39,649 nt of DNA, taken from positions 1 through 39,649 of the forward strand of contig JAJDDT010000100.1 in assembly GCA_029260165.1 (NCBI GenBank). The letters run 5' to 3'. This stretch comes from Phycisphaerae bacterium (GTDB taxonomy: Bacteria > Planctomycetota > Phycisphaerae > UBA1845). The translations under genes and the position numbers were made by a program. This document shows, one piece after another, positions 1-39,649 of the stretch (its first letter is position 1; each line of letters starts with the position of its first letter). The notes under the pieces are model-generated. The model was not told the DNA's origin. It saw only the letters and a program-made list of their open reading frames with translations, and made no database searches.

Positions 1-1
1 A

Positions 2-235
2 CGGTACTTCTGGTCGCGCGCCATCGGTGGATTGTGCCCCGTGGATGTGCGTGTCGGCATTCACGATCGAACGGTGACGGCGGGTGCCTGTTGCATCCTG
101 TGCACGTTGGGGGTCATTCACGACTTCAAGCAGGCGGCGGAGCGGGTCCACCACATGTTCTACCGGGTGGATGACCGCTGCGCGATCGCTTCGAGGCTCT
201 TCGGGTCGCACGGCCCAAGGCCGCTGGTTTGGTGA
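2..235 (+). CDS. 3' end of an unrecognised protein (partial)
   Basis: The second forward frame is open from the window edge to a TGA at 233-235. Its codons end almost always in G or C, as in the confirmed genes here, whereas the antisense frames lack this bias. About 77 residues are visible, with several cysteines (GACCILC) and no family I recognise. It would converge on the branching-enzyme gene, whose stop lies 5 bases further on. The gene could equally be a chance open frame; only the upstream sequence would tell. Confidence 0.35.
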   Translation, partial: RYFWSRAIGGLCPVDVRVGIHDRTVTAGACCILCTLGVIHDFKQAAERVHHMFYRVDDRCAIASRLFGSHGPRPLVW

Positions 236-239
236 CCAA

Positions 240-2429
240 CTAATCCTGTGACAAGATAATCACCGTATACGGGCCGATCCCAACGTTGCCGTTGTAGGCC
301 ATTCCGTCTTTGGTACCCGAGTTGGCGGTCGTGTCATACGCGTTCCAGTTGCCGAAGGACGAGTCATATGTGCTGCTGTCGCTGTTGAAACGCACGCGCC
401 ACGTCCCGCTGTGCGGGAAGCCGATGTTGTAGCTCGTGAACCCCTGTGACGAGAAGTTGGCGACGACAATCACGTCGTCTCCGGCACCGCCACTGTTCCA
501 CCGATGGTACGCAACGACCTTGCCGCTGTTATTGACGTGGTGAACATTGACGTTGTTTGCGCTAAGGCCCGCGGTCAGCCCCGAAAGGTTGCGTCGCAGC
601 GAAACAAGGTCGCCGTAAAGATCGACAATGCCGCTGAACGTCGTCGCCTTTGTCCAGTCGAGTGGGTCCGTATCTTGGAAGAACCCGTCTTCGAGGAATT
701 CCTGTCCCTGGAAGATCATCGGAATTCCCGGGCTTGTGAACACGATGCCCGCTCCGAGTGTCGACCGCTTCTTCGAGGCCCAACTCGTCGCATTCCCAGG
801 CCAGATGTCCTCGGGAACACGCGCCTTGCCGTTGGCAACTTCGTCGTGGCTTTCGGTATAGATCACGCGCTGGACGTGATCGTTGTTGTAGTTGGCGGTG
901 ATTGCATCGCGAACGCTGAACATGTTTCTGTCGGTGTCGTTGGCTGTGATGACCGCCTCGCGAATTGGATGAACAAACTGCGCATCCCACTGCGAGTCAA
1001 ACCCTGCCCCACCCGAACCTGTGGTTTTTGACATCCAGGCGTTGTTCTGGAGATCCTCCGCAATCGAGATTTTCCATGGCACACTGGTGTTGATCTCATC
1101 GTTGACCCACTGCATCAGGCTCCAGCCGTCGGCAATGTCGCCGCCACCACCATTGTTCTGGGTTCGGATGTTGACCGTCGAATCCCACCGCAGTCCGTCC
1201 GCGTTGAATTCGGTAAGCCAGTACATCGCGTTGTCCCGCAGGTAGGTTCGCACTTCGGATCGACCATAGTCGGGCCGTGTGTCGCCCCAGGGGGTCGACG
1301 CGCGCCAGTCCTGGAAGAAGTAGACTCCGCCCATGCCGCCCGTGGACCAGCCGTCGAATTGCCAGAGGTCGAGGTCGCTGGGGCCGAAGTGGTTGTAAAC
1401 AACGTCGATAATCACCGCAATACCATTTTGATGGCAGGTATCGATGAATGATTTCATGTCATTCGGTGAGCCGTAAATGCTTTCCGGTGCGTAAGGGTGC
1501 GCGGGGTTGTATCCCCACGAAAAATCTCCGGCGAATTCGCAGATCGGTAGCACCTCGACAACGTTGACGCCCATCGCCTGAAGATGCGGAATTTTGAGAG
1601 CGGCTGATTCCCACGTTCCCGGAAGCCCGCCCGGGGCATCGTTCATTGTTCCGACGTGCATCTCGTAAATAACCATTTCGTGCCAGCCGGGTGTTGTGAA
1701 CGATGACCAGTTGTACGCCGTATCGTCCACGACAAGGCTGTTGCCGATGGAGTTCGTGACCTGCCTCGCGTGAGGATCGTTCTTCCAGATCGTCCCGTCG
1801 ATAACATATTTGTACGCATCACCGATGGACGCTACGCCGACATCGACCGACCAGTTACCCCCGGACTCCGCCGCGAGCGGATTGGCCGTCGCGCTCCACG
1901 CGTTGAAATCTCCGGTCACCGACACGCTCGTCGCATTTGGAGCCCAAACCCGGAACCCGACGCCATTGCTGTAGGGAATCGAACCCGGGCCTGTCGTTGA
2001 CGACGGAACCAGGCTCGCCGTGAACGCATAATTATTCCCGCCATTGTTGTCCCAGATATTCCCCCCCCAATTGTCGTAACCGTGGAAATAATAACTGACC
2101 GTGCTTCCGGGCGCATACGTCTGGGTGGGCGTGAATTGCCAGTGCGAGTTTCCACCCTGGTTCCCGGCGTAATTCATCGCTTGAACCTGCCACGCGCCAC
2201 CATCGACCCGGATGCCGACGTCGCAATGCAATCCCCAGTAGTCCTGGTTCATGAGAACTTCGTAGGTACCTGGATTCTGCGTATCGACATGACGTTGAAA
2301 TGATCCGTAAACACCGATCCAGCTCGGGAAAGCGTCGGCTGTGTTCGCGGCAAGCAGAACGCCGGCGACCAGCGCGGTGACAGTGACGGTACTTCTGGAC
2401 ACGTTTCGTGCTCGACCGGATGCGTGCAT
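240..2429 (-). CDS. Secreted GH13 alpha-glucan branching enzyme-like protein
   Basis: This is a glycoside hydrolase family 13 protein of the GlgB/amylase type, acting on alpha-1,4 glucans. Numbered from an upstream ATG at 2450, residues 17-40 form a signal peptide (TALVAGVLLAANTADA), about 155-245 a CBM48-like domain (FRVWAPNA, GDFNAW), and about 255-620 the catalytic barrel. The three GH13 catalytic acids are visible: Asp423 in GLRWDS, Glu465 in ISIAED and Asp536 in ESHDE; DVVYNHFG is conserved region I. I prefer the ATG at 2429, because GGAGG lies nine bases before it, inside the longer reading. A signal peptide is unusual, since glycogen branching enzymes are normally cytoplasmic; the enzyme may remodel exported or external glucan. 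It could instead hydrolyse rather than branch. The family assignment is firm and the exact activity is inferred. Confidence 0.9.
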   Translation of the reverse strand: MHASGRARNVSRSTVTVTALVAGVLLAANTADAFPSWIGVYGSFQRHVDTQNPGTYEVLMNQDYWGLHCDVGIRVDGGAWQVQAMNYAGNQGGNSHWQFTPTQTYAPGSTVSYYFHGYDNWGGNIWDNNGGNNYAFTASLVPSSTTGPGSIPYSNGVGFRVWAPNATSVSVTGDFNAWSATANPLAAESGGNWSVDVGVASIGDAYKYVIDGTIWKNDPHARQVTNSIGNSLVVDDTAYNWSSFTTPGWHEMVIYEMHVGTMNDAPGGLPGTWESAALKIPHLQAMGVNVVEVLPICEFAGDFSWGYNPAHPYAPESIYGSPNDMKSFIDTCHQNGIAVIIDVVYNHFGPSDLDLWQFDGWSTGGMGGVYFFQDWRASTPWGDTRPDYGRSEVRTYLRDNAMYWLTEFNADGLRWDSTVNIRTQNNGGGGDIADGWSLMQWVNDEINTSVPWKISIAEDLQNNAWMSKTTGSGGAGFDSQWDAQFVHPIREAVITANDTDRNMFSVRDAITANYNNDHVQRVIYTESHDEVANGKARVPEDIWPGNATSWASKKRSTLGAGIVFTSPGIPMIFQGQEFLEDGFFQDTDPLDWTKATTFSGIVDLYGDLVSLRRNLSGLTAGLSANNVNVHHVNNSGKVVAYHRWNSGGAGDDVIVVANFSSQGFTSYNIGFPHSGTWRVRFNSDSSTYDSSFGNWNAYDTTANSGTKDGMAYNGNVGIGPYTVIILSQD

Positions 2430-2873
2430 GGGCTTTGACCTCCGTATCATGACAAAATCGATTCACAAATTCCGGGAAACAACTCAAGGGGCGTCATGCT
2501 ACCGCGTCATGCGCGAACGAATCAACTGAAATCCGGCGTCCATCCAACACATCGTTCCCGACAATGCGAGGACAGCCAGGATAGATAGTTTGGGTAGTCA
2601 ATGGTACGCCGAAATACGAAATGCCTGCCGGGTGGGGTCAGGGATGAGAGCACCATGCTTTTGAAGTTCTACGGGCCTGACCACCGGTCACGGCCCCGAA
2701 TTATTAGACAAGCATTATTAAAGGCGCGGATGCTCACAAGATACCCTAAGGTCTGGTTGGATTTTCCGCGCGAACAAGCCGGCGGGAATTGAGAAGGCCC
2801 CGAGTTTTCGCTGTCAGGGCGGGAGCTTCGGAATGTGATGTTTGTCTGAACAGGTCAGGAGGGAAAAACGGGA
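2430..2873. other. Divergent intergenic region with one stem-loop
   Basis: About 440 bases separate the divergent branching-enzyme and IPTL-CTERM genes. An interrupted stem is visible at 2673-2696 (GGGCC TGACC, loop ACC, GGTCA, bulged C, GGCCC). It has no following T tract. Nearby is a short A+T-rich patch (ATTATTA twice, 2700-2722). I see no convincing promoter pair and no further gene. Confidence 0.4.
2857..2863 (+). promoter_or_regulatory. Strong ribosome binding site AGGAGGG
   Basis: AGGAGGG lies ten bases before the ATG at 2874. It fixes that start, and with the signal peptide it shows that the segment upstream of the in-frame TAG was a genuine translated gene start. Confidence 0.75.
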
Positions 2874-3950
2874 ATGAAGTTAATATCGGGAGAATTGTAT
2901 TCACCGATCATCTGGTTGGTGACAGCGTTGGGTTCGGTCCCCATCTACGCAGGAAATGTCTCAGCAACCGGGCTTGTGCTCGGCGGCGATGGATCGACCG
3001 CTCTTCCCGGAACCGGGCTGGTGGACCTCGTCACAGCAGACCCCGCACTACCCTATGGCTACGTCTAGTGCGTTGACGCTGGCATCGATGGTTTGATCGA
3101 TCCACCGAATTCTGACGGCACAACCACGGGAGATGACGTTCTGATCGAGACGACGCAATTCCCGGGACAGTTCTTTACGGCGGTGGGCGAGGGTTTTCCC
3201 TTCGGACCAGCCGGCTCGTTCACCGACGATTTCACGCATTCGCTCGTGGTCGGACGATTGATTTACCTCAGGGCATGGGACGGGACGTCCCCAGCCACAT
3301 CCAGCTTCTATGGCGATTCCGCATTGTATGCGTTGGTGAACATGGATTTTGACGGAAACAGCTTCGGAACGTGGTCGACGGACACACCGGTGCCCGTGGC
3401 TGGTTCAACGGATCAGGTGATCACACCATTCCCGCAACAGCAGGACGCAAGCCCGGACTCACCGGTTGGTATCGAGGTTCTGTATACGACCAGTCCGATC
3501 GATACCCTTACAACAGGCTTGGGGCTGCGCATTCACTTCGACTCGAGCCAGCTCGGTTTTCAGGGGTTGGCCAACATCCTGCAAACCGGATTATCAGCTC
3601 AGGGTGCTCCGGAGCCTGACGTGAGCGATTTCGACAATGACCCCGCCACGGACATGCTCGTGAATACCCTCTGGTTGGATTTATCCACCTCCTGGCCTGG
3701 AACCGGCACGACGTCGCTTTTTGTCGCCAACTTCACCAGCGTATCCGGTTTCTCTGGTACCACGAACGTGAATTTTTCATCTTCCGCGTCACCCACCGGG
3801 GTTGGTTTTGTCGCGGCGTCAGCCACCGTGGACGCCGCAAGCGGAATTCCGACTGTATCGACGTGGGGAATGGTCGTGCTGACGTTGATGCTGGTTTCGG
3901 CTGGGACAGTCGTGTTCGCACGCGAGAGGGCAGCGATCAAGGCGTGTTGA
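2874..3950 (+). pseudogene. IPTL/PEP-CTERM-type exported protein, interrupted by an in-frame TAG
   Basis: One frame runs from the ATG at 2874 to the TGA at 3948-3950, broken only by TAG at 3066-3068. Upstream is a signal peptide (IIWLVTALGSVPIYAG) after a strong ribosome site. Downstream the same frame continues without a gap (CVDAGIDGLIDPP, then GTTTGDDVLI), so there is no frameshift. The middle (IEVLYTTS, LGLRIHFDSSQLGF, FDNDPATDM) resembles cohesin-like repeats of bacterial surface proteins; this is inference. The last 35 residues form a tripartite sorting tail: IPTVSTWGM, a hydrophobic stretch and RER. Such tails are processed by exosortase-type enzymes. TTG at 3093 could restart translation but would give a product without a signal peptide. 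The 3' third overlaps the convergent PgeF frame. It may be a recent pseudogene, a read-through gene or an assembly error. Confidence 0.75.
3066..3068 (+). other. In-frame TAG stop inside the IPTL-CTERM gene
   Basis: The codons read CCC TAT GGC TAC GTC TAG TGC GTT GAC GCT GGC. The reading frame on both sides is the same (2874 and 3093 are congruent modulo 3), and both sides look like one protein. Confidence 0.85.
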
Positions 3951-4681
3951 CCGACGATGCTGCCTGTGCGGCGGTAGGAGTAGTAACGCGGGTCACAGAT
4001 GGTGCAGACGTTGGCTGACTCGATATTGTTTGGGCGGATGCCGGCAGTCATGAGTTGCAGGTGGTTGGCGTGTTGGACATCCAGAAACGTCTTACCGTTT
4101 CGACGTTTGAAGATGGAATCGACACTGTTTTCGATATTTTCAAATGCATCGACGACGTCCCTGCCTACTTCGTAGCAGCAGCTCTTGGCGCACGGGGAAA
4201 TGATCGCTTGTAAATCCCGGGGTGGGGTATCGGACCTTGCGGCTACTCGTTCGACCAGCCGTGTGGCGATTTTCAGGCTTGTCCCGCGCCAACCTGCGTG
4301 GGCAACGCCGATCGCGCGTCCGCGTGGTTCGATCACCGCGATCAAACCGCAGTCGGCTCCGAGGACCATCAGCGGGACACCCGAAAGCGTCGTGACCAAT
4401 CCATCAGCGCCGTCGATCCGGTCTTCGGAACAATCGCGGCCTCGACCCGCGGTGGTTGTGTCAACGTCGACAATACCGTGGTTGTGGACCTGTCGTGATA
4501 CGGTGAGCTTTCGGAAATCGGTTCCGAGCAAATCGCAGACGGTTTTTCGTCGCGGCACGGAGTTGCCGAACTCATCACCTACGGTGAGGGCCATGTTCCA
4601 CGGCGATTGCGTGACAGCGCAGACGATTCCCGGGTTACCTGCGGTCGAATTCGGTTTCCAGAGCGGAGGGGAATCGGGCAT
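3599..4681 (-). CDS. pgeF: PgeF/YfiH (DUF152, laccase-domain) family protein with an antisense-derived tail
   Basis: This belongs to the YfiH/YlmD/LACC1 family, shown for some members to act as a purine nucleoside phosphorylase/deaminase or as a peptidoglycan-editing enzyme. The metal and active-site motifs are complete (numbered from a TTG at 4699): QVHNH with His72, ADCG with Cys117, VAHAGWRG with His134, and the C-terminal SYRR near 241. The ATG at 4681 is given as start; the TTG is possible and sits four bases after the alcohol dehydrogenase stop, so the two genes are probably co-transcribed. Family members end shortly after the SYRR motif, here around residue 258 (about 3925). Instead this frame runs on for over 100 residues to 3599, antisense to the IPTL-CTERM gene. 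The tail has no recognisable domain and is probably a lost-stop extension. Confidence 0.85.
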   Translation of the reverse strand: MPDSPPLWKPNSTAGNPGIVCAVTQSPWNMALTVGDEFGNSVPRRKTVCDLLGTDFRKLTVSRQVHNHGIVDVDTTTAGRGRDCSEDRIDGADGLVTTLSGVPLMVLGADCGLIAVIEPRGRAIGVAHAGWRGTSLKIATRLVERVAARSDTPPRDLQAIISPCAKSCCYEVGRDVVDAFENIENSVDSIFKRRNGKTFLDVQHANHLQLMTAGIRPNNIESANVCTICDPRYYSYRRTGSIVGQHALIAALSRANTTVPAETSINVSTTIPHVDTVGIPLAASTVADAATKPTPVGDAEDEKFTFVVPEKPDTLVKLATKSDVVPVPGQEVDKSNQRVFTSMSVAGSLSKSLTSGSGAP

Positions 4682-4703
4682 TTGGGGTTGATTGTGCAAG
4701 GAG

Positions 4704-5663
4704 CTATCGCGGGTTGATTTTCAGCAGGACCTTGATGTTTTCCGGTTGGCGACTGGCTTGGAAGGCTTCGAGGCCTCTTTCGATCGGGAAGGATCGTGCG
4801 ACCATGGGCGAGACGTCGATGTCGCGTCGTGCGAGCGCGTTGATCGCGTCAGGGAACGGTCCACAACGGCTTCCGACGACGTTGATCTCGTTGATGACGA
4901 TGGCTGCTGGATTTGGGATGGTCCCGTCGGCGTAGGTGCTCTTGAGCACAATGGTGCCGCGCGGACGGACAAGCGACAGGGCGATGTCAAATCCCTGTGG
5001 TGAGCCTGTGCACTCGACGACGACGTCGCGATCGTTTCGCGGGATCAACGATTCGACGGACGTGGAGCGTATGCGTTTCTTTTCACAGAACAGAAGTGTT
5101 TTGGGGTTCCTGCCCACCACCTCCAGTTTGCATCCGGTCTTGGCGAGAACCTGTGCGATCAGCAAACCAAGGCGACCACTGCCGACGACGACGACGTTGG
5201 AACGATGATCAATCGAAACCTGTTGAATGATCTGGCAGGCGGCGGCGATGGGTTCGACGAAGACGGCGGACTCGTCCGGGATGGTTTCGGGAACCTCGTG
5301 TAGATTGTGCTCCGGGACAGCTACCAGATCGGCGAAACACCCGTCGCGACCGGCGATACCGACGACCGTTCGTTTTCGACAATGACTGGACAGACCAGCC
5401 TGGCACATGTCACACGTTTTGCACACGCAGTTGATTTCGGCGACGACGCGTTTGCCAACCCACTCCGGCGAGCCTTTGACGACGTCGCCGACCATTTCGT
5501 GGCCTGGGATGCCTCGAAAACCCATGTAGCCTTTGACGATTTCGTGGTCGGTTGAACAGATGCCCGCCAATCGCACCTTCACGATGCATTCGCCCTCCGT
5601 GGGCATGGGTTCGGGGTGGTCGGGTTCAAAACGGAGTTTTTCGATGAAGGTGATGGCCCGCAC
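4704..5663 (-). CDS. Zinc-dependent medium-chain alcohol dehydrogenase
   Basis: A medium-chain dehydrogenase/reductase that oxidises an alcohol or polyol with NAD(P). Catalytic zinc ligands are visible at Cys36 (AGICSTDHE), His55-Glu56 (PGHEM) and Glu137 (FVEP). The structural zinc site is Cys81, Cys84, Cys87 and Cys95 with the usual spacing. The Rossmann motif GSGRLG starts near 161. At 319 residues it is slightly shorter than the usual 340-350. The start is a GTG at 5663 with AGGA ten bases upstream. It lies 11 bases after the HEAT lipoprotein stop and just before the PgeF-like gene, so it is in the same minus-strand run. The substrate cannot be read from the sequence; threonine or sorbitol dehydrogenase-like members share these motifs. 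Confidence 0.9.
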   Translation of the reverse strand: MRAITFIEKLRFEPDHPEPMPTEGECIVKVRLAGICSTDHEIVKGYMGFRGIPGHEMVGDVVKGSPEWVGKRVVAEINCVCKTCDMCQAGLSSHCRKRTVVGIAGRDGCFADLVAVPEHNLHEVPETIPDESAVFVEPIAAACQIIQQVSIDHRSNVVVVGSGRLGLLIAQVLAKTGCKLEVVGRNPKTLLFCEKKRIRSTSVESLIPRNDRDVVVECTGSPQGFDIALSLVRPRGTIVLKSTYADGTIPNPAAIVINEINVVGSRCGPFPDAINALARRDIDVSPMVARSFPIERGLEAFQASRQPENIKVLLKINPR

Positions 5664-5674
5664 GAGTTTGGTTC

Positions 5675-6547
5675 CTATGGTTGGGTCGCGGAAAGCGATG
5701 AATCGCTCGTCTTACCGCGCAAGGACCGCACCACGCGCTGCCACCAATGGGTTGACTTCCGCTCAGCGTCGATCGCGCCTGCGTTGACAAACGGAGTGTC
5801 TGTCTGGTCAAGCCATTGTCGCCAGGGATCGGATCGCTGACCCAGGTCCTGGCCTGTGAGTTGGACGAGCGATTCGTGTGCATGGTAGGTCACGCCAAAA
5901 TCGCGATCGGATAGGGCAGCGATCAGGACATGGACGGCTTCGGTGCGCTTGAAATGGGCGAGCAAGGTGGCGGCTGCGATGCGTACGTTGCGTGACGAAT
6001 CGAGCCTGAGAAGCTGTGCGGCTGTGGCACCGACGGCTTCGGAATCGTCGTCGGGGATGGATTTGTTGGCGGCGAGAAACGACAATCCGCGGAGAATTTC
6101 CTCACGAACGCGCGCGGTGGGTTCCAGGGTGCCTTTTTCCACAAGAAGGATACCGACCAGTTCGCGGGCGACGTCGGGCCTCTGCGATTCAGCAGCCAAC
6201 CTGATGGCGGAGATGCGCACGCTGTCGCTCGGGTCGAGTTTGGCAATGGAGAGTGCGGGATCGACGACGAAATCCCTGGCGGCGTGTCCCGTGACGGTCA
6301 ACTGTTCGATGGCATGACGGCGTTGGTCGGGCTGTTGGCTCGTCATGGCGACATGGACCTGTTTTTTAGCAGCGTCTTTGGTAACGAGGATCGAGCGCAT
6401 CCGCGACGGGCGGTTTGAACACCCGACCACGAACAGGAACGCGATCGCACAGATGGCGAGTGAACCGAATCTAGGCGGATGCGCGGGGCACGGTGGGCAG
6501 TACCCGCTCTGCGTCTCGGGCGAGTTCCTCGGGACAGACGCGGACAA
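5675..6547 (-). CDS. HEAT-repeat lipoprotein
   Basis: The protein has a hydrophobic export segment ending in a lipobox (AIAFLFVVGC, cysteine at 6419-6421), then helical repeats of HEAT type (DSVRISAIRLAAES, RNVRIAAATLLAHF, FGVTYHAHESLVQL). HEAT lipoproteins usually serve as protein-binding scaffolds at a membrane face. No ATG, GTG or TTG lies close to the hydrophobic segment. The nearest usable in-frame start is TTG at 6547, which overlaps the end of murI by about 75 bases; ATG at 6616 is the next. Neither has a clear ribosome site, so the N-terminus is uncertain. Translational coupling to murI is likely. Function unknown. Confidence 0.75.
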   Translation of the reverse strand: MSASVPRNSPETQSGYCPPCPAHPPRFGSLAICAIAFLFVVGCSNRPSRMRSILVTKDAAKKQVHVAMTSQQPDQRRHAIEQLTVTGHAARDFVVDPALSIAKLDPSDSVRISAIRLAAESQRPDVARELVGILLVEKGTLEPTARVREEILRGLSFLAANKSIPDDDSEAVGATAAQLLRLDSSRNVRIAAATLLAHFKRTEAVHVLIAALSDRDFGVTYHAHESLVQLTGQDLGQRSDPWRQWLDQTDTPFVNAGAIDAERKSTHWWQRVVRSLRGKTSDSSLSATQP

Positions 6548-7331
6548 CGTCTGGAATGGGTTCGCCGAGAAAGTGCGAGCCGACCGCCTGAAAACGTCGT
6601 GGATGATCGCTGACATAGCAGTGTAGGCTACCGCGACCCCGCAGGTCGGACAATGCCCCGAGCCTGGTGAGGATTGCGTCAGCCATTTGGGCGGTTGCAT
6701 CGCCGGAGTCGATCAACGTAACGTTATCGCCGAAGTAAGCAGCAATGGCATCGTGAATTATTGGGTAGTGCGTACACCCGAGCAAAACGGCGGCGGGTTT
6801 GAGCCGACGCATTGGTGCGAGGTAGCGGTCGATGACCATATTGACGATCGGATCGGTAGCGGACACGCCTTCCTCGACGATCGGGACGAACAGGGGACAG
6901 GCCACTTGCACAACGGGTCGATCGGGATCGATGGTGTGGATGGCGTTGCGGTAGGCGTTGGACGCGATGGTGGCTTCGGTACCGATAACTGCCAACAAAT
7001 CGCCGGGGTTGGAGGCGTCGACGGCGGACCTTGCACCGGGCGTGACTGCGCCGATCAACGGGGCCGAAAATTCGTCGGCCAACTCGGGCAGACAGACAGC
7101 ACTAGCTGTATTGCACGCAGCCACGATGCATTTGGGATTCATGCGCAGCAGAAAGGCACAAATCTCCCGGGCAAATCGTTTGACAGTTTCGGGCGTCTTA
7201 CTGCCATAGGGAACGCGCGCGGTGTCGCCCAGATAGACGATGTCCTCGGCTGGCAGACGGTCGCGCAACGCGCGAACGACGGTCAGACCGCCCAGACCCG
7301 AATCGAAAACCGCGATGGGACGTTGATCCAC
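6471..7331 (-). CDS. murI: Glutamate racemase
   Basis: MurI converts L-glutamate to D-glutamate for peptidoglycan precursors, without a cofactor, in the cytoplasm. Both catalytic cysteines are in their conserved settings: Cys73 in AACNTAS and Cys186 in LLGCTHYP. The N-terminal VFDSGLGGLTV and the GDTARVPYG motif are also typical. Its 286 residues are normal for the family. The start is a GTG at 7331 preceded by GGGGAGAG. Finding murI fits the view that planctomycetes make peptidoglycan. The 3' end overlaps the HEAT lipoprotein start. Confidence 0.95.
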   Translation of the reverse strand: MDQRPIAVFDSGLGGLTVVRALRDRLPAEDIVYLGDTARVPYGSKTPETVKRFAREICAFLLRMNPKCIVAACNTASAVCLPELADEFSAPLIGAVTPGARSAVDASNPGDLLAVIGTEATIASNAYRNAIHTIDPDRPVVQVACPLFVPIVEEGVSATDPIVNMVIDRYLAPMRRLKPAAVLLGCTHYPIIHDAIAAYFGDNVTLIDSGDATAQMADAILTRLGALSDLRGRGSLHCYVSDHPRRFQAVGSHFLGEPIPDVVRVCPEELARDAERVLPTVPRASA

Positions 7332-7412
7332 AAAACTCTCCCCGGCGTGACACCGTCACACGCGCCAACCGCACGACTGTTTATACCCTTCGTCGCGCGA
7401 CGGGGAAAGGCG

Positions 7413-9131
7413 TTAACTCCCGGGCGTTCCTGAATTCACTGATCGTTGTTTTGTCTGCAAGCGACGTCTCGAACGACTGATCAGTCCGATGCATCCCATG
7501 CTCATGATCGCGGCGGTCATGGTGCCGTTGCCGCACAGCAGAAGAATTTCCGCGATCGGGTTTTGCGGAGCCTCTCCGACGGTTGCGATTTCAAATTCGT
7601 TCACATCGACGAATTCCGGGCTGCCCGTGCTGCGGAGTCGGGCGCTCGTCGCGATGAAAGGTTGATCGAGGGTTGGCGGACCTGTGAAAATCGGCGAATC
7701 ACCAAATCCGCGGATCACGGTTTCACCCTCCCGGCCGGTGCCCGCGCCGAGCGTCAACGACCATTCCGTCGTACCGAGGTTGCAGGCAAGGTCCAGCGTG
7801 GCTTTGCGTTCCAGTGACTGGTCCGGCAGGTCGGGGTTGAACACAAACGTCGGATCGAGCGTCATCTCCTCGGGCGAGAGTGTCGTGAAAAGACGTGTCA
7901 TGTACAGATCGCCATCGAAGACGTCGAGCGTGCGTTCGAGCGGCTCGACCACGGTTCTGCGAAGCTCAGCCACGATGGCGTCCTTGGCGGTGGCGATTTC
8001 TTCCGCGCTGAAAACCTCACGGAGCAACGCCCCATCGGAATAAACGAATTCCTGAATTCCCTCGGGCAACGGTAATTGTCTGCGGAGAATTTCCAGAACC
8101 TTGATCGAACTGAATTGGAAGTTGAAGCTAAGCTCGTTGTAGAATGGCTCGGTCGCAAGGGCGCTGAGTCGAACCAGCTCTGCCTCCAGGTCGTCAGCCA
8201 CCGGGAGCTGGTCGATGAATGATCGGTCGCGACCGGCGTAGTCGGTGGCGAAACCCTGTCCGCCGGCTTCGTCCATTGCGTTGGTGACCAGTCCCTGATA
8301 GCTCGCGAACGCACCGGACGATCCGAAATACCAGTTGAGAAGCGTGTAATTGACCTCGACGGCCAGGAAATTATCCGGGACCGCGCGAGAAGGGCCCAGA
8401 ATCCATGCGATAACGCCCATGTCGCGTGTGGCTGCGACGGCCGTCAGACGAATCGGGATCATCGGTTTCTCGGATTGATACTTGAGGATCAGTGGCTGAA
8501 TATCGCCGGTGCCCTGGTTTTTCTGCAGTTTGACCGCGACGAAATTCATGCCCTCATCGACGTAGGGTTCGATCAACTCCTGGCCTCTGTCGCTGAGGTT
8601 GTAGTTGTTGTCCTCAAGCCACTGCGCGAGGGCCTGGGCGTCGCTGCTGGAGACCACTTCGACGTCGAAGGGTCCGACGGCGAAACGTTCGAGAATTTCA
8701 ACACCGTCATCAGCCCCCGCTGCCGTGTCAGACTCCGGTGCGGCACCAAAAGGCGGAAAGAATGACAGCGGCTGCTCGCAGGCGTTGCCGTTGACGGTCA
8801 GGTTGAATTGCGGTCGCGTGGCTTGTTCGAGAGAGGTGAACGCCAGATCGCTACCGACCTCGACCTCGGGGATACCGGGAACGGGGACGACCCACGAAAA
8901 ATCCTCCGCATCGCCCTGGTATTGGATCAAAACAACAGCCGTGACGGTGTTGCCATCCTGGCGAAAGACAATCTGCTCACCGGCTTGATTGATGGGAACG
9001 AATTGGCAGAAAAACCCACCGCAAGCGTAGACAGTTGGCAGACCGATTACCAAAACCATGAATCCCACGATGACCGCAGGAAGCGCACGCAATCTCTGTT
9101 TCGATTTGTTCATTTTGTCATTCTTGTTCAT
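7413..9131 (-). CDS. DUF2330 exported protein with MYXO-CTERM-like tail
   Basis: The family is recognised from ACGGFFC after the signal peptide, then NQAGEQIVF and a QYQGDAEDFSWVVPVPG segment. DUF2330 proteins are exported; their function is not known. The start is the ATG at 9131, with GGAG ten bases upstream; a second ATG at 9113 lies in a tandem copy of the same 18 bases. The signal peptide follows (LPAVIVGFMVLVIGLPTVYA). The C-terminus has a Cys-Gly pair (LLLCGNG), a weakly hydrophobic stretch and SRSRRR, matching the layout of MYXO-CTERM sorting tails; this part is inference. It ends 81 bases before murI and is transcribed in the same direction. Confidence 0.85.
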   Translation of the reverse strand: MNKNDKMNKSKQRLRALPAVIVGFMVLVIGLPTVYACGGFFCQFVPINQAGEQIVFRQDGNTVTAVVLIQYQGDAEDFSWVVPVPGIPEVEVGSDLAFTSLEQATRPQFNLTVNGNACEQPLSFFPPFGAAPESDTAAGADDGVEILERFAVGPFDVEVVSSSDAQALAQWLEDNNYNLSDRGQELIEPYVDEGMNFVAVKLQKNQGTGDIQPLILKYQSEKPMIPIRLTAVAATRDMGVIAWILGPSRAVPDNFLAVEVNYTLLNWYFGSSGAFASYQGLVTNAMDEAGGQGFATDYAGRDRSFIDQLPVADDLEAELVRLSALATEPFYNELSFNFQFSSIKVLEILRRQLPLPEGIQEFVYSDGALLREVFSAEEIATAKDAIVAELRRTVVEPLERTLDVFDGDLYMTRLFTTLSPEEMTLDPTFVFNPDLPDQSLERKATLDLACNLGTTEWSLTLGAGTGREGETVIRGFGDSPIFTGPPTLDQPFIATSARLRSTGSPEFVDVNEFEIATVGEAPQNPIAEILLLCGNGTMTAAIMSMGCIGLISRSRRRLQTKQRSVNSGTPGS

Positions 9132-9140
9132 TTTGTCATT
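9108..9140. repeat. Tandem 18-base repeat at the DUF2330 start
   Basis: GTTCATTTTGTCATT occurs at 9108-9122 and again at 9126-9140, an 18-base period. On the minus strand each copy encodes NDKMNK, so the duplication doubled the start codon. GGAG precedes only the upstream ATG. Confidence 0.8.
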
Positions 9141-9223
9141 TCTCCAAACGAACCGCCATTTGTCCGTCCGCGCCGAATCGCCGACCGGGGTATTGTCACG
9201 CGCCACAAGTGTCGTGTCGATGC

Positions 9224-10639
9224 CTATCCATGCGCGACAGGGTCGGCAAGGAGGGCGTGGTGTTTCATTTTTTTGTACAGGGTTGTTCGGTTGATGTTGA
9301 GCTGGTCTGCGGTGGCTTGTCTGCACCAGTCGTTGTGTTTCAGGGCGGCTTCGATGACGCGTTTTTCCGGGCCTGCGAGGGATGCTTTCAGGGTCATCGG
9401 GCGGTATTCGCCTTCGCTGGTGACTTCATTTTTTGCGTTGAGAATGCGTGGGGGCAGGTCGTGTGCGTCGATCGTGGATGAACGGGTGAGCACGACGGCG
9501 CGTTCGACGGCATTGACGAGTTCGCGCACGTTTCCGGGCCAGTTGTAACGTTGCATGACGTCGAGGGCGTCGTCGGTGAACCCGGTGATGCGTTTGTTGT
9601 TTTCGGCGTTGAATCGCTGAAGGAACGATTCGGCCAGCAGGCGGATATCGGTGAGGCGTTCGGACATGGGTGGCAGCGTGATGGTGACGACGTTGATGCG
9701 GTAGAAGAGGTCCTGTCGGAATCGCCCGGTGGCGACCTCGTCTTCGAGGTTCTTGTTGGTGGCAAGGATGACGCGGACGTCAACCTTTTCGGTCGTGTTG
9801 TCGCCGACAGGTTCAAATTCGCGTTCCTGCAATACGCGAAGCAGCTTGACTTGCAGTCCCGGGGAGGCCGTGTCGATTTCGTCGAGGAAGATGGTTCCGC
9901 CGTCGGCTGCCTTGAATTTGCCTGGTTTGTCTGCGACAGCGCCGGTGAAGGCACCGCGTTTGTGTCCGAAGAGTTCGCTTTCGAGCAGAGATTCGGGGAG
10001 GGCGCCGCAACTGACCTCGATGAAGGGCCCGTCGCGACGTTGGCTTCGATGGTGAACGACGCGGGCGATCATGGATTTGCCGGTACCGGATTCGCCTTCG
10101 ACCAGGACGTTGACGTTGGAGGCGGAGACAGCTTCCACGAGATCGTACACGCGTAGCATTTTGTAATCGTGTCCGATAACGGCATCGAGTCCGAATCGTT
10201 CGTCGAGTTGCGATCGCAGGGCCGCACATTGTCGGACGAGTGCGCGCTGCTCGGCTGCCCGTTGCACGACGAGCGATATTTCCTCGTCCATGATGGGTTT
10301 GGTGAGGTAGTCGTAGGCGCCGAGTTTGATGGCTTCGACGGCGCTTTCGATGGTGCCGTAGCCTGTGATCATGATGACGTTGGTGTCGGGGTGTCGTTGT
10401 TTGATCACGCGGAGAATTTCAAAGCCGTCGGTGTCGGGCATGTTCATATCGGTGATGACGACGTCGATTTCGTTGGTGGACATGGTTTTGAGGGTGGCGT
10501 TGAGCGTGGTGGCTCGTTGGATGTTGTGGCCTTCTTTGGTGAGGAACGTGCTGAGCGAGTCGACGATGATGGGGTCGTCGTCGATGATCAGGATCGAGCC
10601 GTGGTTCCTGGTGTGGTTGCTGGTATGGTTGGTGCTCAT
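9224..10639 (-). CDS. Sigma-54-dependent NtrC-family response regulator
   Basis: This regulator has three domains. The receiver domain (15-130) has acidic Asp20-Asp22, phospho-acceptor Asp64 (VITDMNMPD) and Lys114. The AAA+ domain (about 155-390) has Walker A GESGTGKS at 182-189, the sigma-54 contact loop GAFTGA at 229-234 and Walker B GGTIFLDE at 247-254. The C-terminal Fis-type helix-turn-helix (about 430-465) includes NINRTTLYKKM. All key residues for sigma-54 activation are intact. Its ATG overlaps the histidine kinase stop by four bases (ATGA), so the two are translationally coupled and form a two-component pair. Target promoters are not evident in the window. Confidence 0.95.
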   Translation of the reverse strand: MSTNHTSNHTRNHGSILIIDDDPIIVDSLSTFLTKEGHNIQRATTLNATLKTMSTNEIDVVITDMNMPDTDGFEILRVIKQRHPDTNVIMITGYGTIESAVEAIKLGAYDYLTKPIMDEEISLVVQRAAEQRALVRQCAALRSQLDERFGLDAVIGHDYKMLRVYDLVEAVSASNVNVLVEGESGTGKSMIARVVHHRSQRRDGPFIEVSCGALPESLLESELFGHKRGAFTGAVADKPGKFKAADGGTIFLDEIDTASPGLQVKLLRVLQEREFEPVGDNTTEKVDVRVILATNKNLEDEVATGRFRQDLFYRINVVTITLPPMSERLTDIRLLAESFLQRFNAENNKRITGFTDDALDVMQRYNWPGNVRELVNAVERAVVLTRSSTIDAHDLPPRILNAKNEVTSEGEYRPMTLKASLAGPEKRVIEAALKHNDWCRQATADQLNINRTTLYKKMKHHALLADPVAHG

Positions 10640-11415
10640 GATTCGGATGCTCCGAATTCGCGTTGGCGTTTCGATGCGTCGACGGGCAGGCGAACGGTCA
10701 CAGACGCTCCGCTGTTGCGGCGGTCAGCCAGCTCGATGTCACCACCGAGCGCGGTGGCCAGGTCGCGGCAGATGGCGAGTCCCAAGCCTGTACCGCCCGA
10801 TTCGGTTTTGGTGCTGACGAACGGTTCGATGGCGGTGGTAATCTTGTCGCCGAAACCCGGGCCTGTGTCTTCAAACCGAATGGCGATGTCGAGATTGGTG
10901 GCGACGGTCGTAATGGTGAGTGTGCCACCGGTCGGCATGGCGTCGAGCGCGTTGCGAATCAGGTTGGTGCAGATTTGGAACAGCTCCGTGTCATGTGTCG
11001 TGACAACCTGCCCATCGCGGTAGTGTGACGAGATAACCACGCCTGTGCCGGATACCTGATCCTCGAACACGCGGAGGGCTTCCTCGATGATGTGGTTGAC
11101 AGGGACACCGGCGTGTGTGGCAGCGTGCTTGCGTGCGTGTCCCAGCATGTTGCGAGAGACCTCGATGACGCGTTTGACGGCGTCGGAGGCCTGCGACAGG
11201 TGGACGGAGGCATCGTCGATCTGGTGTTCGTCGATGGCGCGTATGGCAAGGTTGATGTATCGGTGTGCGGCGTCGAGGGGGTTGTTGATTTCATGCGCGA
11301 TTCGTCCGACCGTGTCGAGGGTCGCTGCAACCGACGTCTGCGTTGGGTCCGGAACCGCTTGTTTGTGATCTTGCGTTTGCATGTTCATCGTTTGAAACAT
11401 CCACGGATGTCGCAT
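10636..11415 (-). CDS. Soluble NtrB-type sensor histidine kinase
   Basis: A histidine kinase with no membrane segment, so it probably senses a cytoplasmic signal or partner protein. The H box is GRIAHEINNPL with phospho-acceptor His41. The N box is NLIRNALDAM (151-160), G1 is DTGPGFG (183-189) and G2 is GGTGLGL (207-213). There is almost no sequence before the H box, hence no PAS or other sensor domain; this is shorter than NtrB itself. The start is uncertain among ATGs at 11415, 11400 and 11388, none with a strong ribosome site. It is coupled to the sigma-54 regulator by an ATGA overlap, which is its presumed partner. Confidence 0.9.
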   Translation of the reverse strand: MRHPWMFQTMNMQTQDHKQAVPDPTQTSVAATLDTVGRIAHEINNPLDAAHRYINLAIRAIDEHQIDDASVHLSQASDAVKRVIEVSRNMLGHARKHAATHAGVPVNHIIEEALRVFEDQVSGTGVVISSHYRDGQVVTTHDTELFQICTNLIRNALDAMPTGGTLTITTVATNLDIAIRFEDTGPGFGDKITTAIEPFVSTKTESGGTGLGLAICRDLATALGGDIELADRRNSGASVTVRLPVDASKRQREFGASES

Positions 11416-11517
11416 TGAGACACCGTGTATTGATTTCTATCGACGCGCGTGGTGCGTGTGCACACCTAATGATGCGGGTTTGCAACCGAGAAATGAGAAA
11501 TGTCCGGCTTATCGAGA

Positions 11518-11556
11518 CGTTGCGAAGGCTATCGGAACCGTTGCGATCCTATCGGA
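11518..11556. repeat. Two direct repeats upstream of the histidine kinase
   Basis: CGTTGCGAAGGCTATCGGA (11518-11536) and CGTTGCGATCCTATCGGA (11539-11556) are spaced 21 bases apart, two turns of the helix. They lie between gpmI and the two-component operon and could be a binding site for a regulator, perhaps the operon's own. Function is inferred. Confidence 0.35.
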
Positions 11557-11561
11557 CATGA

Positions 11562-13178
11562 CTATCCGTTGGGCTTGAGAAGCGAGACTCCGTTCATTGC
11601 GTCGGGTGTGTCACGTCCCATCATGTCCAGCATCGTTGGAGCGATGTCGGCGAGCTTGCCGCCTGCCCGCAGTGATCGGCCCACGAACGCATCACCGATG
11701 ACAATGAGTTCCACGTCGTAGGTCGTGTGCGCGGTGTGCGGTCCACCGGTTTCGGGGTTGATCATCTGCTCGCAATTACCGTGGTCCGCCGTCACGACGA
11801 GTGCCCCGCCGACCTCGAGCGTGGCATCCACGATCCGTCCAACGCACGCGTCGACCGTTTCCACGGCCTGGATGGCTGCTTCGATCCTGCCCGTGTGTCC
11901 GACCATATCCCCGTTGGCGAAGTTGACGATGATGACGTCGCACGATTCTGATTGAATACGTGACAGCACCTCGTCGCAAACACCCCTCGCGGACATTTCG
12001 GGCTTGAGATCATACGTCGCGACATCGCGAGGCGACGGGACGATCTGCCGGTCCTCGCCGGGAAAGGGTTCCTCGCGGTAGTCGTTGAAGAAGAACGTGA
12101 CGTGCGGATATTTTTCCGTCTCCGCGCAGCGAAACTGTTTGAGGCCAAGGTCCGAGAGGTACTGCCCGAAAATATCCGTCATTTTCGCCGGTTTGGGGAT
12201 GATCACCCGCACGGGCAGTCCCTTTTGATATTCCGACATGGTTGCGAAATACAAGTCGCATTTCAAACCACGTTCAAATCCCTGCGCCTGTCCATCTTGT
12301 TCGTATGGGAACGTATCGAAAACGAACGCTCTGGTCAGCTCGCGTGGCCGATCGCCTCGATAGTTGAAGAAAATCACACTGTCGCCGTCTGTGATCCGCG
12401 TGATCGGTTGGCCATCCTCGCCGACGATGACCGTGGGTGTGACAAACTCGTCCCCATGCCTGCTCGCATCCGACGGATGGTCGTAATAATGTTGAAATGC
12501 CTCGCTGGCCGACGTCGCCTGTCGCCCCTGGCCTTCAACCAACATCCGATAAGCAAGCTCGACGCGGTCCCAACGGTTGTCGCGATCCATGGCGTAGAAC
12601 CGACCAATCACCGACGCCACCCGTCCCACGCCCAACTCCGTCATTCTTGATTCCACGTCGCGTATGAACCCGATCCCACCCGTCGGCGGTGAATCCCGCC
12701 CGTCGCCGAAAGCATGTACAAACACGCGCGAACCGTCGAATCCGACGCGCCCAGCCATATCGAGAATGGCGTACAAATGCTCGAGCACGCTGTGCACACC
12801 GGCGTTGCTGCACAAGCCCATCACATGCACGTTGCCGCCGGACTGCGTCGCATGGTCAAACGCGCCACGAAGAACCTCGTTTTCAAAGAACGACCCATCG
12901 TGAATCCGCCGACTGATGCGCATGATCTCCTGATCCACGATGCGACCGGCTCCGATGTTCTGATGCCCCACCTCGCTGTTGCCCATGATACCGTCGGGCA
13001 GGCCAACGTTCGGACCATGCGTGCAAATCTGAACATGCGGATAAGTTTCCATCAATCGATCGTCGACGGGTGTTTGGGCCTGGTATACGGCGTTGGCGTG
13101 ATTCCACTCGGGATGAGGATTGGCTCCCCACCCGTCTCGAACAATCAACACGACGGGACGCGGTCTCTTCGCGGTCAT
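11562..13178 (-). CDS. gpmI: 2,3-bisphosphoglycerate-independent phosphoglycerate mutase
   Basis: GpmI interconverts 3- and 2-phosphoglycerate in glycolysis, using two metal ions and a phosphoserine. Asp15 lies in the N-terminal RDGWG. The nucleophile is Ser68 in MGNSEVGH. Other metal ligands lie in NFANGDMVGH and TADHGNCEQM, with HTAHTTYDVE near the end. At 538 residues it is slightly longer than the usual 510. The ATG at 13178 follows GGAG at eight bases. It has its own leader region with a palindromic repeat element upstream. Confidence 0.95.
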   Translation of the reverse strand: MTAKRPRPVVLIVRDGWGANPHPEWNHANAVYQAQTPVDDRLMETYPHVQICTHGPNVGLPDGIMGNSEVGHQNIGAGRIVDQEIMRISRRIHDGSFFENEVLRGAFDHATQSGGNVHVMGLCSNAGVHSVLEHLYAILDMAGRVGFDGSRVFVHAFGDGRDSPPTGGIGFIRDVESRMTELGVGRVASVIGRFYAMDRDNRWDRVELAYRMLVEGQGRQATSASEAFQHYYDHPSDASRHGDEFVTPTVIVGEDGQPITRITDGDSVIFFNYRGDRPRELTRAFVFDTFPYEQDGQAQGFERGLKCDLYFATMSEYQKGLPVRVIIPKPAKMTDIFGQYLSDLGLKQFRCAETEKYPHVTFFFNDYREEPFPGEDRQIVPSPRDVATYDLKPEMSARGVCDEVLSRIQSESCDVIIVNFANGDMVGHTGRIEAAIQAVETVDACVGRIVDATLEVGGALVVTADHGNCEQMINPETGGPHTAHTTYDVELIVIGDAFVGRSLRAGGKLADIAPTMLDMMGRDTPDAMNGVSLLKPNG

Positions 13179-13299
13179 AAAACGTTCTCCGGGTTGCAGA
13201 AAACGTCAGTATCCACCAGGAATCGAGCGCGTCAACGAATGAGGGTTGATTGGGTGAAATCGGAGTGCATGACAGTTTCGCCGGGGCGCCATTGATCGT

Positions 13300-13381
13300 T
13301 GTAGCGTCACCCCTTGTGGGTGACGGGAACACGAAACGACGTCCGCTCGCAATCGCGCCGCCCACAAGGAGCGACGCTACA
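13300..13381. repeat. 82-bp composite palindromic element with two inverted hairpin units
   Basis: The ends are perfect 9-base inverted repeats (TGTAGCGTC and GACGCTACA). The left unit (13300-13327) holds an 8-base stem CGTCACCC/GGGTGACG around CTTGT. The right unit (13355-13381) is the same motif inverted, with variants (CGCCGCCCACAAGGAGCGACG). The arrangement resembles paired REP elements. It lies between gpmI and the small membrane protein gene. Confidence 0.8.
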
Positions 13382-13451
13382 AAACAGCCATCTGCAGGAC
13401 ACCACGATCGTACCCGCCGATTCTGTCATGCACCCGCAAAATCGCAGGACA

Positions 13452-13808
13452 TCAGGACGTGGCTGATATGGCGAATTGCACGACCCCGATCAACGCGAGC
13501 GTGATGAACAACATCTGCCACGTCGTGCCGTTGCTTTCCGATCCCGCAATCCGAAGCAACGACGACCTGACCGGTGAGGCTGCCTCCGCCTGTCGATGCG
13601 CCTGCTGAATGAGATTCCCCGCCTGAACCGGGCTGATCCCGAGACCCGCCGCATACTGGACCAGCCGTCGTCGTCGTCGGTTGCGGTTCAGTGGTCCGTT
13701 GCGAAGTTGCTGAGCAACCATCTCGCGGAATATCTGCTGACGTTCCCACGGGTCCATCTTCGGACCGACCCGGCTCATTGGTGACGACTGTGCATTTTCA
13801 TCTGACAT
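13452..13808 (-). CDS. Small tail-anchored membrane protein of unknown function
   Basis: This 118-residue protein is not recognised. The N-terminal half is charged, with a basic run NRNRRRRR near 43-50 and the helix WERQQIFREMVAQQL. A single hydrophobic segment near the C-terminus (MLFITLALIGVVQFAI) suggests tail anchoring. The ATG at 13808 follows a strong ribosome site (GGGAGGGAAG). Codon third positions are GC-rich, supporting real coding. Both sides carry palindromic repeat elements. Confidence 0.65.
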   Translation of the reverse strand: MSDENAQSSPMSRVGPKMDPWERQQIFREMVAQQLRNGPLNRNRRRRRLVQYAAGLGISPVQAGNLIQQAHRQAEAASPVRSSLLRIAGSESNGTTWQMLFITLALIGVVQFAISATS

Positions 13809-13935
13809 GGCTTCCCTCCCCAGGGACGATTCAACCGAACCTATTCAACGATAGGCGTCCGGGAGACGAAAGTCATCCACGCAGATGCGTCCGATTATCG
13901 AGGGATGCATGACAGAATCGGCCGGTACAAAAAAC

Positions 13936-14036
13936 CGTAGGGCAGGTCGTTATTCCGCGCGAGCGGAACGTTGACCTGCCGTCCTGGTGCGGCAGGTCAA
14001 CCTCGCGGCGTGACCGCGAGAACCAACTGCCCTACG
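13936..14036. repeat. 101-bp element with terminal inverted repeats and three internal hairpins
   Basis: The ends are perfect 10-base inverted repeats (CGTAGGGCAG and CTGCCCTACG). Inside are three perfect stems: TTCCGC-GCGA-GCGGAA, then TTGACCTGCC and GGCAGGTCAA around ten bases, then CTCGCGG and CCGCGAG around four. This is typical of a small non-autonomous element or a folded repeat. No coding capacity is seen. Confidence 0.8.
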
Positions 14037-14048
14037 CCGGTCTCATTC

Positions 14049-14097
14049 TGTAGCGTCGCCCCTTGTGGGCGGCGCGATTGCAAACGGACGTTGTTTC
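14049..14097. repeat. Copy of the TGTAGCGTC repeat, right-unit type
   Basis: It matches the inverted right half of the 82-bp element (13333-13381) over 49 bases with about four differences. The homology continues well past the hairpin (GGCGCGATTGC, CGGACGT, GTTTC), so the mobile or conserved unit is longer than the stem-loop. Confidence 0.75.
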
Positions 14098-14118
14098 TGT
14101 CAGGACCTCGGCGTGTGT

Positions 14119-15822
14119 TTACAACTCGATGCGCTTGAGGTGTCGCGCGCCGATCCACATCGCCAACGTACCCAAAGCCAGTCCGATAAGGCAGACGCCC
14201 GCGATGATCATGAACACGACGCGAGGCGCATCGGTGGTTATGCCGCGATCCTCCACGCGATAGGTGACATACCCCATCCCGGTCATCAACGTGCAGATCA
14301 GGACGACCGAGCAAATCAGGTTAATCGTTCCACCAAGACCGTTCGCGATTCGCGCCGGGTTGCGCTGTTGAAACATCGGTAGTCGTGCGCCGATCCCGAC
14401 CGCGAATCCACACAATCCGTGGCAGACGCAAAACGTGACGACCAGATACACCGATGTCGCCATCGGACCGATCCGGAGCATGTACGATGCCAACAGCATG
14501 ACACCCAGCGCGACGCTGCCCGTGACCATCATCGAAAAGGCGTACTTGGCCAGCAATATCCAGGTCCGCGAAATCGGCAGCAGCCCGATAAACCACAGTT
14601 GGTGCCCCTCCAGCGACACCATCGGGAAAACGAACCGGCTGGTGAATGTCGCCAGAATGAAGCTGACCGCTCCGAGATTCAGGAACGGCACGAACGCGCT
14701 CAGACGTGTCGGGGAATCACTCATCTCGAACCGCGGCGCATTTAATAGATACAGCGACATCAACCCAAACAGAATGACCAGCTGCGACCACTGCAGCGGA
14801 TCGCGCACGAACGTTCGCAGGTCCTTGGCGGCGATCAGTCGGGCAGGGCGTGGGAGAAAAAAGAAGATTCGACCCGCCACTCCCCCGGACGCGCCCGCGA
14901 TCGACCGCCGGACCTGTCCCGATGAACTACGCGCGCGATCAAAGGCCGGCAGAAACCCGCACGCAACAATTCGCACCGCAAGCCAACTGAGGAAAATACC
15001 GTTCGACAACGTGACAAGCAGGTAACACAGCGCGTCTTCGAGCCTGTTCTCAATCGTCGCCTCGATCCCGCGCGACACCCATGTGCTCGGCAGGATGGCC
15101 GACTGAATCAGCGACATCCGCCCGAAAAATCCATCAAGCCACTCGTTCGTGACGAACCCGACGTCCCGCACCGACCGCATGCCCCAGACGATCACAGCGA
15201 GCAGACAAACAAGAGCCAACCCGACCAATAATTTCCCCGCGCTTCGAGGCAGGTAGCGCGCAATCAGCCAGGCTGACAACAATCCGATCGCCCCCGGAAT
15301 TGGCACGAACGCGAGAAAAAAAGCGATGAACATGGGGTAAAACAGAGGACCGCGATCGTCGTACGCTTCTCCGATCGCCATCATGAGCGGCAAGCCCAGC
15401 AGAATCAGCGACCAGCTCGAGAAAAACAGGCTCTCGAAAAACTTGAGCGTGATCGTGCTGCCCACCCGAAGCGGAGCGCTCAACAAATAGTTGGCTTCCT
15501 CATGCGTGAACAGCGTGCCGTAGGTCAGAATCGCGTTGGAAAACGCGAGCAGCACCAGCAATGCCACAAAAAAAAAGTTAAACAACAACGGGACAGCCAC
15601 GACGAATTGCAGATCGTTGTTTTGGAAATATTGAAAAACGAGAAGGAAAAGCGCGTACAGAGCGAACCAGATCAGAAAGATGAACCCGGACGTCGCGAAG
15701 ATTTTGACCGGCGCATCGTCGATGACTTCGCGAACCGTGTTGTACAGGATGCGATATTTCACCCGCGCGAGGGTGGCCAACCCCGCCGGTTCAAAAACGG
15801 GATTACTCTTCGATAGGGGCAT
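14119..15822 (-). CDS. ABC exporter permease, about 12 membrane segments
   Basis: A 567-residue polytopic membrane protein with roughly twelve hydrophobic segments (first near 42-63 and 73-94, last near 540-560). Its long cytoplasmic stretch around 295-345 contains ARLIAAKDLRTFVRDPLQWSQ, typical of putative ABC exporter permeases (ABC-2-like). Its first 20 bases overlap the 3' end of the ATP-binding gene, so the pair is coupled and forms one transporter. The substrate is unknown. It is large enough to act as a fused two-half permease. Confidence 0.85.
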   Translation of the reverse strand: MPLSKSNPVFEPAGLATLARVKYRILYNTVREVIDDAPVKIFATSGFIFLIWFALYALFLLVFQYFQNNDLQFVVAVPLLFNFFFVALLVLLAFSNAILTYGTLFTHEEANYLLSAPLRVGSTITLKFFESLFFSSWSLILLGLPLMMAIGEAYDDRGPLFYPMFIAFFLAFVPIPGAIGLLSAWLIARYLPRSAGKLLVGLALVCLLAVIVWGMRSVRDVGFVTNEWLDGFFGRMSLIQSAILPSTWVSRGIEATIENRLEDALCYLLVTLSNGIFLSWLAVRIVACGFLPAFDRARSSSGQVRRSIAGASGGVAGRIFFFLPRPARLIAAKDLRTFVRDPLQWSQLVILFGLMSLYLLNAPRFEMSDSPTRLSAFVPFLNLGAVSFILATFTSRFVFPMVSLEGHQLWFIGLLPISRTWILLAKYAFSMMVTGSVALGVMLLASYMLRIGPMATSVYLVVTFCVCHGLCGFAVGIGARLPMFQQRNPARIANGLGGTINLICSVVLICTLMTGMGYVTYRVEDRGITTDAPRVVFMIIAGVCLIGLALGTLAMWIGARHLKRIEL

Positions 15823-16552
15823 CGGAGGTCTCGGTTAACTCGAGGAAGATTTCCTCCAGTGAATGCTGACGCGTGGCTGTCGCGCGAAGTTCTTCAAGTG
15901 TCCCAACCGCGATCAGACCCCCCTGATGGATGATCCCAATCCGGTTCGCCACCGCTTCCGCCACCTCCAGCGTGTGCGTGCTCATGAACACGCTGCCGCC
16001 CGATTCCGTGATTTCCAGAAACAAATCCTTCACACTGCGGACCGTCCGCGGGTCCAGACCCACCATAGGCTCGTCGATGATCAGCACGCGCGGTTGATGC
16101 AGCAACGCCGCCGCAAGGACCACCCGCTGTTTCATCCCGTGGGAATAGGTGCCCCCGAGGCGGTCGAGAAACGGTTCCATGTCGAGCTGCCGCGTCAGTT
16201 TGGTGAGATTCTCGTCCCGCTCCGCCCGACCCATCGCGTACATTTCCGCCACAAAATGCAGAAATTCCCGTCCGGTCAGTTTTTCGTACAAAAAAGGCTG
16301 ATCCGGGACGTAAGCGAGCTGAGCCTTGGCGAGCAAACCGTTGGTACCCATCAGGTGCCCGCAGACGTGGATCGCACCTTCGTGGGGTGTCAGCAGTCCG
16401 GCGATCATCTTGATCGTCGTCGTTTTTCCCGCGCCATTAGGCCCCAAAAACGCGAAAAGCTCCCCGGGCGGAACCGACAGGGTCAGCCCGTTGACAGCCA
16501 ACTTCTGTCCGAATCGTTTCACAACGCCCTGAATATCGATCGCTTGAGCCAT
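15803..16552 (-). CDS. ABC transporter ATP-binding protein
   Basis: This ATPase powers the neighbouring permease. Walker A is GPNGAGKTT at 37-45, the Q loop VPDQPFLYE has Gln85, the signature is YSHGMKQR at 136-143, Walker B is VLIIDEP at 156-162 and the switch histidine is His193. The signature begins SHGMKQR rather than LSGGQ, as is common in ABC-2 type exporters of the CcmA/DrrA group. It overlaps the permease by 20 bases. The ATG at 16552 has only a weak ribosome site. Confidence 0.93.
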   Translation of the reverse strand: MAQAIDIQGVVKRFGQKLAVNGLTLSVPPGELFAFLGPNGAGKTTTIKMIAGLLTPHEGAIHVCGHLMGTNGLLAKAQLAYVPDQPFLYEKLTGREFLHFVAEMYAMGRAERDENLTKLTRQLDMEPFLDRLGGTYSHGMKQRVVLAAALLHQPRVLIIDEPMVGLDPRTVRSVKDLFLEITESGGSVFMSTHTLEVAEAVANRIGIIHQGGLIAVGTLEELRATATRQHSLEEIFLELTETSDAPIEE

Positions 16553-16615
16553 CGCATCTCATTCTCGTCATGCCCAGGGCGAAAGGCAAACCGGGTGATT
16601 CACTTGACAGCGCGG

Positions 16616-17425
16616 TCAAACCGATGGCGGATCGGTGGTCGGCAGCAGGCCCACGCTGGTCCGATAATCCCGGAAGGCTGCCAGTTTGGCGAGATTGATG
16701 TCGGTGCGGAGGTGCCCCGGTTGGCCACTTTTCAAGAGACGCTGCACGCGGTCCGGATTGGGGCGGTGGGATGGGTCGGCGATACAGGATGCGCCGGAGG
16801 TGAAATGGGTCTGTCTGGTGCGGAATTGACCTGTGTCAATTTCAACAACGTGTTCGGATTCGGGCCAATCGGAAACGGCGACGGCGAAACCGTTTTCCAT
16901 CGCGCGGGTCAACGCCAACGCGTGCCACAGGCTGCGGGCGTATTCGATGTTCTTTTCGGTCGGAACGCTGGATTTCACTGGTACTGCCAAAAGGTCAATT
17001 TTGCTGTATAGCTCGCGAGCTAACTCGGGGTGCCACAGATCTGCGCAAATCAGGACGCCGACGCGAAAATCGTCGAGTTGGAAGAGGCCGACGCTGTCGC
17101 CCGGTTGGCGGGTGTCGGATTCGACGGAAAAAAGGATGCGTTTGTCGTATCGCCCGACGATGTCGCCGCTGCGGTGGACGACGTGGGTGACGTTTCGTTG
17201 GGAGCCGTCGTCGTCAACTATCAGACAGCTCCCGCCGATAACATGGGTATTGCAGGTTCGGGCGAGGGTTTGGAGGAATTGTCGGGCGGATTTTCCGTCG
17301 GTTGGGGTCGGTTGGCCGTCGAAAATTTCGGGTAGAATGACAATATCGAGGGGTGCGTCGGCGATGAGGGTGTCAACCTGCTGTCTGATGAGGTGCAGGT
17401 TGGGCATGAGTTGGCCCATTTTCAA
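16616..17425 (-). CDS. Carbon-nitrogen hydrolase (nitrilase superfamily)
   Basis: A nitrilase-superfamily amidase. The catalytic triad is visible from the TTG start: Glu33 (LPEIF), Lys94 (YDKRILF) and Cys126 (LICADLWHPE). The superfamily hydrolyses carbon-nitrogen bonds of amides or nitriles; the substrate is unclear. The given start (TTG, 17425) leaves out a first beta strand: the frame continues upstream as FIRIATLQPPLKMG, which looks like the true N-terminus. No ATG, GTG or TTG lies between the upstream stop (17498-17500) and that strand. A non-standard start such as ATC at 17473 (GGGGA upstream) or a sequence error is possible. Confidence 0.88.
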   Translation of the reverse strand: MKMGQLMPNLHLIRQQVDTLIADAPLDIVILPEIFDGQPTPTDGKSARQFLQTLARTCNTHVIGGSCLIVDDDGSQRNVTHVVHRSGDIVGRYDKRILFSVESDTRQPGDSVGLFQLDDFRVGVLICADLWHPELARELYSKIDLLAVPVKSSVPTEKNIEYARSLWHALALTRAMENGFAVAVSDWPESEHVVEIDTGQFRTRQTHFTSGASCIADPSHRPNPDRVQRLLKSGQPGHLRTDINLAKLAAFRDYRTSVGLLPTTDPPSV

Positions 17426-17490
17426 CGGGGGTTGCAGCGTAGCGATGCGGATGAATTGTGGCTGTTGCTCGATGACGAAATCCCCGCGAT

Positions 17491-17518
17491 TTTGCTCTCA
17501 GCGACTTTCTGCTAGAAT
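17491..17518 (+). promoter_or_regulatory. Possible promoter of the small Cys-rich protein
   Basis: TAGAAT (17513-17518) is a good -10 match, with a TTTGCT/TTGCTC -35-like sequence 15-16 bases upstream. It lies in the divergent region between the nitrilase gene and the plus-strand gene. A perfect palindrome GAACATGTTC follows at 17536-17545. Confidence 0.35.
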
Positions 17519-17590
17519 CCCGAACACTGTAGACAGAACATGTTCCGGGTCAATTTACGTTCGTTTGTGGGCGGAATTTGTGGCGAGGTG

Positions 17591-17779
17591 ATGATGCAAG
17601 TACGTTTTGAATGTCCAGCCTGTCATGGGACGCATGTGTTTGACATGCCCGAGACGACGATTCACATGACGTGTGCCCAAACGGGACAGGTTCTGGAGTT
17701 GAGACTGACCGCAGGTGGCGATGTGAAATCCGCGGTCGTGGGCGGATCGGGTGAAAAGGCTGCGGCGGTTGCCGGTTGA
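17591..17779 (+). CDS. Small protein with CPAC zinc-ribbon-like motif
   Basis: A 62-residue protein starting MMQVRFECPACHG. It has one CxxC pair (CPAC) and a later cysteine (MTCAQTG). This resembles half of a zinc ribbon as seen in many small planctomycete proteins. GAGGTG just upstream selects the ATG at 17591 or 17594; an earlier ATG at 17540 is open but lacks a ribosome site. Function unknown. Confidence 0.55.
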   Translation: MMQVRFECPACHGTHVFDMPETTIHMTCAQTGQVLELRLTAGGDVKSAVVGGSGEKAAAVAG

Positions 17780-17806
17780 TGTCGCTAACCTTCGTTGTTG
17801 TATAAT
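17776..17806 (+). promoter_or_regulatory. Promoter of the PDZ protein gene
   Basis: TTGATG (17776-17781) and a perfect TATAAT (17801-17806) are separated by 19 bases. Transcription would begin near 17813, 40 bases before the ATG at 17853. This supports that start over the GTG at 17751. Confidence 0.5.
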
Positions 17807-17852
17807 GTTACGGATATTTTCAGATCGGTTTTCGGTTGTTGGTTATCATAAG

Positions 17853-18656
17853 ATGATGGGTTGTAGGCGAATCAACTGGGTGTTCGCGATCGCGACGATG
17901 CTGGCGGTGGGCAGCGTTGACGCCAAGGACGCGATGACCTCGACGGGTGATCCGGAGACCATTTTTCAGCTTCTCGACCAACTCAGCAGCAACGACTATC
18001 AGGAACGTGAGGCAGCGCACGCGACGCTTCGCGATCTGGGCATGCCGATCTTGCCGTACTTGACGGATCGGTTTGAGGCGAGCGAGGACCTTGAGACTCA
18101 GCTTCGCGTGCAGCGTGTGATTGAGCATGTGTACTTCTGGGATCATGTTTTTTCAAGGAACGCGTTTCTCGGGATTCAGCACGTTGAATACCGTAATCCG
18201 GCGGATGGACGACTTGGTGAGGGTGAGGCTGGGATCGAAATCCGCAATATTATCGAGGGGACGTCGGCGGAGCGTGCGGGGTTGAAACGCGGAGATTTGA
18301 TCATCGGGGTGGATGGTCAGAGGCTTGGATCGGATATCAATCGTGGGACGTTTGCGGACATGATCCGCTCGAAAGTTCCAGGTGATGCGATGGAATTCCT
18401 GGTTTATCGCGGATCGGAGCTTCAGACGCATCGCATCGAACTGGGGTATCGTCCGACAAAGCTCTACAGCGGTCGCGCATTGCCCCGGGACATCAAGACG
18501 CAATACGACGAAGCTGTGACGGAATTCCACGACTGGTGGCGTGGTGAGTTGGGGCACCTTGATGATCAGCCACATGATATCACAGAGCAGATGCTTCGCG
18601 TTGGTCCTGAGGCACAACCGCTGTCTGACTACTCCGATCTTCCTCCCGATCCCTGA
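17853..18656 (+). CDS. Secreted PDZ-domain protein
   Basis: An exported protein with a signal peptide (INWVFAIATMLAVGSVDA). A short HEAT-like helical segment follows (LLDQLSSNDYQEREAAHATL). A PDZ domain occupies roughly the centre (FLGIQHVE, then IIEGTSAERAGLKRGDLIIG and VDGQ). No protease catalytic motif is present, so it is not a DegP-type enzyme but probably a periplasmic binding or adaptor protein. The start at 17853 (or 17856) fits the perfect TATAAT upstream. Confidence 0.8.
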   Translation: MMGCRRINWVFAIATMLAVGSVDAKDAMTSTGDPETIFQLLDQLSSNDYQEREAAHATLRDLGMPILPYLTDRFEASEDLETQLRVQRVIEHVYFWDHVFSRNAFLGIQHVEYRNPADGRLGEGEAGIEIRNIIEGTSAERAGLKRGDLIIGVDGQRLGSDINRGTFADMIRSKVPGDAMEFLVYRGSELQTHRIELGYRPTKLYSGRALPRDIKTQYDEAVTEFHDWWRGELGHLDDQPHDITEQMLRVGPEAQPLSDYSDLPPDP

Positions 18657-18796
18657 TCCATCCCGGGAGACCATGCCAACTGACTTGACGTGGCTGGTGG
18701 TTGGCGGCGATTCTTCCGATAACATGCTCGACATCGGGATTTACGCGATTTCGCGGTAGATGCAGCGTCTGGATTTCTCGGAAGATTGCCTGCATA

Positions 18797-18824
18797 CCCG
18801 TCACCCACAAGGGGTGACGCTACA
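18797..18824. repeat. TGTAGCGTC-type hairpin repeat, inverted copy
   Basis: The 28 bases are the exact reverse complement of the left unit at 13300-13327, more than 5 kb away. The perfect 8-base stem is retained. Confidence 0.85.
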
Positions 18825-18879
18825 TTGGGTTGACGCCTGGTTTTGCGTTCAATCCTGCGCGGACATTGGCTGGTTGTCT

Positions 18880-18905
18880 CGTCACCCACAAGGCGTGACG
18901 CTGCA
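18880..18905. repeat. TGTAGCGTC-type hairpin repeat, diverged copy
   Basis: CGTCACCCACAAGGCGTGACG then CTGCA. It is in the same orientation as the 18797 copy, 83 bases further on, with two or three substitutions. One changes the stem (GGCGTGACG). Confidence 0.7.
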
Positions 18906-18952
18906 CCATAACGGGAACCGCTCTGGGTGGTCCTTGTGCATTCGGAGGAATC

Positions 18953-19732
18953 ATGAGCGACGACATGTCACCTCAACTGGCGGACAAGGGACGAGGGCCT
19001 GCGTGGCTTGAGAAGCTGGTGGGTTCGCGACCGGAGTTGCCACTCATCGCGCCGTTCATGGGTTTTCTCGTATTGATGTGGTTGGGATCACTCGTTGAAG
19101 ATCCGTATTACAGGCTGCACATGTACGCGCTGCGAACAGTGGGCGGGCTGGGTTTGGCGATTCTGTTTTGGCGATACCTGCCGCCGATGGGAAATCTGCA
19201 TCCGTTCAAGTGCGTGGTGTTCGGAATCGGCGTTGCGTACATGTGGGTCATGGTGCATCGGCTTGTGGCGGGTCAGTATGTGGATGGTGAGTGGGTCAGC
19301 GAGCGGTTGAGCTGGTACGTTCAGCCACTGGGCGGAGACGCGAGGCCTGAGGATTATTTCGATCCGAAAAGCGTTTATGGTCAGGGGTTTATGTACTGGT
19401 CTTACCTCGTGGTTCGGATCGGTGGGGCATCGACGACGGTTCCGATTGTCGAGGAGCTGTTCTGGCGGGCGTTTTTGTTGCGTGCGTTGATTGACTGGGA
19501 TGAATTCGACGAGCTTCCGCTGGGGCAGTTTACCTGGAAGTCGTTTTTGATCTGTTCGGTGTTGTCAGCCGGTGAGCATCCGCAATGGGAAGTCGGGATT
19601 CTGTGCTGGTTTGTTTATAACGGGTTGTTCTACTGGACGAAGAGTTTGAAGTGTTTGATCGTCACGCACGGGATCACGAACTTCGTTCTCTACACGCACA
19701 TTGTGGTCAGGGAGGACTGGGTTTTCTGGTGA
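18953..19732 (+). CDS. CAAX-protease-related (CPBP/ABI) membrane protease
   Basis: A polytopic membrane protein with CPBP glutamic endopeptidase motifs: Glu167-Glu168 and Arg172 (VEELFWR), His209 (GEHPQW), and His239 with Asn243 (THGITNF). The overall form matches the CAAX prenyl protease-related group (TIGR03008), which is found in genomes with exosortase and PEP-CTERM-like systems. The IPTL-CTERM protein at 2874-3950 fits this; the link is inferred. The ATG at 18953 follows GGAGGA. It converges on the Cys-rich giant gene. Confidence 0.85.
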   Translation: MSDDMSPQLADKGRGPAWLEKLVGSRPELPLIAPFMGFLVLMWLGSLVEDPYYRLHMYALRTVGGLGLAILFWRYLPPMGNLHPFKCVVFGIGVAYMWVMVHRLVAGQYVDGEWVSERLSWYVQPLGGDARPEDYFDPKSVYGQGFMYWSYLVVRIGGASTTVPIVEELFWRAFLLRALIDWDEFDELPLGQFTWKSFLICSVLSAGEHPQWEVGILCWFVYNGLFYWTKSLKCLIVTHGITNFVLYTHIVVREDWVFW

Positions 19733-19792
19733 TCTTTGGGGTAGTTTCAAGACAAGCGTAGCGTGATTGACTTGCCGACGGTCTCTGGTTTT

Positions 19793-19820
19793 CCCGTCAC
19801 CCACAGGGGGTGACGCTACA
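19793..19820. repeat. TGTAGCGTC-type hairpin repeat
   Basis: It differs from the 18797 copy only in the loop (CACAGGGGG for CACAAGGGG). It lies between two convergent genes, where it may also help termination. Confidence 0.8.
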
Positions 19821-19846
19821 TCAGGATTGGGAACGCTCTTGTTTCG

Positions 19847-19900
19847 CGCCATTGAAAAACGCAACGCCCGCCAGGTCTTTTCATGGACCCGACGGGCGTT
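19847..19900 (-). terminator. Rho-independent terminator of the Cys-rich giant gene
   Basis: On the minus strand, AACGCCCG pairs with CGGGCGTT (19893-19900 and 19863-19870) with a further inner GGTC/GACC stem and an AAAA-containing loop. GCGTTTTTC follows. It begins about 30 bases after the stop at 19931. Confidence 0.6.
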
Positions 19901-19930
19901 CGTCCGTGGAAAACGCAGATCGAATAGCGG

Positions 19931-22900
19931 TTAAGGCCGCTGATTGTTCATGGATTCACCCTGCCACGCCCTGGTGGCGGTTCCGGTGCCTTGAAGCAGT
20001 TGTCGGAACAGGAACAGGTCAAACGGTGTCAGTGTTCCGTCACGGTTGATGTCCGTGTAGAGCAAACGGTCACCGCAATCCGGACAGGTTCCCGGCGTGC
20101 AGTTGTCGTTGGCGAACGCCCTGAACGCGAACAGATCAACAGGCGAAACGTTGTTGCTCTGGTTGACGTCCAATGGCAGGAATCCGATATCGACGCGGTC
20201 CGGTTCGTTTTCGTCGCCGAGATTGCCGAACGATTCGATCGGTTGTCCTGTCTCGTCGCGGACGTGGGCGATAATGGTCGTCCATTCCTGCAGCGTGATG
20301 GCGCGATCCCATGTGACGCGGACCATATCCATCTGTCCATCGACGTATTCGACAGAGACAATCGTCGGTGGATTGTCGTCGCCGGTTTCGGTGATGGAGA
20401 AATCGCTTGTCAGCAGTGCGCCGTCCGATCCGCTGCCGAAGACCGGCATATTGAAGCGGATGGTGATCGCGTGATCGCCCATGTCGAGGCTTTGCCCGTT
20501 CGAGCTTTCCATGCGCGGGTCGATGTAACCCGAGCAGGGTGCCGCCATGTCGCCGGACTGTCCGGATTCGTGGACGATGTGCAACGGCTCGCTGCAGATA
20601 GTGTCCGCACACGATTGACCCGGAATCGCCAGGGTGCCGCCAATGGACAGGCAAAGGTCGGGCTGTGTGTAGATGCAGTTGCCCTGGGACAGGCAGCACG
20701 GTTGCGTGATGGGCGGACCACAGGTGGCCTGGTGACACGAGGTACCCGGTCCTTGTGGAATTCCTTCCGCCAGTCCGCATTGCAGCGGTGGCAGGTCGGC
20801 GCAATTCCCCAATCCGCCAATGCCCGGAAGACAGCAGGCCTGTGTAGCGCTGCAGTCGTTGGGTTCGCAGAAGTTGCCGTTGCCCAGGGGTGTGCCACCG
20901 TCGCCGAGGCACGCACCGGACGGCACGTTGATGCATCCGTCGTTTGGCAGGCAGCAACCCTGTTCGTCGATGAACGGGCAGAAGATTTCGAAACAGGTGG
21001 TGTTTGGTAATACGGTTCCGCCGTCGGCTTCGCACGCCTGCGGCGGGATGACGCTGCACTGTCCGGTTGGCAGACAGCATGCTCGTTCATCGTCCGTGCA
21101 TGCGACCGAGTCGCATGTCGAGCCGATGCCCTGAGGCTCGCCACCTTCGTTGAGACACGCACCGGGTGGAACGTTGGCACACTGGCTATTGCCGAAGCAA
21201 CAGGCCTGCTCATCGATCACCGGACAGAAATGCAGGAAGCAGGAGAGTCCGCCGGGTGTGCCGCCTTTGGCTTCGCACATTGCGGGTGTCAGGTTGACGC
21301 AGTCGCCGTCAGCGAAGCAGCACGCCTGTACGTCGTCGAGGCACTCGGTTTGCTCGCAGCTCGAGCCGGGTCCCTGCGGGCTGCCGCCAATCGCGAGGCA
21401 GACCGTGAACGGTGTGTCATTGCATTGTCCGTTGTTGTGGCAACAGGCCTGGACCAACGAGATCGGGCAGAACATGGCGAAACAATTCGCACCGGGTCGG
21501 GGAACGCCGCCCTTCAGCTCGCACATTTCAGGCGACAGTTCGACGCACTCGCCGGTGGGCAAACAGCAGGCGGCGTCGTTTGGCTGGCAGGTTGAAATCT
21601 CGCAGAACGTGTTGAATCCCTGCGGGGATCCGCCCAGGTTTTCGCAGACGAACAGCGGAAGATTGGAACAATCACCGTTTTGCAGGCAGCAGGCCTGGAC
21701 GAGTGTGACGACGCAACCATGCGTCTCACAACTGGTTCCGTCACCGCTCGGTACGCCGCCCAACTCCTCGCATTCGGTCACAGGCAGGTCAACACAACCC
21801 AGCGGTCCACCGGGCGTGGGCAGACAGCAGGCTTCGGTGCAGACCTCGCCTGCGTCGCATGTTGGTTGTCCCATTCCGTTGTTGCACGCCCATTCGCCGC
21901 TGGCGCAACACGTTGCACCCTCGAAGCAGTTCGGGTTATCGCCGAATCCGGGCATCTCACGCGGGTCGCAGCAGGATGGACAGATGTCGCCCGGGCCGAT
22001 CTCATGACACGCCTGCATGTTGGGTCCGTTGCATTGCCACTCACCATTTGCACAACACGAGCTGCCGTACGGAAGCAGGCAATGTGGAATGTGTCCGGCC
22101 CCGGGTTGCAGTGCGGGTTCGCAGCACTCGTCACAAACCTCGCCCGGACCAATGTCCTGGCAGGCTTGCATATCAGGTCCATTGCAATGCCACTCGCCGT
22201 TCGCACAACACGAGCTGCCATAGGGCAGGAGGCAGTGTGGGATGTGTCCGGCACCGGGTTGCAGTGCCGGTTCGCAGCACTGGTCACAAACCTCGCCGAC
22301 TCCGATGCCACCGCAGGCTTGCATGCCGGGTCCGTTGCATGCCCATTGTCCGTTGGCGCAGCAGGTCGCGCCTTCGAAGCAAGGCGGGTTGTTCCCGGTT
22401 CCCGGTTCCAACGCGGGATCACAACAGTCGATAATCCCGCAGGTGGCCGTCGCACAGGTGGATCCTTCACCCTGTGGCTCGCCGCCGATATTCGCGCACG
22501 AGTGCGGACCTTGATCGAGACAGAAATCAATTCCCAGACAGCACGCTTGCGGCGGCGTGACCGTGCAGAAAACCAGCGAACAATCCGGTCCGCTCGGCAT
22601 GCCACCGCGGATCAGACACGCCTGGCCTGGGAGATTTTCGCAGATGCCCGTTTCGAAACAGCACGCCTGCGTCGGCTGGGCGCAGTCGGCGTTCTCGCAC
22701 GTCGAGCCTAGACCCTGAGGCAGCCCATCCTGAACAAGGCAATCTCCTCTTGGAATCACTTCGCACCCACCGTTGGCGAGGCAGCACGCCTCGACAACGG
22801 GGAAGAAGCAACCAGCAAACGGGCAGGATGTCCCCGGTGGTAACGGGTCACCGCCTTGTGCGGTGCAGTCGTCGGCGGGCAGAACCACGCAGAGATCAGG

Positions 22901-24715
22901 TCCCAGACAGCAGGCCCCTGGCTGTGCGTCGCACGAAATGTTGTTGCAGGTTGATCCCGGTCCCTGGGGCATGCCGCCCTGTATCTGACACACCGTTCGA
23001 GGCAGCATATCGCAAACTCCTTCAGGGCTGCAGCACGCCTCCAATGTGGGTTCAAAACAACCGGCAAACGGGCAGGTCATTCCAGGCGGTAATGGTGCGC
23101 CACCCTGGCCGAGACACTCCTGCGGGGAAAGGATCACGCACAATTCAGCACTAAGGCAACAGGCGCGGTTTTCAATCGGACATACGACGTCATCGCACGT
23201 TGATCCCTGGGGTTGGGGCGTACCACCCTGTGCGCCGCAGATGGCGGGCAACGTAAACGTGCAGCCACCGTCCGGCAGGCAGCACGCGCGGAACAGTGGT
23301 GGGAAACAGGACGCATCATCGCACGACGATCCCATTCCCTGCGGCTGACCACCCTGTTGATGGCACACGCGAATCGGCAGGTCGGCACAGACGGCTGCGT
23401 TGGCAAAACAGCACGCCTGGGACACTTCCGTGCAGTCGGTTGTTTCGCATCTGGTCGCCTGACCCTGCGGAACACCGCCCTGCGCACCGCAGATGGCGGG
23501 TCGCGTATCGACGCAATCGCCCGACGGCAGACAACAGGCCTCGTCAAACGTCAGGAAGCAACTCTCCAAATCACAGTTGGTGTTGGGACCCTGCGGGGAA
23601 CCGCCTTCAGCCACGCAGACATCGAACGACAAATCAATGCACTCGTCATTCGGGAGGCAACAGGCTTGAATCGCCGGTTCGCACGCCGCGATCTCGCAAC
23701 TTGATCCCGGTCCCTGCGGTTTTCCGCCCACGCTCTTGCAAATCGATCCCGGAAGCGGGGCACAAAGCCCGTTGGCAAGACAGCACGCCTCGAAAAGGAC
23801 CACGCCGCAAACCTGATTATCGCAACTCGCATTTGGTCGTGGGACACCGCCTTCCAGCAGACAAACACCCGGCAACAGATCGGCACAAACACCGTCGCTG
23901 AAACAACAGGCGGTCGTCTCAGTCACGCAGTTGCTGTTGGCGCACGTTGTTCCGATTCCCTGAGGGGTTCCACCCTGGGCACCGCAGATCGGCGGGATCG
24001 TCATGACGCAACCCCCGTTATCGAGGCAACATGCCTGGGCCGGACTGACGAAACAACCGTCGGCCATGCAGTTCGTGTTGGGCCCTTGCGGAGCGCCATC
24101 GAGTTCATGGCATTCCATCGGCGTCACGTCCGCACAACCGTCGTTCGGCAGACAACAAGCCTGTGCCTGCGGAATGCAGAAGATGGAGTTGCAACCGAGC
24201 CCATTGTTTGACACCGCGCCCCCCATGGCGATGCAAACCTCGGGATTCAACTCACGACACTCACCGTTTGGCAGGCAACAGGCTGGGGGAATGGGTGGGT
24301 GGCAAATCGCGTTACCACATGTTGTATCCGGACCAGCCGACTGACCGTTGAGAATGTCACACAGTTGCACGGGCACATCGACACACATGCCGGATTCGAG
24401 ACAACAGGCACCGGTCGGCCCGATGATCACACAATGGTTGTTGATACAGGCAGCCCCCGGTGTTCCGGACGAACCGCCCTGTGCTTCACATTCATCCGGC
24501 GGCAATTGGGTGCAAAACCCGCTCGGCAGGCAACATGGGGGCGGTCCGTCGCCGGTTTGTTCGATCTGAACGTCGGCGTTTGCGACAGAACCCTGGACCG
24601 CGACAGGATTGTCTGCGACGCTGTCCCCGTTGTCTTGTGATTGCGCGAACAGCGCTGACGAACATGTGATGGCTGCCAGTGCGGCGATCAGTCTTGTCGA
24701 GAGGTTTCGGTTCAT
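19931..24715 (-). CDS. Giant secreted cysteine-rich repeat protein with dockerin-like C-terminus
   Basis: A 1594-residue exported protein starting with a signal peptide (LIAALAAITCSSALFAQS). I count about 27 repeats of 38-45 residues of the form ACC-LPNG-C, P-C, GG-PQG, C, C, each with six cysteines (type A). Near 21835-22432 they are interrupted by four repeats of another kind (type B: CCEPALQPG, SSCCANGEW, CNGPMQAC). The last 220 residues hold a beta-rich domain (about 20180-20560) and then a dockerin-like pair of calcium loops, DVNQSNNVSPVD and DINRDGTLTPFD. Dockerin-like pairs are common at the ends of planctomycete surface proteins. The cysteines imply a disulphide-stabilised rod. AGGAG lies nine bases before the ATG. 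Function unknown; surface or adhesive structure is a guess. Confidence 0.9.
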   Translation of the reverse strand: MNRNLSTRLIAALAAITCSSALFAQSQDNGDSVADNPVAVQGSVANADVQIEQTGDGPPPCCLPSGFCTQLPPDECEAQGGSSGTPGAACINNHCVIIGPTGACCLESGMCVDVPVQLCDILNGQSAGPDTTCGNAICHPPIPPACCLPNGECRELNPEVCIAMGGAVSNNGLGCNSIFCIPQAQACCLPNDGCADVTPMECHELDGAPQGPNTNCMADGCFVSPAQACCLDNGGCVMTIPPICGAQGGTPQGIGTTCANSNCVTETTACCFSDGVCADLLPGVCLLEGGVPRPNASCDNQVCGVVLFEACCLANGLCAPLPGSICKSVGGKPQGPGSSCEIAACEPAIQACCLPNDECIDLSFDVCVAEGGSPQGPNTNCDLESCFLTFDEACCLPSGDCVDTRPAICGAQGGVPQGQATRCETTDCTEVSQACCFANAAVCADLPIRVCHQQGGQPQGMGSSCDDASCFPPLFRACCLPDGGCTFTLPAICGAQGGTPQPQGSTCDDVVCPIENRACCLSAELCVILSPQECLGQGGAPLPPGMTCPFAGCFEPTLEACCSPEGVCDMLPRTVCQIQGGMPQGPGSTCNNISCDAQPGACCLGPDLCVVLPADDCTAQGGDPLPPGTSCPFAGCFFPVVEACCLANGGCEVIPRGDCLVQDGLPQGLGSTCENADCAQPTQACCFETGICENLPGQACLIRGGMPSGPDCSLVFCTVTPPQACCLGIDFCLDQGPHSCANIGGEPQGEGSTCATATCGIIDCCDPALEPGTGNNPPCFEGATCCANGQWACNGPGMQACGGIGVGEVCDQCCEPALQPGAGHIPHCLLPYGSSCCANGEWHCNGPDMQACQDIGPGEVCDECCEPALQPGAGHIPHCLLPYGSSCCANGEWQCNGPNMQACHEIGPGDICPSCCDPREMPGFGDNPNCFEGATCCASGEWACNNGMGQPTCDAGEVCTEACCLPTPGGPLGCVDLPVTECEELGGVPSGDGTSCETHGCVVTLVQACCLQNGDCSNLPLFVCENLGGSPQGFNTFCEISTCQPNDAACCLPTGECVELSPEMCELKGGVPRPGANCFAMFCPISLVQACCHNNGQCNDTPFTVCLAIGGSPQGPGSSCEQTECLDDVQACCFADGDCVNLTPAMCEAKGGTPGGLSCFLHFCPVIDEQACCFGNSQCANVPPGACLNEGGEPQGIGSTCDSVACTDDERACCLPTGQCSVIPPQACEADGGTVLPNTTCFEIFCPFIDEQGCCLPNDGCINVPSGACLGDGGTPLGNGNFCEPNDCSATQACCLPGIGGLGNCADLPPLQCGLAEGIPQGPGTSCHQATCGPPITQPCCLSQGNCIYTQPDLCLSIGGTLAIPGQSCADTICSEPLHIVHESGQSGDMAAPCSGYIDPRMESSNGQSLDMGDHAITIRFNMPVFGSGSDGALLTSDFSITETGDDNPPTIVSVEYVDGQMDMVRVTWDRAITLQEWTTIIAHVRDETGQPIESFGNLGDENEPDRVDIGFLPLDVNQSNNVSPVDLFAFRAFANDNCTPGTCPDCGDRLLYTDINRDGTLTPFDLFLFRQLLQGTGTATRAWQGESMNNQRP
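21835..22432 (-). repeat. Type B repeat block within the Cys-rich protein gene
   Basis: Four units of about 50 codons. The two central ones are almost identical in protein and close in DNA (GAGHIPHCLLPYGSSCCANG in both). The outer two are diverged (EGATCCANGQW, EGATCCASGEW). This indicates recent duplication of one unit. Confidence 0.8.
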
Positions 24716-24843
24716 CGATCAGGCTCCTGTCCGAAGGTAAATTGATCCAAATGACTCGCCCCGATCATCGATGGATCGGCGAACGTTTCAGACCGCATAT
24801 TACCGCGCGGATAGGCGCATCATGCGGAACAAAAGCGACTCCT

Positions 24844-24869
24844 GATCAATTGAAGCGATCAATTGAGGC
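24844..24869. repeat. Tandem 13-base direct repeat
   Basis: GATCAATTGAAGC then GATCAATTGAGGC, containing the palindrome TCAATTGA in each. It lies about 130 bases upstream of the Cys-rich gene and could be an operator. Confidence 0.4.
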
Positions 24870-24914
24870 GACGACGGGTGGATGCGGAGGTGGATGATGA
24901 TGTGTGTCGGCCTC

Positions 24915-25262
24915 TCAGCTGACCGCACTTCCCGGGGCGATGTCCTCGCTCGTGGTGAGCGTCACAATTCTGGAACGGTCTTCCGGGCTGGCGGCGAGGA
25001 GCATGCCCTGGCTCTCGATCCCGCGCATCATGCGCGGAGCGAGATTGGCAACAACGACGATGTTTCGACCCATCAGTGCTTCCGGTTCGTAGACGTCGCG
25101 AAGACCCGCACAAATCTGCAACTGACGGTCCCCGAGGTCAACCTTCAGCACGAGCAGTCGATCGGCATTCGGGTGAAGAGAGGCTTCGACAACCTTGCCG
25201 ACGCGCAGCTGCACCTTCTGGAAATCTTCAAAACTGATCGTGTTGTCGGGTGCTTCGGACAT
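24915..25262 (-). CDS. Stand-alone tRNA-binding (MetRS beta / Trbp111-like) protein
   Basis: A 115-residue OB-fold tRNA-binding domain like the C-terminus of methionyl-tRNA synthetase. Typical motifs are VQLRVGKVVEASLHPNADRL, KVDLGDRQLQICAGL and ANLAPRMMRGIESQGMLLAA. It probably binds tRNA as a separate subunit or as a chaperone-like (CsaA-type) protein. The ATG at 25262 is chosen because AGGAG lies eight bases upstream; an upstream frame open to 25340 lacks such a site. It is divergent from manA. Confidence 0.9.
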   Translation of the reverse strand: MSEAPDNTISFEDFQKVQLRVGKVVEASLHPNADRLLVLKVDLGDRQLQICAGLRDVYEPEALMGRNIVVVANLAPRMMRGIESQGMLLAASPEDRSRIVTLTTSEDIAPGSAVS

Positions 25263-25379
25263 GGTGTCGCTCCTCGTGATGCGTGGATGCTCTGGTTCGT
25301 CTGTCTCGATCGTCAGCATTCCCGCCAATCTATGGCGCATCTTATTGTGTTACAACCCACCTTATTGCACTTGTCCCTA

Positions 25380-25408
25380 TTGGCTTGCGCGCTGCGCGCG
25401 CATAGAAT
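25380..25408 (+). promoter_or_regulatory. Promoter of manA
   Basis: TTGGCT (25380-25385), 17 bases, TAGAAT (25403-25408). The spacer is an alternating GC run (GCGCGCTGCGCGCGC). Transcription would begin near 25415, close to the start codon. Confidence 0.5.
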
Positions 25409-25429
25409 GCCCGGCCCCAACGGAAAGGA

Positions 25430-26542
25430 ATGCTCGTGGTCGTTTGTCCGCTTATTTTCAGGCCTATCTTCAAACCCAAAATCTGGGGTGGTCGGCGTCT
25501 GGAAACGCTTCTGGGCAAGCATTTGGGCACGGATGAACCGGTTGGTGAGTCGTGGGAGGTGGCTGACCTGGAAAACGATCAATCCGTCGTCCGCGACGGA
25601 CCTGCCAGTGGCAGGACACTGGGGCAGCTCGTTTCCGAATGGGGCAGGGATCTGGTCGGACGATCGCCCTTGTTTGAAGGACGCTTTCCACTGCTGATCA
25701 AGTTCCTCGATGCTCATGACCATCTCAGCGTTCAGGTGCATCCCGACGAGGCGATGGCTAGGAAGCTCGGCGGATCGGTTCGGGTCAAGAACGAAGCCTG
25801 GTATGTTCTGCACGCAGAGCCGGAGGGTTGTATCTATCGCGGTTTTGCCGATCGGGTAACGCGCGAGGATTATGTGCACGCCATCGAGAAGGGGTCGGCT
25901 GCGGAATTGTTGAAACACATTCCAGTCAAAACGGGGCAATGTTACTACCTGCCGAGCGGAACGATTCACGCGCTCGGCGCAGGTGTCGTCGTGGCTGAGG
26001 TGCAGACACCGTCGGACGTAACTTACCGCGTTTACGACTGGGGCCGATCTGATCCTGCCACGGGTGTGGGGCGTGAACTGCATATTGAACAGGCGTTGGA
26101 ATGTATTCGGTTTGAGCCTGACGATGGCAGTCAGCAGGAGCGATCGCACGTTGCCAGTGTGTGGACGACGGTGACGCGGGTTTGCACCTGCGATTCGTTT
26201 ATTATTGAGCAGGTGCGCATGGTCGAAGGGGTTGAGCAGCAGATTCCGACCGGCGAATTGATGATCTGGATCATGTTGGAGGGTCGGGCGGAGATTGGCT
26301 ACAAGGGTGGTGGGCAAGTCGCGACGTTTGGTCCGGGCGAAACGGTTTTGATTCCCGCCGGCCTGGGCGATGCAACGATCAAAACATCGACGCAATGTGT
26401 CTGGCTTGAGGTGACCATCCCGCTGCCCAGTGATCTCGCGGATTTTCCGCGACCCGACCGTGCTGTGTTGAACGAACGTAGCGATGAAGGGCTTGTGCAG
26501 GTGAACGTGCCAGGCCGGAAAAATTTCAAGGAGGAGAAATAA
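25430..26542 (+). CDS. manA: Mannose-6-phosphate isomerase, class I
   Basis: ManA interconverts fructose 6-phosphate and mannose 6-phosphate, feeding GDP-mannose and surface polysaccharide synthesis. Zinc ligands are Gln102 and His104 (QVHPDE), Glu122 (KNEAWY) and His180 (SGTIHALG); the conserved TYRVYDWGR follows at about 199. A second cupin half follows after residue 230. At 370 residues it is between the short Bacillus type (about 315) and the long form. AAGGA directly abuts the ATG at 25430 but is six bases before the GTG at 25436, which may be the true start. A membrane protein gene follows eight bases later. Confidence 0.92.
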   Translation: MLVVVCPLIFRPIFKPKIWGGRRLETLLGKHLGTDEPVGESWEVADLENDQSVVRDGPASGRTLGQLVSEWGRDLVGRSPLFEGRFPLLIKFLDAHDHLSVQVHPDEAMARKLGGSVRVKNEAWYVLHAEPEGCIYRGFADRVTREDYVHAIEKGSAAELLKHIPVKTGQCYYLPSGTIHALGAGVVVAEVQTPSDVTYRVYDWGRSDPATGVGRELHIEQALECIRFEPDDGSQQERSHVASVWTTVTRVCTCDSFIIEQVRMVEGVEQQIPTGELMIWIMLEGRAEIGYKGGGQVATFGPGETVLIPAGLGDATIKTSTQCVWLEVTIPLPSDLADFPRPDRAVLNERSDEGLVQVNVPGRKNFKEEK

Positions 26543-26550
26543 CAAGCATC

Positions 26551-27336
26551 ATGCCACCACAAACCTGGTTAACACCGGATTCATTTGGATCCACATTGAC
26601 GGACAGCGAAGGACAGGTGCCGGCGAAATGGTTTCGTCGGGCCCATTGGGCGGTCTATTTTTTCTTTGGATTGGTTGCACTGAGCGGGCTGGGATATGTG
26701 TATTACAAAGCCCTCGTCGGAGACGTGGTTGGCGCGCTGGTGGGGCTTGGGATTGTGTTCGTGTCGATCGGATTGGGGATTGCCATGCACAGCGTTGTGC
26801 GGATGGCAGCCGTGATTGATGCGAACCTGAACACCATCACGATTCTCAGGCATCGCCATAATGCGTTGGAGCAGGTTGTCGAACGATTGGGCACGACGAT
26901 CGAGTTGAACCGTGCTGAGGTTACCCGGGTTTCAACACTCATGGCTGCCTCGACGGACACGGATTGCTATCCGCGGCTGGCTGACGCGAGCAGGGCTGTT
27001 TGCGAAATCGAGCCGATTCCCGATGCGGGCGCCGTAGCAGCCGCGGTCGTCAATCAGGTGGCCATTGATTGCGAGCGGCGGTCATGTGATGCGAATGGTG
27101 AGGGGGCCGAGACGTTACCAAGCGAGCCTCCCGAGCTTCGCGAAGCCTTCCGCCAAGCCATTTTCGCGCAGAATTTTGCACAAGCCATCGTCGTCGGCGA
27201 GCGCATCCGTGAGTTGCATCCGCAAAGCCCGATGGCGGAGCAATACAACGAGTTGTACGAATCCATCGCGTGCCGTGTCGGTGATGGCGGTGCGGTTTCC
27301 TGCGAATCGACACTGGCGACCGCAGATTCGTTGTAG
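26551..27336 (+). CDS. Membrane protein of unknown function with coiled-coil-like tail
   Basis: Two adjacent hydrophobic segments lie near 31-50 (HWAVYFFFGLVALSGLGYVY) and 58-80 (ALVGLGIVFVSIGLGIA). A helical, probably coiled region follows (DANLNTITILRHRHNALEQV). A soluble C-terminal part resembles a short TPR-like helix pair (FRQAIFAQNFAQAIVVGERI). It is not a family I recognise. It is probably co-transcribed with manA. AAGGAGGAG lies 14 bases before the ATG, rather far. Confidence 0.75.
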   Translation: MPPQTWLTPDSFGSTLTDSEGQVPAKWFRRAHWAVYFFFGLVALSGLGYVYYKALVGDVVGALVGLGIVFVSIGLGIAMHSVVRMAAVIDANLNTITILRHRHNALEQVVERLGTTIELNRAEVTRVSTLMAASTDTDCYPRLADASRAVCEIEPIPDAGAVAAAVVNQVAIDCERRSCDANGEGAETLPSEPPELREAFRQAIFAQNFAQAIVVGERIRELHPQSPMAEQYNELYESIACRVGDGGAVSCESTLATADSL

Positions 27337-27363
27337 CAGTGGACTGCTCCTTTTGTTTTCTTT
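27335..27363 (+). terminator. Rho-independent terminator after the manA operon
   Basis: AGCAG-TGGA-CTGCT forms a short hairpin at 27335-27348, followed by CCTTTTGTTTTCTTT. It overlaps the stop codon of the membrane protein gene. Confidence 0.6.
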
Positions 27364-27430
27364 AAGAGCCGTTGTGATTGTGAATTGAAGTTGTCGGCCA
27401 TCTGAGAGATGAACAAAATGGAGTTAACAG

Positions 27431-27937
27431 ATGAAGAGATTGTTGTGGTGCTGCTGTTGGTCGTTGTTGATTCTGCAGATGTGCGTCGGTTGTTCTCTGA
27501 CCGAGATCCGTGGAAAAACGAAGTTTGGGGTTGAGAATCGGTACGCCGGAAGCTCTCGAACGACCTCGCAGCGCTGGTTGGTCCAACAGGGTTTCAATCT
27601 GACCTGGCGGGACGAGGAGAACCAGAAATTCACGACAGGCGTGAGTTATCGTCGCCGCGACACGGACGATGGTGGGGGCGACCATGACGACGGGGTCTGG
27701 TTCGACTTTTCGTTCCCAATCTGGAAGAAATCCCAGGACCCGGTCGCACGAAGAATCGATATTCTCGAACGTCGCCTTGCGCACCTCGAAGCAGAACGAA
27801 AGTCGATTCTGCGGCAGGAATCCGCAGTCGCGCAAAACGCCCGCGAAACGGTCAACGGAGCGGGCGAATTCCCAGGCCTTCTCCCCGCGTCACAGCCAGT
27901 CGGACCATTGGACATCGCATCGACGGCGACGAAATGA
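27431..27937 (+). CDS. Lipoprotein of unknown function
   Basis: A signal peptide ends in a lipobox (LLILQMCVGC, cysteine 21); an unusual CCC lies at 7-9. Residues 30-100 alternate in a beta-strand fashion (FGVENRYAG, GFNLTWRDEE, FTTGVSYRRR, VWFDFSFPIW), like a small outer-membrane barrel segment. A charged helix follows (ARRIDILERRLAHLEAERKS). The ATG at 27431 has GGAG eight bases upstream. It converges on tRNA-Ser, only seven bases from its 3' end. Confidence 0.7.
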   Translation: MKRLLWCCCWSLLILQMCVGCSLTEIRGKTKFGVENRYAGSSRTTSQRWLVQQGFNLTWRDEENQKFTTGVSYRRRDTDDGGGDHDDGVWFDFSFPIWKKSQDPVARRIDILERRLAHLEAERKSILRQESAVAQNARETVNGAGEFPGLLPASQPVGPLDIASTATK

Positions 27938-27943
27938 GAAAAA

Positions 27944-28030
27944 CGGAGCGGGAGGGATTCGAACCCTCGGTGCAGTTACCCGCACACCGCATTTCCAATG
28001 CGGACCCTTCAGCCGCTCGGACACCGCTCC
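27944..28030 (-). tRNA. tRNA-Ser (anticodon GGA)
   Basis: The 87 bases fold as a class II tRNA. The acceptor arm is GGAGCGG/CCGCTCC and the D arm contains GAGCGGCTGAAGG. The anticodon arm is CCGCA-TTGGAAA-TGCGG with anticodon GGA at 27994-27996, reading UCC and UCU. The long variable arm (GTGC/GCAC) is typical of serine, and the T arm is GAGGGTTCGAATCCCTC. The discriminator is G, as serine identity requires. CCA is not encoded. TTTTT follows directly and probably ends transcription. Confidence 0.96.
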
Positions 28031-28032
28031 TG

Positions 28033-28056
28033 AAAAAGTGCCGTTTCCATCGGCAC
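28033..28056 (-). terminator. Terminator-like hairpin directly before tRNA-Ser
   Basis: On the minus strand GTGCCG-ATGGAAA-CGGCAC is followed by TTTTT, two bases before the tRNA 5' end. There is no minus-strand gene upstream for it to terminate. Confidence 0.5.
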
Positions 28057-28069
28057 GCCTGAACCCGCA

Positions 28070-28098
28070 AGCGTACACCCGCGCCCTGATTCCAACAA
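28070..28098 (-). promoter_or_regulatory. Possible tRNA-Ser promoter
   Basis: On the minus strand TTGTTG (28093-28098), a 17-base spacer and TACGCT (28070-28075). Transcription would pass the hairpin at 28033-28056 before the tRNA. Confidence 0.35.
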
Positions 28099-28304
28099 GT
28101 CGAACAGCGTGACCGGGGCGATTTTCGGGGTCATTCACTCGATGCGGGCTTAAGCCGGGGGCGACCCGGTCAGGGGTTGATTTGAATTGCGGAGTCGGAG
28201 GTTGTGGCCGGCTTTTGGCGGGGGGCCTATGATTCTGTCATGTCTCCCGTCGAGGGTTTGGCGGGGGTTGTTGAGATGCGTTTTCTTCGTTGAAGGATGA
28301 CTCG

Positions 28305-28799
28305 ATGAATACTGTTCAGGATGCGATCAGGCGGGCGTTGGGGTTTGGGCGGATGACGACGACGATGGTTCTTGGGGAGCTTTCCGACGAAAATCTTCTG
28401 GTCAGGCCCGTGGACGGAGCGAATCATGTGGCCTGGCAGTTGGGGCATTTGATTTCCTCGGAAAACATGCTGATGTCGGGCATGCCGCACGCGGACATGC
28501 CTGCGTTGCCGGAAGGGTTTGCGGAGAAGTACACACCCGAGACGAGCAAGTCGGATGACAAGAGCGGATGGGAGACGAAGGAGCGGTATGTGGAGCTGTA
28601 TCAGCAGCAGCGTGCGGCGACGGAGGATGCCCTGGAAAAGACGACGGGTGATGAGTTGAATCAGCCGGGCCCCGAAATGGTCCGCGCGATTGCACCGACC
28701 GTGGGCGATGTTTTCAACCTGATGGCTGCTCATGAGCTGATGCATGTGGGGCAGTACTCGGTCGTGCGTCGCAAGCTGGGGATGAAGCCTGCGTTTTAG
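28305..28799 (+). CDS. DinB-fold protein
   Basis: A four-helix DinB/YfiT-like protein of about 164 residues. Metal-binding histidines are in place: the NHVAWQLGHL segment (His41 and His48) and HELMHVGQY (His143 and His147), numbered from the ATG at 28305. Family members include bacillithiol or mycothiol transferases and damage-inducible proteins of unknown role. The ATG at 28305 is chosen because AAGGA lies eight bases upstream; a TTG at 28290 has none. Confidence 0.88.
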   Translation: MNTVQDAIRRALGFGRMTTTMVLGELSDENLLVRPVDGANHVAWQLGHLISSENMLMSGMPHADMPALPEGFAEKYTPETSKSDDKSGWETKERYVELYQQQRAATEDALEKTTGDELNQPGPEMVRAIAPTVGDVFNLMAAHELMHVGQYSVVRRKLGMKPAF

Positions 28800-28858
28800 G
28801 ACGTTGGGTCATTTCTCATATGGTCCGATATATTCAGGTATGTCGGGACGATCGCGCC

Positions 28859-28876
28859 AAACCTGCTCCCGCAGGT
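28859..28876. other. Perfect hairpin between the DinB and PilZ genes
   Basis: AACCTGC-TCCC-GCAGGTT, with outer CC/GG pairs. No T tract follows, so it is a terminator candidate only, or a leader structure for the PilZ gene. Confidence 0.4.
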
Positions 28877-28958
28877 TCGGTAGCCCCTGCGGTTGGACGA
28901 TAGGGTGACAGCGGGCTGTTGAGGTTCGCCTACTCGGGCTTATCGTGGGAGTGCATTC

Positions 28959-29582
28959 ATGTTGCGCATTGGTAATGAGGTTTTCCTGCAGGCGGCGAGC
29001 GAGAGCAAGCGGCGGATGTTGCATCCCGCCAAGGTTGTCGGTGCGGTTGAGGAGCAGTTTGACCTGTGGATGAAGGAGCCGGCGATTGAGGTGGCCGACG
29101 ATCTGGAGCTTCTGCTTTACTATCACAGCAAGCGGGATTTTTTGAAGGCTCCGGTGACGGTGGTGGGGGAGGCGCAGACGGACCCTGAGTTTGTCTTCAG
29201 GGTGAAGGTGACCGGTGCGCCGGTGTCTGCGGATCAGCGTCAGTGTTATCGGGCGTCGACGGTGATCTCGGGGCATTCGATCAGATTCGGGAAGCAGGCT
29301 GACTGTTCGATCCTGGACGTTAGTGCTACGGGGTTTGCGGTGAAGACGACGCAGTTGTATGTGGTGGCCAACATGGTGCAGGCGGTGTTGACGCACGATG
29401 GTGTGGAGTACGCGGGGAAGGTTTGTGTGCAGAGTATCCGCGAGTTGGGCAAGGGTGATATTCGGTATGGCGTGAGCTGCACCGATGAGAAGCCGTCCGG
29501 GACGAATCTGCTGGCGGGGATTCAGAAGTTCAGTCTGTTCGTGCAACGCGAGCAGGCAAAGCGGCTGGCGGGGGTTGGGTAG
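28959..29582 (+). CDS. PilZ-domain (YcgR-like) c-di-GMP binding protein
   Basis: A 207-residue protein. An N-terminal YcgR-like domain (about 1-88) precedes a PilZ domain. Both c-di-GMP motifs are present: RxxxR as Arg94 and Arg98 (DQRQCYR), and DxSxxG as Asp120, Ser122 and Gly125 (DVSATG). Such proteins control motility or surface attachment in response to c-di-GMP. The ATG at 28959 has GGGAG seven bases upstream. It converges on the DUF4276 gene. No flagellar or cyclase gene is nearby, so the target is unknown. Confidence 0.85.
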   Translation: MLRIGNEVFLQAASESKRRMLHPAKVVGAVEEQFDLWMKEPAIEVADDLELLLYYHSKRDFLKAPVTVVGEAQTDPEFVFRVKVTGAPVSADQRQCYRASTVISGHSIRFGKQADCSILDVSATGFAVKTTQLYVVANMVQAVLTHDGVEYAGKVCVQSIRELGKGDIRYGVSCTDEKPSGTNLLAGIQKFSLFVQREQAKRLAGVG

Positions 29583-29624
29583 GGGCGATTTCGGCCAACT
29601 CAATGACGTCTAATTGTCAATAAC

Positions 29625-30269
29625 TTACTTACTGGAATGTCCTGGTGACGCGTCAACTTCCAACTCGCGGCACAATTTGGCGAATGAACTTGAGCGGCTG
29701 CGGACCGCCTCCAGGTCAATCCTCGCGGAAAGACGCGGCTGGTCGACGGTCTCGCTGTATCGCCCATGTATTCTTTTTTCGATCCACGATTTGCCCGAAC
29801 GACTCAACTCGGGATTCTGGATGACTGACGCACTGACATTGTGGACGTCCAGTATGTCACCCAAAGAATCAGCTGATGCAACGAACCACGATTCGTATTC
29901 AATGACTGGCAGCACGAGTGCTATTCTATTCGCCGCCGAATCAGCAATAACATTTTGAATGCGCGGCGCAACCTCCATTGGACAGTCCTCATCCGCGTCA
30001 AGCAAGAATAGAATCAGGCCGGCTCCTTCCAATGGATCGTTTTGCAGTTTTGAATCCGCCAGCCGGACCGCTCGCGTGATTTCATCCTTGTCCAGCTCAA
30101 GCCCACGCGCCGAATGGCGAATGAATTTTGATCGAGGGCGTCGGATTGGTCGAAGTACATGGATGAATTCCTGCCCCAATAGCTCGCGCCAGATTCTATC
30201 GAGAAGAACTCGTATTGCTGCGACCTCGCCATGACCTTCTACAATGGGAGCAACACGAAGGCACGTCAT
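29625..30269 (-). CDS. DUF4276 (TOPRIM-like) protein, partner of the AAA ATPase
   Basis: A 214-residue DUF4276 protein. Two acidic motifs fit a TOPRIM nuclease/primase-like fold: VEGHGE at 10-15 and LLDADED with Asp91, Asp93 and Asp95. PVIEYESWF at 121-129 is also typical of the family. Its ATG overlaps the ATPase stop (ATGA at 30266-30269), so the two proteins are made together. OLD-family nucleases combine the same ATPase and TOPRIM parts in one chain; here they are separate. A defence role is an inference. Codon third positions are visibly more A+T-rich than in neighbouring genes, suggesting transfer. Confidence 0.85.
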   Translation of the reverse strand: MTCLRVAPIVEGHGEVAAIRVLLDRIWRELLGQEFIHVLRPIRRPRSKFIRHSARGLELDKDEITRAVRLADSKLQNDPLEGAGLILFLLDADEDCPMEVAPRIQNVIADSAANRIALVLPVIEYESWFVASADSLGDILDVHNVSASVIQNPELSRSGKSWIEKRIHGRYSETVDQPRLSARIDLEAVRSRSSSFAKLCRELEVDASPGHSSK

Positions 30270-31489
30270 TTTCGTTCGTCCATTTCAACAAAAAGGCGAT
30301 ATTGCCCGTTTTCTTCGATCTGAGTTTTGTTGGTTTGCAACTGGTCCATTCGCAGAAGTTCGCCTGGCGAGTACAATTTCTGTTTTACGGCTGCGACACT
30401 GGCGGCGTCGAGTTCTGATATGAGGCTTTCGCCTTCGTGCTGATCGACGACCAGGAGGCAGTCATCCTCCAGCCGAACATGGTCCAGCAAGTCGGGACTG
30501 TGCGTCGTCACAACGATCTGAGTGCTGCTCGTCGCTTCACGCAATGCGTCCATTAGCGCACCGGTCGCGGCGGGATGCAATGCTGTCTCGGGCTCTTCGA
30601 TTCCGACTAATCTTACAGGGCTTTTTCGATCCACGAGTTGCGACACCGCGACAAGTGCCCCCAGCGCACGAAGCGTCCCATCAGACATGCTTGCCGCATA
30701 GAATCGCCAGGGATGCTTTGCTCCTTTGACATTCTGCCGAAACAGAAGTGTTTCTTTCGGGCCCAACGGAATTCGTTCAACACTTGCCACGCTTGGGACA
30801 ATTGTCGTGAGGAACTCGGTTATTCTGGTAAATCGATGTGGGTCATCGGCGGAGATACGAGCGATAACGCTTGATAAGTTGCGACCGTCAGGGTCTAGCA
30901 GTTGGCCGGCATCAGGACTTTGTAACTCCTTCATACTCTCTGGGTTTAGACAGTAGAAGCCCATCGACTTGAGCACATCGTAACACGGCCGAAACTCCTC
31001 GAAGCCGGAAGCCAGGACCAAAAACAGCCGGTCGATCTGGGGTCTGGGCAACGCGCGGGGGAGTGATCTCGTGATTTCGCCTCTTTCAACATGATAGAAA
31101 GCGACGGGGACATTTTGTGCGTCTGTGACTCGCAGTTGTTCCCGCTTTACCTCAAATCCCCCCTTTTCTTTCGCGGCAATCTCAAATCCATATAGGGCAG
31201 AATGTCTCCCGGGAAGCGTAAGTTCCAGTTGAATTGCGAAGTTGTGTGGATGCCCCGTACTTCGGCGTCGGACGACGTCAATGCCGCCTCGCGATTTGAT
31301 TGCGTAATCCAATGAGGTCTTGAGGCCCTCGGCGACGAATTCGAGTGCGTCGAGGAAGTTGCTTTTTCCGGCACCGTTGCGCCCCACGAGGACCGTAAGA
31401 TCAGCCAGATTCGTGACGCACTTACCAATGCTTTTGTAATTTCGAATTACCAGTCGGTTAATTCGTGGCCGATCATTATCGTGGGACAT
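30266..31489 (-). CDS. RecF/OLD-like AAA ATPase
   Basis: An ABC-type ATPase of 407 residues. Walker A is GRNGAGKSN (36-44), the signature-like motif SMSDGTLR is at 267-274, Walker B is LVGIEEPETALHP (294-306), and the H-loop is His330 in TTHSP. The short core with no long coiled coil fits the AAA_21/AAA_15 ATPases of defence systems rather than SMC or RecF itself. The ATG at 31489 is chosen by homology to the family start (NRLVIRNYKSIG); the frame is open to 31660, but that stretch overlaps the aldehyde dehydrogenase. It lies 40 bases after that gene's stop and is coupled to DUF4276. Confidence 0.9.
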   Translation of the reverse strand: MSHDNDRPRINRLVIRNYKSIGKCVTNLADLTVLVGRNGAGKSNFLDALEFVAEGLKTSLDYAIKSRGGIDVVRRRSTGHPHNFAIQLELTLPGRHSALYGFEIAAKEKGGFEVKREQLRVTDAQNVPVAFYHVERGEITRSLPRALPRPQIDRLFLVLASGFEEFRPCYDVLKSMGFYCLNPESMKELQSPDAGQLLDPDGRNLSSVIARISADDPHRFTRITEFLTTIVPSVASVERIPLGPKETLLFRQNVKGAKHPWRFYAASMSDGTLRALGALVAVSQLVDRKSPVRLVGIEEPETALHPAATGALMDALREATSSTQIVVTTHSPDLLDHVRLEDDCLLVVDQHEGESLISELDAASVAAVKQKLYSPGELLRMDQLQTNKTQIEENGQYRLFVEMDERK

Positions 31490-31529
31490 CGTTCCGATAC
31501 CTTCCAGTCGTGGGTGGCTTCCTGGCCCG

Positions 31530-33053
31530 TTACTCCCCGAATTTGATGCCCTGGGCGAGGGGGAGGGTGGTGCCCCAGTTGATGGTGTTGGTTTGGCGGC
31601 GCATGTAGGCTTTCCAGGCGTCAGATCCTGATTCTCTTCCGCCGCCGGTTTCCTTTTCACCTCCGAAGGCTCCGCCGATTTCCGCGCCGCTGGTCCCGAT
31701 GTTCACGTTGGCGATCCCGCAATCGCTGCCGCTATGGGCGAGGAACTGCTCGGTTTCCAGCATGTCTGTCGAGAAAATCGCGGAAGACAGGCCCTGGGGG
31801 ACGTCGTTGTGCATGCGTAGTGCGTCTTCGAATTGGTTGTAATTGATGACGTATAGAATCGGCGCGAAGGTCTCCTGCTGCACGATCTGGAATTCGTTTT
31901 TCGCGGCGGCGATACATGGCGTGACGTAACACCCGCCCGGGTAGTCCGAGCCATCGAGCACCTCGCCACCATGGAGGTTTTCGCCTCCTTCGGATTTGAC
32001 GGCGTTGATGGCGTTTGTGAAATCGGTGACGGCGGACTTGTCAATCAACGGTCCCATGAGCGTGCCTTCGGAGAGCGGGTTGCCAATGGGGATCTGTTTG
32101 TAGGCGGCGATGAGTTTTTCGACGAGTTGGTCGCGGATCGAGTCGTGGACAATCACGCGCCTCGTGGACGTGCATCGCTGTCCCGCAGTGCCGACGGCGC
32201 CGAACATAATAGCGCGCATGGCCATCTCGAGGTCGGCGTTGGGGGTGACGACGATGGCATTGTTTCCACCGAGTTCGAGGATGGTCCTGCCGAGGCGTTC
32301 GCCGACGACCTGTCCGATGCGGTAACCCATTTTGCAACTGCCGGTGGCGGACACGAGCGGGATGCGTCTGTCGTTGATGAGTTTTTCGCCGACGCTGCGA
32401 CCGGGTCCGATGACGAGGCTGAAGATGGCGGGGTCGACGCCGGTATCGCGGCAGACCTTTTCGGCGATTTTGGTGCAGGCGATCGCGGTGAGCGGGGTCT
32501 TGCTGGACGGTTTCCAGAGGGAGGCGTCCCCGCAGGCGGCGGCGAGCGCTCCGTTCCAACTCCAGACCGCCACCGGGAAGTTGAACGCACTGATGATGCC
32601 GACGACGCCAAGCGGATGGTACTGCTCGTACATGCGGTGCATCGGTCGTTCGGAGTGCATGGTCAGACCGTAGAGTTGTCGCGACAACCCGACGGCGAAA
32701 TCGCAGATGTCGATCATTTCCTGGACTTCGCCCTCACCTTCGGCGCGGATTTTGCCCATCTCGATGGTCACGAGTGCGCCAAGTTCGGTTTTGTATTCTC
32801 GGAGGGCGTTGCCGAGTTGCCGGACGGTCTCGCCACGGATCGGCGCGGGAGTCATGCGCCACTTTTCAAAGGATTTTTGAGCAGCGGAGACGACCTGGTC
32901 GTATTCATCGACGGTGCACTGTTTGACGGTGGCGATGGTCGATCCGTCGATGGGACTGACGGAGGTGAGTTCATCCCCGCTGCCAAGCCACTGTCCGTTG
33001 AACGCGCCGAGGTTGACCTTTTCGATGCCGAGTTTGGCGAGTATTTCTTGCAT
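31530..33053 (-). CDS. ALDH7-family aldehyde dehydrogenase (aminoadipate semialdehyde / piperideine-6-carboxylate type)
   Basis: An NAD-dependent aldehyde dehydrogenase. Catalytic residues are Asn158 (SAFNFPVAVW), Lys181 (LWKPS), Glu260 (LELGGNN) and Cys294 (GQRCTSTRR). The C-terminal GGAFGGEKETGGGRESGSDA is the hallmark of the ALDH7A1/AmaB group, which oxidises alpha-aminoadipate semialdehyde in lysine breakdown. Length (507) is normal. No other lysine catabolic gene is nearby, so the physiological substrate is inferred. It is divergent from the oxidoreductase. Confidence 0.93.
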   Translation of the reverse strand: MQEILAKLGIEKVNLGAFNGQWLGSGDELTSVSPIDGSTIATVKQCTVDEYDQVVSAAQKSFEKWRMTPAPIRGETVRQLGNALREYKTELGALVTIEMGKIRAEGEGEVQEMIDICDFAVGLSRQLYGLTMHSERPMHRMYEQYHPLGVVGIISAFNFPVAVWSWNGALAAACGDASLWKPSSKTPLTAIACTKIAEKVCRDTGVDPAIFSLVIGPGRSVGEKLINDRRIPLVSATGSCKMGYRIGQVVGERLGRTILELGGNNAIVVTPNADLEMAMRAIMFGAVGTAGQRCTSTRRVIVHDSIRDQLVEKLIAAYKQIPIGNPLSEGTLMGPLIDKSAVTDFTNAINAVKSEGGENLHGGEVLDGSDYPGGCYVTPCIAAAKNEFQIVQQETFAPILYVINYNQFEDALRMHNDVPQGLSSAIFSTDMLETEQFLAHSGSDCGIANVNIGTSGAEIGGAFGGEKETGGGRESGSDAWKAYMRRQTNTINWGTTLPLAQGIKFGE

Positions 33054-33146
33054 GGGTTGCTCTCCGAGGTTAAACGACGCTGTCAGTTGGCTAGCTTAGG
33101 GTAGCGCTGGTCGGCGTCAAGCGAAGACAAAGGGGCAGTGGAATTC

Positions 33147-34742
33147 ATGAAATCATATTACGACGTGGTGATTATCGGGGCGGGTCACAATGGGTTGACG
33201 GCGGCTTGCTATTTGGCACGGGCGGGGTTGAGCGTGCTGGTTCTCGAAAGGCGATCGGTGGTCGGTGGAGCCTGTGTGACCGAGGAGGTTTTTCCGGGTT
33301 GCAGGGTATCGAGACTGTCGTATGTGAGCGGAATTTTTCAACCGCAGATTGCGAAGGATCTGCGCCTCCATGCGTATGGGTTGAAGATTTTCTCTCGCAC
33401 GCCGTCGTCGTTCACGCCGTTTCCGGATGGGCGACACCTGACGATGGGGGCGGACACGTCGTTCAACGTCGATCAGATCGCAGGGTTCAGCCAACGTGAT
33501 GCCCAGGCGTATCCGCGGTACGAGGCGATGCTCGAGCGGTTGGCGGAGTTCATCGAGCCGACGCTGATGGAGCCGCCGCCGAATCCGTTGTCCACGCGGT
33601 TGGGTGACATGATGGGAGCGGGCAGGTTGGCGATGGAGGCGCGCAGGCTGGGCGGTGATTTCGGTGACATGGTGCGCGTTTTGACGGGCAGCGCGACTCA
33701 TCTGCTGGATGACTGGTTCGAGTCGGAACAGTTGAAGGTGACCTTGGCGACGGACGCGATTATCGGAGCGTTCGCGTCGCCGTCGCAACCGGGGACAGCC
33801 TATGTGTTGTTCCATCATGTGATGGGTGAAACAAACGGCGCGCGCGGTGTTTGGGGGTTTGTGCAAGGGGGGATGGGCGGCTTGAGTTCAGCGCTGGCGG
33901 GGGCTGCGAAGGATATCGGCGTCGAGATATTGTGTGATGCGCCGGTGTCGCGGATTGATGTTCGCGGTGGGGCGGCGGCGGGCGTCGTGTTGCAGAATGG
34001 AGCGCAGGTTTCGGCGGGCACGGTGTTGTCGAACGCGGATGCGAATATCACCTTCACGAAGCTGGTCGGCGAGGATCACCTTGATCCGGAGTTCGCCGCG
34101 GGTGTAAAGCGGATTCGGTATGACAGTGCGTCGGTGAAGATCAATGTGTTGCTGAGTGAGTTGCCCGATTTCACGGCTTGTCCGGGGACGGAAACTGGTC
34201 CGCAACACTGTGGGACGATTCACATCGCGCCGACGATGGAAACAATTGAACGGGCGTATGACGATGCGAAGCACGGTCGTCCGAGCGAGACACCTGTGCT
34301 GGAGTGTACGATTCCAACGTCGGTTGATTCGAGTCTGGCGCCCGACAATCGGCATCTCATGAACATGTTTGTGCAATATGGTCCGTATGATCTCGCGGAT
34401 GATCTGGGGACGTGGGACGACATCAAACAGTCGTTCGGCGATCGGTGTATTGAGGTGTTGTCCCAATACGCCCCGAACGTCAGGAACGCTGTGATCGACA
34501 TGGATGTCGTCACGCCGCTGGACATGGAACGCGAGTATTCGCTGACCGGCGGGAACATTTTTCAGGGTGCGATGACACTGGATCAATTGTTATTCATGAG
34601 GCCTGTATTCGGATATGCGGAATATGCGACGCCCGTGCGTGGTTTATATTTATGTGGAGCTGCGACGCATCCCGGTGGCGGCGTGATGGGTGCGTGCGGA
34701 CACAATGCAGCCGTGCGTGTCCTGCGTGATCTGGGGCGTTGA
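33147..34742 (+). CDS. CrtI/PYROXD2-like FAD-dependent oxidoreductase
   Basis: A flavoprotein of the phytoene desaturase-like superfamily. The FAD-binding motif DVVIIGAGHNGL is near the N-terminus, followed by the acidic LVLERR strand end and VVGGACVTEE. The C-terminal GLYLCGAATHPGGGVMGACG closes the FAD site. It is closer to the PYROXD2 type than to carotenoid desaturases, and no carotenoid genes are near. The start is the ATG at 33147 or the GTG at 33138; AGGGG precedes both at unusual spacing. Confidence 0.88.
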   Translation: MKSYYDVVIIGAGHNGLTAACYLARAGLSVLVLERRSVVGGACVTEEVFPGCRVSRLSYVSGIFQPQIAKDLRLHAYGLKIFSRTPSSFTPFPDGRHLTMGADTSFNVDQIAGFSQRDAQAYPRYEAMLERLAEFIEPTLMEPPPNPLSTRLGDMMGAGRLAMEARRLGGDFGDMVRVLTGSATHLLDDWFESEQLKVTLATDAIIGAFASPSQPGTAYVLFHHVMGETNGARGVWGFVQGGMGGLSSALAGAAKDIGVEILCDAPVSRIDVRGGAAAGVVLQNGAQVSAGTVLSNADANITFTKLVGEDHLDPEFAAGVKRIRYDSASVKINVLLSELPDFTACPGTETGPQHCGTIHIAPTMETIERAYDDAKHGRPSETPVLECTIPTSVDSSLAPDNRHLMNMFVQYGPYDLADDLGTWDDIKQSFGDRCIEVLSQYAPNVRNAVIDMDVVTPLDMEREYSLTGGNIFQGAMTLDQLLFMRPVFGYAEYATPVRGLYLCGAATHPGGGVMGACGHNAAVRVLRDLGR

Positions 34743-34791
34743 TCGTTTGTACCTGCGTTTTTCAGAAATCGTTCAGAGGCGGGTTACAACA

Positions 34792-35646
34792 ATGTCATAT
34801 GCGAAAACGACACAGCCACAACAGTTGAGCTGCATGGAGATATGGGGTGGAAACACCGCCATTGACGATGCGATCGCGGTGGCGGGTATGGACGCGTGGG
34901 TGTACAGCGAGCCTTATGAAGGGGAAAAAGCCGGCGGGGACATTCACTACGTCTCAACGTGCGGTCATGGTCATATCGCACGGTTTACGGTCGTGGATGT
35001 TTCGGGACACGGCGCGGATGCGGAGCCTTTGGCGGTGCGATTGCGATCACTGATGCGTTCGCACATCAACAAACTGGACCAGACGCGGTTTGTCCGTGCG
35101 CTCAACGAGGCGTTCTCCGGTATGGCGGAGTCGGGTCGGTTTGCGACGGCGCTATTGACGAGTTTCTATGCGCCGACCGGGCACCTGATTTTATGCAACG
35201 CCGGACACCCGCCCCCGATGTGGTATCGCGCGAAAACGCGGAAATGGCAACCGCTGACCGACGACACGCCTGACAAGGTCGATGCGTTGTTCAACCTGCC
35301 GTTGGGGATTATTGATCCAACGGAGTACAAGCAATTTGCGGTTAAGCTCGACACGGACGACCTGGTCGTGGTCTATACGGACTGGCTTATCGAGGCGGTC
35401 AATGCCGATGGTAAACAGCTCGGCGAGGAGGGACTGCTCGCGATGCTCGACGCGATCGATGCCGACACGCCGCAGGACGTATCGATGAGGCTGAGGCGTG
35501 CGGTTGATGCGTATCGCGTTCAGGCACCGCCCGACGATGATCAGACACTCATCGTTCTGCACAGGAACGACGCACCACCACCACGGCGAACCATTGGGGA
35601 GACGCTGCGCATGTTCGGCAAGGTATTCAGGCTGGTGAAGGTTTGA
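34792..35646 (+). CDS. SpoIIE-type PP2C serine phosphatase
   Basis: A 284-residue PP2C-like phosphatase of the SpoIIE/RsbU group. Metal-binding aspartates are in GGDIHYVS and VVDVSGHGADA. Further motifs are FATALLTSFY, CNAGHPPPMWY and VYTDWLIEAVN. Such enzymes dephosphorylate anti-sigma-factor antagonists; no RsbW/RsbV-like gene is in the window. There is no sensor or membrane domain, so it may be a cytoplasmic effector. The ATG at 34792 follows AGAGGCGG at about 9-12 bases; the frame extends upstream into the oxidoreductase gene. Confidence 0.9.
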   Translation: MSYAKTTQPQQLSCMEIWGGNTAIDDAIAVAGMDAWVYSEPYEGEKAGGDIHYVSTCGHGHIARFTVVDVSGHGADAEPLAVRLRSLMRSHINKLDQTRFVRALNEAFSGMAESGRFATALLTSFYAPTGHLILCNAGHPPPMWYRAKTRKWQPLTDDTPDKVDALFNLPLGIIDPTEYKQFAVKLDTDDLVVVYTDWLIEAVNADGKQLGEEGLLAMLDAIDADTPQDVSMRLRRAVDAYRVQAPPDDDQTLIVLHRNDAPPPRRTIGETLRMFGKVFRLVKV

Positions 35647-36148
35647 TCAAATCCACGGGTCGCGCCTGAACACAGGGGCCGCTCACGCTCGTTACCACCC
35701 TCTGCGATGGAATCCACCTCCAGCCGTCCAATCCCATGGCGGAATGTTTTGCACGGAAGAGGGGTAAAAAGCAACAAGGCCACCGGGTGGGAACCCGATC
35801 GCCTTGTTAGCGAGCCCGACCAGGGGGGACCGGGCTCTAAGCAGCTTCCACCTGAGATGCTACCGCACCGCACCAAACGACTGCAAGCATATTCCAGGAA
35901 AATAAACAAAATTTTTGACGCATTCACTCAATCCCGGTCCCCCTGTTTTGCCTAACCGGATTAGGTTTCCTGATATTCGGCAGGTATCGGCAGGATCACG
36001 GTTTTTGGCAGCCGCAACGTGGGGTCGGGGGATGGTGTGCCGGGACAGAGGCGGGGGATTGTCCACCGGGGGGATCGCAGGATTCTTCGCCCCGACATCG
36101 CCTGCTCGTTGCCTGACCACTGGGGGCTGCCGTGTTAGGATGGACAGG
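35647..36148. other. Long intergenic region with two stable hairpins
   Basis: About 500 bases. A bipartite hairpin spans 35773-35808 (AACAAGGC/GCCTTGTT around CGGG-TGGGAA-CCCG). A second spans 35812-35837 (GAGCCCG/CGGGCTC). A small CCTAA/TTAGG stem is at 35951-35965. I found no T tract after them and no gene. Confidence 0.6.
35773..35837 (+). ncRNA. Possible structured RNA or leader element
   Basis: Two adjacent perfect stems of 8 and 7 pairs, the first with an inner 4-pair stem and a TGGGAA loop. It begins about 125 bases after the phosphatase stop and about 375 bases before the pentein gene. It could be a terminator without T tract, a leader element or a small RNA. Confidence 0.3.
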
Positions 36149-38353
36149 ATGATGCAATTGCTTCTCATTCTGCCGGTGCGACTGTCGGTATGTTTCGTCA
36201 TGGTGGGGTTGATGGCGGCGTCTGCCCAGGCTCAACAGGAGACGTCGGCAGAGTCGTTGATACTGTCTGTCGAGGATGAGGCGGCGCGAAACCTGCTGTC
36301 CGGACAGATTGGCCCCTGGACGATCCGGGACCTGAATCTGCCCGATGAGTTTGTCGCCCGGATCGTGGGTCGCAGTATTCGCAACACATACCGCGATCGG
36401 TTCCACATCGTGGTTCGCGACGATGCAACCATCAGGGCGGTCGGCGAGGATGACAACCCGGTCAACAGGAACGCAACCCACGAATCGTTCGAGATAAACA
36501 GGCCGACGCACTGGCCTGTCACCCTGCATGAAACTGAAGGGGAAACCGCCGAGTTGAAGCGACTGCGACGGTATCGAGAGGGGATACCGTCCAATCGTGG
36601 TTTCACCTGTTGGCCTGAACCCGGCCCCGGCCCCGGGTCCGGGTCGGTGCAGGCGGCACGCGAGCAGGAGGTGGACATCGTCAACATGTCGCCAGCCCAT
36701 CGACTCGCCTGTGATGGGGTCGGACGTCGACTTGCGCGCGATGGGATTTTGTGGACGACGCTGCAGGTGATTCGTGAGCTTGGTGACGATTGGCCTGAGG
36801 CTGAGGGCGCTGGCGAGAAGTTGCTGGCCCAGCTCGGCGTGCCTGTGGATATGTTTCGACATTTTGAACCCAGGTCGAGTCGCAGGCATCGCAGGGTGGG
36901 GGTGATTGCGGATATGGCCGGTGTCGTGGCTGACGAGTCGCTGACGCGCGAGTCGTTGGCGGATCGGTTTCAGTTTCGTTGGGTTCCCGCGCACGAGAAA
37001 TTTGTGGCGATGTCCGAGAGTGGGGATCAGGACGTCGGCATGGCGCGACTGCAGTTGACGCGTAGTCTCTACTGGGCAGGCAGGGGGTCGGGAGATGGGC
37101 TTGACGTCGCGAGGCAGGTCGTGGATTCGTTGCCGCATGTGAAATTTCTGTTGGCTGTTCAACGGCAACATGGTCCGGGTGTTCTGGAGATGTTGCGGAC
37201 CTGGGCGGTCGATGTTGGGCGTTCGTTTGAGTTGATCGAGACATCGCACCCGCTTGCGCAATGGGCACAGGACAACGGCAGGGGGGGGACGTTGGACGGG
37301 GCGTCGTGGGCGACAATCGTTCCGCGATATGCGAGTCGTCGCGAGGCAGGGGCCACGTTTGCCCCGATCGAGTCCGCCGTGATGGAACGCTGGGGCACGC
37401 TGGGTCACCGTGTGTTGCGATCGTCGCTGTTGTTCCAGGGCGGCAATCTCCTGTGCGTTCAAGACCCGAAGTCCAAATCACGAATTCTCCTGCTCGGAGA
37501 GGCGGGAATATACCGCAACGTCGCCCTTGGACTGTCGCCCGAGCAGGTGCGCGCCGCATTTGCCCGTGAATTTTCCGTTGATCGGGTCATGGTGTTGCCG
37601 GCCGTCTCCTATCACGTCGATTTTGATGTTTCCGTTCGTATTCGCGATGGGAAACTCGTTGCGCTGGTCAACGATCCCGTGTTGGCCTCTCGGTGGATCG
37701 TGGCGGTCTGCGTCGGCGTTTTGGAACGGGCAGGTGTCCTTGATGAATCCAACGCAGCCAGGGCGAAAAAAGCGATCGCCGAGGGAAACGACAGAAACAT
37801 CGTCGCGATCATCGGGGCAGCCGTCAGGCAGAAAATGGTGCCGACCGGTGGATACCCGCTGACCCTGGCGAAGCATTTTTCGGCGAATCCGACAGATTCG
37901 GGAGTCGGAAATCTGCAAAGGCTCCTGACCGCGATAGATATTCTGGCGGCCAATATGATCTCATCCGACACCGTGGGTGGCGACCGGATGACCCGTGCAT
38001 ACGTCAGGTCGATCCGGCGACAGCTCGCCGATATGGGCGAATTGCACGATCAACTGAAAGCAGCGGGGTTCGAGGTTGTCCCCGTTCCGAGTCTGTCAGC
38101 CGGGACCCGCAGCGTTCATTATCTCAACGGGGTGCATACAAAGGACATGTATTTGGTGCCGGTGCACGGTGGGTTGTTTGAATCGCTCGACAATGTCGCC
38201 ACGGAGTCGATTCGCAAGGCGTTGGGCGGGGGCGTGCGAATCATGCCGATCCTGAGTTCCGAGAGTCAACGCCGCGATGGCGCGGTGCATTGCTCGGTGT
38301 GCCTCTACCCAAAACTTTCGCAAACAACAAAACGAAAAACCGGATCGAAATAG
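36149..38353 (+). CDS. Large secreted pentein-superfamily (guanidine-modifying) enzyme
   Basis: From the ATG at 36149, the protein has 734 residues with a signal peptide (VRLSVCFVMVGLMAASAQAQ). The C-terminal half has pentein (agmatine deiminase / peptidylarginine deiminase) features: FQGGNLL near 429, the catalytic His489 in YHVDFDV, and Cys715 in AVHCSVC. Pentein enzymes attack guanidino groups with this His-Cys pair. The N-terminal 400 residues are not recognised. AGGA eight bases before selects 36149; ATG at 36140 is possible. Substrate (free arginine derivative or protein arginine) is unknown. Family placement is from motif spacing and is fairly, not fully, certain. Confidence 0.72.
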   Translation: MMQLLLILPVRLSVCFVMVGLMAASAQAQQETSAESLILSVEDEAARNLLSGQIGPWTIRDLNLPDEFVARIVGRSIRNTYRDRFHIVVRDDATIRAVGEDDNPVNRNATHESFEINRPTHWPVTLHETEGETAELKRLRRYREGIPSNRGFTCWPEPGPGPGSGSVQAAREQEVDIVNMSPAHRLACDGVGRRLARDGILWTTLQVIRELGDDWPEAEGAGEKLLAQLGVPVDMFRHFEPRSSRRHRRVGVIADMAGVVADESLTRESLADRFQFRWVPAHEKFVAMSESGDQDVGMARLQLTRSLYWAGRGSGDGLDVARQVVDSLPHVKFLLAVQRQHGPGVLEMLRTWAVDVGRSFELIETSHPLAQWAQDNGRGGTLDGASWATIVPRYASRREAGATFAPIESAVMERWGTLGHRVLRSSLLFQGGNLLCVQDPKSKSRILLLGEAGIYRNVALGLSPEQVRAAFAREFSVDRVMVLPAVSYHVDFDVSVRIRDGKLVALVNDPVLASRWIVAVCVGVLERAGVLDESNAARAKKAIAEGNDRNIVAIIGAAVRQKMVPTGGYPLTLAKHFSANPTDSGVGNLQRLLTAIDILAANMISSDTVGGDRMTRAYVRSIRRQLADMGELHDQLKAAGFEVVPVPSLSAGTRSVHYLNGVHTKDMYLVPVHGGLFESLDNVATESIRKALGGGVRIMPILSSESQRRDGAVHCSVCLYPKLSQTTKRKTGSK

Positions 38354-38370
38354 CGTATGTTCAAATATGG

Positions 38371-38398
38371 TGCACCGTCACCCCCTGCAGGTGACGGG
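38371..38398. repeat. TGTAGCGTC-type hairpin repeat, diverged copy
   Basis: CCGTCACC-CCCTGCA-GGTGACGG, an 8-pair stem between two convergent genes. The loop sequence is changed and TGTAG is TGCAC, but the stem is preserved. Confidence 0.65.
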
Positions 38399-38402
38399 AA
38401 AA

Positions 38403-39649
38403 CTATTCCTGACTTTTCAACGTCAAAATCAACCGTCCGTAGAGATAGATTCCGATGGCTGTGAGGACACCAACACCCGCCATGATATCCCACACGAACC
38501 CGATACTATGTGTATTATACAGATGTTGTTGCAAGGCGTTTGCTTCCTGACCGGAGACCGCGACCAGCCAGTCAAACGCATCGCCGGCAGGAACCGCCTC
38601 GATAAACCGGGCAGGAGCCGATACAAAAAAGCTCGCCAGTTCGCTTGCCGATTGAGTGACGTGCTCGGACTCCGCCAGCTTCTCGAGCGTTTCGATATTC
38701 GGCAACGTAATACTGCCATCGCCAATCCCCGCCCCGAGAAGATCGCGGGAAAACAGCTCTTTCGACGCATATTTATCATATAGAGCAGGCGCGATGTATC
38801 CCTCCAGTGTCCAGCCAACCGCCAGGGGAACCTGCGAAAAACCGAGGTACATCGCTTTCTTGTCGTTCGGAGCAAAATTGCCGATGAACTCGCTGAATTT
38901 CGGACTGGACAGCATTTCACCCACGCTGAACAGCGAAATAGCGCCCACAGTCATCCACCCCATGGTCGAATGTCCCGAAGCAATGAGCGCCGCCGATGCA
39001 AAAAGAGTGCCGATAATCATGCTCGTTGTAGCACGCATCTTTGCACTAATGCCCGCGAAAATGAAACAGGTAATCATGATCAAACCCGCATTAATATTGA
39101 TCATACCTTCGGGCTGAATAGCCGTGCCTTCCTCGTTCAGAACAACAAGAAAGTTCACGACGGAACTATCGGACGCCCCACTGGGGAAAATCGTCTCGAC
39201 AATATCTTCCGTCCTGACCCAGTCCGCGATATGCCGAGGGAGAACGTCCCAAAGCGAATTGAGCATGAACCAGAATCCCGAGAAGATCACCAGGTATAGC
39301 CAGACATGCAGCTTCGCAAGCTCATGGAGTGAGTCTTTCAAAAGATTGGGGCGAGCGAGCTTTCCCTCGCGTTGCAGGCGTGTGCGTTCCAGTCGCTCAG
39401 CTTTTCCGACTTCCTTGTATGTCAGGAGCATGAGAAAATTCAGACTGATAATACCGGCGCACGCGATAAAGACGTACTGCCAATCCATCTTCCGCATGTA
39501 CCCCGCCACTAACAGTACAGCGCAAAGTAAGCTCAAGCGAATCGGGGGCGTGGATCGATAACTTCTGTCAGGAGAAGAGTTTGGATTCCTGGCAGGAGCA
39601 AGAGCATGGATGTCGGACAGATTCGCAAGGTGGGACGAGCGTTGCCGCG
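38403..39649 (-). CDS. MFS-type transporter, 5' end beyond the window
   Basis: At least eight hydrophobic segments are visible (for example VFIACAGIISLNFLMLL, VWLYLVIFSGFWFMLN, LIMITCFIFAGIS, MYLGFSQVPLAVGW, and a last one ending near the C-terminus). The order matches the second part of a major facilitator protein. A TTG at 39536 could start a short form, but the frame stays open to the window edge and a full MFS needs more segments upstream. A loop of about 90 residues lies before the last segment, which is unusual. Substrate unknown. Confidence 0.7.
   Translation of the reverse strand, partial: RQRSSHLANLSDIHALAPARNPNSSPDRSYRSTPPIRLSLLCAVLLVAGYMRKMDWQYVFIACAGIISLNFLMLLTYKEVGKAERLERTRLQREGKLARPNLLKDSLHELAKLHVWLYLVIFSGFWFMLNSLWDVLPRHIADWVRTEDIVETIFPSGASDSSVVNFLVVLNEEGTAIQPEGMININAGLIMITCFIFAGISAKMRATTSMIIGTLFASAALIASGHSTMGWMTVGAISLFSVGEMLSSPKFSEFIGNFAPNDKKAMYLGFSQVPLAVGWTLEGYIAPALYDKYASKELFSRDLLGAGIGDGSITLPNIETLEKLAESEHVTQSASELASFFVSAPARFIEAVPAGDAFDWLVAVSGQEANALQQHLYNTHSIGFVWDIMAGVGVLTAIGIYLYGRLILTLKSQE

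Follow-up and report, generated by a model that had tools for sequence, protein, structure and literature searches.

The two overlapping minus-strand genes located at 29625-31489 of the window (the whole 39,649-nucleotide stretch of Phycisphaerae bacterium DNA that was analysed) are a further member of HEC-01, a catalogued candidate defence system, and do not form a new module. We consider it probable that the pair is a horizontally acquired, two-gene anti-phage module of this family, in which an ABC ATPase would gate a two-metal TOPRIM nuclease encoded by the DUF4276 gene. The computations show that both genes are intact and inherited together, that they match HEC-01, that the second protein has a layout and active-site positions of the TOPRIM type, and that the pair stands as an insertion amid ordinary genes. 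The initial annotation had proposed a candidate defence module made of a split, OLD-like ATPase/TOPRIM pair; the split OLD-like character stands, but the module is already catalogued as HEC-01 and is not new.

Membership derives from the HEC-01 profiles of PADLOC-DB 2.0.0, where HEC stands for 'Hma-embedded candidate'. They match the ATPase (HEC-01A, PDLC04178, E 6.2e-148, residues 5-400 of 407) as well as the DUF4276 protein (HEC-01B, PDLC04196, E 7.1e-54, residues 1-205 of 214). The genes also adjoin, with a four-base overlap on the same strand, which we take to be what the HEC-01 rule demands. According to the excerpt of PMC12988326, the Hma-embedded candidates come from a guilt-by-embedding study and several of them are active in experiments, HEC-06 but not HEC-01 being named there. 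HEC-01 is listed among gut Desulfovibrio systems in the excerpted part of a DefenseFinder analysis (PMC12724379). Within the excerpts retrieved by our literature search, HEC-01 as the name of a defence system was found only in this study, which is on D. piger, and the search found no paper mentioning DUF4276.

The HEC-01A-type ABC ATPase gene (30266..31489, minus strand, 407 aa) runs intact from an ATG at 31489 to a stop at 30266, and the HEC-01B-type DUF4276 gene (29625..30269, minus strand, 214 aa), equally intact, from an ATG at 30269 to a stop at 29625. Their reading frames share an ATGA stop/start overlap at 30266..30269 of the minus strand, the overlap that the initial annotation had described, and the two genes are likely translationally coupled through it. 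A GGAAGG lies ten bases upstream of the ATPase start on the ATPase strand. Promoter and terminator scans stayed at or below the shuffled level. The claimed difference in base composition is also borne out: the GC content is 0.527 and 0.530 in the pair, whereas the window as a whole has 0.58 and the two flanking genes have 0.59 and 0.60. At third positions the pair has a GC of 0.53 and 0.55, and six other window genes have 0.63-0.76.

Concerning the surroundings, Pfam and PADLOC were run on ten further window genes, located between 24915 and 38353. Seven of these receive a Pfam family (tRNA-binding, phosphomannose isomerase, DinB, PilZ, aldehyde dehydrogenase, FAD oxidoreductase and SpoIIE) and the other three none; PilZ and aldehyde dehydrogenase are the genes adjoining the pair. 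PADLOC leaves nine of the ten without a match, the only one being that of residues 10-87 of the FAD oxidoreductase to a desaturase model (E 9e-14), taken as a common FAD-binding motif. Neither a clear defence gene nor a mobile-element family was found among these ten genes, in agreement with the earlier description of a pair set amid housekeeping-like genes. A tRNA-Ser gene (GGA) lies at 27944-28030 on the minus strand, about 1.6 kb from the pair; it was set aside as an attachment site because the DinB and PilZ genes stand in between. The window also holds, at 19931-24715 on the minus strand, a 1594-residue open frame with many cysteine-rich repeats of the form ACCL..G.C.

In the ATPase, Pfam recognises AAA_21 (E 2.9e-30) and AAA_15 (E 8.2e-21), both above their cut-offs. 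We take GRNGAGKS at 36-43 to be the Walker A motif, SMSDGTLR the signature, GIEEPE the Walker B and TTHSP the H-switch. G36, G41, K42, S43, S269 and G271 are identical in 66/66 aligned rows. The Walker and signature motifs noted earlier can be read in the translation, as can the acidic TOPRIM-like residues of the second protein. A C-terminal segment, G376-E377-L378-L379-R380, is kept in 55-64 of the 66 rows depending on the position; that it serves in docking is conjecture. The predicted structure (pLDDT 94.6) resembles SMC, Rad50 and PtuA heads (Z 19-23), and by sequence the closest solved structure is the OLD-family protein 6p74 (E 4.8e-20), followed by PtuA, a retron ATPase and GajA. The protein is a putative sensor and regulator with an SMC/Rad50/PtuA-like head. 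The alignments behind the structure models contain 66 (ATPase) and 65 (DUF4276) relatives, hand-picked from 80 loci.

Pfam assigns the second protein to DUF4276 (PF14103, E 4e-14, 53.7 bits, cut-off 30.2), and no solved structure is related to it by sequence at E <= 10. The protein carries E11, E15, D91, D93, E124, E126 and K160. In its predicted structure (pLDDT 93.9, pTM 0.90) E11 directly follows the strand 4-10 and D91/D93 follow the strand 83-89, which is the TOPRIM layout, and the model therefore presents the arrangement of an OLD-type active site, i.e. a Glu after one strand and a DxD after a later one. Whereas a DUF4276 fold without a TOPRIM active site would have spoken against the initial annotation, the predicted fold has the TOPRIM-type arrangement of acidic residues. 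The active site of BpOLD consists of E400, E404, D455, D457, T506, E508 and K562 (PMC6755086, in excerpt), where changing one residue at a time had no visible effect, and the spacing suggests that E11, E15, D91, D93, E124/E126 and K160 are the counterparts of these residues.

With the DUF4276 model as query, Foldseek against the PDB gave nothing at E <= 0.001, with Argonaute MID domains top-ranked. VIA-align, where rows within 1 of each other count as tied, put the hypothetical protein PH0156 first (Z 8.7), followed by the OLD C-terminal region 6nk8 (Z 8.5, rmsd 4.2, 161 residues), an Argonaute MID domain (Z 8.2, tied with OLD) and OLD 6njv (Z 8.1), and further down GajA 8jqb (Z 6.5) and the PARIS chain 8ux9_A (Z 6.2), which was taken as AriB because 8ux9_B is named AriA and the length differs. 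Since the MID and OLD scores are tied, the fold alone does not settle the TOPRIM assignment. The first aligned pairs are 3-392 for BpOLD, 4-372 for GajA and 2-17 for AriB; if the alignments are ungapped, E11 would fall on BpOLD E400, GajA E379 and AriB E26, which the excerpted sources describe as active-site glutamates or dead-mutant positions (PMC6755086, PMC10781630, PMC12409363).

Profile comparison adds to this picture. Between the DUF4276 profile and the OLD TOPRIM, hhalign gave 95.5% over 180 columns with 22 motif-filtered OLD rows and 86.6% over 62 columns with 25 unfiltered ones, aligning the VEGxxE and DxD of DUF4276 with the VEGxxE and DxD of OLD. A more diverse, profile-found DUF4276 set gave 79.5% (over just 23 columns) and 75.8% (over 70), and controls against the ATPase profile gave 0.2% for both sets. 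The OLD TOPRIM rows come from genomes of the window's phylum, 28/31 matches having been taken; the other three were left out, two for weakness and one for lack of a locus, and the motif filter kept 22 and the unfiltered run 25. PIVEGHGE was among the exact peptide patterns by which the 80 pattern-found loci were retrieved, so that invariance at residues 8-15 among these loci is partly circular. The profile-found set stems from a profile or protein search and comprises 33 of 34 rows (L001 gave no match), with L007, L010 and L035 lying on the same contigs as pattern-found loci. With gaps counted as lost, these 33 rows keep E11 in 26, D91 in 27, D93 in 25, E124 in 24, E126 in 28 and K160 in 24; at position 15, 12 rows have Glu and 11 have Asp.

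Taken together, the model layout, the structural matches to OLD, GajA and PARIS, the OLD profile comparison and the kept acidic positions support, without proving, the reading of DUF4276 as a putative TOPRIM two-metal nuclease. An Argonaute MID-like function was rejected despite the structural tie, because the acidic positions and the OLD profile match favour TOPRIM. A more speculative idea, which we would hold only tentatively, is that DUF4276 forms a TOPRIM branch of its own, in which a Glu-x-Glu-x-Trp replaces the Thr-x-Glu of class 2 OLD at the second metal and which the ATPase gates in trans via the G-E-L-L-R segment; the split form would then be no broken OLD but a transferable immune unit able to stand alone, with a trigger and a substrate of its own.

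To characterize co-inheritance, the best 80 of 90 pattern-found loci were compared. An ATPase match lies directly upstream of the DUF4276 gene on the same strand in 75 of these 80 relatives, a count that includes L049 (C-terminal remnant only) and L061 (frameshift), and such recurrence of adjacency and order indicates that the pairing is not due to chance. The gap between the two genes ranges from -11 to +12 bases in 73 of the 75, and the -4 arrangement is possible in 49/75 when the start codon nearest to the ATPase stop is used. In these 75 relatives a stop codon closes the ATPase frame close to where DUF4276 starts, and no natural fusion of the two was recognised among the loci looked at. 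Among the five relatives lacking an upstream ATPase, L063 and L091 begin at a contig end, L082 has an upstream frame read as transposase-like, L083 is read as keeping an ATPase C-terminal remnant upstream, and L097 has a shortened DUF4276 frame; in L049 the remnant precedes a full-length DUF4276 frame. Distances between ATPases correlate with those between DUF4276 proteins (r 0.54, permutation maximum 0.18, 59 rows), a value from which shared ancestry was not removed. In one relative (L051:7523-9989) a single DUF4276 gene has two related ATPase genes in tandem upstream, 45% and 57% identical to the window ATPase.

The distribution of the family is wide and patchy. HEC-01B matches occur in 37/392 genomes of the phylum sample and relatives of the window DUF4276 in 7/61 genomes of the order, the own genome being included in both counts, and they are absent from 13/13 other genomes of the same family searched. 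Relatives bear 12 phylum labels, and the ATPase tree requires 28 phylum changes, between the minimum of 11 and the shuffled mean of 43, so that labels are clustered yet mixed; bin contamination may add to this mixing, the near-identical L064 and L067 bearing different phylum names. In G413, a genome of the same genus, blastn finds the two genes that flank the pair, PilZ and aldehyde dehydrogenase, next to each other, their aligned parts lying 59 bp apart as against 1,955 bp in the window; the segment 29576..31530 (no strand assigned) is the one without counterpart and an inferred insertion. Given this empty site and the absence from the 13/13 same-family genomes, the simple reading is that the pair was acquired by a lone insertion among ordinary genes. 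No convincing flanking repeats were found at the insertion edges, those present looking like short chance matches. Relatives occur in 3 of 72,556 plasmids, all of Streptomyces, and in 1 phage record of 50,697; among viral contigs 4 stretches matched the pattern and 0 were relatives.

It should be noted that the same genome (G000) holds a second, divergent HEC-01 pair on contig C97 (L001:1471-3262, minus strand; HEC-01A E 3.2e-130, HEC-01B E 3.9e-56), for which an empty site is unreadable, its two flanking genes matching different G413 contigs. On contig C49 of this genome, an OLD-like TOPRIM domain (L182, match 11073-11285) lies in a 634-residue open frame, and fused-type and split forms may thus coexist in it.

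The neighbourhoods of relatives are mixed, some pairs being embedded in defence loci and others standing alone like that of the window. PADLOC families at E <= 1e-10 amount to 160 beside relatives and 31 further out (108 and 107 proteins, 27 loci), which is only a rough sign, as the counts are of families, many of them overlapping, and not of proteins. Of 37 long-flanked loci 27 made up the sample, the ones dropped being L049 and nine whose proteins were long; L054 and L059 (copies) and L061 (frameshift) had been set aside beforehand, and one protein already in the near set was excluded from the far one. Ten neighbours of relatives, picked by size and position and not randomly, were submitted to PADLOC, and nine matched, one in L113 matching nothing. 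HmaC-like genes adjoin L055, L096 and L112; a type III methyltransferase adjoins L062, L071 and L113, with a DrmD-like helicase in L062; and on a Streptomyces plasmid (L160:6751-13563) an HEC-01-like pair lies beside Gabija GajA/GajB. Consistently non-defence contexts would have counted against the initial annotation, and the homologues do not show them. Among the genes near relatives, Pfam also recognises many ordinary ones (tRNA synthetases, aminotransferases, transporters), and PADLOC matched 0/8 frames tested, three near the C97 pair and five near the best same-order relative, L157. All neighbour genes were predicted with a simple longest-frame caller, so that false frames may be among them, also near the C97 pair and L157.

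How the module might work can be outlined from its relatives, with OLD and GajA as mechanistic precedents, by analogy, for an ATPase-gated nuclease. The ABC ATPase probably assembles into an ATP-bound oligomer that senses infection and would hold the DUF4276 TOPRIM nuclease inactive. Upon a phage cue it would license, free or position the nuclease, whose OLD-type two-metal site would then cut nucleic acid, the target being either DNA, of the phage or of the host, or tRNA, the substrate in PARIS. Cutting would stop the infection, possibly at the cell's cost. The complex and its gating, the nuclease activity and its substrate, the trigger and the protection are accordingly all putative. For PARIS, the precedent, neither gene and neither active site is dispensable according to the excerpt of PMC9122126.

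A narrower version of this explanation follows PARIS closely: the ATPase guard would sense a phage anti-restriction protein and free the TOPRIM subunit, which would cleave host tRNA and arrest the cell. The two systems have the same ABC ATPase/TOPRIM split over two genes, the AriA profile matches the ATPase (E 6.9e-31), chain 8ux9_A aligns to the DUF4276 model (Z 6.2), and AriB is described, in excerpt, as a two-metal tRNA nuclease (PMC12409363). However, the second protein is DUF4276 and not DUF4435, the ATPase fits the HEC-01A models far better than those of AriA, and OLD C-terminal regions reach a higher structural score (6nk8, Z 8.5 vs 6.2), and we regard so specific a mechanism as clearly less likely than not.

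Alternatively, the pair could be a DNA repair or cell-cycle ATPase-nuclease with no defence role, like the archaeal OLD protein Cran1, which shows, in the excerpted source, that OLD relatives can be housekeeping (PMC12796447); the solitary position among ordinary genes and the similarity of the ATPase fold to Rad50 and SMC heads would suit it. Yet the patchy occurrence, with no relative in 13/13 other same-family genomes searched, makes such a role less likely, and the lower GC, the empty site in the same genus, the loss or decay of the ATPase next to certain relatives (L049, L083, L097), the plasmid settings and the HmaC-like or Gabija neighbours also stand against it, so that we regard it as unlikely. 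Less likely still in our estimate is a toxin-antitoxin or plasmid-maintenance pair, in which the ATPase restrains a nuclease toxin and the element is thereby retained in the cell. Two overlapping genes of scattered occurrence, with relatives on three Streptomyces plasmids, speak for it, but the full-length DUF4276 with a mere ATPase remnant in L049 argues against toxicity of the partner-less protein, and single deletions of PARIS are non-toxic according to the excerpt of PMC9122126. The HEC-01-type anti-phage module is thus the reading we prefer.

Taken as a single locus, the pair adds a further example to an already catalogued candidate system. Its useful contributions are its solitary position as an insertion and the evidence from sequence, fold and active site that DUF4276, in Pfam a domain of unknown function, is a TOPRIM relative; residues for mutation are now named in the protein. 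Copies standing alone, as this one does, could be missed by searches based on defence neighbourhoods.

Compared with known systems, the pair resembles OLD proteins of class 1 and 2 (P2 Old, TsOLD, BpOLD, GajA) in combining an ABC ATPase with a TOPRIM having the E..E, the DxD, a later acidic pair and a lysine; judging from spacing, E124/E126 would occupy the place of BpOLD T506/E508. It differs in having two polypeptides instead of one and no helicase adjoining it, and the fusion of ATPase and TOPRIM that characterises OLD classes 1-3 is replaced here by two separate frames. Concerning Gabija, no GajB match was found among the ten window genes, the adjoining ones being PilZ and aldehyde dehydrogenase. 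PARIS (AriA/AriB, class 4 OLD) likewise has ATPase and TOPRIM on separate adjoining genes, but AriB is DUF4435 (PF14491); the window protein shows no DUF4435 match, Pfam at E <= 1 giving only DUF4276 and a below-cut-off Phage_C. The AriA profile is far weaker on the ATPase than HEC-01A (E 6.9e-31 vs 6.2e-148), AAA_21/AAA_15 being common to both. An assignment as fused OLD or PARIS was accordingly rejected, given the separate frames and a second protein that is DUF4276 and not DUF4435.

MADS Mad3 (E 1.2e-24), PDC-M07A (E 3.9e-34) and the PtuA of Septu and retrons (structures with Z about 19-22) have related ABC ATPases, but all score far below HEC-01A, and the NCBIfam MADS3 model gives the ATPase 112.9 bits, short of the cut-off of 420 for Mad3. 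From HEC-01 itself the window pair differs in standing alone, with no Hma or other clear defence gene among the ten scanned window genes, and it shares with HEC-01 strong matches to both the A and B profiles and the adjacency of the two genes.
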